Of a stretch of 41,941 nt of DNA, positions 1 to 41,941 are shown piece by piece. The stretch covers positions 1 to 41,941 of the IMG/VR virus record IMGVR_UViG_3300046453_000132; one strand, 5' to 3'. Every line of letters starts with the position of its first letter. Positions within the stretch are counted from its first letter, which is position 1. Made by a program: the position numbers and the translations under genes. The notes under the pieces are model-generated. The model was not told the origin of the DNA. It ran no database searches and saw nothing but the letters and a program-made list of their open reading frames with translations. The DNA is from a virus.

Positions 1-22
1 TTAACGCGGGGTTCGGAAGGCC

Positions 23-106
23 TGGTGCGGGCGGCGGGACTCGAACCCGCACTGGAATCCCAAGCGGATTTTAAGTCCGCAGCGTCTACCATTCCGCCAC
101 GCCCGC
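23..106 (-). tRNA. tRNA-Leu (anticodon UAA), intact hybrid copy at attL
   Basis: On the minus strand the acceptor stem GCGGGCG (106-100) pairs with CGCCCGC. The anticodon loop is CTTAAAA, giving anticodon UAA. There is a long class II variable arm, a T-arm with loop TTCGAGT, and an encoded CCA at 25-23. The 3' half and CCA are host sequence. The 5' half lies in the att repeat, so everything upstream of 108, including the promoter, now comes from the phage. The gene is therefore a phage/host hybrid. Confidence 0.95.
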
Positions 107-108
107 AC
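65..108. other. attL core: 44-bp direct repeat with attR
   Basis: This block is identical to 41816-41859. It covers the tRNA-Leu from just before the 5' end through the D-arm and anticodon loop into the 3' side of the anticodon stem. Sequence diverges immediately outside it on both sides. The exact crossover point within the block cannot be fixed. Confidence 0.93.
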
Positions 109-132
109 ACCTAGAGAAACCGTGGTTTTCGC

Positions 133-161
133 GCTCTAGCCGTCTCCGTTCCGCAGTGCAA
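133..161 (-). promoter_or_regulatory. Phage-borne promoter now reading into tRNA-Leu
   Basis: On the minus strand a TTGCAC hexamer (161-156) is followed after exactly 17 nt by TAGAGC (138-133), about 30 nt before the mature tRNA 5' end. The sequence outside attR, which was upstream of the tRNA before integration, has TTGCAC, 17 nt, then TAGGTG (41899-41871). The shared ATTGCAC-N17-TAG layout in otherwise different sequence suggests that the phage supplies a replacement promoter. Function is inferred. Confidence 0.55.
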
Positions 162-178
162 TCCGATTGCGTTCCGCA
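147..178. repeat. attP-side direct repeats CGTTCCGCA, candidate integrase arm sites
   Basis: CGTTCCGCA occurs at 147-155 and 170-178, flanking the palindrome GCAATCCGATTGC (158-170). TTCCGCA recurs near attR at 41726-41732 and, inverted, at 41783-41789. Tyrosine integrases of temperate phages bind short arm-type repeats on both sides of the core, and this fits. The left pair also brackets the candidate -35 box of the phage-borne tRNA promoter. Confidence 0.5.
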
Positions 179-186
179 CTTTCCTG

Positions 187-1236
187 TCAGGCGTGCTGTT
201 CGACGCGGCGCATGGCCGCCTCGGCGTCGCGGCGCTGGCGGGCGTATTTTATGGCCATCTGATATGTCCGGTGGCCGATGATGCTGCTGATTTCGATGAC
301 CGAACAGCCGGCTTCCTCGAGCATCGCGGCGGCAGCGTAGCGCAGGCCGTGGAGCGAACGGTGCGGCATGCCGTCGATCTTGCGGACGGCTTGGTGGATT
401 TCGTAGCTGAGCGCGTCCGCCGTCATCGGTTTCCCCTTACGATCCCGGATGACGGTGCCGCCGAACTTGGTGCGGACCTTCTTGAGGTGCTTCGCCAGTT
501 CGGGGTGGGCAGGGATTGTCAAAGGCTCGGTGGTCTTGTTCTGGCGCACGCGCAAGGTAGTGCCTTGGACCGCCGTCCATTCCATGGTGACGAGGTCTTC
601 CCGCCGCTGGCCGGTGTAGAGGGCGAGCAGCACCACCGTCTTGAGCCATGGCTGGCAGTGCGCGAGGAACAAGCGAATTTCCTCGATCGACCACACCTCG
701 ATCGGCGTCGTCTTACCCTTGATGCGGCGGATGCCGGACGCTGGGTTGATGAAGGCCGCAGGTAGAAGGCTTTCTTCGTCCGCCCAGCTGTAGAGGCGGC
801 TGACCATCTGCTTCACCTTGTGCGCGGTGCGCGGCGAAAATTTCCGCGCGACGTCGTCGCGGACCACCTTCACGCTGGCGCGGTCTATGCAATCGAACCG
901 CTCGGGCCCGAGGATCGGGGCAAGACGGTCCACGATCGTGCCGCGATAATCGGCCTGCGTTTTCGGCGCGAGGGATTGGAACTCCGCGCTGGCGAGGAAG
1001 CGGCGGCACAGATAGTCGAAGCTGTGACGGTCGGCCTCCCGATCGGCCACAACTAGCGCACGCTGCTCGGCCTGCTTCATGAGAACGCCGTAGCGCGTGT
1101 GAAAATCGGGGTCGCCTGGCTGGCCTGGAAGCGCGGTGTCTATGCCGTCGCGGCGGAACCGCCAGTAATCACGCCATTTGCCTGAGGCCAGTTTCTTGCT
1201 GTTGCGGTAGACGTAGGACAGGTCAGTTTGGACCAT
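187..1236 (-). CDS. int: Tyrosine recombinase integrase
   Basis: This 349-residue protein catalyses integration and excision at the tRNA-Leu att site next to it. The C-terminal catalytic domain shows the family residues: Arg211 in TGQRREDL, His296 and Arg299 in HGLR, His322 in IGHRTY and the nucleophile Tyr331 in KYARQ. The N-terminal part (about residues 70-160) resembles a SAM-like core-binding domain. I chose the ATG at 1236 (MVQTDLSYVY) because GGAGACGCC precedes it. Longer in-frame starts would lie inside the upstream excisionase gene, which overlaps the chosen start by 14 nt. It is the last gene of the early operon, so it may be expressed on induction as well as on lysogenization. Confidence 0.95.
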   Translation of the reverse strand: MVQTDLSYVYRNSKKLASGKWRDYWRFRRDGIDTALPGQPGDPDFHTRYGVLMKQAEQRALVVADREADRHSFDYLCRRFLASAEFQSLAPKTQADYRGTIVDRLAPILGPERFDCIDRASVKVVRDDVARKFSPRTAHKVKQMVSRLYSWADEESLLPAAFINPASGIRRIKGKTTPIEVWSIEEIRLFLAHCQPWLKTVVLLALYTGQRREDLVTMEWTAVQGTTLRVRQNKTTEPLTIPAHPELAKHLKKVRTKFGGTVIRDRKGKPMTADALSYEIHQAVRKIDGMPHRSLHGLRYAAAAMLEEAGCSVIEISSIIGHRTYQMAIKYARQRRDAEAAMRRVEQHA

Positions 1237-1525
1237 TTGCAAGGCGTCTCCGCACGCGATCGGCAATCGAATCGGCTTCCGCTTGGCGTTGTAGCGGATC
1301 GAGGGGTTGAGGGTCAGTGTTGGCGGTGCCCAAAGCATCCGCCCAACGGTCGAGGTCCTGGCGGTCCCATACGGCGCAGCGGCCGATATGCTTGGACGAC
1401 GGGCCGTGCTCGCGCAGCATCGACGCGCTGATGCCGAGGTAGGCAGCAGCCATCCCCTCACGCATCAGGCGCGGCCAGTCGGGCAAAGCGCCGCGATCTA
1501 CTGGAAGGCGAGCGGGCGAGGTCAT
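1223..1525 (-). CDS. AlpA/MerR-type HTH protein, probable excisionase
   Basis: This is a protein of about 100 residues with a winged-helix DNA-binding segment of the AlpA/excisionase type (GMAAAYLGISASMLREHG, then a W.RQDLDRWAD end). The start at 1525 overlaps the stop of the upstream methyltransferase as ATGA, which favours it over the ATG 21 nt further upstream. It overlaps the start of int by 14 nt. Small HTH proteins next to int usually steer recombination toward excision and may also repress a promoter. That role is inferred from position and fold. Confidence 0.7.
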   Translation of the reverse strand: MTSPARLPVDRGALPDWPRLMREGMAAAYLGISASMLREHGPSSKHIGRCAVWDRQDLDRWADALGTANTDPQPLDPLQRQAEADSIADRVRRRLANGPN

Positions 1526-2340
1526 TGGGCTTGCTGATGTTCCCATGCCGCGGTGATTCGCTCGACCGCCGTGGCAAAGTGCTTCGGGTTCTTCTCGATG
1601 CCGGTGAATACCTTGCCCCGGCGGAGCGCGGCGACGCCGGTGCTGCCGGTGCCCATGAACGGGTCTATGATCGTGCGGCCGGACAGGTTGCGCATGATCT
1701 TGTCCATGACGTCGAGGGGCTTCACGGTCGGGTGGCCGAAGACCTTGGCCGGCATGGTCCCGGCGACGATCCAGCGGTGCATGTCGTGATGCTCGCCGAT
1801 GGGGTGATAGCCGTGGTTCCAGGCGTGGACGAAGGGCTCGACGTCGGCGAGGTAGTGCTTGTTGCGCATGGGGCTGGGGTTCTTCTTGATCCAGCCCAGC
1901 AGGCAGAAGCGCTGGTAGCGCCGGCCGACATAGTCGAGCAGCTGGGGCAGCTGGTCATTGTGGCAGAAAACCACGACCGCACCGGCGCGTAGCGGATTGA
2001 CGATCGACATGTCGAAGCCCTGGTCCAGCTCTTCCGCGACGATCATGTCCGCGCCTGTGCGGCTCTTGCGGAAGGCGCCGCCGCCCCGGTTGTCGAAACG
2101 ATAGGGCGGGTCCATGAACTCGGCGTCGAAGAACCCGAGCGACGGGCGCAGATGGTATGCGTCAGCATGGTAGAGGGTATGGGGGCCGATCTTGACGACG
2201 CCGACGTCGCCGCCGGGCGCGCCGGGGTCGTAGCCGATCGTCGCGGACTGCTCGGAGCGGCAATCGCAGAGATCGATGCGAAAGCCCGCGAAATCCTTGT
2301 AGCCGGTGCCGGCGCATTTTGTGCAAAGCAGCTGCATCAT
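1522..2340 (-). CDS. DNA N6-adenine/N4-cytosine methyltransferase (beta-type order)
   Basis: The 272-residue protein has DPPY (catalytic motif IV, about residues 77-80) followed far downstream by DPFMGTGSTG (AdoMet-binding motif I, about 226-235). This order is typical of beta-class amino-methyltransferases of the N6_N4_Mtase family. The first 30 residues hold a cysteine-rich ribbon (CTKCAGTG ... CDC), an uncommon N-terminal addition. The ATG at 2340 overlaps the stop of the upstream gene as ATGA. No restriction enzyme lies beside it, so it more likely protects phage DNA or modifies expression than forms a restriction-modification pair. The recognition site cannot be read from sequence. Confidence 0.88.
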   Translation of the reverse strand: MMQLLCTKCAGTGYKDFAGFRIDLCDCRSEQSATIGYDPGAPGGDVGVVKIGPHTLYHADAYHLRPSLGFFDAEFMDPPYRFDNRGGGAFRKSRTGADMIVAEELDQGFDMSIVNPLRAGAVVVFCHNDQLPQLLDYVGRRYQRFCLLGWIKKNPSPMRNKHYLADVEPFVHAWNHGYHPIGEHHDMHRWIVAGTMPAKVFGHPTVKPLDVMDKIMRNLSGRTIIDPFMGTGSTGVAALRRGKVFTGIEKNPKHFATAVERITAAWEHQQAQ

Positions 2341-3044
2341 GCGGCCAGCGCCTCCTGCGCGGGAAAGAGGTTCAACTGTTCTGGCTCGACATGGCCTGGC
2401 AGTAGCGCGCCCCACTGCGAAGCCATGGCGAGGGCGGGGCCCGGAAAGGTCTGGCTGCGCGCGCGGGCGCGATCGGCGGCGTGCTTGCCCCAGCCAGAAT
2501 GACGGTGGACGGCACTCCATGCCGTGTGCTCTGCGCTGCCGGGCTTCGGCGGCGTCAGGCGATCGGTGGCGCGCAACAGTGGTAGGCCGATCAGTTCCAG
2601 CCCGGTGGCCTTGAAGAACGGATCGCCGAACCACCACGGCTGGATGAACTGCACTTGGCCGCGCTGCGTGAGGCGGATGGCGTGCTTGTGCATGATCGGG
2701 TTTTCGATCGCTCGGCGTTTGATCTGTTTCGCGTTGCGAAGTGTGCGGTAGAAGGCCGCAGCCTCCTCCAATTCGGCCCAGCGCTTCGGATCGGGCCCGT
2801 TCTCCTCTCGGCCGTCGAGATAGAGCCATCGCACGCCGGAATTGCACAGCAGCGGGCACGGGGGATGCATGACCGTGAGTAAGTCCCATCCATCGTCGAG
2901 GTGGTCGCGCACGTCACCGCGTATGTGGCGATTGCTACCGTCATCTGCTGGCTCGAAGTCGCACGACCAGGCGTCGTGTCCGGCAGCAATAAAGGCACGC
3001 CGAACGACGCCTGAGCGCTCGCATGCAATCAAGACGCGGCCCAT
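2337..3044 (-). CDS. C5-cytosine-methyltransferase-like phage protein
   Basis: The 235-residue protein starts with RVLIACERSGVVRRAF, a Rossmann AdoMet-binding strand and loop of the kind in cytosine-5 methyltransferases. It then has HPPCPLLCNSG, which resembles the Pro-Cys catalytic loop. Such proteins are common in phages and are often annotated as DNA cytosine methyltransferase. They are shorter than true C5 enzymes and lack an obvious target-recognition domain, so catalysis is unproven. It starts at the TGATG junction with the upstream gene and is coupled to the second methyltransferase gene by ATGA. Confidence 0.65.
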   Translation of the reverse strand: MGRVLIACERSGVVRRAFIAAGHDAWSCDFEPADDGSNRHIRGDVRDHLDDGWDLLTVMHPPCPLLCNSGVRWLYLDGREENGPDPKRWAELEEAAAFYRTLRNAKQIKRRAIENPIMHKHAIRLTQRGQVQFIQPWWFGDPFFKATGLELIGLPLLRATDRLTPPKPGSAEHTAWSAVHRHSGWGKHAADRARARSQTFPGPALAMASQWGALLPGHVEPEQLNLFPAQEALAA

Positions 3045-3313
3045 CAGCAGGGCACCTGGCTGAAACGAATGCGGTGACGAGCGAGCATCTGCAGCGCGCC
3101 ATCGTTGTCCAAGATTTCGGACGTGGCCATGCGTGCCGCGCGCTTGGGCGAGTAGCCTTGCAGGACCAGGGCGCGCCCGAACTCGGCGCGGTCTTCGACC
3201 GTGACCGGCACCATCTGGGTGACGCGGGCGATTTCAAGCAATCCGCCAGCTGTAAGATCTAGGGTGAGTTCCGACAGGTCTTCGAAGAGATCGCGGAGTT
3301 CGTCCGTGGTCAT
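3044..3313 (-). CDS. Hypothetical acidic helical protein, 89 aa
   Basis: I do not recognise a family. The first 20 residues are acidic and probably helical (MTTDELRDLFEDLSELTLDL). The centre holds LQGYSPKRAARMA. No cysteine cluster or membrane segment is visible. The ATG at 3313 overlaps the stop of the upstream zinc-motif gene as ATGA, and its own stop shares a base with the next start (TGATG). It is therefore translated as part of the early operon. Confidence 0.65.
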   Translation of the reverse strand: MTTDELRDLFEDLSELTLDLTAGGLLEIARVTQMVPVTVEDRAEFGRALVLQGYSPKRAARMATSEILDNDGALQMLARHRIRFSQVPC

Positions 3314-3585
3314 GTTTCCGCTCCGAGAAAGGGAAAGAAGTGCCTGCAGCCGACGTCGCCGCGTGTAGCGCAGTGAGGGCAGGGGGCGGGGCTTTGGGCG
3401 CGGCGGGTGGGAACAGCCGAGAAGTTCGCGCGACGTTTCGCGTGGAAGGCGTTCGCCAGGCGGGCGGGGTCGAAGGCACGCGCCGGGAGGCGGGCTTCGC
3501 CCCGTGCGCGGCGGGCCCGCACGGCATCGAGGCTGGCGAGGAATTCCGAGACGGCTTCGTCGGCCGGGGTGATGGGTTCGATCAC
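3310..3585 (-). CDS. Hypothetical protein with C-terminal zinc-ribbon-like motif, 91 aa
   Basis: The start is a GTG at 3585, joined to the upstream ASCH gene by a GTGA overlap. The N-terminal half is rich in Arg and Ala. The C-terminal end has CPHC followed by C and H residues (ATRGDVGCRHF), which may bind zinc. No family is recognised. It belongs to the chain of small coupled early genes, so a role in host takeover or DNA metabolism is possible, but nothing in the sequence shows it. Confidence 0.6.
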   Translation of the reverse strand: MIEPITPADEAVSEFLASLDAVRARRARGEARLPARAFDPARLANAFHAKRRANFSAVPTRRAQSPAPCPHCATRGDVGCRHFFPFLGAET

Positions 3586-4103
3586 AGGGCGCCTCCGAGC
3601 AGATCGTCGGGGGTGGGCCAGTTCCAGAAGCCCTGCTTGCCGCGCATGGGGACGGGGAAGTCCCAGCGCTCGACCTCAAGCATGGGCCAGCCCCAGTTTG
3701 CCTTCTCGTCGCGGTCACTGTCGTTGACGCGCGGGACGCCGAACTCTTCCGCGATGTCGAACCCGTTGCGGGGCTCGCCGAGAATGGCGGTGCCCAGGCC
3801 TGCCGACGTCGGAAGCGGCCCTTCCTCGCCGGGTGACCAAGCGCGGGCGAGGATCGGGAGGGCCTTCTCCGGGGCGAGGCACGTCATGGCAGCGGCGATG
3901 CGATGCGGCTCGCCGAGATCCCGATCGCGCAGAGCGACGAACAGCTTCACCACTTCCGTCGCCGGGACCTTGGCGGCGCCGGCATGGATGACGATGCGCT
4001 GGCCGATCAGCGAGCGCGGTGCGCGCCAGCCCCGGAATTCGTAAGGCTTTGCCCCGGCGACGATTAGGGAGGCCCACGGCTGCCAGATGGTGAGGGCCTT
4101 CAT
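3582..4103 (-). CDS. ASCH domain protein
   Basis: The 173-residue protein begins MKALTIWQPWASLIVAGAKP followed by YEFRGW. This is the signature opening of ASCH domains, PUA-like beta-barrels thought to bind RNA or modified nucleotides. Later matches include IVIHAG and the aromatic end WNWPTP. Phages often carry ASCH genes in early operons, and a few family members have amidohydrolase activity on N4-acetylcytidine. Which function applies here is unknown. It is coupled by ATGA to the upstream gene and by GTGA to the downstream gene. Confidence 0.85.
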   Translation of the reverse strand: MKALTIWQPWASLIVAGAKPYEFRGWRAPRSLIGQRIVIHAGAAKVPATEVVKLFVALRDRDLGEPHRIAAAMTCLAPEKALPILARAWSPGEEGPLPTSAGLGTAILGEPRNGFDIAEEFGVPRVNDSDRDEKANWGWPMLEVERWDFPVPMRGKQGFWNWPTPDDLLGGAL

Positions 4104-4639
4104 ACCGCACCTCGGGCGTCGGTGGCGGCCGCCCGCGCCGCGCGCAGCTTACCGAAAGTGACGGTGATGCTGACGGTCTCTTCGTCAGGTAGGTTCCAGC
4201 TTTCACCGCAGAGGGTGGAAGGAAGGATGGCGTCAATGGCTTCAAGCAACTTGACGGTTTGTTCCTGTCGAGCCCGAGCCTCCCGCATCCATTCGCCGCA
4301 GTTTGTAGAGGCGCGGTGCAGAGCTTCCCTTAGATGACGCTGTCCGGCGCTATCGCTGTCGGGAAGCGCGACGACAATTGCCTCTGCCGCCCCCTGGGTC
4401 ACCGTGGCTGGCGCCGCCGGTTGCTGTTCGTAAGGTTTGCCGCAGAACGGGCAGAATGTCGGCGCCGCGATCACAGGTCCGACGCGCTTGCGGGTCTCGA
4501 GCTTGCTCGTGGAGATCTTGGGCCGTGCCGTCATGGGGCGGCCGTCACGATGGTAACAGAATGTGACGTCGATCTCGGTATTGTGGTCTTCAAGCTTCTT
4601 ATTGAATTCGCTGAGGCAGTTGCAGGATTGGTCGGTCAT
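4100..4639 (-). CDS. Hypothetical early protein with zinc ribbon, 179 aa
   Basis: I chose the ATG at 4639 because AGGAG lies about 11 nt upstream and no homology-like sequence precedes it. The protein has Cys residues near the N-terminus (SCNC) and a CPFCGKPY half-ribbon at about residues 63-70. A helical middle (RHLREALHRASTNCGEWMRE) may form a coiled coil. The 26-nt gap before it is one of the few breaks in the operon, so this gene may have independent ribosome entry. Function unknown. Confidence 0.6.
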   Translation of the reverse strand: MTDQSCNCLSEFNKKLEDHNTEIDVTFCYHRDGRPMTARPKISTSKLETRKRVGPVIAAPTFCPFCGKPYEQQPAAPATVTQGAAEAIVVALPDSDSAGQRHLREALHRASTNCGEWMREARARQEQTVKLLEAIDAILPSTLCGESWNLPDEETVSITVTFGKLRAARAAATDARGAV

Positions 4640-4665
4640 TTGCGGGGCACTCCTGGTTGAAAAGG

Positions 4666-4938
4666 TCAGCGCTCGCCGAGCAGGCGCTGGTTGAGTTCGA
4701 AGGCGCGCTGCGGCGTGACTGCAGGGCGGCGCGCGGGCGGCGGGAAGTTGGAGGCGATGTGTTCGGCGGCGCGGCGGCGCTCGCGGCGCCAGTCGGATTT
4801 GCGCCCGGCCTGGTGGGCACCGATGATCCCGGTGCGGATGTCGCCGGGGAGGGCGGCGAAGCACGCCTCGCACAGGCGCTGCCAGCGCTTGCGGAGGCGG
4901 GTGCAGCCGGGCACGTCGCAGTGGTGGGCCTTAGCCAT
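4666..4938 (-). CDS. Hypothetical small zinc-finger-like protein, 90 aa
   Basis: The N-terminus has CDVPGC and CEAC (Cys7, Cys12, Cys23, Cys26), a plausible zinc site. The rest is very basic (KSDWRRERRRAAEH), suggesting nucleic-acid contact. The start at 4938 lies 8 nt inside the end of the LexA-like gene. No family is recognised. Confidence 0.6.
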   Translation of the reverse strand: MAKAHHCDVPGCTRLRKRWQRLCEACFAALPGDIRTGIIGAHQAGRKSDWRRERRRAAEHIASNFPPPARRPAVTPQRAFELNQRLLGER

Positions 4939-5224
4939 GGGCAATCTCCGAAAGTGGCAGGCAGACCGCGTGAAGCGGTGCGCCGCCGATGTTGGGAATG
5001 GGTGGCGCATCGAGAATCGCGATCGACGCGGGGCGACCGGGGATGACGCGGACGAGCCCGCGATCCTGCAGGCCGTGAACGAGGCGGTGGACGCCCGACT
5101 TGGATGCAATCCCGAGGATCCGCGCACAGTGCTGGTAGGACGGGGTCTCGCCGTCGTGCGCGAGTTGGTAGCCATGGACGTACCGCAGCAGCGCGAGCTG
5201 GCGTTCGGAGGGCGACATGGTCAC
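4931..5224 (-). CDS. Stand-alone LexA-type winged-helix DNA-binding protein
   Basis: About 95-97 residues, matching the N-terminal DNA-binding domain of LexA (RQLALLRYVHGYQLAHDGETP, an IL G IASKSGVHR recognition helix region, then LVRVIPGRPASI). LexA itself continues into an S24 self-cleavage domain, but here the protein ends about 25 residues after the winged helix. A GTG at 5224 overlaps the upstream stop (GTGA), and an ATG at 5218 is the alternative start. It might repress phage or host SOS-type promoters without being cleavable. That is inference. Confidence 0.75.
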   Translation of the reverse strand: MTMSPSERQLALLRYVHGYQLAHDGETPSYQHCARILGIASKSGVHRLVHGLQDRGLVRVIPGRPASIAILDAPPIPNIGGAPLHAVCLPLSEIAHG

Positions 5225-5400
5225 GATCCCACCCGGAGCAGCTCGGCGGCGGCGATTTCTGCCTTGCGCAGGCCCATGTTCCACCAGATGTGCGACTGGC
5301 TTTCGCAGCGGTAAGGGTTGGTCGGCGCGGGGCCTCCCTTGAAGCGGGCTGCGATGACGGCTTCTCGCGCTTCGCGCTGTACGCGGGTGGCGACCGTCAT
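5221..5400 (-). CDS. Small RMF/CrpP-like protein, 59 aa
   Basis: The sequence AREAVIAARFKGG ... NPYRCES ... WWNMGLRKAE follows the pattern of ribosome modulation factor and CrpP-like proteins: helix, Gly, a CPY/NPY turn, then a W..G(W) helix. The same NPYRCE occurs in the gene at 39182, so the prophage carries two relatives. The ATG at 5400 overlaps the upstream stop (ATGA). RMF dimerizes 100S ribosomes in resting cells. A ribosome-directed role for this early phage protein is only a hypothesis. Confidence 0.5.
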   Translation of the reverse strand: MTVATRVQREAREAVIAARFKGGPAPTNPYRCESQSHIWWNMGLRKAEIAAAELLRVGS

Positions 5401-5603
5401 CGAGCAATCCACTTGGCTAGCTGGGCAACGATCACGACCGCGCCGAGGATCGACGCGGCGGCGATCAGCGTCGGCAGCACCTTGCGTTCGTAGATGCCGG
5501 CGAGGAGCGCGACGCGGCGCTGCAGTTCGGCAACCTCCGGGTCGACGAGCGCTACGACGGTCGTGGTGATGGCCTCGGGCCGGATGTTGGCGGCGGCGAT
5601 CAC
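5397..5603 (-). CDS. Small single-pass membrane protein, 68 aa
   Basis: It starts at a GTG (5603) overlapping the upstream stop (GTGA). The N-terminal half carries an amphipathic helix (PEVAELQRRVALLAGIYERK). A strongly hydrophobic stretch at about residues 43-62 (TLIAAASILGAVVIVAQLA) forms one transmembrane helix, followed by KWIAR. No family is recognised. It is an early gene, so unlike the holins at 21.5-21.9 kb it is unlikely to act in late lysis. Confidence 0.6.
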   Translation of the reverse strand: MIAAANIRPEAITTTVVALVDPEVAELQRRVALLAGIYERKVLPTLIAAASILGAVVIVAQLAKWIAR

Positions 5604-5803
5604 TGCAAGGGCTCCTGCGGGGCAGGCGCGCATTCGGCGCAGAACGCCTGCAAGTCCGCGCAGATTTCCACCGTGACCCAGCCCAGCGGCAAGATGGGGC
5701 GGGGACGATGCTCGACGGCTCCGCAGCCGGTGCACTGGAACGTGAAGGGAATATGCTTGCGTGCCGGCGGACGCGAGGACGCAGGGCGGGTCTGGATGCG
5801 CAT
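5600..5803 (-). CDS. Hypothetical CxxC zinc-ribbon protein, 67 aa
   Basis: Starts with ATG at 5803. Two CxxC knuckles, CTGC (about 24-27) and CAEC (about 55-58), spaced by 27 residues suggest a single zinc ribbon. No family recognised. It is one of several mini zinc proteins in this early operon. Confidence 0.6.
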   Translation of the reverse strand: MRIQTRPASSRPPARKHIPFTFQCTGCGAVEHRPRPILPLGWVTVEICADLQAFCAECAPAPQEPLQ

Positions 5804-5817
5804 GATGGGCTCCGGGA

Positions 5818-6009
5818 TCAGATCGAGGACCAGGACGACAGGGCGGCCGCCACCTCGGCACCGGCCCAGCCCAGCAGGGCGAGCCCGGCGCCGATCGCGG
5901 CAGCTAGGAAGACGATCAGCAGGACCGGCGATATGTCGGCGGCCGAGGGGTGGCGCGGTGCGCAGCCGGCGCACCGGCAGTAGGCGGCGTGGATAGGAGG
6001 CTTGGGCAT
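5818..6009 (-). CDS. Small membrane protein with N-terminal Cys cluster, 63 aa
   Basis: The N-terminus has CRCAGC (residues 11-16), then a long hydrophobic helix at about residues 28-48 (SPVLLIVFLAAAIGAGLALL) and a short polar end. The start shares a base with the upstream stop (TGATG). No family is recognised. Confidence 0.55.
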   Translation of the reverse strand: MPKPPIHAAYCRCAGCAPRHPSAADISPVLLIVFLAAAIGAGLALLGWAGAEVAAALSSWSSI

Positions 6010-6527
6010 CAGGCAGCGCTCCTGAGTTCGGCCGGGGCAGCGGCCACGGCGTTCTTGCGCGCAAGTTCGGCGCGGATCTGGTGGGTGACGGCGGCGTAGA
6101 AGTGGGTTTCGCGCTCGGGCTCGAGGTGCCAGCGCATCGCGAGGACATGCTGGGCCTGCAGGGCAAGCTCGCGGGAGAAGCCCCTGCGCTCGGTGGCGAT
6201 CTGGCCGATGGTGTCGAGACTGGCGTCGAGTGCGGCCTGACGTGCGGCGCTGGTGGACAGGCAAGCCCGCTCGCCCTCGCCGGTGACGATCCAGCGCCAG
6301 TCGGCGACGATCGCGGCGTAGACCGCCAGTTCGGCGTCAGCCGTGGGCTGGTCCATCTTCCCGGCGCGGACGAGATCGGGGAAGCGCTTCTGGCGCGCAG
6401 CCAGCATGCTTTCGGCCATGGCGAGCAGGTCCGGGTAATCCCCGGCCGCCCACGGGGGGCTCTCGATCGTGAGGCCGCGCCAGATGCCGACGGCGAAGCG
6501 GTCCATGAAGCTGCGGGGGCGGTTCAT
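6009..6527 (-). CDS. Hypothetical early protein, 172 aa
   Basis: I chose the ATG at 6527 because it overlaps the primase-helicase stop as ATGA. The product is helical and soluble-looking, with aromatic and acidic patches (IESPPWAAGDYPDLLAMAES, DWRWIVTGEGERA). There are no zinc, membrane or HTH signatures. No family is recognised. Its place directly after the primase-helicase hints at a replication accessory role, which is only positional evidence. Confidence 0.65.
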   Translation of the reverse strand: MNRPRSFMDRFAVGIWRGLTIESPPWAAGDYPDLLAMAESMLAARQKRFPDLVRAGKMDQPTADAELAVYAAIVADWRWIVTGEGERACLSTSAARQAALDASLDTIGQIATERRGFSRELALQAQHVLAMRWHLEPERETHFYAAVTHQIRAELARKNAVAAAPAELRSAA

Positions 6528-9172
6528 ATGATCCGCTCCGCGCTGGCTGGTTGGGCAAAAACCCAGCACTTCACGCTGTGCCCGGTGGGCGAGTTGACGT
6601 TGTCGTACTTGAGGAACTTGCGGGAGTGAGAGTTGCGCAGCAGTTTGCGCAGGAAGTCGCCGTCCGGCGGCACGAGTCCGGCATGCCGGGCGCGCGCTTC
6701 AAACTCTGTCAGGCGGATCGCAATCTTCTGATCAGGCTTGCGGTGCTGGTTGAGCGACTTGCCGTTGGCATGGTCCTCCGGCCCCTCGCGATCGAGCAGA
6801 TGGTCGACCTGATCCCAGAACTTGGCGACCATGGGGTGGTCGCCGCCGCAGGCCATCTGCCTGTCCAGCGCCATCGCATCGACCTGCGCCAGTGTTTCGG
6901 CCAGCCATTCCGGCCGCATGCCTGGGAACATGTTGGGGAGCGCTTCCACGGCCGCTGAGAGCTGGCTGTGGTTGAGAATGACGCGGTCGTTTATGAGCCC
7001 GTCGACGCGCTTGCCCATCTCTTCAACATGATGGTCGAAACGCTCGAAGAAGAAGGGGAGGTATTTCGCCTCGTTACGAACGACATGGACGATCGTCCCG
7101 GAGACCCGATCAATCGGCCAGCGCTTGATCCTGGTAGCGGCCTCGCGGGCCGTGTCGGAAAAGCGGGACTTGTCGATGTCCATCGACATGAGACGCTCGA
7201 GCACAGCGGGGATCGCGTCGATCCGCTCATTCTGCATGAGATAGATCGAGCCGTGGAACGGCGGTTCCGACGTTTCGAAACCGCTGGTCTTGCGGGCGGT
7301 GCCGCGCGGGTTGCGACCGTTGAAGAGGATGAGCAGGTCGTTGTAATCGTACTGGCGCTGGCCAGTGCGCTTGTCGTCGCTGCGGTTGCCCTCGATCAGG
7401 CCGACCGGAAGGTTGGCGACCTTCATCATGATGCGGCCGAGGAAAGCGGCAGACCCCTTGTTCGGGTCGTAGCCTTCGTGGTTCGAGCGGCCGAGTATCT
7501 TCCAGAGGAACTCGATCAGGGTGGTCTTGCCCGAGCCCGGCAGTCCGGTAATTTCGAGGAATCCGAGCGAGCCGTCGCGGCTGCGGATCTGAACCGCGAA
7601 AAGCGACATGGTGAAGAACGCCAGCGCCACCATGCCCTTGGCGCCATAGGCAGTCCAAATGTCCGGCAACCAGTCGAGGTCGAGCTGGTCGGCGTCGTAC
7701 TGGATGGTGAGCATCCGCTCATCGCTGCAGAGCTTGACGGCCTGTTTGCCGAAATCGAAGTACTTCTCGCTGTTGACTTGGATCACGCGGCCGTCGCGCA
7801 CGCCCAGGTCCCCGAACAACCATGCGCGGTGATCCGGCGAGTAACCGGTAGCGAGGATGGGGGTGACCTTCTTGAGCTGGCGAAGCTGCCCGCGCTTGAT
7901 GCGATCGAGCTGTTCCTGCGTGCCGCTCCACATCCCGGTAAAGGCCAGCAGCCGGGTTCCGAATTCGCCGGACTTGGCGAGCGCATTGTTCGAAAACCGG
8001 GCCTTTACAGTCGGCTGACCTTCCGGAAAATCGACCTGCAGGAAGAAGTTCGTTTCATCGATAACGTCGTCGCGTTCGACGTAGAGGATCTTGAACGCGC
8101 AGTTGGAAATCTCATCGACTAGGAGATTGCGTTCGTCCTCATCGTTGTAGGTGACCTTGCACCACCACAGACGGTTGCCGTGCCGGAAGTCGAACGAGGC
8201 GAGCTTGCGCCGCTCGTAGAGCATCTGCGCTTTTTTGAAGGGCGTCTCTGCGATCGTGACCGCGCCGTTCCACAGGTAGGTTTCGAGCGCCTTTGCGCCC
8301 AGCGGAGCGCCCTCGGCATCCCCGCGCCAGTCCTGGTGGTCGATGAGAAGGTCGTTCCAGTCCTTTGATGTGCCCTCGCCGTCAGGGCGGACCTGCGCGG
8401 CCGTAGCGTCCCAGCCTTGCTCTTTGGCCTGCTTGACGAACCGCCGTGCCCATTTGACACCGGCGGCGCCGGGATCGAAGGCGAAGACCAGGCGGGGGCG
8501 GGTAGGCCGCTTGATGCGCTGCAGCTCGCCGCGCAGAAGATCGAGGAAATGCTCGGGCCAGTAGTTGCAGGACATCCCCGAAACGGCGAGCAGCTTGGCG
8601 CCCTGGTGCAGCGCGGCGGCATTGAAGATGCCTTCCGTGATCCAGATGTCTTCCGCCTTGGCGAGATCTTCGAGCGTGATCTTCGGTGGGGTCCAGCAAT
8701 GGCCGCCCGGCTTTCCCCCCTTGGCAAAGTGGGCCTTCTTTTCGAAGCGCCCCGGCTTGTCGATGATCCGCTCCCAATACGTCTCGCCCACCCGAAAGCG
8801 CACGGTGGCGCTTGTGTGGCGGGTCTTCGGGTCGCGGTAGAGTTCCTGCGTATAGGAACCACGGATCAGCTGCAGGTCGAGCCCGCGCTCATTCAGGAGG
8901 TAGGCATCCGCCGATGCATGGGGGTTCTCGTCGGTGACCGGGTGCCGCTTCGACCAGTCTTCGAACAGGTCGGGCAGGAGGTTGCGGACGGTGTCTTCCC
9001 ACCCGCATTTCTCTTGCCGGCCGCACCGAACGACCTTCGGCTCGTTTGCCGAGCAGAACAATTCGCGCTGGCCACACTGAGGGCACTTGCCCTCCTGCAT
9101 CCAGCTGCCTTGCGGTTTCTTAAACGCGAATTGGGCCGTGAGGCCCTTTATGATTTCGTCCTGCAGGTTCAC
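6524..9172 (-). CDS. Bifunctional DNA primase-helicase
   Basis: About 882 residues. The N-terminus has a zinc ribbon (CPQCGQ at about 30-35, then a second pair ending in CGW near 60) as in CHC2-type primases. Next comes a TOPRIM-like region at about 180-280 (WITEGIFNAAALHQGA, VFAFDPGAAGVKW). The C-terminal half has a Walker A loop GLPGSGKTT near residue 545 and downstream ATPase segments. The GTG start at 9172 overlaps the upstream stop (GTGA). Longer in-frame starts lie in the upstream gene and lack similarity. It should unwind and prime phage DNA at a theta-type origin. P2 instead uses a rolling-circle initiator (gpA), which I do not find here. Confidence 0.85.
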   Translation of the reverse strand: MNLQDEIIKGLTAQFAFKKPQGSWMQEGKCPQCGQRELFCSANEPKVVRCGRQEKCGWEDTVRNLLPDLFEDWSKRHPVTDENPHASADAYLLNERGLDLQLIRGSYTQELYRDPKTRHTSATVRFRVGETYWERIIDKPGRFEKKAHFAKGGKPGGHCWTPPKITLEDLAKAEDIWITEGIFNAAALHQGAKLLAVSGMSCNYWPEHFLDLLRGELQRIKRPTRPRLVFAFDPGAAGVKWARRFVKQAKEQGWDATAAQVRPDGEGTSKDWNDLLIDHQDWRGDAEGAPLGAKALETYLWNGAVTIAETPFKKAQMLYERRKLASFDFRHGNRLWWCKVTYNDEDERNLLVDEISNCAFKILYVERDDVIDETNFFLQVDFPEGQPTVKARFSNNALAKSGEFGTRLLAFTGMWSGTQEQLDRIKRGQLRQLKKVTPILATGYSPDHRAWLFGDLGVRDGRVIQVNSEKYFDFGKQAVKLCSDERMLTIQYDADQLDLDWLPDIWTAYGAKGMVALAFFTMSLFAVQIRSRDGSLGFLEITGLPGSGKTTLIEFLWKILGRSNHEGYDPNKGSAAFLGRIMMKVANLPVGLIEGNRSDDKRTGQRQYDYNDLLILFNGRNPRGTARKTSGFETSEPPFHGSIYLMQNERIDAIPAVLERLMSMDIDKSRFSDTAREAATRIKRWPIDRVSGTIVHVVRNEAKYLPFFFERFDHHVEEMGKRVDGLINDRVILNHSQLSAAVEALPNMFPGMRPEWLAETLAQVDAMALDRQMACGGDHPMVAKFWDQVDHLLDREGPEDHANGKSLNQHRKPDQKIAIRLTEFEARARHAGLVPPDGDFLRKLLRNSHSRKFLKYDNVNSPTGHSVKCWVFAQPASAERII

Positions 9173-9414
9173 TGGCCGGCGTCTCCGCCAGCAGCGCAAG
9201 ATCCCAAGACGGAACGCGCAGCGCCGCACAGCCCCGCGCAAGTTTCGCTTACGGCCTTGGCGTCGTCCCTATCGGCTTTTGAAAGCACGTCGCTGCTTGC
9301 CCAGGCCAAGAGCTTGGCGCTGTCCTTCAGTGCTGCCGCAGCCTGCGCGAGCAGCGTCTCCAGCTCGGCGATGCGCTGGCCTTGTGTCCGCTTGTGACTC
9401 CAGATGTTAGGCAA
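9169..9414 (-). CDS. Hypothetical small coiled protein
   Basis: The protein is short and mostly helical (RIAELETLLAQAAAALKDSA), ending in a Cys/Gly/Ala-rich tail. The start is uncertain: a TTG at 9414 follows GAGGGGG by about six nt, while an upstream TTG at 9447 has no visible ribosome site. There is an in-frame stop just beyond 9447. It overlaps the primase-helicase start by 4 nt. No family is recognised. Confidence 0.5.
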   Translation of the reverse strand: MPNIWSHKRTQGQRIAELETLLAQAAAALKDSAKLLAWASSDVLSKADRDDAKAVSETCAGLCGAARSVLGSCAAGGDAGQ

Positions 9415-9479
9415 AGCTTCCCCCTCGGCCGCAGCGCGGCCGTTCAAAAATCATTGGTGGTGCGGTGGTTCGGCGGCCG

Positions 9480-9851
9480 TCAGGCCGAGGCGAACATGCT
9501 CATCTGATCATCGCCCGGCCCGTCGCGGCTAGGCGGCAGGACGTGCGGGATTTGGTCCGCCGGGCATTGCGGCAGGTTCAGATCCGGCCGATCAATGAGC
9601 CCCGGATTGAAGCTGTGCACGAACACGATCTCGGACATGAAGGTGTGCCCGCAGCCCGTGTTGGTGCAGTGCGCATGGAGGTGCTTGACCGTCGCCGTTA
9701 CCCGAGTGGAGCGCCGGATGAAGGCCGGCGCTTCGCACTTCGGGCAGGTGATCAGCGCGCTATCCTTGGAGAGCGCGCCCCCTGACCGAAGCCGGAATTC
9801 AAGCGGTGCATGGATCAACGGGCCCCCCCGCAGTATCCCCTCGCCACTCAT
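9480..9851 (-). CDS. ogr: Ogr/Delta-type zinc-finger late transcription activator
   Basis: The 123-residue protein carries Cys36, Cys39, Cys62 and Cys67, which is exactly the C-X2-C-X22-C-X4-C spacing of P2 Ogr and P4 Delta. The surrounding motif is also typical (CPKCEAPAFIRRSTRVT ... HCTNTGCGHTF). Ogr proteins activate late phage promoters by contacting RNA polymerase. P2 Ogr is about 72 residues and lies beside D. Here the protein has an extra 35 residues before the finger and a long proline-rich tail, and it sits in the early operon. It is coupled to the upstream regulator by ATGA. Confidence 0.88.
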   Translation of the reverse strand: MSGEGILRGGPLIHAPLEFRLRSGGALSKDSALITCPKCEAPAFIRRSTRVTATVKHLHAHCTNTGCGHTFMSEIVFVHSFNPGLIDRPDLNLPQCPADQIPHVLPPSRDGPGDDQMSMFASA

Positions 9852-10306
9852 TCTCGTCGATCCTCCGCTTCCTGCTGGTCCAGCGTGGCCAGACCGTCGG
9901 TCAGGCTTTCGATGGCTTCGTGAACTTCCTGCCGGGCACGGCGCCGGGCGCGCGGATCGCGCGAGCCGCTTGCGGTGATGAGCGCGGCGACTGCTTCCCC
10001 CGTTTCCTTGGCCGCTTTGCCAGCCAGGTCCGCCAGCGATTGGTCGCGTGCTTCGCGGATGGCCAGATCGATGCGCAGGCCATGGAGGCGATGGAACGGT
10101 GCATGATCGCCGCCGTACTCCATGAAGGCGCGATCGAGCCGCTCTGCGTCGATCAGGCGGATTTCGGTCTCACAGTCGGGATCGGACCAGTAACGCACCG
10201 CGCGCTCGGTGACGCCGCAGATGGCGGCGCAGCGATCCCATCCGATTCGCGCCGCGATTTCGGTGAGCGTGGCTTGATATGTAAGGGGTTCGCGGCGCTT
10301 CGTCAC
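9848..10306 (-). CDS. HTH regulator, second gene of the early operon
   Basis: The 152-residue protein has an N-terminal helix-turn-helix pattern (IAARIGWDRCAAICGVTERA then VRYWSDPDCE), reading like a phage CII-type or resolvase-like DNA reader. A helical basic tail follows (DPRARRRARQEVHEAIESL). The GTG start overlaps the Cro-like stop (GTGA) and its stop overlaps the Ogr start (ATGA). By position it could be a CII-like lysogeny switch or an early regulator. I cannot assign a named family with confidence. Confidence 0.65.
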   Translation of the reverse strand: MTKRREPLTYQATLTEIAARIGWDRCAAICGVTERAVRYWSDPDCETEIRLIDAERLDRAFMEYGGDHAPFHRLHGLRIDLAIREARDQSLADLAGKAAKETGEAVAALITASGSRDPRARRRARQEVHEAIESLTDGLATLDQQEAEDRRE

Positions 10307-10647
10307 AATGAGGCGCCCTTCATTCCCGTTGCACTATTGCAAGAGACGCGGCGTGAGCGGGCATCTACCCCGGCGCTGCGGACACCGGCGCGATGATCGA
10401 CGCCGGACCAGCGAGAGGGCGCCTCGGGCATATCGACAGGGTAAATATCGGGGCGAAGAATATGACGAGAAACGCCGGTGGCCGCTTCAATGGCCAACAC
10501 ATGCTCGGCGGGAACCCGCTTAGAGCTTTGAATCCATTTCCAGACGGCGGGCTGCCCGACACCGCAAATCCTAGCGAGCGCTGACTGCGACCCGGCCGCT
10601 TCGACGGCTGCGAGAAGGGCTTCGTATGGTGATGGGGTGTCGAGCAT
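10303..10647 (-). CDS. YdaS/Cro-type antirepressor-side regulator
   Basis: About 114 residues from ATG 10647. The N-terminal 65 residues match the YdaS/Cro HTH family: AAGSQSALARICGVGQPAVW, then KWIQSSKRVPAEHVLAIEAA and TGVSRHILRPDIYP. It is divergent from the CI-like gene across an AT-rich operator and is the first gene of the early operon, the classic place of Cro. It probably represses the CI promoter after induction. The C-terminal 45 residues are low-complexity and basic. I see no good ribosome site, so the mRNA may be leaderless. Confidence 0.8.
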   Translation of the reverse strand: MLDTPSPYEALLAAVEAAGSQSALARICGVGQPAVWKWIQSSKRVPAEHVLAIEAATGVSRHILRPDIYPVDMPEAPSRWSGVDHRAGVRSAGVDARSRRVSCNSATGMKGASL

Positions 10648-10655
10648 GTACGCAA

Positions 10656-10721
10656 CTATAGATACATCTATTCCTTTGGCAATAGACAAATCTAACTACC
10701 ATCCTATTCCTTTAGTTATAG
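10656..10721. promoter_or_regulatory. Divergent switch region with operator-like dyads
   Basis: This is an AT-rich stretch between the Cro-like and CI-like genes. An 18-bp element CTATTCCTTTNNNNATAG appears twice, at 10668-10685 and 10704-10721, 36 bp apart, each with CTAT/ATAG arms. Two further dyads overlap: ATAGAT-AC-ATCTAT (10658-10671) and TAGA-CAAA-TCTA (10683-10694). These are the likely CI/Cro operators. Individual -35/-10 boxes are ambiguous and I do not assign them. Confidence 0.6.
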
Positions 10722-10732
10722 GGTCCAGCCCG

Positions 10733-11395
10733 ATGACAATGGGTGATAGGATCCGAGATCGGCTTGAGGCCCTGGGCATGTCCCAGGCCGAACTTGCGCG
10801 CCGCGTCGGCATATCGCAGCCCAGCGTGAACCATCTGGTCAAACGCGGCGCAACGGGGTCTTCTCACCTGCACAAGATCGCGCGGGAGTTGGAAACTACA
10901 CCGGCATATCTGACGGGCGAGATCGATGATCCCTCAACAGGCGCTTTGCCTGCGCCGACGGCGGCAATGATCGCTGAGCAGCTGGGCCTTACGTTAATCC
11001 CGGAAATCGACCTTCACTTTGCTCTGGGTGGGGGGAGCTTCGTCGATGGTTACGTGACAGAAACGCTCGTGCCCTACCGCACGGATTGGCTGCACCGCAT
11101 TACCCGTGGTCTGCCCGACGATATTTTTCTGACGCAAGGTGATGGCGATTCCATGCTGCCCACGATCCTTGATGGCGACGATGTCATCGTGAATCGCGCA
11201 GAGCGGATGATAACCAAACAGGATAAGATCTGGGCCTTGGGTTATGGCGACTTGGTCGCAATCAAACGCGTACGTAAGATGGCGGATGGGACGTTTCGCC
11301 TATTGAGTGACAATAAGGAAATCCCACCGATCGAGGCCCTTGAAGATGAGCTTAGAATCATCGGGCGGGTGATCTGGATTGGCCGAAGGATGTAG
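10733..11395 (+). CDS. CI-like repressor: HTH_3 plus S24 peptidase-like domain
   Basis: The 220-residue protein has an N-terminal Cro/CI helix-turn-helix (LGMSQAELARRVGISQPSVN at about 14-33) and a C-terminal LexA/CI domain. GDSMLPTI carries the nucleophile Ser140 and VAIKRV the general base Lys178. It should keep the early operon off and may sense DNA damage through RecA. I find no Ala-Gly or Cys-Gly pair in the linker (about residues 62-115), the usual cleavage site, so self-cleavage is uncertain. ATG 10733 or ATG 10739 may be the start. Confidence 0.9.
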   Translation: MTMGDRIRDRLEALGMSQAELARRVGISQPSVNHLVKRGATGSSHLHKIARELETTPAYLTGEIDDPSTGALPAPTAAMIAEQLGLTLIPEIDLHFALGGGSFVDGYVTETLVPYRTDWLHRITRGLPDDIFLTQGDGDSMLPTILDGDDVIVNRAERMITKQDKIWALGYGDLVAIKRVRKMADGTFRLLSDNKEIPPIEALEDELRIIGRVIWIGRRM

Positions 11396-11413
11396 GTTTT
11401 GGCGTTGCCCCCC

Positions 11414-11809
11414 ATGTCGTTCGCCGTTGTCGGCGGCACTCACAAAAATACCGATGGCACGAGCCGCATGGACGAAATTTTCCGATGCGATCCCGGGGAG
11501 CTGGTCGATCTTGTGCCCGAGCCGGAGAACAAGTTCGATAGGCACGCTATCGCCGTCTTTTCCAGCCGCGCCGTCCAGATCGGCTACATCAGCGCTGAGC
11601 GTGCGCCGCGCCTGGGTAGTCTTCTTGGAAGCACCGAGGTCCATGCGGTCTTTCAACGGCCGACGTCGTTCGGCGCATGGATACGGCTCGCATTCGACGG
11701 GGAGGTGCCGGTGCTGTCCGAGGCGATGCTCGAGGAACACGAGCCGATTGACCAACCACGTCACAATGAGCCCGATTTCTATCCTGATGAGGTGTGGCCG
11801 GACGATTGA
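11414..11809 (+). CDS. HIRAN domain protein
   Basis: A 131-residue protein matching the HIRAN family: SFAVVGGTHKN, a D.IF..DPGELVDLVPEPEN block, FDRHAIAV, then QIGYIS. HIRAN domains bind DNA 3' ends or damaged DNA in HLTF and Rad5 and also occur alone in bacteria and phages. It starts 18 nt after the repressor stop, so it is probably expressed in the lysogen as cargo. The C-terminal 30 residues are acidic. Role in the phage unknown. Confidence 0.8.
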   Translation: MSFAVVGGTHKNTDGTSRMDEIFRCDPGELVDLVPEPENKFDRHAIAVFSSRAVQIGYISAERAPRLGSLLGSTEVHAVFQRPTSFGAWIRLAFDGEVPVLSEAMLEEHEPIDQPRHNEPDFYPDEVWPDD

Positions 11810-11841
11810 CGATAACCATCGGGCCGGGGGCGGCTCGATGC

Positions 11842-12489
11842 ATGAACAGGGGAAGTTCATTGCCGAAGAAGCCTAAGTCAAACGAAGTTGCCTGCCCGCG
11901 TTGCAAGGAGCCGATCGCGCTTGGGGCCGAAGTCTGCCCTCACTGTCGCACGGAGTTCTCGCCGGAGGAGGTAGCGACGCGTAAGAAACAGCACCGGCAG
12001 AATTGGCTCGGCGGCTGCGCAGTGCTGATCGCACTGGCCGCGATCGTCAGCTACTGTTCGGGCCGCTCCGATGACACTGCTCAGCATGATGTTCCCAAAC
12101 CTGCAGCAACCGTGCAGTCGGCGTCAGATGATGCACCTGTGCCGGGACAGGTCGACGCTGAGGAGCCTGTTAACACCCTCACCGGCCCGCAGGCCAATGC
12201 CGCAAGGTCGGCCCAGCAATACCTCGACATGTCGGGGTTTTCGCGATTGGGTCTCATAGACCAGCTGTCGTCTGAAGCTGGCAACGGTTACGAGAAGGCC
12301 GACGCGACTGCAGCGGTGGATAGCCTTAACGTCGATTGGAACGAGCAGGCAGCTCGATCGGCAAAGCAGTACCTCGATATGTCCGGCTTCTCCTGCAAGG
12401 GCCTTATCGAGCAGTTGTCATCCGACGCGGGGAACCAGTACACGAAAGCACAGGCGGCTTACGGCGCACAGCAGGCGGGTGCTTGCTGA
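11842..12489 (+). CDS. Zinc-ribbon/TM protein with two Ltp repeats, candidate superinfection exclusion
   Basis: About 215 residues. The N-terminus is a zinc ribbon (CPRCKEPI ... CPHCRTEF). A transmembrane helix follows (GGCAVLIALAAIVSYCSG), then a polar linker. The end holds two tandem repeats of about 47 residues: ARSAQQYLDMSGFSRLGLID with QLSSEAGNGY, and ARSAKQYLDMSGFSCKGLIE with QLSSDAGNQY. The repeats match the Ltp family. Streptococcal phage TP-J34 Ltp is a lipoprotein whose repeats block DNA injection by superinfecting phages. Here a membrane helix replaces the lipid anchor. The start is uncertain: ATG 11842, or TTG 11860 after AGGGGAAG. Confidence 0.75.
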   Translation: MNRGSSLPKKPKSNEVACPRCKEPIALGAEVCPHCRTEFSPEEVATRKKQHRQNWLGGCAVLIALAAIVSYCSGRSDDTAQHDVPKPAATVQSASDDAPVPGQVDAEEPVNTLTGPQANAARSAQQYLDMSGFSRLGLIDQLSSEAGNGYEKADATAAVDSLNVDWNEQAARSAKQYLDMSGFSCKGLIEQLSSDAGNQYTKAQAAYGAQQAGAC

Positions 12490-12541
12490 GCGCATCATAG
12501 GCCCGTGTCGTATCGCGATGACCTGATAAGTTGGAGAATTT

Positions 12542-13354
12542 ATGAACGTAGCCCGGGAGATACATTTTGCATTATTAAAGTTGATGGAGGGCGAAGAGCT
12601 TCACAGCATAGCTAGTTCTTGGTGTAAATTGTTTTCAGTAGAGCAAGAGTCTACGGAATATTATCTGATGCTCTCGGCAATGATGGCAAAATTTGATAGC
12701 CTTCAAAAGCAAATTAATATTTCGTGCGTTGATGATGTGGAGCGTCGCCTATATTGCGGAGCGGCTGATCGTCTATTGCCATTTGTCAGGCCAAGTAGCG
12801 CTAATGGCCTTCAAGTAATGTCACTTCGAGGCGCTCAATCTGATATTGATCTAATTTACTTGAGCGGAAGAGTACTAGAGGAATACTTAATTCCCGAAAT
12901 AAGTAAGGTTACGATAGATGCCCTTATAGACGAAATAAATGGGCTATTAGCTTCGGTACACGCGTGTGAACCGCCGCTGAGCGCGCGGCTTAGGGAACTG
13001 ATGGAGTCCAGCCTTCGCTCTGCGTTGTTCGCATTGCAGTCTTATGACGTTCTGGGCTTGGACGGCTTTAATCGCGTTTTCGGAACCGTTATTTTCGGGG
13101 TCATGCGCGCAAGCGAGACTGCAGGCAAGCAATCACCCGGTCAGTTGACACTGCTCAAGAAGTTCATGCAGACGTTTAAGAAAATTGGCGTCGTTATCGC
13201 GCTCGCACATGCAGCAGTCGGCGGGGCGGCCGAGATGATAGAAAGTGGTGGTAAAATAGTCGATTTTCTAACCGGCCCGCAGGAAGAAGGAGATCCTAAT
13301 TTTTCTAACGGAGATGGCGGGATTTCGAAATCTGAAGGTAACGATATAGTTTGA
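12542..13354 (+). CDS. AT-rich cargo gene of unknown function, 270 aa
   Basis: The ATG at 12542 follows GGAGAATTT. Base and codon use are clearly more AT-rich than in neighbouring genes (AAT, ATA, TTA codons), a sign of separate acquisition. The product is helical. Near the C-terminus lies a hydrophobic or amphipathic stretch after a Lys-rich helix (KKIGVVIALAHAAVGGAAEM, about residues 216-235), which may touch membranes. The tail is Gly/Asn/acidic. I recognise no family. It is in line with the repressor genes and ends just before convergent D, a typical place for lysogenic-conversion or defence genes. Confidence 0.75.
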   Translation: MNVAREIHFALLKLMEGEELHSIASSWCKLFSVEQESTEYYLMLSAMMAKFDSLQKQINISCVDDVERRLYCGAADRLLPFVRPSSANGLQVMSLRGAQSDIDLIYLSGRVLEEYLIPEISKVTIDALIDEINGLLASVHACEPPLSARLRELMESSLRSALFALQSYDVLGLDGFNRVFGTVIFGVMRASETAGKQSPGQLTLLKKFMQTFKKIGVVIALAHAAVGGAAEMIESGGKIVDFLTGPQEEGDPNFSNGDGGISKSEGNDIV

Positions 13355-13382
13355 AAGAAACTTTTCATATTTCCGAAGTAGA

Positions 13383-14378
13383 TTAAGAGCTCTCTAGCGC
13401 AATCGTCTGCTTGATGCCCGATTTACCCATACCCGTCTCGACCGACGCCACCAACCATTGAATGGCGTCGATCTTAGCGTTCCACCCGGAAAGGGTCACC
13501 CGCGCGTTAGGCTGCAGGCGGGTGTCGGCAATCGCCAAGTCATATGTAAACGTAAAGCTGCCACGCTGGCGCTTCGATGCCTCTGCCTCGGCAGCTTGCT
13601 TGGCATCTGCTTCGCTCGCATAGGTGCGCTTCAGCCGCTTCGTCTTGCTGCCGCCGGTCGAAAACTTCTTCTTCTTGCCGCTGCCCTGGTCGTGCCAGGA
13701 TGCTTCCGCGCCGTCATATTCCTCACGCTGGGCGCGGTTGAAGCGCCAAGTCCAGCCGTCCCGCTTGACCAGCGTGACGGAAGGCAGGCTTTTGCCGCTA
13801 GCTGTCGTAGTGCTCCCAATTGGCATGAAAACGATCCTGCGATCCTTCCACGTCGCAACAGCGTCGTAGCGGCTCCCGAGGTGCTTCACGAACAGCATAT
13901 CGCTTTTGCCATGCTGATCGATTGCAGTGATAGTCTTGCCGGCGAGGTCTGGATGGACCTGGGCGGTCACGTCGTTGCGCGCCGCGATCTGCTCCAGCAC
14001 GGCGCCCACCGTCGTGTCCTTCCACACCTGTGTGCGGCGCTTGCGATAATTTCCGTTGAGGTCGGCTGAGCGGGCTGTGATGCGTATCTGATCAGGAGGC
14101 CCGGTAGGCTCCGCTTCATCAACAGTAAAACGGCCCTTGTCGACGAGGCCGACCGGGACGTCTGGGCCCGATGTCCAGCCCAGCGCGAGCGCTATGACCT
14201 TTCCCGGCTCGGGAATTTCGAGTTTACCGTCCGCGTTTTGCAGCGTGAGTGATAGCTCATCCGCTGCGCCCCCGCGCTTTTCCGACAAAGTCAGGTCCAC
14301 GAAACGTGGGTTGATCTTGTCAGCAAGATCAACGCCGTCGAGCGTGAGGCGCAAGCCGGCGATATTCGCACCTGACAT
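13383..14378 (-). CDS. D: Late control protein D, tail hub (P2 gpD family)
   Basis: The 331-residue protein has the gpD pattern: N-terminal beta-rich hub part (LRLTLDGVDLADKINPRFVD, LTLSEKRGG) and a LysM-like/GpD central part. P2 gpD is about 387 residues. It forms the baseplate hub connecting tube and spike. It is the last gene of the late operon, as in P2, sharing a base with the stop of U (TGATG). It converges with the cargo gene, with only 28 bp between the stops and no obvious strong terminator. Confidence 0.88.
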   Translation of the reverse strand: MSGANIAGLRLTLDGVDLADKINPRFVDLTLSEKRGGAADELSLTLQNADGKLEIPEPGKVIALALGWTSGPDVPVGLVDKGRFTVDEAEPTGPPDQIRITARSADLNGNYRKRRTQVWKDTTVGAVLEQIAARNDVTAQVHPDLAGKTITAIDQHGKSDMLFVKHLGSRYDAVATWKDRRIVFMPIGSTTTASGKSLPSVTLVKRDGWTWRFNRAQREEYDGAEASWHDQGSGKKKKFSTGGSKTKRLKRTYASEADAKQAAEAEASKRQRGSFTFTYDLAIADTRLQPNARVTLSGWNAKIDAIQWLVASVETGMGKSGIKQTIALESS

Positions 14379-14782
14379 CAGTCTACCCGCGTGAGCCTGA
14401 GCTGGAAATCGATGGCGCGCGGGATGCCGCCTGCCAGAACAGTATGGTGCGCCGTATCAAGCTGGTCGATTCGGAAGTGCCCGAGCACTCGACCGCTGCC
14501 GTCGACGAGCGGCCAGTTGCCGCCGGTGTCCGCCATCTCGACCAAGCGGTCGAGCGCGCCGTAGCTGCCGGCGATTTCGGGAACGAGCAACCCGGCAAGA
14601 GTGATCGAATCTTCGCCAGGCCCGACGAACTGCGTAGCGGGGCGCGCCATATGACGCTCGGTCCCCTCATGCCGCCACCCCTGGCTACGTTGAAAATCGG
14701 AATAGGGGATCGTGTCCATGCCGAACAGGAACATGCCTAGCGTCAGAAGCTGGGAGGGCGACATCAGCGGAGCGGAAGCCAT
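14378..14782 (-). CDS. U: Tail terminator-type protein U (P2 gpU family)
   Basis: The 134-residue protein matches gpU: an N-terminal LGMFLFGMDTIPYSDFQRSQ followed by GWRH, and a late RIDQLDTAH. P2 gpU is about 159 residues. It lies between T and D as in P2, is coupled on both sides (shared base at 14782; TGATG at 14378) and acts in tail completion. Confidence 0.9.
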   Translation of the reverse strand: MASAPLMSPSQLLTLGMFLFGMDTIPYSDFQRSQGWRHEGTERHMARPATQFVGPGEDSITLAGLLVPEIAGSYGALDRLVEMADTGGNWPLVDGSGRVLGHFRIDQLDTAHHTVLAGGIPRAIDFQLRLTRVD

Positions 14783-17028
14783 TAGCGATCCTCATAGCTG
14801 CTGAGAGCGTTGCGGGCCTGCAGGCGCTCAAGTTCGCGGCGTACCTCGCGGGCGAGATCCTGGACGTTCATCCCCGGTGTGCCGTGCACATGGATCTCGA
14901 TCGGCACCGACGCTGCGGCTGTAGAACCCTTGCCGGGCGAGCGCGCGGCGGCCGCCATAGGCGTGAGCGATATTGCCCCGGCAGCTGCAATGCCGGTAGC
15001 CATGCGGCTTATCGCGCGCACCGGGCCATGACGTGACCTGTCGATGCCGCGCTCAAGGCCCCCGGTCAGGTGCCCGCCCATGGCCATGAACAGGCGCGAA
15101 GGCGACTTGATACCGAAATACTGCTTGAACGCGGTGACGCCGTTCTTCGCGAGCTGCACAAGCTTCCACGCCAGCGCCATCGGGTTGATGGCCATAAGGA
15201 GGCCCTGCATCATCATGGCCCCGATGTTCTTGAGCCACGCCGGCAGCGCCTGCAAAGACGACTTCACCCATGCGACACCACTGGTGAATGCGGCGCTGAT
15301 CTTGTCCCAATGGGTGTAGACAAGGTAAGCGGCGCCAGCGAGCGCGGCGACGATCAAGGTGATGACCAGGACGATCGGGTTGGCCATCATCATAATCCCT
15401 GCCTGCATGATGCCTCGGGCAAGGAACATCGCCGCTATCCTGATCAGCCCAAAGCCGCGAACTGCCAAACTCCCAGCCTGGACAGCGACCTTGCCGAACA
15501 TGCCGAGGTGCCGCCCGAAGGCGGAGATGCCTTCGACCTTCCGAAAATAGGGAATGATCTTGGCCAGGGGACCAAGCAACCCCCCGAAAGCAAACTTCGC
15601 CGCGCCGAGACCAATTCGCAAGGCAACAAGGCCGGTCAGCAGCTTGACCAAGCTGGACGAAAGCTGCGGGTTCTGTTTTGCCCATGCCCGCATGGAATTC
15701 GCGATCGACACGATCTTTTGCGACGCCGTCATCACCGTGGGGAGCAGGGCCTGCCCAAGTGTGATGTTAAGTGCCTTCAAGGCGTTCATCGCAAGGCCCG
15801 TGGCACCCTCGCTGGTGGCGATGGCGGAAAGGTATTCCTTTTCCATCGATCCCGCGTACTGCGCCTTATCGCCCACCAGCGTGAGATTGTTCTGGAGCTT
15901 GTCGAGGTTGGTGAGCATCGGCGCGATCGCTGCCACCGATTCCGATCCGAACAAATTGGTCAGGATCCCTGCCTGCTGCGCTTTCGGGATTTTGTTGAGG
16001 CGCGTCAGAACATCCGTGATCGCCCCGCCGGCATCCTTTTGCATGCGCTCGGCAAGGCCGGTAGCGCTGAGGCCTAGCCTTTCAAGCGACGCCGCCTGGC
16101 TTTTGGTTGCCGCATCCCCCTTCGTAAGCGCGAGCATCATGTTCTTGATGCCTGTAGCCGCGACTTCCTCCTCGACGCCGACGCTGTTGAGTAGCTGTGC
16201 CATGGCGGCAACCTGCGGCGCAGTGACGCCGGCAACTTTGCCCAGCGCACCGATGCGGGTGACGATGCCGGATACTTCCACTGCCGTGCCGCCATAGGCG
16301 TTCGTGAGAGCGTTTATCTGATTGGAAAGGGTATTCACGCCCTTCTGATTCATCGCGAAGGCGGTGCGCCATTTGGCCATCATGCCGCCGGCCTCGTCGC
16401 CAGAGATGTCGAAGGCCACGCCCATCTTGGCCGCGTCTTGGGCGAAGCCCAGCAGCTCCGCACGCGGAATGTTCGCTCGGCCGGCGGCGGCGACGATCGC
16501 CGCGATACCCTCTGCCGCCATCGGAATGCGCGTGCTGAGCGCTAGGACATCGTCAGACATTTGCGCGAACGCCTTGGGTGATGGGAAATTCACGACCTTG
16601 CGCACGTCGGCCATGGCGCTTTCGAACGTCATGGCCTGGCGTGTCGCGGCGATCAGCGGCAACGACATAGCCGCTCCCGCCAGCACGCCCTCTGCACCCT
16701 TGGCGCGTAAGTCCCTGCCCCGCGCCAGCATCGCCTCCCGGTCGGCATTGATTGCCAAGAGCCGGCGTTGGCGCTGGAGCTGCTGGTTGGCACCCGCGAG
16801 CGAACGTTCAAGCGCCCGCTCGCGGTTGATCAGCTCGGTCATGTTACCCGAACCCGCCTGAATCTCGCGCCGGACGCCCGCCAGTTCTCGGTCGAGCTTA
16901 CGCGCTTCGCCGGTCAGTGAGCGAAGCGAAGTCGAGCCCCGACGTCCGAGGCCCACGATGTTGCGCAGCGCGCCCGACATCTTGTCGACGCCAAGGAAGT
17001 TCACGATCAGGGAAAGGCGGTTGCTCAC
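14782..17028 (-). CDS. T: Tail tape measure protein T
   Basis: The 748-residue protein sets tail length. It has an N-terminal coiled-coil region (LTGEARKLDRELAGVRREIQ and onward), then the TP901-type conserved core with MTFESAMADVRKVV and VEVSGIVTRIGALGKVAGV. Several hydrophobic helices follow in the second half (about residues 440-590). P2 gpT is about 815 residues. The GTG start overlaps the stop of E' (TAGTG), as expected for genes E-E'-T. Confidence 0.93.
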   Translation of the reverse strand: MSNRLSLIVNFLGVDKMSGALRNIVGLGRRGSTSLRSLTGEARKLDRELAGVRREIQAGSGNMTELINRERALERSLAGANQQLQRQRRLLAINADREAMLARGRDLRAKGAEGVLAGAAMSLPLIAATRQAMTFESAMADVRKVVNFPSPKAFAQMSDDVLALSTRIPMAAEGIAAIVAAAGRANIPRAELLGFAQDAAKMGVAFDISGDEAGGMMAKWRTAFAMNQKGVNTLSNQINALTNAYGGTAVEVSGIVTRIGALGKVAGVTAPQVAAMAQLLNSVGVEEEVAATGIKNMMLALTKGDAATKSQAASLERLGLSATGLAERMQKDAGGAITDVLTRLNKIPKAQQAGILTNLFGSESVAAIAPMLTNLDKLQNNLTLVGDKAQYAGSMEKEYLSAIATSEGATGLAMNALKALNITLGQALLPTVMTASQKIVSIANSMRAWAKQNPQLSSSLVKLLTGLVALRIGLGAAKFAFGGLLGPLAKIIPYFRKVEGISAFGRHLGMFGKVAVQAGSLAVRGFGLIRIAAMFLARGIMQAGIMMMANPIVLVITLIVAALAGAAYLVYTHWDKISAAFTSGVAWVKSSLQALPAWLKNIGAMMMQGLLMAINPMALAWKLVQLAKNGVTAFKQYFGIKSPSRLFMAMGGHLTGGLERGIDRSRHGPVRAISRMATGIAAAGAISLTPMAAAARSPGKGSTAAASVPIEIHVHGTPGMNVQDLAREVRRELERLQARNALSSYEDR

Positions 17029-17252
17029 TAGTTGCCTTCCTTGGCTGGCGGATTCATCCGGTTCCAGATGCCAACGGCGCGCTCACGCCATGCGAGCAGT
17101 TCGTCGACGGGCAGCGCCACCAGCTCGCTCAGGGGCCAATGGAAGATTGCCGCGATTTCGGCGATCAGGTCTTCGGTCGATGTTCCGCCATCAGCGCATC
17201 GATCGCCGCGTGCTCCGCCTTCGTCATAAAAAAACCCCGGATTGTTCCGCAA
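17028..17252 (-). CDS. E': E' extension: frameshift-translated part of tail chaperone E+E'
   Basis: This frame holds the P2 GpE' motif (LIAEIAAIFHWPLSELVALP, then VDELLAWRERA). It has no convincing start of its own: the frame opens with a TTG without a ribosome site inside gene E. It is in the -1 frame relative to E and joins it at the T TTT TTT slippery sequence (17228-17234). In P2 and lambda such a fusion (E+E', G-GT) is a minor product that helps assemble the tail around the tape measure. The mature product should be E to about residue 98 fused to this frame. Confidence 0.85.
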   Translation of the reverse strand: MRNNPGFFYDEGGARGDRCADGGTSTEDLIAEIAAIFHWPLSELVALPVDELLAWRERAVGIWNRMNPPAKEGN

Positions 17253-17524
17253 ATCTCGGAGAAATCATCGGGTTCGAGGTTGTCGGATTCGTCGTCGAGC
17301 AGCGGCGGGTCAGTGACGCGCGGGATCAGCTTGAGCATCGCAGTGACGTCCGTGGTGAGGATGTCCTGCAGGGTAATGCCACCGCGAAGCTGGCCAGCCT
17401 TTGGTTTGCGGATGTTGAGCTTGGTGATGCTGGTCGTGCCGCGAATGATAGGCGTCGACAGAGTGACGGTTTTGAAACGGTTCTCGGTCTGAGTGACGGC
17501 GGTGACATCGGTTTGTTCGGCCAT
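17165..17524 (-). CDS. E: Tail assembly chaperone E
   Basis: The 119-residue protein is of the phage tail assembly chaperone family (gp41/gpE type): ENRFKTVTLSTPIIRGTTSI, a P K AGQLRGG block, and an acidic end. The ATG at 17524 has AGGAG eight nt upstream. P2 gpE is 91 residues. The zero frame continues 21 codons past the slippery site, so E alone and the E+E' fusion differ in their ends. Confidence 0.88.
   Translation of the reverse strand: MAEQTDVTAVTQTENRFKTVTLSTPIIRGTTSITKLNIRKPKAGQLRGGITLQDILTTDVTAMLKLIPRVTDPPLLDDESDNLEPDDFSEICGTIRGFFMTKAEHAAIDALMAEHRPKT
17228..17234 (-). promoter_or_regulatory. Programmed -1 frameshift slippery site T TTT TTT
   Basis: Seven T residues on the minus strand are read in gene E as GGT TTT TTT ATG. 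A -1 slip gives GGG TTT TTT TAT, entering the E' frame. This fits the X XXY YYZ rule exactly and lies where P2 has its T TTT TTG site. Confidence 0.8.
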
Positions 17525-17554
17525 GTGCGGGGCTCCTGTGCAGCGGGGCGGAAA

Positions 17555-17630
17555 GGGCCGGGAAGGGGGGAAAGGCTACCGATCCTCCCCGGCCCACCAC
17601 CAGGCGGCGCCCCGCAACGGACCGCCTGGT
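17555..17630 (-). terminator. Tandem GC-rich hairpins between tail tube and E genes
   Basis: Directly after FII a 9-bp stem ACCAGGCGG/CCGCCTGGT (17599-17607 with 17622-17630) is followed on the minus strand by an 8-bp stem GGGCCGGG/CCCGGCCC (17555-17562 with 17588-17595). There is no clean U-run, so these may protect the abundant tube mRNA or attenuate transcription rather than end it. Confidence 0.45.
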
Positions 17631-17652
17631 AGATTTCATGATGTCGGAGGCG

Positions 17653-18162
17653 TCAGCCGAGCAGGATGGCCATGATCTCGGCGTAGCGATCGATGCCGTC
17701 GACCAGGAACACGCCGTTGACCATGTCGATCTCGACCTCGACCACGCCATCGACGACGCGGCGGTAGTAGGCGACAGGCACGGTATACTTGTGCTCGGTG
17801 CCTTCGCCGGGCTTGCCCTTGCCGAGGTCGATTTCGGAAAAGCGGCCGCCGAGGTATATCTCGACCGCCTGCGCGGCGGTGCCGTCGTCGGCGCGATACG
17901 CCGCGACCAGGCGCAGCTGGACGCCGTCGACCGCCGTGGTGCCGAACCTGCGGATCAGCGACGCGGTGTGGCCGCCCATCGTGAGGGTGGCTTCCTGCGC
18001 TTCGAGGCCCATGTCCATCTTGACCGGGCCGAGCATGCCGCCGCCGCGCCAATCGTCGGTGGCGATGGCGAGCTTGGGCTCCTCGAACTCGGCAATCTGG
18101 CCGAGGAAGCTCAGGCCATCGGCGTAGGCGTTGATGTTTACGAGCTTGCGCGGCAGGCCCAT
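17653..18162 (-). CDS. FII: Major tail tube protein FII
   Basis: The 169-residue protein (P2 FII about 172) begins MGLPRKLVNINAYADGLSFL, the usual FII opening, and ends with VDMVNGVF-like strands (EIDMVNGVFLVDGIDRYAEI). It polymerizes inside the contractile sheath to make the tube. It sits 36 nt downstream of the sheath gene and is followed by strong hairpins. Confidence 0.93.
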   Translation of the reverse strand: MGLPRKLVNINAYADGLSFLGQIAEFEEPKLAIATDDWRGGGMLGPVKMDMGLEAQEATLTMGGHTASLIRRFGTTAVDGVQLRLVAAYRADDGTAAQAVEIYLGGRFSEIDLGKGKPGEGTEHKYTVPVAYYRRVVDGVVEVEIDMVNGVFLVDGIDRYAEIMAILLG

Positions 18163-18198
18163 GGCCGGATCCTTTCAGCGGTGGGAAGGGGGCTCGGC

Positions 18199-19353
18199 TC
18201 AGACCAGCTGGTCTGCGAAGTCCGAGTAGTAGAAGTCGGTGATGACCAGCACGACGGTCGGGTTCTCCATCGGCGCGCAAGGCGTGAACTGGAATCGGAA
18301 GGTCGGCTTGCCCACCGCGAGCTGATCGGAGGTGTTGGCGGCGGCGTCGAAGAAGAACTTCGCGCCCACGATCTTCCCGGCCGTAACCAGTGCGCGCGCC
18401 GCCGCGTTCATCTTTTCCAGCAGGTTCTTGATCTGGCCCACGGTGATGGGCTGGTCGATGAAGGGCTGCATAGTGGTGGCGATGACGTCCTGCAGCGCGA
18501 AGCTGGTGCGCACGGCGCTTTCAAAGACGAAGTCCGGCTGTTCGGGACCGGCCGTGGTGCGGTTGCCCCAGAAGCGGTGGCCATCGGTGCGGATGATCGT
18601 GGTGACCGGCGCGTCATTGAGCACGCCGGCATCGGTGGAAGCGTCCAGCAGGTCGAAGTGCACATCCTTCGTGATCGACAGCACGCCGTCCATCGCCACG
18701 TTCGACAGAGTCTTGTGCCACCCGATTTCTTCGTCGATGCGAGCGCGCAGGCCAAGCGCACGGGCGACGGCGTCGCCGGTCCACGTGTTGGTGTCGGGCC
18801 AGATCAGCATTAGCTCGCGCGCCGCAAAGTTGTCGCGGTAGAGGACGGCAGCAGCGATGTCGGCGCCGATCGCGCGGGCATAGACCATGCCGCGCAGCTT
18901 CTTGGCGGTGATGACCAGCTCGGTCGTGACGGCCAAGGTATCGAGGCCGGGTGCGCCGATGATGCGCGGGCGGATGCCGACCAGGCTCTCGGCCGCCAGC
19001 AGCGCCTGCAGGCCGGTGTACGTGTTGCCGTCTGTGGCACCGATCACGTTGGCGTCAGTTTCCGCCGACGTTGCGCCTTCCGCCACGCGCACGACCACGA
19101 CGATGGGGCTGGCCTGATCGCCAATCGCCTCGAGCGCCTTCTTCAAGGTGCCCAGGCTGCCCGCCTTGCCGGCGGCGACGTCGACGTTGGTCACCAGGAC
19201 CGGGGTGTTGAGCGGGAAGGCGGCGTCGATCTCGGCCGCGACGTCGTCAGGACCGGCCTTGGTGGTGGCGATCAGGCCGATCACCGCCATGCTGGACGGC
19301 GTGACGGTGACGGTGCTGTCGGACGATTCGGTAAGGGTCAGGCCGTGGGTCAT
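18199..19353 (-). CDS. FI: Tail sheath protein FI
   Basis: 384 residues from ATG 19353 (P2 FI about 396). It is a contractile sheath protein with SMAVIGLIATTKAGP near the start, the conserved centre RDNFAARELMLIWPD and the C-terminal subunit-contact part (FEFTP-like FRFQFTPCAPMENPT). The longer frame upstream overlaps W and was not used. It starts 10 nt after W. Confidence 0.95.
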   Translation of the reverse strand: MTHGLTLTESSDSTVTVTPSSMAVIGLIATTKAGPDDVAAEIDAAFPLNTPVLVTNVDVAAGKAGSLGTLKKALEAIGDQASPIVVVVRVAEGATSAETDANVIGATDGNTYTGLQALLAAESLVGIRPRIIGAPGLDTLAVTTELVITAKKLRGMVYARAIGADIAAAVLYRDNFAARELMLIWPDTNTWTGDAVARALGLRARIDEEIGWHKTLSNVAMDGVLSITKDVHFDLLDASTDAGVLNDAPVTTIIRTDGHRFWGNRTTAGPEQPDFVFESAVRTSFALQDVIATTMQPFIDQPITVGQIKNLLEKMNAAARALVTAGKIVGAKFFFDAAANTSDQLAVGKPTFRFQFTPCAPMENPTVVLVITDFYYSDFADQLV

Positions 19354-19363
19354 GGGACGTGCC

Positions 19364-19714
19364 TCAGCTGGCGATAGGGATGGAAAGGGTGACTTGCGCG
19401 TTGGGCGCGGCGACGTCGGTGCGCTTCCCCGAGATCGCGATCGCAAGGTTGCCCGCCGCGAAGCTGCCCGAAATGTCGATCTTGGCGATCGAGATGCGCG
19501 GCTCCCACTGGCGGATTGCGACAGCGGTCGCCGCGCGCAGGAGCATGACGGTGGCGGCGTTGATGGGGCGGTCGATCAGGTCGAACAGCAGCGAGCCGAA
19601 GTCACGGCGCATGATGCGCGTGCCCAACGGCGTGCACAGGATCTTGCCGATCGACTGCGCGAGGTGCGCGGTGCCCTCTAGCTGCTTTCCGGTGGTGGCG
19701 TTCATCCCGATCAT
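19364..19714 (-). CDS. W: Baseplate wedge protein W (gp25-like)
   Basis: 116 residues (P2 gpW about 115), matching the GPW/gp25 family: AHLAQSIGKILCTPLGTRIM, RRDFGSLLFDLID, and a C-terminal VTLSIPI strand. It forms part of the baseplate wedge that holds the sheath. A second ATG at 19705 is possible. Confidence 0.92.
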   Translation of the reverse strand: MIGMNATTGKQLEGTAHLAQSIGKILCTPLGTRIMRRDFGSLLFDLIDRPINAATVMLLRAATAVAIRQWEPRISIAKIDISGSFAAGNLAIAISGKRTDVAAPNAQVTLSIPIAS

Positions 19715-19726
19715 GGGGATGACCAG

Positions 19727-19784
19727 AGCGCTATCGCTCGCGTTTTATCTAGGGGGTGCCGGGGTAACGGCAGGCGCTACCCCG
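19727..19784. other. Hairpin-rich gap between V and W
   Basis: The 85-bp gap holds GAGCG-CTAT-CGCTC near 19727 and a 6-bp stem GGGGTA/TACCCC around 19763-19784. Such structure matches the hairpins after other structural genes here. The purpose is not clear, and the TTTTA near the first stem is on the wrong strand for late transcription. Confidence 0.35.
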
Positions 19785-19799
19785 CTGCTCCGGCAGGCC

Positions 19800-20354
19800 T
19801 TAAGCGGGAGTGCCTGTCTGTGCGCCGCCCGCTTGTACGCCGCCATGCTTATGGTTCTTGAGGCTGATGCCGCCGCCGAGCACGTCGTCGCTGGCGGTGA
19901 GCGTACCCTCCACGGTCACGTCCCCCCGGATCGTCAGGCCGCCGGGCGCTTCGATCAAGGCCGTCCCGCCGGCCGGCAGAATGGCGGTAAGCGCGTGGCC
20001 CTCAGGGTCGTAGGCGATGCGCGCGCCGTCTTCGAACTCGATCAGCTCGGTTAAGCCGGCCGCCGGTAGCGGAAACGCATCCTGGTCGATGCCGGCGAGT
20101 GCCACGGCTGCGGCCAGCTGGCCATCGGGACAGATGAGGATCACCTGTTCCCCGACGCTGGGCGGGCTCCATACACGCGTCTTCCCGCACCGAGGTGCAA
20201 GCCAACGGATCGGTGGTGTTGTGGCCCCGCCGTCTTCGTCATCTTCGTCGCCGTAGAGCACCGTGCAGCGCCTCGCGGCGAGATCCACCGAGGCGATCGT
20301 GCCGAGACGGATCAGCTCGGACACGTCGGCGGGGATGTCTTCCTGGTCCCTCAT
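19800..20354 (-). CDS. V: Baseplate spike protein V
   Basis: 184 residues (P2 gpV about 211). It has an N-terminal OB-like part (LIRLGTIASVDLAARRCTVL), a beta-helical middle, and near the end NHKHGGV, the HxH motif that binds iron at the spike apex in P2 and phi92. It pierces the outer membrane. Here V and W are separated from J and I by the fibre and lysis genes, unlike in P2. Confidence 0.93.
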   Translation of the reverse strand: MRDQEDIPADVSELIRLGTIASVDLAARRCTVLYGDEDDEDGGATTPPIRWLAPRCGKTRVWSPPSVGEQVILICPDGQLAAAVALAGIDQDAFPLPAAGLTELIEFEDGARIAYDPEGHALTAILPAGGTALIEAPGGLTIRGDVTVEGTLTASDDVLGGGISLKNHKHGGVQAGGAQTGTPA

Positions 20355-20917
20355 GGCGCGGGTTTAGCAAGACCGGACTGGATCAGCCCCTGGGCCCACT
20401 CGTAGGCGGCAGCGAGGTCGACGTAGTATCCGTCGCAGGCGAGGAGATCGGTTTCGTCCGTCGCCACGAGGGCGGGCTCGGTTGCACTTGCAGAAACCGG
20501 GGCACCGAGATCATCGGTGGTGCGGGCGGAAGCGACGACACCGCCGCCGGACCGCAGGCGGCGACCAGCGATGTAAGCGCGCAGGCCAGCATTGTCGGCC
20601 GCCAAGGCATCGTGCGTGGATTGGGCATTGGAAGCGATCTCCTGTGATTTGTGCTCGGCCGCAGCGGTTGCAGCCTTCGCTGCATCGATTTGGTGCAGCC
20701 AGTCCGCATGGTCAGCCTTGCGGCCGCTCTTTTCGGCCGCCAAGGCGACACGGACTTTGTCACGCTCACCTAGCGCATCCTGCTTCCCGCTCCACTGCCA
20801 CCAAGCGAGGGTCAGCAGCACCGCGCAGGCGCATGGCCACGGATGTCGCACAGTCCATGCCAGAATGCCGGAGATGAGCGCGCGGATTCCGCCCAAAAAC
20901 GAGAGCAGGAGCTTCAT
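20351..20917 (-). CDS. Rz-like inner-membrane spanin
   Basis: 188 residues from ATG 20917, coupled to the endolysin stop by ATGA. An N-terminal membrane anchor (about residues 24-42, PWPCACAVLLTLAWWQW) is followed by a long charged helix of coiled-coil type (LGERDKVRVALAAEKSGRKA and beyond). This is the i-spanin layout. Its place after the endolysin and the embedded Rz1-like frame support the call. The sequence family itself is not recognised with certainty. Confidence 0.7.
   Translation of the reverse strand: MKLLLSFLGGIRALISGILAWTVRHPWPCACAVLLTLAWWQWSGKQDALGERDKVRVALAAEKSGRKADHADWLHQIDAAKAATAAAEHKSQEIASNAQSTHDALAADNAGLRAYIAGRRLRSGGGVVASARTTDDLGAPVSASATEPALVATDETDLLACDGYYVDLAAAYEWAQGLIQSGLAKPAP
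20383..20610 (-). CDS. Rz1-like outer-membrane lipoprotein spanin embedded in Rz gene
   Basis: In another frame inside the Rz-like gene, an ORF from about ATG 20610 encodes a short signal-like segment (MLACALTSLVAAC) with lipobox VAAC at 20556, then a proline-rich chain (SSLPPAPP, QPSPPSW, SLPPTSGP). Embedded, proline-rich lipoproteins are typical Rz1 o-spanins. It could be a chance shadow frame, since GC-rich DNA favours proline in alternative frames. Confidence 0.45.
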   Translation of the reverse strand: MPWRPTMLACALTSLVAACGPAAVSSLPPAPPMISVPRFLQVQPSPPSWRRTKPISSPATDTTSTSLPPTSGPRG

Positions 20918-21501
20918 GCGGCACCCTGCAGGCAGATCGCACGTTCCCGGTTCCGGCGTGCGGTCAGACCCGCGACGGGGCGCAGTATCCCGTTGACCCG
21001 CGCCTTGTTCCACATTCCGAAGGCATCGCAGCCGGCGCGCCATTGCCCGGCGTTGAACCGCTTGGCGACGCTGGAGCCGCAATAAGCGCCGACGCCGATA
21101 TTGTAGGCGAGCAGCACGGCAGCGACGCGTTGATGATCCCGGCCATCGCGGGCGAGTGTGGGCGTGCAGCGGATCACGCCTTGAGCGTGGACCGCCAACT
21201 CGCGCTCGAGCAGCGCAGCACACTGCGCGTCGGTATAGCGCTGGCCCATCTTCACGCCCTTGGTGATGCCATCGCACGCGGTGGGTACGTTCGCGATGTC
21301 GAGATACGAAGTCAGATATTGCGGACCCGCGATGTGCGTCACCGTGGCGGTGCCATCGGCCGCCACCTCGGCGCGCACGATGCGACCGCTTTCTTCCTTC
21401 GGCGTTTCCACCAGGAGCATGCCGGCAGACAGCAGGCCGACGATCGCGGCGAGGGTGCCACCCTTTACCGTCGAAGAAAGCGGCTTGGGTTCTTGTGACA
21501 T
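20914..21501 (-). CDS. GH24-type lysozyme-like endolysin with N-terminal membrane segment
   Basis: 195 residues from ATG 21501. A hydrophobic N-terminal helix (TLAAIVGLLSAGMLLV) suggests a signal-anchor-release endolysin. The catalytic part keeps YLDIANVPTACDGITKGV, QRYTDAQCAALLEREL and AAVLLAYNIGVGAYCGSSVA. By T4 lysozyme numbering the Asp (Asp68) and Thr (Thr74) are present, but the place of the catalytic Glu is Gly59. So it is probably muralytic by family, with an unusual active site. Confidence 0.8.
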   Translation of the reverse strand: MSQEPKPLSSTVKGGTLAAIVGLLSAGMLLVETPKEESGRIVRAEVAADGTATVTHIAGPQYLTSYLDIANVPTACDGITKGVKMGQRYTDAQCAALLERELAVHAQGVIRCTPTLARDGRDHQRVAAVLLAYNIGVGAYCGSSVAKRFNAGQWRAGCDAFGMWNKARVNGILRPVAGLTARRNRERAICLQGAA

Positions 21502-21503
21502 GG

Positions 21504-21734
21504 TCAGCCTTCCTTTCGCTGAGTGATCCGCAGTGCGATCGCGACGGCGGCGAGGGCAACGCCCACAAAGGGTTGCGCCCAGCTCGGCAGCAGGGCGACG
21601 ACGTGTGCGAAGCCGCTCGGGTCGGTTGCGGCCCAGCTGGTGACAACGCCGCCCACGACGGCGAACTGCACGCTGGACCACTTCCACCAATGGCAGGCGC
21701 CGGGAACCAAGCGTCCCTTGATCCTGTCGATCAT
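21504..21734 (-). CDS. Putative holin, 76 aa
   Basis: The protein has two hydrophobic segments (SVQFAVVGGVVTSWAA and FVGVALAAVAIALRI), a short basic tail (TQRKEG) and a tryptophan-rich N-terminus (CHWWKWSS). It lies directly before the endolysin and is coupled to the upstream small membrane gene by ATGA. Holin or antiholin is the natural reading by place and shape. Confidence 0.65.
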   Translation of the reverse strand: MIDRIKGRLVPGACHWWKWSSVQFAVVGGVVTSWAATDPSGFAHVVALLPSWAQPFVGVALAAVAIALRITQRKEG

Positions 21735-21928
21735 GCTTCGGGCTCCCTTCGTTTGATGAACCGCTGCACGGTCTCGGTTTCGTAGATGCGGATCGCGGTC
21801 CACATGATGGTCAGCAGGGACGCGACGGCCGGCAGCACGCTGATGAGGCTCCCCAAGAGGGCGGTGAATGAGAGGGCATCCAGCCCGAACTTGATGCCGT
21901 CGGGGACGTGCTCGAGGAGGTGCTTCAC
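21731..21928 (-). CDS. Small membrane protein of lysis cassette (holin/antiholin partner), 65 aa
   Basis: Starts at GTG 21928, overlapping the upstream stop (GTGA). One long hydrophobic region (ALLGSLISVLPAVASLLTIM, about residues 23-45) is followed by a charged end (RRFI-like RFIKRREPEA). With the next gene it makes a holin pair of the kind common in P2-like phages. Confidence 0.6.
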   Translation of the reverse strand: MKHLLEHVPDGIKFGLDALSFTALLGSLISVLPAVASLLTIMWTAIRIYETETVQRFIKRREPEA

Positions 21929-22212
21929 GGCGAGGGCTCCCCACTACCGTTTGCCACTTCCAGCAGCGCGTCCTCCAAAGCGATCTTTCGCACGATGGGT
22001 GCTCGATCGCCGGGGAGAAGGATCACATTCGAGGCGATCCAATCCAGATCTTCAACGTCGTCCTCGCGCAACAGCAGGTCGCCGTTCTGTGCGTCCGCGA
22101 CATCATTGATCGCGCGCGTCGCGCCGTAGTGCTCGCGTAGCGTGTCGGCGTGTTCCGCCGCGCCGACGCCGTGGATGAGCAGGATGGCTAGGCAGGTTTC
22201 GGTCATTGTCAT
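21925..22212 (-). CDS. Hypothetical protein, 95 aa
   Basis: An acidic protein (NGDLLLREDDVEDLDWIASN) without membrane or zinc motifs. ATG 22212 or 22206 may start it. It lies between the tail-associated protein and the holin genes. No family is recognised. Confidence 0.5.
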   Translation of the reverse strand: MTMTETCLAILLIHGVGAAEHADTLREHYGATRAINDVADAQNGDLLLREDDVEDLDWIASNVILLPGDRAPIVRKIALEDALLEVANGSGEPSP

Positions 22213-22270
22213 GTTCCAGTGTGAGGGATCGACGCGGGGGCGACCGAGCGATATGCGGCGGGGCGGGCCG

Positions 22271-23269
22271 TCAGGCGAAGATCAGGCTGGTCCCACCATT
22301 CGCGGCGGCCGAGGCAGCAATCCGTGCCTGGACACGCGCCCAGTCGTCATCGAGCACCGTCAAAGGATTGCGGCCCGATCGGGCGAGGTTTTCCGTGAAG
22401 CCGCGGTATATGCGGAAAGGAGACTGGCTCATGTCCAGGCCACTTGCCGGCCAGATCGACGACGGACCGATGCCGATCTTGGTCTTGGACGCGGCATACG
22501 AGTCAGCGTTCGCGGCCACCCCGTTTGCCGAGGTGTTGCTGACATTCCGAGAGACGGAAGATCGGATCATCAGGCCCGATTGGGTCGCGCCTGCTCCGCT
22601 TCGCCACGTCGCGATCTGCGTCAGCTTCCCGATGTGGGGCAGGATCGAGGAGGTATAGTTGATCGTATTGTTGTTGCCCATCGAGGGCGACTGGAAGTTC
22701 GCCACCACGGCGCCGTCCGCTTTGACGCCAACCCACGCTTTTTCCGGCGTCGTCGCGTAATACGCAGTCGGCGCTGCATCAGTACCCGAGGTCTGCATGA
22801 TGGGGCAGAAGGAGTTGGCGGCCGGGCCGGTCCAAAGACGCGGATCCGGGGCCCAAAGGTACAGGCATTCCAGCCACAGTTGGCTACCGCCCACCACAGC
22901 GGCTCCGGCCGGGGCCGGATTCCAGATATCCGCGTTCACCGCCGCAGGCACTTCGACATAGCCGTGCCGCCCCGTGAGCGTCTTCAATTCGAAGCCGCCG
23001 CCAGCAAAACCGACCGTTCCTGCCGCGAGCTTGCGAAACGCTCCGTTGTTGTGCTCCGAGATGTCCCGGATGAGAGCGTCGGCCGCTGGCGCACCCGCTG
23101 CCTGCCGGCCGGCGAAATCGCCCGCCGGGTAAGACCAGGGAAATGCGGTGTCCCAGAGGAAGCGAACGCCGTCCTTGGCATCCTTCAGGAGCGGATCGCG
23201 ATAGACCTTGGTGAGCGAGGTGTCCGAAACTGCGTAAGGGGCACGCAGAACGTAAGCATAGTCGGCCAT
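22271..23269 (-). CDS. Tail-fibre-associated protein, 332 aa
   Basis: A Gly/Ala-rich, beta-prone protein (GGFELKTLTGRHGYVEVPAA, GLMIRSSVSRN) directly downstream of the giant fibre, with 17 nt between the stop of the fibre and its ATG. The composition resembles carbohydrate-binding, concanavalin-like phage adhesins. Likely a second receptor-binding or fibre-cap protein. No family is firmly recognised. Confidence 0.6.
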   Translation of the reverse strand: MADYAYVLRAPYAVSDTSLTKVYRDPLLKDAKDGVRFLWDTAFPWSYPAGDFAGRQAAGAPAADALIRDISEHNNGAFRKLAAGTVGFAGGGFELKTLTGRHGYVEVPAAVNADIWNPAPAGAAVVGGSQLWLECLYLWAPDPRLWTGPAANSFCPIMQTSGTDAAPTAYYATTPEKAWVGVKADGAVVANFQSPSMGNNNTINYTSSILPHIGKLTQIATWRSGAGATQSGLMIRSSVSRNVSNTSANGVAANADSYAASKTKIGIGPSSIWPASGLDMSQSPFRIYRGFTENLARSGRNPLTVLDDDWARVQARIAASAAANGGTSLIFA

Positions 23270-23286
23270 GGGCGTGTGCTCCTAGA

Positions 23287-26200
23287 TTAGGCAGAGAAGA
23301 GTTGAAGGATGGGATCGGCGGCGAGGTAGGCCCCGGTGTCCTGATGAGGGTGAAACCCGCTGTCATCGAGCCAGGCGCGGTACACGGTCGGGTCAGGGCC
23401 AAACGAATAGCCCATGGAGACCACGGCGCAGTCGATCGAGGGTGCGAGCGCGCGCATAGCCCTGGTGTAGCGGCCCACTGGCTTGGTGGCGTAATGGGGG
23501 ACAATGTCTTCCGGCAGGATCATCAGGAGATCGCAGCCGGGTACCTGATTGGCGGGCGGGTTTGCGAGCCGCGCGCGGGCGAACAACGTGACCATGTCCG
23601 CAGCGAACTGCACATCGCTTCGACTGTCGGAATTGTCGTTTGTGCCGAGCAGGAAGCAATGCGTATCCGTCGGGATCATCGCCAGAGCCGCCACTTGCTG
23701 CGCCTGGTCTACTGCAGCCCAACCCGACGCACGCGTGCCGCTGTTGCCGCACTTGTTGATGATGATACCGGCGCCGGCCGAGTTCGCGTAATAGACGCCG
23801 TACAACTCGACGCTGCCGGACACGACTTCGATGCGCAGGCGGATTTGGGTATTGAGCGCCGGCATGCCCGCCAAATCCATCAATGCCGACTGGACGCCGC
23901 TGCCCTGGACATTGAGCGTCTTCCACGCATCGGTGTCGAACCAGCGGTAACGGATCACGCCATCGCTCGTGCCGTTCCACATAAGGCGCGCCGAGGTCGG
24001 TCGCGGCTCGGTCGCGGACACAAACCACTCGCCCAACAGGCCCGAGGTCGAACTGGTGATCGAGTACGTGTCGGGGGAAGTCGCGGTGCCGTCGACGACG
24101 GTGGCGTTGCTGGACAGCGCATTGCGCCAGCCAACCAGCTGCACCGACGTCGCAAAGCCGACATACCCGATCGCGGCCCTCCCGTACTTCGCGAACATGA
24201 TGTCGGCGAACTTGCGGAACCACTTGGGTGAATCGTCGATATAGCTGTCGCCACAGAACGTCAGCGAAAGCTGGGTGTTCGCGATGGCGAGGTTCATCAT
24301 CCGCAGCTTCATGCGCGCCTTGCGCAGCCTCCACGCCTGGTAGGCCTGAACGTCTGGCGCTCCCCCGCTATCGTGGAATACGTCCATCCTGGCCGACAGC
24401 GCGGCAATAGAGACCGCTAGCGAGGCCGCCGCTGCGTCATCACCCGACCAGAGCACCACCTGCCCGGAATTATCGAGCAGGAGGGGCGAGCGTTGGCCCG
24501 TGCCGGGCACGATGATCTGCTCGAACACTTCAGTTCGCACAGGGCCCTTGCCCACAAGTTCGGTCAGGGCGGAAACGTTCGCCTCGGTCGACGCCAGCCT
24601 TGCCGTCACGGCCGCATCTGTTCGGGGCAGCACGTTGCGCCCCTCTTGATCGACCAGCAAAGGCAGAGGGGTGGTCGCTAGCGGGTCAACGATGAACTCG
24701 AATACATCGGCGGAAATTTTGTCGCCGACGAGGGCTTCGACTTGAGCCTGATCCACCGGCTTGCGCGGCACAACGCCGATGACCTGGCCGTTGGCATCCA
24801 CCAAAGGAACGCCGCCGCCAGTGGGGAGGATCGCCGTAAACTGTGCTGCGTCCAACGTTTCGAACGGCTCGCCCCGCATTCCTTGGGCGGCAGCGGCGTA
24901 CTCAATCGCGGGCCCCATGACCGTTGCTGTCGCGGTCGCCGTGGTGTCGAGGCCGGTTCGCAGATTTTTCGCGGTCGCGTCGATCTGGAAAATGGTGCCG
25001 AGGCGCACCGCAGGCGGAGCCTTCTGGGAGGCCCGCCACAGCAGGAAGAAATCGCGTTCCAACCCCTGACCCTTTACGTTCAGATGCACCTCGGTCGGAT
25101 CGCTGGACGCCATGCAGCTGCGCGGCAGCAAGCCGTTCGCGATGTCGGCTATGTCCTCGGCAGACCCGTCCGACCCGTGAGCGCGGATGTAATCGTAGTT
25201 CGTACCGACGCCGTTGATGAACGCCGCCTGCTGCGGCCACAGGGCGCGAAGCTGGGCGTTGAAGTAGGTGAGCGCGTTGCGGATGGCAGAACCGGGCGCG
25301 AAGTCGCGGCCAGGCGTGAGCGAGAGGATCGTCACGCGCTGCCCGGCTGTGGCGTCGACGATAAGCCCGATATCTTCCAGCACGCGCGGGTTGATGTCGT
25401 TCGGAAACACGGGGTTGCCCGGCCCCGCGAAGAAGGTGTTCTGCGTACTGCGAATGACCACCTCCGAAGTCTGCAGCAGAGCGAGGTTGTCGGGGACGAA
25501 AAGCGACTGGGGATCGAGGGCCGTGGCAGCGCCGCCGTCGTCCGGCGTGAAGGTATAGGCCGGCGTGCCGGCGTTGGGCACCGAGACGATGCCATGTCGC
25601 CCGCCAAGCCAACCCGCCTCGCTGCAGTGCGTGGCGATCGTGTCGCCAGCAGACGTGTTGAGGAAGCCTTCAGCGGCAAAGGCGTCGAAGGATACCGCCG
25701 GGCCGGGGGCAACGCCGTTGATCGCGGTGATCTGCACACCGGTTCCGCCGGCGGGGATCGTGTTGCCGGCCGTGGTGAAGCGCAGCGGGCGCACCCCCAG
25801 GCGATAGACCTGCTTCGAGCCGCTGCTGTATTTCGCGACATTGACCAGCGTGTAGCCAAGCGTGGCGGCAGCGGCCTCCAGCCACTTGCCGTCCAACATG
25901 GAATCGGAGGTCCCGAGCATCGCCGTCTGGCTCCCCCAGTTCATTGCCTTGGTGTTAAGTCCACGCACCTGCCCGCCGAGGGGCAAGCTGTAGCCGGCCC
26001 ACGTCAGGGTGAATTTGTCGGCATGGCCCTCCCATTCGACCAGCGCGGTGACCGTGCTGGCGCTGGACAGCGCGCGGGCACGAAAGCCCGAGATGCGGGC
26101 ATTCAAGGTCTGCCCATCGTAGCGGGCGAAGTCCGTGGCGAGGCCATCCACCCTTGCCTGGGGCAGGAAGTTCGTAAACCCGATCGCGAGGTTTTTGATC

Positions 26201-26754
26201 TCGGCCAGGGTGTAGAGGCCAACGTACCCGGCGGCCGTGGCTACATTGCCGTAAAGGTCCTTGCTGCCAACCTCGATCCACTGGAACTCGCGGCCAAGAT
26301 CAGAGGCGTAGTAGCGGTAGCCATCGCGAGGTGCGGGGAACGGACGATCGCCGAACGGGCCCGAAAAGCGCGAGGTGATATTGCTGTAGAGGGTGTCGAG
26401 CGCACCTTGCAGACCAACGATCGTGTTGATCCCCTGCGTGCCGCTGTGGTTGCCGCGATTGGTCGCCTCGGACTGCGAGAAGAACGAATACCACTTGCTC
26501 TCCGTGACGGCCGTGCCGCCAAGGCCGATGTCGCCGGCGTTGAGCCAGATATCCCAGCGCGGAAGCTCGCCGGGATCCTTGCGTCCCCACAGAGTACCAG
26601 AACGCACCTCGGGCGTGCCGCCGTGGCGATAGGTGAAGGCCTCGCGCTCGGATACGGTGCCAAACAGGATCACCTGCCGCAGCACGTCGGCGACGGTGCG
26701 GCCGTCGAAATCGAGAAGTTCGGCGATGCCGGCCTTGGAGCTTAGCTTGGCCAT
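23287..26754 (-). CDS. Giant tail fibre/spike with two SGNH-hydrolase-like domains
   Basis: 1155 residues. The N-terminal part is fibre-like (ITSRFSGPFGDRPFPAPRDG). A first SGNH-like domain at about 275-570 has MLGTSDSML (nucleophile block) and DPTEVHLNVKG (His block). After a beta-rich linker, a second at about 825-1145 has FCGDSYIDD, LLGTNDNSD (Gly-x-Asn-Asp block) and DDSGFHPH (Asp-His). SGNH enzymes remove acetyl or acyl groups, and in tail spikes they deacetylate capsule or O-antigen. It probably binds and trims surface polysaccharide. It starts 3 nt after H. Confidence 0.85.
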   Translation of the reverse strand: MAKLSSKAGIAELLDFDGRTVADVLRQVILFGTVSEREAFTYRHGGTPEVRSGTLWGRKDPGELPRWDIWLNAGDIGLGGTAVTESKWYSFFSQSEATNRGNHSGTQGINTIVGLQGALDTLYSNITSRFSGPFGDRPFPAPRDGYRYYASDLGREFQWIEVGSKDLYGNVATAAGYVGLYTLAEIKNLAIGFTNFLPQARVDGLATDFARYDGQTLNARISGFRARALSSASTVTALVEWEGHADKFTLTWAGYSLPLGGQVRGLNTKAMNWGSQTAMLGTSDSMLDGKWLEAAAATLGYTLVNVAKYSSGSKQVYRLGVRPLRFTTAGNTIPAGGTGVQITAINGVAPGPAVSFDAFAAEGFLNTSAGDTIATHCSEAGWLGGRHGIVSVPNAGTPAYTFTPDDGGAATALDPQSLFVPDNLALLQTSEVVIRSTQNTFFAGPGNPVFPNDINPRVLEDIGLIVDATAGQRVTILSLTPGRDFAPGSAIRNALTYFNAQLRALWPQQAAFINGVGTNYDYIRAHGSDGSAEDIADIANGLLPRSCMASSDPTEVHLNVKGQGLERDFFLLWRASQKAPPAVRLGTIFQIDATAKNLRTGLDTTATATATVMGPAIEYAAAAQGMRGEPFETLDAAQFTAILPTGGGVPLVDANGQVIGVVPRKPVDQAQVEALVGDKISADVFEFIVDPLATTPLPLLVDQEGRNVLPRTDAAVTARLASTEANVSALTELVGKGPVRTEVFEQIIVPGTGQRSPLLLDNSGQVVLWSGDDAAAASLAVSIAALSARMDVFHDSGGAPDVQAYQAWRLRKARMKLRMMNLAIANTQLSLTFCGDSYIDDSPKWFRKFADIMFAKYGRAAIGYVGFATSVQLVGWRNALSSNATVVDGTATSPDTYSITSSTSGLLGEWFVSATEPRPTSARLMWNGTSDGVIRYRWFDTDAWKTLNVQGSGVQSALMDLAGMPALNTQIRLRIEVVSGSVELYGVYYANSAGAGIIINKCGNSGTRASGWAAVDQAQQVAALAMIPTDTHCFLLGTNDNSDSRSDVQFAADMVTLFARARLANPPANQVPGCDLLMILPEDIVPHYATKPVGRYTRAMRALAPSIDCAVVSMGYSFGPDPTVYRAWLDDSGFHPHQDTGAYLAADPILQLFSA

Positions 26755-26757
26755 CGG

Positions 26758-27801
26758 TCAGGTCCCTACAGCGATGTAACAGGTGGCATCGGCTTCATCG
26801 TCGGCGTTGAAGGCCGAGAAGCCGGTCTTGGTGATGGTCGATACGACAACGGCGGGCGTGTTTTCCTGCGACCCGGTGCCCAAGCTGGTCACGCCGCTGA
26901 CCACCGCCGAGAAGCAGGCGGTGTTGAAGGGCTGCACGAAGACCACGCCGGTGGACACGTTGGGAGCCGCGCTGAACCGGCCCCATGCGATCTGGAAACC
27001 GAAGAAGCGGATGTAGCCATTCTGCTCGAGCAGCATCGAGATCGGACCGAGGCGGCGCGGCGTGACCACGGTGTTGGCAGCGATGCCGGCGGTGATCTCG
27101 GCCGCGCTTGCTTCAGCGACGGTCAGGGTGAGGTCGGCTTCCAGCGTCCCGCCGCCGGATACCAGGCCATCGCCCGTGATCCGCCGCGCCGCCAGCGCCG
27201 CTAGGCCGGTGCTGACCGTGTTGCTGATCGCAGCGATGCTGTTGTTGACGGCGGTGGTAAACGAAGCGAGCCGCGCGCGCAGCGTCTTGGGCGTGACGAT
27301 GGTCTCCGCGTCGTCCTCGCCATCAACGCCCGCATTGACCCGCGCCTGTGTGGCAAGCCGAGCCACGCCGCGATACTGCTCGGTCGCAGGTGGGTAAGCG
27401 AAGACGGCATTACCGTAGACGATGTTCGCAGCCAGATCGGCCTCGAAAGAAATGTCGAAGACGAACAGCGCGAAGGCGGGAGCCGCTTTGGTGAGCAGCG
27501 GTTGCTCGGCGGAGCTGACAGCAAACAGGGTGCCGTCCTCGAGATAGAGCCCGAGCGCCCTGGCGGTCCACACTTCCGCGCTGGTGTCGTAGGAAGTCAG
27601 GTGCGTCACGTTCTCGGCGGGCGATACACCCGATGCGACATCGAGAAGCTTGAACTGGCCTGGCAGCGCGGTCAGCGTGGGCGCGAAGTCGAACACCGAG
27701 GCCGTCAGGCCCAGATGGGTTATCGAGGTCGGGTCGGAGCCCGATGCAGCCTGGACAGCCGCGAGCCCCGCATCGGTCAGTTTGAGGACCAGCGCGGCCA
27801 T
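26758..27801 (-). CDS. Tail fibre protein H-like
   Basis: 347 residues from ATG 27801, which shares a base with the stop of I (TAATG). The N-terminal 150 residues fit P2 gpH (MAALVLKLTDAGLAAVQAAS; HLGLTASVFDFAP). Next is GVARLATQARVNAG with IVTPKTLRARL, a repeat common in such fibres. The C-terminal domain (IRFFGFQIAWGRFSA, PFNTACFSAVVSG) resembles the gp53-like fibre end. It probably joins the giant fibre to the baseplate or is an alternative fibre. Confidence 0.85.
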   Translation of the reverse strand: MAALVLKLTDAGLAAVQAASGSDPTSITHLGLTASVFDFAPTLTALPGQFKLLDVASGVSPAENVTHLTSYDTSAEVWTARALGLYLEDGTLFAVSSAEQPLLTKAAPAFALFVFDISFEADLAANIVYGNAVFAYPPATEQYRGVARLATQARVNAGVDGEDDAETIVTPKTLRARLASFTTAVNNSIAAISNTVSTGLAALAARRITGDGLVSGGGTLEADLTLTVAEASAAEITAGIAANTVVTPRRLGPISMLLEQNGYIRFFGFQIAWGRFSAAPNVSTGVVFVQPFNTACFSAVVSGVTSLGTGSQENTPAVVVSTITKTGFSAFNADDEADATCYIAVGT

Positions 27802-28430
27802 TATTCTTCCTCCCAGTAGTCGAGGCCATCCTCGGTGCGGAGCGGCTCGCCATCGGCCGTCTGCCAAATCTTCGACCAGTCCCGGCTCGTGTCGTGCTGG
27901 GCGAGGTAGTCGGCGCGGTGGAAGCTGCCGACGAGGCCACTCCCCGCGAGATAGAGGCCGGCCTGCGCCTCAAGGACCTGCACGAAATCGAAGTGTGCGC
28001 GCAGCGGCTTGGCCGCCGCGACGTCGCGGATAATTGCCTCGGCCGTCTCGGCGGTCAGGAAATCCGGGCCCATTTCGTTCGCGGGTGCACGCACCTCGAA
28101 AGTATGCGGCGCGCGCGGCGGATCTGTCTCCCACCACTCGGTGACGGTCAGCAGCGGGTGGAACCGTGCCAGGACCTCGACGACGGCGGCGCGGGTGCCC
28201 TTGATCTTGTGGAACGGGATCGTGCCGGTCACCGCCGCGCGCTTTTGCTCAACCGACCACGTCGTGTCCCAATGGCTGATCGCCAGACCCCAGGCCAGGA
28301 AGGGCAGCACTTCGGCCGGGCACGTCGCCGGGTTCCACAGGTTGCCCACTGCCGACAGGTCGATGCGCGCGAGCATGGCATCCTCGAGCGCGCGCTCGCC
28401 GGGGGTAGCGTTGGGAGGGAGCAGGCTCAC
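27801..28430 (-). CDS. I: Baseplate protein I (P2 gpI family)
   Basis: About 209 residues (P2 gpI about 176): SLLPPNATPGERALEDAM, NLWNPATCPAEVLPFLAWGL, SVEQKRAAV and the KIKGT(R) block are typical of tail protein I. GTG 28430 overlaps the stop of J (GTGA), and another GTG lies three nt upstream. It joins the fibre to the baseplate periphery. Confidence 0.92.
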   Translation of the reverse strand: MSLLPPNATPGERALEDAMLARIDLSAVGNLWNPATCPAEVLPFLAWGLAISHWDTTWSVEQKRAAVTGTIPFHKIKGTRAAVVEVLARFHPLLTVTEWWETDPPRAPHTFEVRAPANEMGPDFLTAETAEAIIRDVAAAKPLRAHFDFVQVLEAQAGLYLAGSGLVGSFHRADYLAQHDTSRDWSKIWQTADGEPLRTEDGLDYWEEE

Positions 28431-29317
28431 CACTCGGTCCCCGCGATCGTGATCTCGACCGAGACCGGGTTGGCGATCTGCGACATCGAAATCGCGATGT
28501 CGGCGGCCGGCGAGGGCAGTGCGACGCGCTGGACGTTGCTCACATGCAGGGCGGCGATGTGGGCCGAGCGGGCGACGTCGCGTCCGATTTTGCGCGAGGC
28601 GGCAAGGAAGGCAGCGAGGCTGTCATCGGCCGTGTTTTCGATCAGCGTCGCATCAGGGCCGGAGTAGACGAAGAGCTGCGCCGCGATGGCGTAGTCGACA
28701 AGCTCGACCGCCTGGACGATGACCTGATCGGTCAACGGCCGCACGTCGGCGAGGCGGTCGCGGACCGCCTGCAACACGACTTCGGACGGGACGCCGTTGC
28801 CGCTTTTGGCCAGCACCGTCACGACCACGACGCCGGGCGTCGGAGATACCGCAGTGGCATCCGCGACGTCGCCATGGGCCGAGCGGGCGTGGAAGACGTA
28901 GGCGAGTTCGGGCCCCGCGACCGAGAAGCTATGGGGTGCAAGCTGGATGCGCTGGCGATAAGCGCTGTCCAATTCCATCACGGCGGCGGCCGTCGCCGTC
29001 GCCGGTGTGACCACCAGGCGAGGTACGTCCATCAGGACGCCGAGCTGGTCGAGGTTGGCATCGGTGGCGTAGGCTAGCAGCAGCCCTTTGGCGGTGTCGT
29101 TGAATGCCTGCGCGAGCACCAGTTCGTCGTAGCTATCCGCCTCGAGCAGAAGGATCGCCGGGTCGCTCTCCACCAAGGCGGAGAACGCGGGCATTTGGGC
29201 AATGAGGCGCGCGATCTTGGCCGCAAGGCGCGTTTCGAAGTCCGGCTGCGGGACGAGCGCAGGCGCTGGAACTCCGGAGAGATCGACGGCAGGGGAGGAG
29301 GCAATTGAACCGACCAT
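28427..29317 (-). CDS. J: Baseplate wedge protein J
   Basis: 296 residues from ATG 29317, or 300 from ATG 29329 (P2 gpJ about 302). The opening VDLSGVPAPALVPQPDFETR, the central YATDANLDQLGVLMDVPRLV and the C-terminal beta part (SVEITI) are as in gpJ. It is followed by I and H as in P2, but it is not preceded by V and W. The 70 bp upstream to S hold no gene and no recognised promoter. Confidence 0.92.
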   Translation of the reverse strand: MVGSIASSPAVDLSGVPAPALVPQPDFETRLAAKIARLIAQMPAFSALVESDPAILLLEADSYDELVLAQAFNDTAKGLLLAYATDANLDQLGVLMDVPRLVVTPATATAAAVMELDSAYRQRIQLAPHSFSVAGPELAYVFHARSAHGDVADATAVSPTPGVVVVTVLAKSGNGVPSEVVLQAVRDRLADVRPLTDQVIVQAVELVDYAIAAQLFVYSGPDATLIENTADDSLAAFLAASRKIGRDVARSAHIAALHVSNVQRVALPSPAADIAISMSQIANPVSVEITIAGTEW

Positions 29318-29387
29318 GCATTGAGGCATGGGCCAGCTTCGTGCGCGCGCGGTAGGGGGCGGCGGGGTAGAGGTGCCCGTTACCGCG

Positions 29388-29864
29388 TCAGTCGTCGGGT
29401 CGGATCAGCGATTCCGCGATCTCCATGGCAAGCCGCTCATCTTCGGCGCCGATGCCCACGATGCCGCGCACCGGATAGCGGTATCGGATTTCGCGGCCGC
29501 TGCGCAGGCGGCCGACCACGTCGACCTCGCCAAATTGACTAACGGCGGCGACGCGATCGACAGCGCCCGAGGCGGGCTTGATCTCCACGCCACCGGCATC
29601 GGCGACGATCTTCCAATTGCGCAGCTTGCGCAGGCCCTTGAACATCTTGCCGGTCTGGCGGCGCAGCTTGCCCCGGCCATCCAGGCGCGGCTTGCGCGCC
29701 TCCATGGGCCGGCCCTGCGGGTCGACGTTCTGCGCGATGCGCTGCATGTTGGCGCGGCGGATCGCCTGGCCGAGCTTCATCACGGCGGCCTTGCGTTTAG
29801 CGGGCTCCACCGCGTTGAGGATCGTGGCGAACCACCGCTCGAATTCGCTCAGGTCTTCGGCCAT
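29388..29864 (-). CDS. S: Tail completion protein S
   Basis: 158 residues (P2 gpS about 150), virion morphogenesis family. It is very basic, with IRRANMQRIAQNVDPQGRPM and KMFKGLRKLRNWKI typical of gpS. It acts with R to finish the head-proximal tail end. The spacer to R is 3 nt. Confidence 0.9.
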   Translation of the reverse strand: MAEDLSEFERWFATILNAVEPAKRKAAVMKLGQAIRRANMQRIAQNVDPQGRPMEARKPRLDGRGKLRRQTGKMFKGLRKLRNWKIVADAGGVEIKPASGAVDRVAAVSQFGEVDVVGRLRSGREIRYRYPVRGIVGIGAEDERLAMEIAESLIRPDD

Positions 29865-29867
29865 ACG

Positions 29868-30356
29868 TCAAAGCTCCCAAGGCAGCACATCTTCGATCAC
29901 GTCGAAGCCGAGCAATGGTGGCGCAGCGGCCGGTGCGATAATGCTCATTCCGTCCACGAACAGCGGGTCCGGTTCACCGCGGTATTCCAGATCATAGCGG
30001 CCGTCGCCTTTCGGCGCGGCGCTGATCGCCTGGTCGAGCTGGAGCTGCAGGAGCACGTCAGCGGATGCGTTGTCGAGGATGTCGGCGTCGAAGCCGATCG
30101 CATCCTTGCCCGGCACCATCAGCTCGGGCTGGTTGACGCGCAGCCATTCGAAGACCGCGAGGAACAGCACGGCGATGTCGGTCGCCATTTCCACGACCAG
30201 GACGTTTAGCTGGAACGCTATTGCGAAGCCGCGACCCTCGGTTTGCGTCGAGCGGGCGGTGCCGCGTTCGATCCAGATCCGCAGCCGGTCCGGTTCGTTG
30301 CCCAGCTCGGGCAGGACGGCGAAGATGGCGGCCCGCAGGGTGTCGATCTTACGCAT
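29868..30356 (-). CDS. R: Tail completion protein R
   Basis: 162 residues (P2 gpR about 155): MRKIDTLRAAIFAVLPELGN, NVLVVEMATDIAVLFLAVFE and WLRVNQPEL match the family. It needs S for tail completion. R lies between X and S here, and the usual lysis genes found between X and R in P2 are absent because the lysis cassette has moved to 20.4-21.9 kb. Confidence 0.9.
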   Translation of the reverse strand: MRKIDTLRAAIFAVLPELGNEPDRLRIWIERGTARSTQTEGRGFAIAFQLNVLVVEMATDIAVLFLAVFEWLRVNQPELMVPGKDAIGFDADILDNASADVLLQLQLDQAISAAPKGDGRYDLEYRGEPDPLFVDGMSIIAPAAAPPLLGFDVIEDVLPWEL

Positions 30357-30359
30357 CGC

Positions 30360-30572
30360 TCAGTCCCACAGCTTCACGGTTTCAAGAATGGCGGGCGCGG
30401 CCTTGGCCAGTTCGGGCAGAGTGACGACGGTGCCGGCAGGCAGGCGCGTGCCGAGCGCGGCGATGCCGGGGTTGAGCGCGAGGACCTGCTCGGTGACGGC
30501 GCGGGTGCGGCCCAGCTCGCGCCAGCAGATCGCGTCGACGGTATCACCTTCGAGGGCGGTCGCGGTGGTCAT
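30360..30572 (-). CDS. X: Tail protein X
   Basis: 70 residues (P2 gpX about 67) of the LysM-like tail protein X family: EGDTVDAICWRELGRT, VLALNPGIAALGTRLPAGTV and TLPEL. It starts on the last base of the L stop (TGATG). Confidence 0.92.
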   Translation of the reverse strand: MTTATALEGDTVDAICWRELGRTRAVTEQVLALNPGIAALGTRLPAGTVVTLPELAKAAPAILETVKLWD

Positions 30573-31066
30573 CAGATCAATTCGACGGCGTTGCGCAGCA
30601 CCGGCCGCTCGGCACCGATGCTCAGAAGGTCCGCGACGGCGGCGTGCGCGATGCGGCGCGAATCGTCGGCGGTCAGCACCTTTTCCGCCGCGCGGTCGAG
30701 CCCATCGTCGGTCGCCGAGATGTCGCGGTACTGGCCCTGCAGCTCGGCGGCGGCGGAATAGATGACGATGCGTTCCCACAGCACCACTGCACGGTTGCGG
30801 GCATTGAGCGTCAGATCGGTGACCCCGGCGAGGGACGACACGCCGGCCGCCGCGTGCGTGCTGCGCCAGACGGCGAGCAGGCGGAACGCGGTGAGCATCG
30901 CACCTTCGATCGCGGCGGTCAGGCGGGCGGTGGGCACGGTGCCTTCGCCGAGGCGCGGGATCTCGCGCGCGGCGGCAAGTGCCACCGGCGGGAACCATCC
31001 GTCGGCCACGACCTGAGCACTAGTCGGATCGGTGCCGGGGGCTGGATAGGCGACGAGGCCGGTCAT
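30572..31066 (-). CDS. L: Head completion/stabilization protein L
   Basis: 164 residues from ATG 31066 (P2 gpL about 169): DGWFPPVALAAAREIPRLGE, TVPTARLTAAIEGAML and LWERIVIYSAAAELQGQYRD fit gpL. It closes the filled head. About 120 bp upstream contain a GC-rich imperfect inverted repeat (around 31075-31160) and no gene. Confidence 0.9.
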   Translation of the reverse strand: MTGLVAYPAPGTDPTSAQVVADGWFPPVALAAAREIPRLGEGTVPTARLTAAIEGAMLTAFRLLAVWRSTHAAAGVSSLAGVTDLTLNARNRAVVLWERIVIYSAAAELQGQYRDISATDDGLDRAAEKVLTADDSRRIAHAAVADLLSIGAERPVLRNAVELI

Positions 31067-31185
31067 GCGCGATCCTTCGGGACGGTTGTCGGGGGGTGGG
31101 GACGGGCTGGCCGGCAAGCCGCAAGCGGTTGTCGTTCAGACCGTCCGCCCCCCGAGCGCCGTGGGGCGTTACGTTGGCGGCCGCC

Positions 31186-31380
31186 TCAAGCGAGGCCGGC
31201 GCGCCGGGTCTGGAAGATCGACCGGGGATGCGCCTGGTATCGATGCGCGGCCGGGCCGATGAAGGGGAAGGCGACGGTTTGCATGACGACGAAGGCGAGC
31301 GCGAGCGCCGGCATGGCAATGTAGGCCAGGGCCCCGAGCAGGGCGCGGACAAGGCCGAATGGGTAGTTTCGTCGGGACAT
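31186..31380 (-). CDS. Small membrane protein between M and L, 64 aa
   Basis: Two short hydrophobic parts (VRALLGALAYIAMPALALAF and VVMQTVAFPFIG) with a basic start and end. The ATG at 31380 shares a base with the stop of M. P2 has no gene here. Candidate functions are an extra holin-like or head-related membrane protein; nothing more can be said. Confidence 0.55.
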   Translation of the reverse strand: MSRRNYPFGLVRALLGALAYIAMPALALAFVVMQTVAFPFIGPAAHRYQAHPRSIFQTRRAGLA

Positions 31381-32168
31381 TACGGATCTCCGCTGGATTG
31401 GGACTGGTCGCCGTTGGGCTCGGTCTCGGAGAGCTTTTTCAGCATCGCCTCCAAATTCTTGATGTCCGTCTTCACGCCGCTGTTGCCGTCGAGCTGCAGC
31501 GCGCGCTGCAGATGCGTCATAGCCTCGGTGGCGAAGGCCGCCTTGCCGCCGGCCGGGGCGTTGTCGGCCGAAGCATCGAACGCATCGGCCTTGCGCCGGT
31601 AAGCGCGGCCAATAGCTTTGTGCAGCTTGGCCTTGGCCGGGTCGGGCATGTCGGCACCCTCGACCAGGGCGAGGACCTGCAGGAGCTGCTCGAGCGTCAC
31701 CTTGTCCTGCTGGGCCAGCGACACGGTGGCCATGTCCTCGGCGAGGAAGCAGGCCACAGTGCGGTTGTAACGCTCGGGCAGGACGAGATTGAATTTCAGC
31801 GCATGCGCGCCGAGGCGCATCGCATAGTCGAAATCGCAGTAGTCGATCGCCCAGACCATGTTGGTCACGAGGATTTCGTCCTGCACCGCATTGCCCAGCT
31901 CACCGGCTTGCAGCACGCCTTCGAGCCAATCCGCGAACGCCTTGGCCAACTCGGCCTTCATCGGGTTGCGCGCCTCGATCGAGGCGGTGTCGGCGAGGGT
32001 GCGCAGGTTGTCGTGCAGGAGGACGCGCAAGGCCGCGTATTCCTGCCCGGCCGGGGTGTCGGCCTGCGGTTCGGGCGCGGCGGTCGCCGTGCGGTGGCTG
32101 ATGTGGTTGGGCCCGGCGCTTTTCAGGCCGTGGACCATTTGCTTGTGGCGTCGAAAGGGGCTGACCAT
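31380..32168 (-). CDS. M: Terminase small/endonuclease subunit M
   Basis: 262 residues from ATG 32168 (P2 gpM about 247): MVSPFRRHKQMV, LADTASIEARNPMKAELAKA, DILVTNMVWAIDYCDFDYAM-like core and MTHLQRALQLDGNSGVKTDI match the family. With P it forms the terminase that cuts cos. It is separated from N by a terminator-like hairpin. Confidence 0.92.
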   Translation of the reverse strand: MVSPFRRHKQMVHGLKSAGPNHISHRTATAAPEPQADTPAGQEYAALRVLLHDNLRTLADTASIEARNPMKAELAKAFADWLEGVLQAGELGNAVQDEILVTNMVWAIDYCDFDYAMRLGAHALKFNLVLPERYNRTVACFLAEDMATVSLAQQDKVTLEQLLQVLALVEGADMPDPAKAKLHKAIGRAYRRKADAFDASADNAPAGGKAAFATEAMTHLQRALQLDGNSGVKTDIKNLEAMLKKLSETEPNGDQSQSSGDP

Positions 32169-32185
32169 GCGGGGCTCTCCTGCTG

Positions 32186-32222
32186 AAAAAGGGGGGCGGG
32201 GATCTGTGAGGTCCCCCCGCCT
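32186..32222 (-). terminator. Terminator/attenuator hairpin between capsid gene N and M
   Basis: On the minus strand a GC-rich stem (GGCGGGGGG ... CCCCGCCCCCC, 32222-32191) ends in TTTTT (32190-32186), the look of an intrinsic terminator. It is 68 nt after the N stop and 18 nt before the M start. Partial read-through would give much capsid and little terminase. The 120-bp gap holds nothing else. Confidence 0.6.
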
Positions 32223-32289
32223 GATGCGGGCTCTTCCCGTCGCCGCGCCACACCGCAGCTTCGGGCTTCGCTGCCCTCTCCGGGTGGTA

Positions 32290-33411
32290 TTAGGGGCGGT
32301 CGCCGAAGGTGATGTTCTCGGCCAGGACGGCGAAGTCCGTGTCCTCGAAAACATAGCCCTCGTTGACCGAGTTGTAGTCGACCAGGCTCGCCTTAATCTC
32401 AGGCTTGTCCATGATGTACCGGCGGCGCGAACCTTCCTGGTAATAGATCGACAGGTTGCTGCTGTCGGACCCGTCGACCTGACCCAGCGGCGTGATCAAC
32501 ATGGTGCCTTCGGGGAACTTGGGCACGATGGCTGCGGGGCGGCCACCGATCTGCTGGGTCGACATGATGATGTCGCGGGTCATCACGTCGCTGGTCGCAC
32601 GGCCGCCGTCGATGGTGGTCGAAAGCGGGCGGTTGATCATCGGGAAGTACTTCTCGTCCACCAAGTCCTGGCTGACGCACACGACGTGATCGGTGGAGCT
32701 GCGCGCCCAGCTCGGCATGCCCGAGATCAGATCATAAGCGAGGGCGTCGATGTTCTTGTAGTCGCCATCGGCGATGTCCGAGTTGGCCCCGATGTAGATC
32801 GGCTTCGCGGTGCCGGTGGCGGTGGTGACGCCGCCGGCCGTGACGGTGTTGCGGCCCATGACGTGCTCGGGCTTTTCGAGGCGAAGCTTCTGCAGCCATC
32901 CGATGTTGACATCCTCGCCGTTCGGGTTGGCGATCGGATCGGTGTTGGCGGCGGCGGCAAGACCGTGCCAGCCCACCGAAATGCGGCTGAGCGCAACGGA
33001 AATCGCCACGTGGCTCGAGTAGCGCTGGGCGAAGTTCGCGAACTTCGACCAGTTGTCGATGATCTGCCAGGGCAGCTTGGTGTCGAACTCGGTATCGTAG
33101 AGGCGATACTCGCGATCATCGAGCTGGCCGATGTACTTCGGCTTGCGGGGCAGGTTCACCTCGGAGGTGCGCGAGGCGATCATGTCCTCGGTACCGAGGC
33201 CGATGACCGCGCCGATTAGATCGCGCACGCCCAAGACGTTTACGCGGTTGAGGAAGCCCACCTGCTCGCGCTGCAGATCCTCGAGGCGCTGCTCGCTGGT
33301 GGGATCAAGTGCGAACTGGCGGCTGACGCGGGGGACGCCATTGGCGTTGCCGATGGCGTTGAAGAGGCCGTCCAGTGCCCGGCGGCCGCGATCGGAGAGG
33401 TTGTAACCCAT
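32290..33411 (-). CDS. N: Major capsid protein N
   Basis: 373 residues (P2 gpN about 357): FNAIGNANGVPRVSRQFALD, NVLGVRDLIGAVIGLGTEDM, GWLQKLRLEKPEHV and SNLSIYYQEGSRRRYIMDKP fit the family of HK97-fold P2 capsids. The N-terminal 30 residues are likely removed by O. AGGA precedes the ATG at 33411. Confidence 0.95.
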   Translation of the reverse strand: MGYNLSDRGRRALDGLFNAIGNANGVPRVSRQFALDPTSEQRLEDLQREQVGFLNRVNVLGVRDLIGAVIGLGTEDMIASRTSEVNLPRKPKYIGQLDDREYRLYDTEFDTKLPWQIIDNWSKFANFAQRYSSHVAISVALSRISVGWHGLAAAANTDPIANPNGEDVNIGWLQKLRLEKPEHVMGRNTVTAGGVTTATGTAKPIYIGANSDIADGDYKNIDALAYDLISGMPSWARSSTDHVVCVSQDLVDEKYFPMINRPLSTTIDGGRATSDVMTRDIIMSTQQIGGRPAAIVPKFPEGTMLITPLGQVDGSDSSNLSIYYQEGSRRRYIMDKPEIKASLVDYNSVNEGYVFEDTDFAVLAENITFGDRP

Positions 33412-33462
33412 GGTGGTGTCCTGATTGAAAGAAACTGCGGGGCGGGCGGTGTGGGAGGGGCC

Positions 33463-34308
33463 TTAGAAGATACCGGCGTAGTTGCCGGCGCCGCCGTTGC
33501 CCTGCGGGCGGGCGCGGAAGTTGCGATCGGGCGCTTCCTCCTGTTCCTTTTCGAGCTTGGCGAACTTCACGCCGAGTGCGTCGACCTCGGTGCGGAATTC
33601 GGTGCGCAGCGCGCCGAACTCGGTTGCGATCGTGGTGCCCAGCTCGGTGAAGAAAGGCTTGATCTGGTTGAAGTCGAAGGCGGCTACGGCAGGATCTGCA
33701 GGGGGCACCACGGCGGGCGGCGTGACCTCGCCCGGCTTTGCCGGCGTGAACTTCGCCGTGAATGTGTCGAGCATGGTGCCGAGTTTGCTCAGCAGACCCT
33801 CGGCGGCATCGCCGGTTGTGTCCTCCGCGAATTCCAGCAGCGCCGATTCTTCGCGCGACAGCTTGATGTTGCCCGGCAAGTGGCGATTGAACTGCAGGCG
33901 CTCGGTGGCGATCGAGGCCGGGCTGTCGGTCAGCGCGCAGCCCATCAGGTAGGCGAAGCCCTTGCCGCCGAAGTTGGGTTCGATCTCGATCGAGGGATAG
34001 ACCTTCTGGCCCGCATCGTTGAGGGACTTGGCTTCGTCCGTAACGTCGAGGGTGCCGAACAGGCCCAGGCGCTTTTCCGTCTTGCCGTTGAAATTGACCT
34101 CCACTTCGGCGGTGGACAGTTCGAGCACGTCGCCGAACGCGCGGAAGGGTGCCTGTCCGGTCGCACCGCGGATGTGCTCGATGTTGAGACGGGCACCGTA
34201 GGTCTTGGGATCGTAGCTGCTGGCCATCTCCTTGAGCAGCGCATCGTCGATGGCGCGGCCGTCGACCGTGGAGCCGGCAGTTGCGAGAAGGAAGGGCTTG
34301 GTCTTCAT
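33463..34308 (-). CDS. O: Capsid scaffolding protein and serine protease O
   Basis: 281 residues (P2 gpO about 284). The N-terminal protease half holds likely catalytic Asp16, His45 (NIEHI) and Ser106 (YPSIEIE), equal in spacing to Asp19, His48 and Ser107 of P2. The C-terminal half is a helical scaffold. It is the first gene of the leftward late operon, divergent from P, with about 165 bp between. I found no clear Ogr-type TGT-N12-ACA site there. Confidence 0.93.
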   Translation of the reverse strand: MKTKPFLLATAGSTVDGRAIDDALLKEMASSYDPKTYGARLNIEHIRGATGQAPFRAFGDVLELSTAEVEVNFNGKTEKRLGLFGTLDVTDEAKSLNDAGQKVYPSIEIEPNFGGKGFAYLMGCALTDSPASIATERLQFNRHLPGNIKLSREESALLEFAEDTTGDAAEGLLSKLGTMLDTFTAKFTPAKPGEVTPPAVVPPADPAVAAFDFNQIKPFFTELGTTIATEFGALRTEFRTEVDALGVKFAKLEKEQEEAPDRNFRARPQGNGGAGNYAGIF

Positions 34309-34489
34309 GGGTCGGGCTCCGCTTTCGGTCCTGGTGCGTTAGGCAAGAGGGGCGGTTGCGGGCGCCCGGCTTCTGAGATGCCTTCAGGCCCGAGCGCGGA
34401 CATTCTTGCAACGCGCGGGCGCGGTAACGCTGGCGTTCACCAGCCCAGGCCATCGCCAGAGGGGGGCTATCGCGGTGCATGGCTGGGCC

Positions 34490-36394
34490 ATGCCCACCGC
34501 CACCACCACATCAGGAGACGAAGCCGCGATCAGCCGGCAGGTGGGCCGTGCGTTGCGGCGCGAGGCGCGCTCGCTGTTCTGGCGCGGGTGGCCGCTCACC
34601 GAGATCGCGAACGAGATCGGGGTCAAATACAACACGGTGGCGAGCTGGTCGCGCCGGGATGGATGGGAGACGGATCCCGCCGTCGCGGTGATCGAGGATC
34701 GCCTCGAGGTGAAGATCGCCAACCTGCTCGACAAGGAACCCTTTACCGAGGGCGACATGAAGCGGGTCGACTTCCTGACCCGCCAGCTCGAGCGCACCGC
34801 GCGGATCCGCAAGTACGACAAGACCGGCCGCGAGGGCGATCTCAACCCGAAGATCGAGAACCGGAACAACGACGAGGCCAAGGCTAAGCGGGCCGAAAAG
34901 CGCAAGAACCACATCACGCTCGAGCAGTGGCAGGACCTGCTCGACGACTTCCATTCTCGCAATTTCGAATACCAGGAACTGTGGTGGGAACAGCGCGAGC
35001 AGCGCACCCGCAAGATCCGCAAGAGCCGTCAGGTGGGCGCGACGTGGTACTTCGCCCGAGAGGCATTGGCGAAGATCGCCGAGGCCGTGCTCAACGGCGA
35101 GCAGCCGCGTAACCAGATCTTCCTGTCAGCCTCCGAGCGCCAGGCGCTCAAGTTCCGTCGCGAGATCGTCAATTGGGTACGCCGCGTCACCGGCGTCGAA
35201 CTCAAGGGCAAGATCATCGAATTGGACTTCACCGGGCAGTACCCGGTGGATGAGGAGAGCGAAAACAAGCCCGTTTCACTCGACACCGTGGGCTTTTACT
35301 TCCTGTCGACTAATAGTGCGACCGCCCAGGGTGAGAGCGGCGATTTCTATTTCGACGAATACGCGTGGGTGCATGGTTTCGAGGAACTCAACCGCGTCGC
35401 CAGTGGCATGGCCACGCACGAAATTTACAAGAAAACGTACTTCTCGACGCCGTCGACCAAGACGCATGAGAGCTATGCGTGGTGGGCTGGCGAGGCGTGG
35501 AACCTCGGGCGACCGAAGGGCGAGCAGAAGCCTTTCGACATCAGCCTGAAGAACCTGCGGCGCGGCGCTATCATGCCGGACGGCAGCTGGCAGCACGTGC
35601 TGACGATCCACGACGCCGTCGAGATGGGCTTGCGCAAGCTGGTCAATGTCGCGCAGCTGATGCTCGACTATGCGGCCGACGCGTTCCGCAACCTGTTCGA
35701 ATGCGAGGACGTCGACGATTCCGAGAGCAGCTTCCCGTACTCCCTGGTGTCGTCGGCCAGGGTCAACAGCTTCCACGTCTGGCGCGACTTCAAGCCAGCG
35801 CTGATAGAGTTAGCGGGCGGGCGGCCGTTCGGGGATCGGCCGGTGTGGATCGGCTACGACCCGAACAAGCAGGGCAGGGACGATGCCGCGCTGGTCGTGG
35901 TGGCGCCGCCCGACCAAGCCGGTGTCGGCAAGTTCCGCGTGCTCGAAAAGCATCGCCTCAACGGGCGCGACTTCGCGGGGCAGGCTGACTTCATCAAGCA
36001 GGTGGCGGCGCGATACCGCGTGACCGACATTGCGATCGACACGACCGGCCACGGCCTGGCGGTGTGGGAGCTGGTCAAGAACTGGTTCCCCGGCGCCCGC
36101 AAGATCGAATATTCCGTCGCCAGCAAGACCGCCCTGGTCGTGAAGGCGCAGAACGTCTTCCGCAACCACCGCATCGAATTCGACGCTGGCTGGTCGGACC
36201 TCATGGCGGCGTTGATGGCGATTCGGCCTGCGCTCACCGGCAGCAAGAAGGGCGTCACCTACATCGCCAAGCGCAACGGCGAGGTCGGACATGCCGACGT
36301 CGCCTTCGCGCTCCTCCACGCACTTTCCAATGAACCACTCGCCGCCGGGAGCGCCAGTCAGGGCGTCGGCGGTCGCGTGGTGTTTCCCGACTGA
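34490..36394 (+). CDS. P: Terminase large subunit P (ATPase/nuclease)
   Basis: 634 residues from ATG 34490 (P2 gpP about 590). An alternative GTG at 34475 follows GAGGGGGG. It has an N-terminal HTH (ITE-like LTEIANEIGVKYNTVASWSR), a Walker A RKSRQVGATW at about 177-186, and a Walker B FYFDEYAWV near 284. The C-terminal RNase H-like nuclease part has IGYDPNKQGRDDAA and IAIDTTGHG. It packages DNA into the procapsid with M. Confidence 0.95.
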   Translation: MPTATTTSGDEAAISRQVGRALRREARSLFWRGWPLTEIANEIGVKYNTVASWSRRDGWETDPAVAVIEDRLEVKIANLLDKEPFTEGDMKRVDFLTRQLERTARIRKYDKTGREGDLNPKIENRNNDEAKAKRAEKRKNHITLEQWQDLLDDFHSRNFEYQELWWEQREQRTRKIRKSRQVGATWYFAREALAKIAEAVLNGEQPRNQIFLSASERQALKFRREIVNWVRRVTGVELKGKIIELDFTGQYPVDEESENKPVSLDTVGFYFLSTNSATAQGESGDFYFDEYAWVHGFEELNRVASGMATHEIYKKTYFSTPSTKTHESYAWWAGEAWNLGRPKGEQKPFDISLKNLRRGAIMPDGSWQHVLTIHDAVEMGLRKLVNVAQLMLDYAADAFRNLFECEDVDDSESSFPYSLVSSARVNSFHVWRDFKPALIELAGGRPFGDRPVWIGYDPNKQGRDDAALVVVAPPDQAGVGKFRVLEKHRLNGRDFAGQADFIKQVAARYRVTDIAIDTTGHGLAVWELVKNWFPGARKIEYSVASKTALVVKAQNVFRNHRIEFDAGWSDLMAALMAIRPALTGSKKGVTYIAKRNGEVGHADVAFALLHALSNEPLAAGSASQGVGGRVVFPD

Positions 36395-36405
36395 CAGGAG
36401 CCATC

Positions 36406-37479
36406 ATGACGCAGACCGAAATCGTGCCCGTCGCTGAGGGCGGCTCCACCGCGGTAAAGCCCACCGCTTTCAGCTTTGGGGATCCCGAGGGCGTGCTCGA
36501 TCGCCGCGAGCTGGGGCAGTACTTCGAGATGTGGCACAACGGCCGCTGGTACGAGCCTCCCATGCCGATGGGCCGCCTTGCCCAGACCTTCAACATGAGC
36601 CCCTATCACCGCAGCGCGGTCGCATTGAAGGTCAACCTTCTGGTCGCCCAGCAGGTGCCGTCACAGTGGCTGGGGCCCGAACCCTTCGAGCGATTCGCGC
36701 TCGATTTCGTGCAGATGGGCAATTCCTACCTTGAGTGGGTCCCGAACATGGCCGGACGCTTGGCGCGCGCTGATCACGCCCCGGCGCTTCACATGCGGCC
36801 CGGCGTCGATGCGGGGAAATACTGGTTTGTGAATGGGCCGATCGGCGACGTTCACGAATTCGACGTCGGCCGGATATTCCACCTGCAACAGCCCGACGTC
36901 GCCCAGGAGATCTATGGCCTGCCGGAGTGGCTGTCGGCGCTGCAGTCCGGCCTGCTGTCGGAAAATGCGACGCTGTTCCGCCGCCGCTACTACCTCAACG
37001 GCGCGCATGCCGGCTTCGTGTTCTACCTCAGCGAGCCGCTGGCCGACCAGGAGACCGCCGACGCGATCACCGAGAAGCTGGGCAAGGCCAAGGGGCTCGG
37101 CAACTTCAAGAACATGTTCGTGCACATCCCGAACGGGAAGAAGGACGGCATCCAGATCCTGCCGATCGCCGACGTGACGGCGAAGGACGAGTTTTCGGCG
37201 GTGAAAAACATCAGCCGGGACGACATGCTCGCCGCGCATCGCACGCCGCCGCAGCTGATTGGCGTGATCCCGCAGAACAATGGTGGCTTCGGAAAGGTCG
37301 GCGAGAGCCGCGACGCCTACTACGAGACCGAGATCGTCCCGATCGCGCGGCGGATGCTGCGGATGAACGAGTGGTTCGGCCAGAAGCTTCTCGCGTTCGC
37401 GGATTACGTCTGCACGGACGGCTCAATAATCCGGCAGGTTGGAAGCGGCTTCCAGAAGCTGCCCGCCGGCACCCACTAA
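36406..37479 (+). CDS. Q: Portal protein Q
   Basis: 357 residues (P2 gpQ about 344): FSFGDPEGVLDRRELGQYFE, MSPYHRSAVALKVNLLV, LQQPDVAQEIYGLPEWLSAL and the Gly/Asn-rich VGESRDAYYE portal core. AGGAG lies eight nt upstream of the ATG, 11 nt after P. In P2 the cos site follows Q, so cos is expected between here and attR. Confidence 0.95.
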   Translation: MTQTEIVPVAEGGSTAVKPTAFSFGDPEGVLDRRELGQYFEMWHNGRWYEPPMPMGRLAQTFNMSPYHRSAVALKVNLLVAQQVPSQWLGPEPFERFALDFVQMGNSYLEWVPNMAGRLARADHAPALHMRPGVDAGKYWFVNGPIGDVHEFDVGRIFHLQQPDVAQEIYGLPEWLSALQSGLLSENATLFRRRYYLNGAHAGFVFYLSEPLADQETADAITEKLGKAKGLGNFKNMFVHIPNGKKDGIQILPIADVTAKDEFSAVKNISRDDMLAAHRTPPQLIGVIPQNNGGFGKVGESRDAYYETEIVPIARRMLRMNEWFGQKLLAFADYVCTDGSIIRQVGSGFQKLPAGTH

Positions 37480-37525
37480 CCCCCGCCCCGTCGAAAGGCG
37501 GGGGACCGGGGCGCGCCAACGCCCC
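37480..37525 (+). terminator. Tandem GC hairpins immediately after portal gene
   Basis: Stem CCCCCGCC/GGCGGGGG (37480-37487 with 37497-37504) starts one base after the Q stop. A second stem GGGGCG/CGCCCC follows (37508-37513 with 37520-37525). No U-run follows, so the role may be RNA stability, Rho-independent pausing or part of a cos region. The rest of 37526-37633 shows no gene. Confidence 0.45.
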
Positions 37526-37633
37526 AAGTCCGACGAACAGCGCTCGTCATGATCCCGACAGGGCCCTCACCGGGGCCATCCCGCCTGCCGACTCGGCGCG
37601 GGAACAAATAGAGAACGATCATGTCAGTGTCGG

Positions 37634-38914
37634 TCATCCGGCATTTCGGGTTGATATGATCCCGGCCGGCCGAGGATATGGGTCGGCCGGCGGGGGCTCG
37701 CTGAGGTCGATGCTGTAGAAGGTGTAGGCCTCCTCAGGCACGAGCGTGCCGTGCCGAAGGAGCGCCTTCGCCCGGAGCGACACGAAGTCCAACCCGTTGG
37801 CCTCGCGGTTGATGTCAGCGATGGACCGGTTCATCCGCTCGACCTTCCCGCTGGTGAAGCGGTGCTCGAAGTAGGCGAATATCTCGTCCCGGTTCATCTG
37901 CACCATCTTCATGAGCGGTTTCCACTCCGAGTGCTGGTCATACTCGCGGACGGTGTCGATCCAGTTGCGGTAGGTCTGCTCAGCCTCTGCCCGGCTCTGC
38001 TTCTCGTAGAAGAACTGGAAGCTTTCCTTGATCGTGTAGGCCGCCTGCATCGCCGGGCTCTGCCCGAGAATTTCGGCCACCGTGTCCTGCGACGAGAGCT
38101 TCAGCGTGTCCCACCGCTTGTCGAACATCCGGATAATTCCGGGCATCTTCTTGCGCAGTTCGGGCGGCAGCGATGGCGTCTCCCGGTAGCGTATCTTGTT
38201 CCAGATGACGCCAGCGCGCATGAGCACGTGGAACTTGTCGACGACGACCTGCGCCTTCGGGAAGAGATCGCGGGCTACGCCCTTGTAGGCGTGGGCCATG
38301 TCCTGACACCAGACCTCGACGTTCTCCCACTGGTCCATGTGGGTCATCATGCCCTTGCGGACGTGAGAGCCAGTGCAGCCCTCATACATGTCGAGCAGAC
38401 GCCCGCTCTCCACGTCCAGAACGACGCCGCGTGCCTTGCCGAACAAGTGGTTCTCGTCGATGCCGAGCACGCGCGGGGCATTGAACCTGTAGTCCAGCAG
38501 CTTCTCGTCCGCATACCGTCTGAACACGCGCCGGGCGAGGCTCTCCTCGACGGCATGGAAGGCCACGGCATCCCGGAACGACCGGTTGCAGGTTGAGAGC
38601 CTGAGATCATCGCGCAGACGCTCGGTGATGTAGTGGTGATCATCCACGCCCGGCACGGGTTGGTAGAGGGTCGCCTTGCAGGCTTTGCACTTCCCTCGCT
38701 GTCGCCTGACTGACAGCCACGTAGGGGCGGGTTCGAGCCGCCGGTCGCGATAGCGAACCACTTTGCTGCCGTTCCTCACCAGCAGCGGCTCCGGGCAGCA
38801 AGCCGGGAGGTCCGTCGCAAGCTCGCAGGGAATATCCACCTCGACCAGCCTGCCATCCTCATGGATCAGGTTGATGTCCCCCGGAACGATGCCGGGGATG
38901 CGCAACCAGTTCAC
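37634..38914 (-). CDS. ISL3-family transposase
   Basis: The 426-residue protein has the ISL3 layout. The N-terminal zinc knuckles are ACCP ... KCKACKATLYQP, followed by an HTH part. The DDE core opens with VLGIDENHLFGKARGVVLDV (first Asp), continues with WCQDMAHAYKGVARDLFPKA and VVVDKFHVL (second Asp), and ends with the Glu region (TSGKVERMNRSIADI). The GTG start overlaps the stop of the ribbon-helix-helix gene (GTGA), so the two form an operon. I could not find matching terminal inverted repeats or a target duplication, so it may be truncated or captured cargo. It interrupts the space where P2 has cos. Confidence 0.85.
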   Translation of the reverse strand: MNWLRIPGIVPGDINLIHEDGRLVEVDIPCELATDLPACCPEPLLVRNGSKVVRYRDRRLEPAPTWLSVRRQRGKCKACKATLYQPVPGVDDHHYITERLRDDLRLSTCNRSFRDAVAFHAVEESLARRVFRRYADEKLLDYRFNAPRVLGIDENHLFGKARGVVLDVESGRLLDMYEGCTGSHVRKGMMTHMDQWENVEVWCQDMAHAYKGVARDLFPKAQVVVDKFHVLMRAGVIWNKIRYRETPSLPPELRKKMPGIIRMFDKRWDTLKLSSQDTVAEILGQSPAMQAAYTIKESFQFFYEKQSRAEAEQTYRNWIDTVREYDQHSEWKPLMKMVQMNRDEIFAYFEHRFTSGKVERMNRSIADINREANGLDFVSLRAKALLRHGTLVPEEAYTFYSIDLSEPPPADPYPRPAGIISTRNAG

Positions 38915-39108
38915 TCCTCGCCCTTCTTCTGGCGCTCCAGAGCCGCCTCCACTGCTTCCCGGATGAACTGCGGGCGGCGGTATGCGCCCACAAGCTCATC
39001 AATCTCCGCGACCACCTCGTGCGGCAGGCGGATGTTCAAAACCTTCATGTTGAGTGGTGGCCGTCCCATGCGGGCGGTCGTAGCGGCAGCGGTTTCCTCA
39101 TTCAACAA
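38911..39108 (-). CDS. Ribbon-helix-helix (CopG/Arc-type) DNA-binding protein
   Basis: Up to 65 residues. The beta-strand KVLNIRLPHEVVAEIDELVG and the helix RRPQFIREAVEAALERQ are the RHH pattern. The start is uncertain: TTG 39108, or ATG 39069, which leaves 52 residues including the full domain. It is coupled to the transposase (GTGA) and probably represses the operon at the palindromes upstream. An antitoxin-like role without a toxin is also conceivable. Confidence 0.75.
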   Translation of the reverse strand: MLNEETAAATTARMGRPPLNMKVLNIRLPHEVVAEIDELVGAYRRPQFIREAVEAALERQKKGEE

Positions 39109-39126
39109 AACAATACTCTTTTCTGC

Positions 39127-39158
39127 TTGACGCCATAAACACTACTGTTTATATAAAC
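39127..39158 (+). promoter_or_regulatory. Sigma70-type promoter overlapping GTTTAT palindromes
   Basis: On the plus strand TTGACG (39127-39132), 17 nt, then TATATA (39150-39155), 27 nt before the RMF-like gene start. The same bases hold ATAAAC-N6-GTTTAT (39135-39152) and the perfect palindrome GTTTATATAAAC (39147-39158), three half-sites in all. A ribbon-helix-helix dimer is a natural reader of such half-sites, so the adjacent RHH protein may shut this promoter and its own. Confidence 0.65.
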
Positions 39159-39181
39159 GGTATTGATTAGGAGGCAAGCAA

Positions 39182-39364
39182 ATGATCACTAACCGCAAAA
39201 CCACCCGCCCCATGATCGGCAACCCCTCGGTAGAATATATGGCAGGATACTTCGCTTGGGCACGCGGCAAGCACGAGGCCGAGAACCCTTACCGATGCGA
39301 GGATGCAGTTAGCGCAAAGCGGTGGACGCGCGGATGGAATTACGCCGAGGCCCACCGGGGGTGA
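39182..39364 (+). CDS. RMF/CrpP-like small protein, 60 aa
   Basis: Starts with ATG after AGGAGG, behind a good promoter. The core AGYFAWARGKHEAENPYRCE, then A..AKRWTRGWNYAEA fits ribosome modulation factor/CrpP-like proteins (Gly, C/NPY turn, W..GW helix). It shares NPYRCE with the gene at 5221-5400. Its strong expression signals suggest it may be made in the lysogen. Ribosome hibernation is only inferred. Confidence 0.65.
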   Translation: MITNRKTTRPMIGNPSVEYMAGYFAWARGKHEAENPYRCEDAVSAKRWTRGWNYAEAHRG

Positions 39365-39495
39365 GCGATGAAAAGCGGGAGGCGCGGAAGCGCCTCCTAC
39401 TTGCTGCTCGGCGCTTCAAGAAAGCCAAGCGCGAGTTTGATGCTGCCCATGACGAACTGTTTCTTGCCTCCGAGCAGTTCGACCGTTGGCGCTGA
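39361..39495 (+). CDS. Small helical protein, 44 aa
   Basis: GTG at 39361 overlaps the stop of the RMF-like gene (GTGA), the coupling used across this phage. The product is short, basic and helical (RRFKKAKREFDAAHDELFLA). No family is known to me. The coupling and heptad-like pattern support it as real. Confidence 0.5.
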   Translation: MSDEKREARKRLLLAARRFKKAKREFDAAHDELFLASEQFDRWR

Positions 39496-39602
39496 GTTGA
39501 TGAAGGACCGCCCTCCCTTGGGCCCTGTTGATAGGCCCCTTCCGGTCGGTCCAACATCAACGGCTAGGGCAGTGCATCAACCCCGTATGCCGGAGAACCT
39601 CA

Positions 39603-40412
39603 GTGTCGAATCCCGAATGCCTGTTCACGCCCGTCGATCCGGTGCGGCCGCTCGCGCCTTACATCGGCGGCAAGCGCCAGCTCTCCAAGCGCCTGGTAGC
39701 GCTCATCAATACGATCGAGCATCGCACCTACGCCGAGGTTTTTGTCGGCATGGGCGGCGTTTTCCTGCGCCGCGATCACAAGCCAAAGGCCGAGATCATC
39801 AACGACTGGTCCGAGGACGTCGCGACGTTCTTCCGGGTGGTCCAGCACCACTACGTCGCATTCCTCGACATGCTGCGTTGGCAGGTGACGAGCCGGGTCG
39901 GGTTCGAAAAGCTGCTCGCCCAGGAGCCCAGCTCGCTCACCGATCTGCATCGGTCTGCCCGTTTCCTGTACCTCCAGCGTCTGGCGTTCGGCGGGAAGGT
40001 GAGGGGGAAGACGTTCGGCGTGGTGGTGGACGGCCCGGCCCGGTTCGACGTCACGAAGCTGGGCCCCATGATCGAGGCGGTGCACGAACGCCTGACGGGT
40101 GTGGTGATCGAGCGCTTGCCTTGGGCCGAGTTCATCCGGCGCTATGATCGGCCCGGTACGCTGTTCTATCTCGACCCGCCTTATTACGGCAGTGAGGGCG
40201 ACTACGGCCGCGATATGTTCGATCGCGGCCAGTTCGAAATCATGGCTGCACAGCTGCGCGGGATCCAAGGCCGGTTCGTGCTCTCGCTCAACGACCACCC
40301 AGACGTACGGCGGATCTTCGCGGGCTTCGACTTCCGGGAGGAGCGACTGTCGTACAGCGTCGGCGGCAACGGCAACGCGAAGCCCGTGGGCGAGGTAATC
40401 ATCACGAACTAA
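39603..40412 (+). CDS. D12-class DNA N6-adenine methyltransferase (Dam-like)
   Basis: 269 residues from GTG 39603, preceded by GGAGAACCTCA. It has PYIGGKRQLSKRL (AdoMet-binding motif), EVFVGMGGVFLRR (motif I) and LFYLDPPYYGSEGDYGRDMF (catalytic DPPY). This is the alpha/D12 arrangement of Dam and DpnM. A phage-borne Dam can protect against host enzymes or act on regulation. It ends before a terminator. Confidence 0.92.
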   Translation: MSNPECLFTPVDPVRPLAPYIGGKRQLSKRLVALINTIEHRTYAEVFVGMGGVFLRRDHKPKAEIINDWSEDVATFFRVVQHHYVAFLDMLRWQVTSRVGFEKLLAQEPSSLTDLHRSARFLYLQRLAFGGKVRGKTFGVVVDGPARFDVTKLGPMIEAVHERLTGVVIERLPWAEFIRRYDRPGTLFYLDPPYYGSEGDYGRDMFDRGQFEIMAAQLRGIQGRFVLSLNDHPDVRRIFAGFDFREERLSYSVGGNGNAKPVGEVIITN

Positions 40413-40431
40413 GCGCTGCCGTATCGGCGAT

Positions 40432-40465
40432 GCCAGGGGCTGGGGAGCGATCCCTGGCCCCTTTT
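40432..40465 (+). terminator. Intrinsic terminator after D12 methyltransferase
   Basis: Stem GCCAGGG (40432-40438) and CCCTGGC (40452-40458), then CCC and TTTT (40462-40465), 19 nt after the methyltransferase stop. Good shape for Rho-independent termination on the plus strand. Confidence 0.75.
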
Positions 40466-41092
40466 GCGTGCGCTGTCGCCGTGCCGCGCAACATAATTAC
40501 GCAACGTTTTATTTCCCTGTCGCGTAATAAAATTACAAAACGACCATCGCAATTTTTCACGCAATAAAATTACGTCGATGCGCAACGCATATCCAGTCCG
40601 ACCGCCGCTACCGCGCTCACCCCCACGCCTCGCTCGCTCCTTCTTCATAGAGAATTGTGCATTTGGGCGGGATCTCGGTGCACCGGCGGCGAACCCCATT
40701 TCTCGCAAACGGGTAATATCGGTCACATGGTCCGCTGGAGAGGCGGAAACCCGCAGAAAACCGCCATTCTCGGATACCCCGTGCAAAGGTCATCTGAGGT
40801 AATATCGCTCAGACAAAAACGATAACCATATGATTTTATTGGTAATATTTTAGACCAGATATGACCCTCTATAACAGTAATATGGTGACCTTTAGATGAC
40901 CCTATAAATTACCTCATATGCTTTTGAAATTCCTACCATGTTACCTTTATAACCCGGTTGCGAGCTATATACCCGAACACTGGCTGAGCGACGGCAACGC
41001 GCGGATGAGAGCGCATGAGGCACGGCATCGCGTGCCCCATGACGTTGGTAGGCGGGTTGTGCAGATCTGTGCGCAGCGGTGTGACGAGAGCC
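40466..41092. repeat. Gene-free, partly AT-rich region with repeated motifs (candidate origin or cos-linked control region)
   Basis: No ORF here has convincing coding character. Left part: AATAAAATTAC at about 40526-40536 and 40563-40573, with ATAATTAC at 40493-40500. The ATTAC ends lie 36 and 37 bp apart and the second is in a GTAAT-N3-ATTAC dyad. Right part: GGTAATAT at 40712, 40798 and 40841 (86 and 43 bp apart), AGTAATAT at 40876 and the inverse ATTACC at 40909, mixed with GGTCA/TGACC motifs. The pattern looks like iterons. Bases 40950-41092 show nothing clear. Confidence 0.5.
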
Positions 41093-41341
41093 CTAGCGGC
41101 GCGGGATGTGCCGGCGGGACTGATCCCGCATCACCTTAACGGCGACGTCATGAAGAAGCGGCGCGCTGGCGCTGTCTCGGAGAGCGAGGCCGCGAGCGAT
41201 ATTGTCGACGTCGTGATCGGCGCGGATCCGCCCCTCGAGGGCGTGCAGTTGGCTGTAAGTGCGGCATTCCGCTGCCGAGAAAATCGCCAGCGGCTCGTCC
41301 GTTTCGATGTCGACGATGTAAAAGTAGGATGACGGGATCAT
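41093..41341 (-). CDS. Hypothetical protein, 82 aa, coupled to nuclease
   Basis: ATG at 41341 overlaps the thermonuclease stop (ATGA). The sequence is compact (IPSSYFYIVDIETDEPLAIF, then SAAECRTYSQLHA). No family recognised. The coupling suggests a partner or immunity-like role, which is speculative. Confidence 0.55.
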   Translation of the reverse strand: MIPSSYFYIVDIETDEPLAIFSAAECRTYSQLHALEGRIRADHDVDNIARGLALRDSASAPLLHDVAVKVMRDQSRRHIPRR

Positions 41342-41697
41342 CGCCAGGGCTTGGCCAGGCCGCGAGCTATCAGGTATTTCCCGGCATCCCTGCCGTTGAC
41401 GGTTAAGTTGGCGAGCGTTCGGCCATAGCGATCGGTGCCGGCGCGGCCGATCATCGGCTCGCCCTTGGCCAGGAAAGATCGCAGCGCATCCCGGCTGCGT
41501 AAGCCGAGTCGCGAATCGCACCATGCAGGATTTTTCGACGAAGCGAGGCGGGCTCGGTTCCGCGCGCTGCACCTGGGCGAGCCGGCGACTTCGGGCGCGT
41601 CGTTCCCCTCGAGGCGAACGCGCTCGCCGGAGCATAGGCGGATGGTGTCACCGTCGTGGACGGATGCGATGCAAATAGCGGCAAGAATCAGGGGCAT
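41338..41697 (-). CDS. Staphylococcal-nuclease-like (SNase/thermonuclease) protein
   Basis: 119 residues from ATG 41697, with AGGGG about nine nt upstream. It has the SNase marks: SVHDGDTIRL, RLEGNDAPEV (Asp/Glu calcium site), GTDRYGRTLANL and a C-terminal YLIARGLAKPW. A short hydrophobic N-terminus (PLILAAICIAS) may be a weak signal segment. It lies next to attR, far from replication genes, and probably degrades host or invading nucleic acid, or acts as cargo. Confidence 0.8.
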   Translation of the reverse strand: MPLILAAICIASVHDGDTIRLCSGERVRLEGNDAPEVAGSPRCSARNRARLASSKNPAWCDSRLGLRSRDALRSFLAKGEPMIGRAGTDRYGRTLANLTVNGRDAGKYLIARGLAKPWR

Positions 41698-41725
41698 GAA
41701 AGGGCCCCTAGCAGGAGCCATTTCA

Positions 41726-41789
41726 TTCCGCACTGGGCATCGCAAGCCCGCACTCTTCCGTGGTCAAGCGGACTGCCTGAATTGCGGAA
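41726..41789. repeat. TTCCGCA motifs near attR, candidate integrase arm sites
   Basis: TTCCGCA at 41726-41732 (in ATTCCGCACT) and inverted at 41783-41789. The same seven bases occur twice beside attL. No gene lies between 41698 and attR. Confidence 0.45.
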
Positions 41790-41815
41790 GATCGAGAATT
41801 ACCGGGCCGGCGGCT

Positions 41816-41859
41816 CGGATTTTAAGTCCGCAGCGTCTACCATTCCGCCACGCCCGCAC
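41816..41859. other. attR core: orphan 5' half of tRNA-Leu
   Basis: Identical to 65-108. Sequence toward the phage does not continue the tRNA, so this is a 5' fragment only. Its upstream flank (right of 41859) is host sequence that served the gene before integration. Confidence 0.93.
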
Positions 41860-41870
41860 GGGCCTAGCGG

Positions 41871-41899
41871 CACCTAGCGATACCTTGAGCCCGGTGCAA
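41871..41899 (-). promoter_or_regulatory. Presumed native promoter of tRNA-Leu, now upstream of the orphan half
   Basis: Minus strand TTGCAC (41899-41894), 17 nt, TAGGTG (41876-41871), about 19 nt before the tRNA 5' end. It now drives only the truncated half gene and may read into the prophage right end, toward the thermonuclease. Confidence 0.5.
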
Positions 41900-41941
41900 T
41901 CGGCCTTGATCGGCCTTTCACCCTTACTCCACGTTCAGACG

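What the first reader, a model, noticed from the sequence alone, without database searches (positions are those of the whole stretch)
11842..12489. Membrane-anchored, zinc-ribbon form of the Ltp superinfection-exclusion protein
Two clear Ltp repeats sit behind a zinc ribbon and a transmembrane helix instead of a lipoprotein signal. Ltp was characterised in a Gram-positive phage, where the repeats stop DNA entry. A Gram-negative version placed on the inner membrane, expressed from the prophage, would be a new architecture for exclusion.
Basis: partly seen in the sequence, partly recalled or inferred. Interest (0 to 1): 0.65.

Follow-up and report, generated by a model that had tools for sequence, protein, structure and literature searches.

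The report
Prophage membrane protein blocking rival phages
A virus living inside a sphingomonad-type bacterium carries, right behind its own repressor gene, an inner-membrane protein whose outer half has the shape of a known phage-blocking protein (Ltp); the membrane anchor and the outer half turn out to be exchangeable parts that related viruses mix and match.

Summary
Window 11842-12489 (+; start probably TTG 11860) encodes a C4 zinc ribbon, one TM helix, a disordered linker and two Ltp repeats (PF07553, 95 bits; AlphaFold model matches crystal Ltp 4eqq, TM 0.87-0.89). No lipobox is usable. Ltp-repeat proteins of Gram-negative phages, mostly TM-anchored, are already known and annotated 'superinfection exclusion' (Psymv2, AbIPP1), so that part is not new; the zinc-ribbon anchor is a rarer recurrent variant with a full-length orthologue (62%). 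What is new here: the gene lies in a cargo slot between the lysogeny repressor (plus HIRAN gene) and tail gene gpD, mirroring ltp in the TP-J34 lysogeny module. Across more than 20 related phages and prophages this slot holds mostly envelope proteins, and anchor and periplasmic domain recombine: a sister phage has 99%-identical repeats on another anchor, with homology starting at the repeat boundary, while other phages carry the same zinc-ribbon anchor fused to unrelated cysteine-paired domains. An all-or-nothing cysteine pair in repeat 2 (42:0:0:29) and dN/dS about 0.02 support a conserved periplasmic domain. Most likely function: prophage-expressed exclusion at DNA entry. Exclusion itself was not shown.

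The parts
10637..11395 (+). CI-like repressor (HTH_3 + Peptidase_S24), first gene of the lysogeny cassette
   Evidence: phrog_4 8e-46; 82% identical over residues 8-249 to the repressor of L160, 71% to L159
11399..11809 (+). HIRAN-domain protein, 3 nt after the repressor stop
   Evidence: PF08797 9e-9; same place in L036, L037, L157, L159, L160, L193
11842..12489 (+). Zinc ribbon-TM-Ltp protein, 215 aa; probable true start TTG 11860 with AGGGGA upstream
   Evidence: full-length orthologue L153
11893..11946 (+). C4 zinc ribbon, Cys18/21/32/35, predicted cytoplasmic
12007..12060 (+). Transmembrane helix, predicted N-in/C-out
12061..12177 (+). Disordered periplasmic linker; homology with sister phage L037 begins at its 3' end (about 12177)
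12190..12327 (+). Ltp repeat 1
   Evidence: PF07553, 48.5 bits; fold = 4eqq
12334..12468 (+). Ltp repeat 2
   Evidence: PF07553, 57.4 bits; fold = 4eqq
12394..12486 (+). Span of the coupled cysteines Cys185 and Cys215 (putative disulfide)
   Evidence: both present in 42, both absent in 29, never one alone
11396..13382 (+). Cargo slot between the repressor and the tail gene gpD; content varies between related phages
12542..13354 (+). ORF of 270 aa, AT-rich insert, second cargo gene, no known family
   Evidence: absent from L037

Best explanation
The gene encodes a prophage-expressed superinfection-exclusion protein of the Ltp type. It is made from the lysogeny cassette together with the repressor. 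A TM helix holds it in the inner membrane with the zinc ribbon in the cytoplasm, and a flexible linker lets two Ltp repeats, the second probably closed by a disulfide, project into the periplasm. There they would meet the tape measure protein or conduit that an incoming long-tailed phage pushes through the periplasm and stall DNA entry. Shown here: domain content, Ltp fold (model), conserved repressor-linked position, purifying selection, coupled cysteines, anchor exchange. Inferred: topology, expression in the lysogen, exclusion, the tape-measure target. The zinc ribbon is best read as part of an exchangeable cytoplasmic anchor module, not as part of the exclusion activity.
For: PF07553 95 bits and two PHROG 'superinfection exclusion' families, 4e-42 and 4.9e-37. 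Profile vs 4eqq 2.4e-14; Foldseek 4eqq E 4.7e-5, TM 0.87-0.89, rmsd 1.2. Repressor-HIRAN-Ltp order here; an S24 repressor lies directly upstream on the same strand in 16 of 34 related viral records. [quoted passage not shown]). Cys185/Cys215 coupling 42:0:0:29. dN 0.0085 vs dS 0.44 in the repeats. Relatives carry lipoboxes or secretion signals in place of the TM helix, which places the repeats outside the cytoplasm in all of them.
Against: No experiment on this protein or, in the papers searched, on any Gram-negative Ltp. PADLOC has no match. Known Ltp targets are phages of Gram-positive bacteria; this carrier has P2-like tail genes (gpD, gpU). Negative surface charge, invoked for tape-measure binding, is mild here (repeats net -4) and not conserved: some relatives are 0 to +3. 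Cysteine counts are not phylogenetically independent.
Confidence: 0.62

Rival explanations
1. A lysogenic-conversion envelope protein whose benefit is not phage exclusion, for example envelope stress tolerance, interference with conjugation or another host-fitness trait; the Ltp fold serves as a general periplasmic binding module.
For: The same slot holds a GDSL lipase-like protein, a DUF2939 protein, small secreted proteins, a trypsin-like protein and a lipoprotein in related phages; Ltp-repeat proteins also occur on plasmids and in a chromosome away from recognisable phage genes; most have no tested role.
Against: The one studied function of the fold is exclusion; placement with the repressor copies TP-J34; strong constraint on the repeats while anchors vary.
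Confidence: 0.25
2. A membrane sensor: the periplasmic repeats bind an incoming tail protein and the cytoplasmic zinc ribbon passes the signal on, perhaps to the HIRAN protein or the repressor.
For: Zinc ribbon-TM-periplasmic domain layout; weak resemblance to TcaA (E 0.087, far below cut-off); HIRAN gene in the same cassette.
Against: The related phages L036 and L037 keep HIRAN and Ltp but lack the ribbon; L153 keeps ribbon and Ltp but lacks HIRAN; so neither depends on the other.
Confidence: 0.08
3. The repeats face the cytoplasm and act there, for example on DNA as helix-turn-helix units.
For: The repeats are called HTH-like in the Ltp literature (PMC11480721).
Against: Positive-inside charge, coupled cysteines, and relatives with signal peptides or lipoboxes.
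Confidence: 0.03

Closest known systems
Ltp of Streptococcus thermophilus phage TP-J34 (PDB 4eqq; PMC3952083)
   Same: Two-repeat fold (TM 0.87-0.89), spacer before the repeats, gene in the lysogeny module near the CI repressor
   Different: Lipid anchor in TP-J34; TM helix plus zinc ribbon here; repeats 28% identical over the fold alignment; coupled cysteines here
Annotated 'superinfection exclusion' proteins of Psychrobacter phage Psymv2 and Acinetobacter phage AbIPP1
   Same: Gram-negative hosts, TM anchor, two repeats with the coupled cysteines
   Different: No zinc ribbon; gene sits between head-tail and tail genes, not next to the repressor
L153 (IMGVR_UViG_2643221738_000001)
   Same: 62% identical over the full length, ribbon included, directly after the repressor
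   Different: No HIRAN gene in between, no ORF270
HK97 gp15 and P22 SieA (inner-membrane exclusion proteins; PMC10883804)
   Same: Inner-membrane, prophage-encoded, block DNA entry; [quoted passage not shown]
   Different: Cited as functional analogues; no sequence or fold comparison with them was made here

Membership tests
Ltp-repeat family (PF07553) | Ltp repeats above the curated cut-off | tested here: met
   95.2 vs 23.2 bits, two repeats
Ltp-repeat family (PF07553) | Fold of 4eqq | tested here: met
   Predicted model; Foldseek TM 0.87-0.89, rmsd 1.2
Ltp superinfection-exclusion lipoproteins | Lipoprotein signal with lipobox | tested here: not met
   Only LGGC, placed before the hydrophobic stretch; TM helix instead. 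It is therefore an Ltp-repeat protein but not a lipoprotein
Ltp superinfection-exclusion lipoproteins | Repeats on the outer face of the cytoplasmic membrane | tested here: inconclusive
   Supported by charge bias, coupled cysteines, and exported relatives; not shown
Ltp superinfection-exclusion lipoproteins | Gene in the lysogeny module | tested here: met
   Repressor 10637-11395, HIRAN, Ltp on one strand; 16 of 34 relatives likewise
Ltp superinfection-exclusion lipoproteins | Transcribed in the prophage state | not testable with these tools
   Position only
Ltp superinfection-exclusion lipoproteins | Blocks DNA injection of superinfecting phage | not testable with these tools
   Needs plating and DNA-entry assays
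Ltp superinfection-exclusion lipoproteins | Negatively charged face that binds the tape measure protein | tested here: inconclusive
   Net charge of repeats -4; relatives from -12 to +3; surface not mapped

The most novel reading that the evidence does not exclude
The repressor-to-gpD slot of these sphingomonad-type phages is a modular exclusion locus: a zinc ribbon-TM scaffold displays interchangeable periplasmic blockers, of which Ltp is one. The four-cysteine helical bundle (payload B in L157, L158, L159, L160, L172, L193, L194) and the payload C domain (L171, L173) would then be new, undescribed families of exclusion protein, swapped against each other to keep up with resistance in incoming phages.
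Probability: 0.35. Interest if true: 0.72.

Novelty: new variant of a known kind. Interest (0 to 1): 0.5.

Why it matters
Ltp has been studied in Gram-positive phages only, as far as the searched papers show. A Gram-negative form in a defined prophage slot makes tape-measure-directed exclusion testable across a periplasm. The slot gives ready comparison sets: same repeats on different anchors, and same anchor with different outer domains, so anchor and activity can be separated. It also points to two unstudied domain families by position.

Tried and rejected
Lipoprotein reading: LGGC at 56-59 lies before the hydrophobic stretch, so rejected. Zinc ribbon as required partner of the repeats: rejected, since the sister phage keeps the repeats without it. 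Dependence on HIRAN: rejected, L153 lacks it. Payload B as a divergent Ltp: no Pfam family, no PDB sequence match, no significant fold match (best E 0.075, a designed helical bundle; no Ltp among the listed hits). PADLOC and NCBIfam gave nothing useful for the Ltp protein. ORF270: no viral relative found. A paper looked up under a guessed DOI was the wrong one and was not used. Searches for papers on a zinc ribbon with exclusion, and for the Pfam accession, found none. Surface charge and Cys-Cys distance could not be measured because model coordinates are not exposed.

Full report
Observation. The 215-residue reading frame at 11842-12489 (+) is real and has the parts claimed. Two Ltp repeats score 95.2 bits against a cut-off of 23.2 and are found one by one at 12190-12327 and 12334-12468. 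Ahead of them are a C4 zinc ribbon (Cys18, 21, 32, 35), a basic stretch, one hydrophobic helix and a linker. AlphaFold2 on an alignment of 37 relatives gives the ribbon pLDDT 85-94, a helix 41-71, a disordered stretch 73-113 and repeats at about 97. Foldseek against the PDB returns TP-J34 Ltp, 4eqq, as the only significant match (E 4.7e-5, TM 0.87-0.89 by target, rmsd 1.2), and a profile of the family matches 4eqq by sequence at 2.4e-14. The start is more likely TTG 11860 than ATG 11842: a good Shine-Dalgarno AGGGGA precedes it, and the ATG starts of the related L157 and L159 fall there.

Place in the genome. The window is a virus record of 41941 bases. The Ltp gene follows a CI/S24 repressor and a HIRAN gene on one strand, and the P2-like tail genes (gpD, gpU, a minor-tail/tape-measure-type protein) run towards it from the other side. 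[quoted passage not shown]). In 16 of 34 viral records with related proteins an S24 repressor lies directly upstream on the same strand (two pairs of these are near duplicates).

Is it new that it is Gram-negative and TM-anchored? No. Relatives sit in Psychrobacter phage Psymv2 and Acinetobacter phage AbIPP1, both annotated as superinfection exclusion, both TM-anchored, on plasmids of Serratia, Pantoea, Acinetobacter and others, and in dozens of IMG/VR contigs. Anchors differ: a TM helix, a two-helix anchor, a SHOCT-like N-terminus plus TM (L061, read from the sequence), a lipobox (L064, L083, L095) or a plain secretion signal (L010, L072, L090). All put the repeats outside the cytoplasm. The zinc-ribbon form is a minority: this window, L153, Sphingomonas mali (L003), another Sphingomonadales genome (L055/L169), a Planctomycetota bin (L007) and a Picosynechococcus plasmid (L051). 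Ltp repeats themselves are rare in sampled genomes: 4 of 298 Sphingomonadales and 5 of 398 of the phylum.

Signs of function. In 71 distinct relatives a cysteine in repeat 2 and a cysteine at the C-terminus are both present (42) or both absent (29), never one alone. This is what a disulfide would give and fits an oxidising periplasm, though the sequences are not independent. Between the window and sister phage L037 the repeats differ by 24 synonymous and 2 nonsynonymous changes, dN 0.0085 against dS 0.44.

Exchange of parts. L037 has late genes about 95% identical in DNA to the window, yet its repressor is 37% and its HIRAN 44% identical, and its Ltp gene has no zinc ribbon. DNA homology starts abruptly at about 12177, just before the first codon of the repeat region, and ends at about 12498. 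So the repeats are shared and the anchor is not. The converse also exists. Searching from gpD and from the anchor showed the same zinc ribbon-TM anchor in the same slot fused to other domains: payload B, a helical domain with four invariant cysteines, in L157, L158, L159, L160, L193 and prophage L172; payload C in prophages L171 and L173. L194 also has payload B behind a ribbon, but its context differs. The window's repressor is 82% identical to that of L160 and 71% to L159, both of which carry payload B. Payload B also occurs on other anchors (L180, L181). It is modelled as a helical bundle (pLDDT 87) without significant PDB match and without a Pfam family. The direction of the exchanges cannot be told from these data.

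What else the slot holds. Other related phages have a DUF2939 TM protein (L148), a TM-anchored GDSL lipase-like protein (L149), small secreted proteins (L144, L145), a DUF4429-SHOCT protein with a lipoprotein (L154), a trypsin-like protein (L172), a short coiled-coil-like protein (L142) or a Bro-N protein after Ltp (L036). Most are envelope proteins. This fits a locus for changing the cell envelope of the lysogen against other phages, but also fits other lysogenic-conversion traits.

Mechanism and confidence. I hold family membership and fold as shown, inner-membrane anchoring with periplasmic repeats as likely (about 0.85), exclusion as probable (about 0.65), and the tape measure as target as plausible by analogy (about 0.5). 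The zinc ribbon is best taken as part of the anchor. The finding is a new variant of a known kind; the modular slot is the more interesting result and needs an exclusion assay.

Noticed in passing
L157, L158, L159, L160, L172, L193, L194: The same zinc ribbon-TM anchor carries an unrelated helical domain with four invariant cysteines (payload B); in all but L194 it lies in the repressor-to-gpD slot. No Pfam family and no significant PDB fold match.
   Followed up: partly
L171:7125-7823; L173 (anchor part about 6970-7116): The same anchor fused to another cysteine-containing domain (payload C, shared stretch DWP[KR]AWRGDYQGQRN; phrog_5882 match in L171) in two prophages at the same slot.
   Followed up: partly
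window 12542-13354: 270-aa ORF downstream of Ltp, GC 43-53% against about 60% around it, absent from sister phage L037, no family and no viral relative found.
   Followed up: partly
window 11399-11809: HIRAN-domain gene between repressor and Ltp; conserved in several related phages and weakly similar to PADLOC candidate PDC-M03B. Role unknown.
   Followed up: partly
window 10303-10689 (-): YdaS-family protein divergent from the repressor, probably the Cro-like partner (PF15943 4e-20).
   Followed up: no
L003:5462-5920 and L154:7115-7579: DUF4429-SHOCT proteins next to Ltp (Sphingomonas mali) and next to a lipoprotein in the slot of L154; a possible recurring partner.
   Followed up: no
window 37634-38914 (-): Large ORF that reads like an IS transposase (ISL3-type by eye), next to the portal-like gene; not tested.
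   Followed up: no
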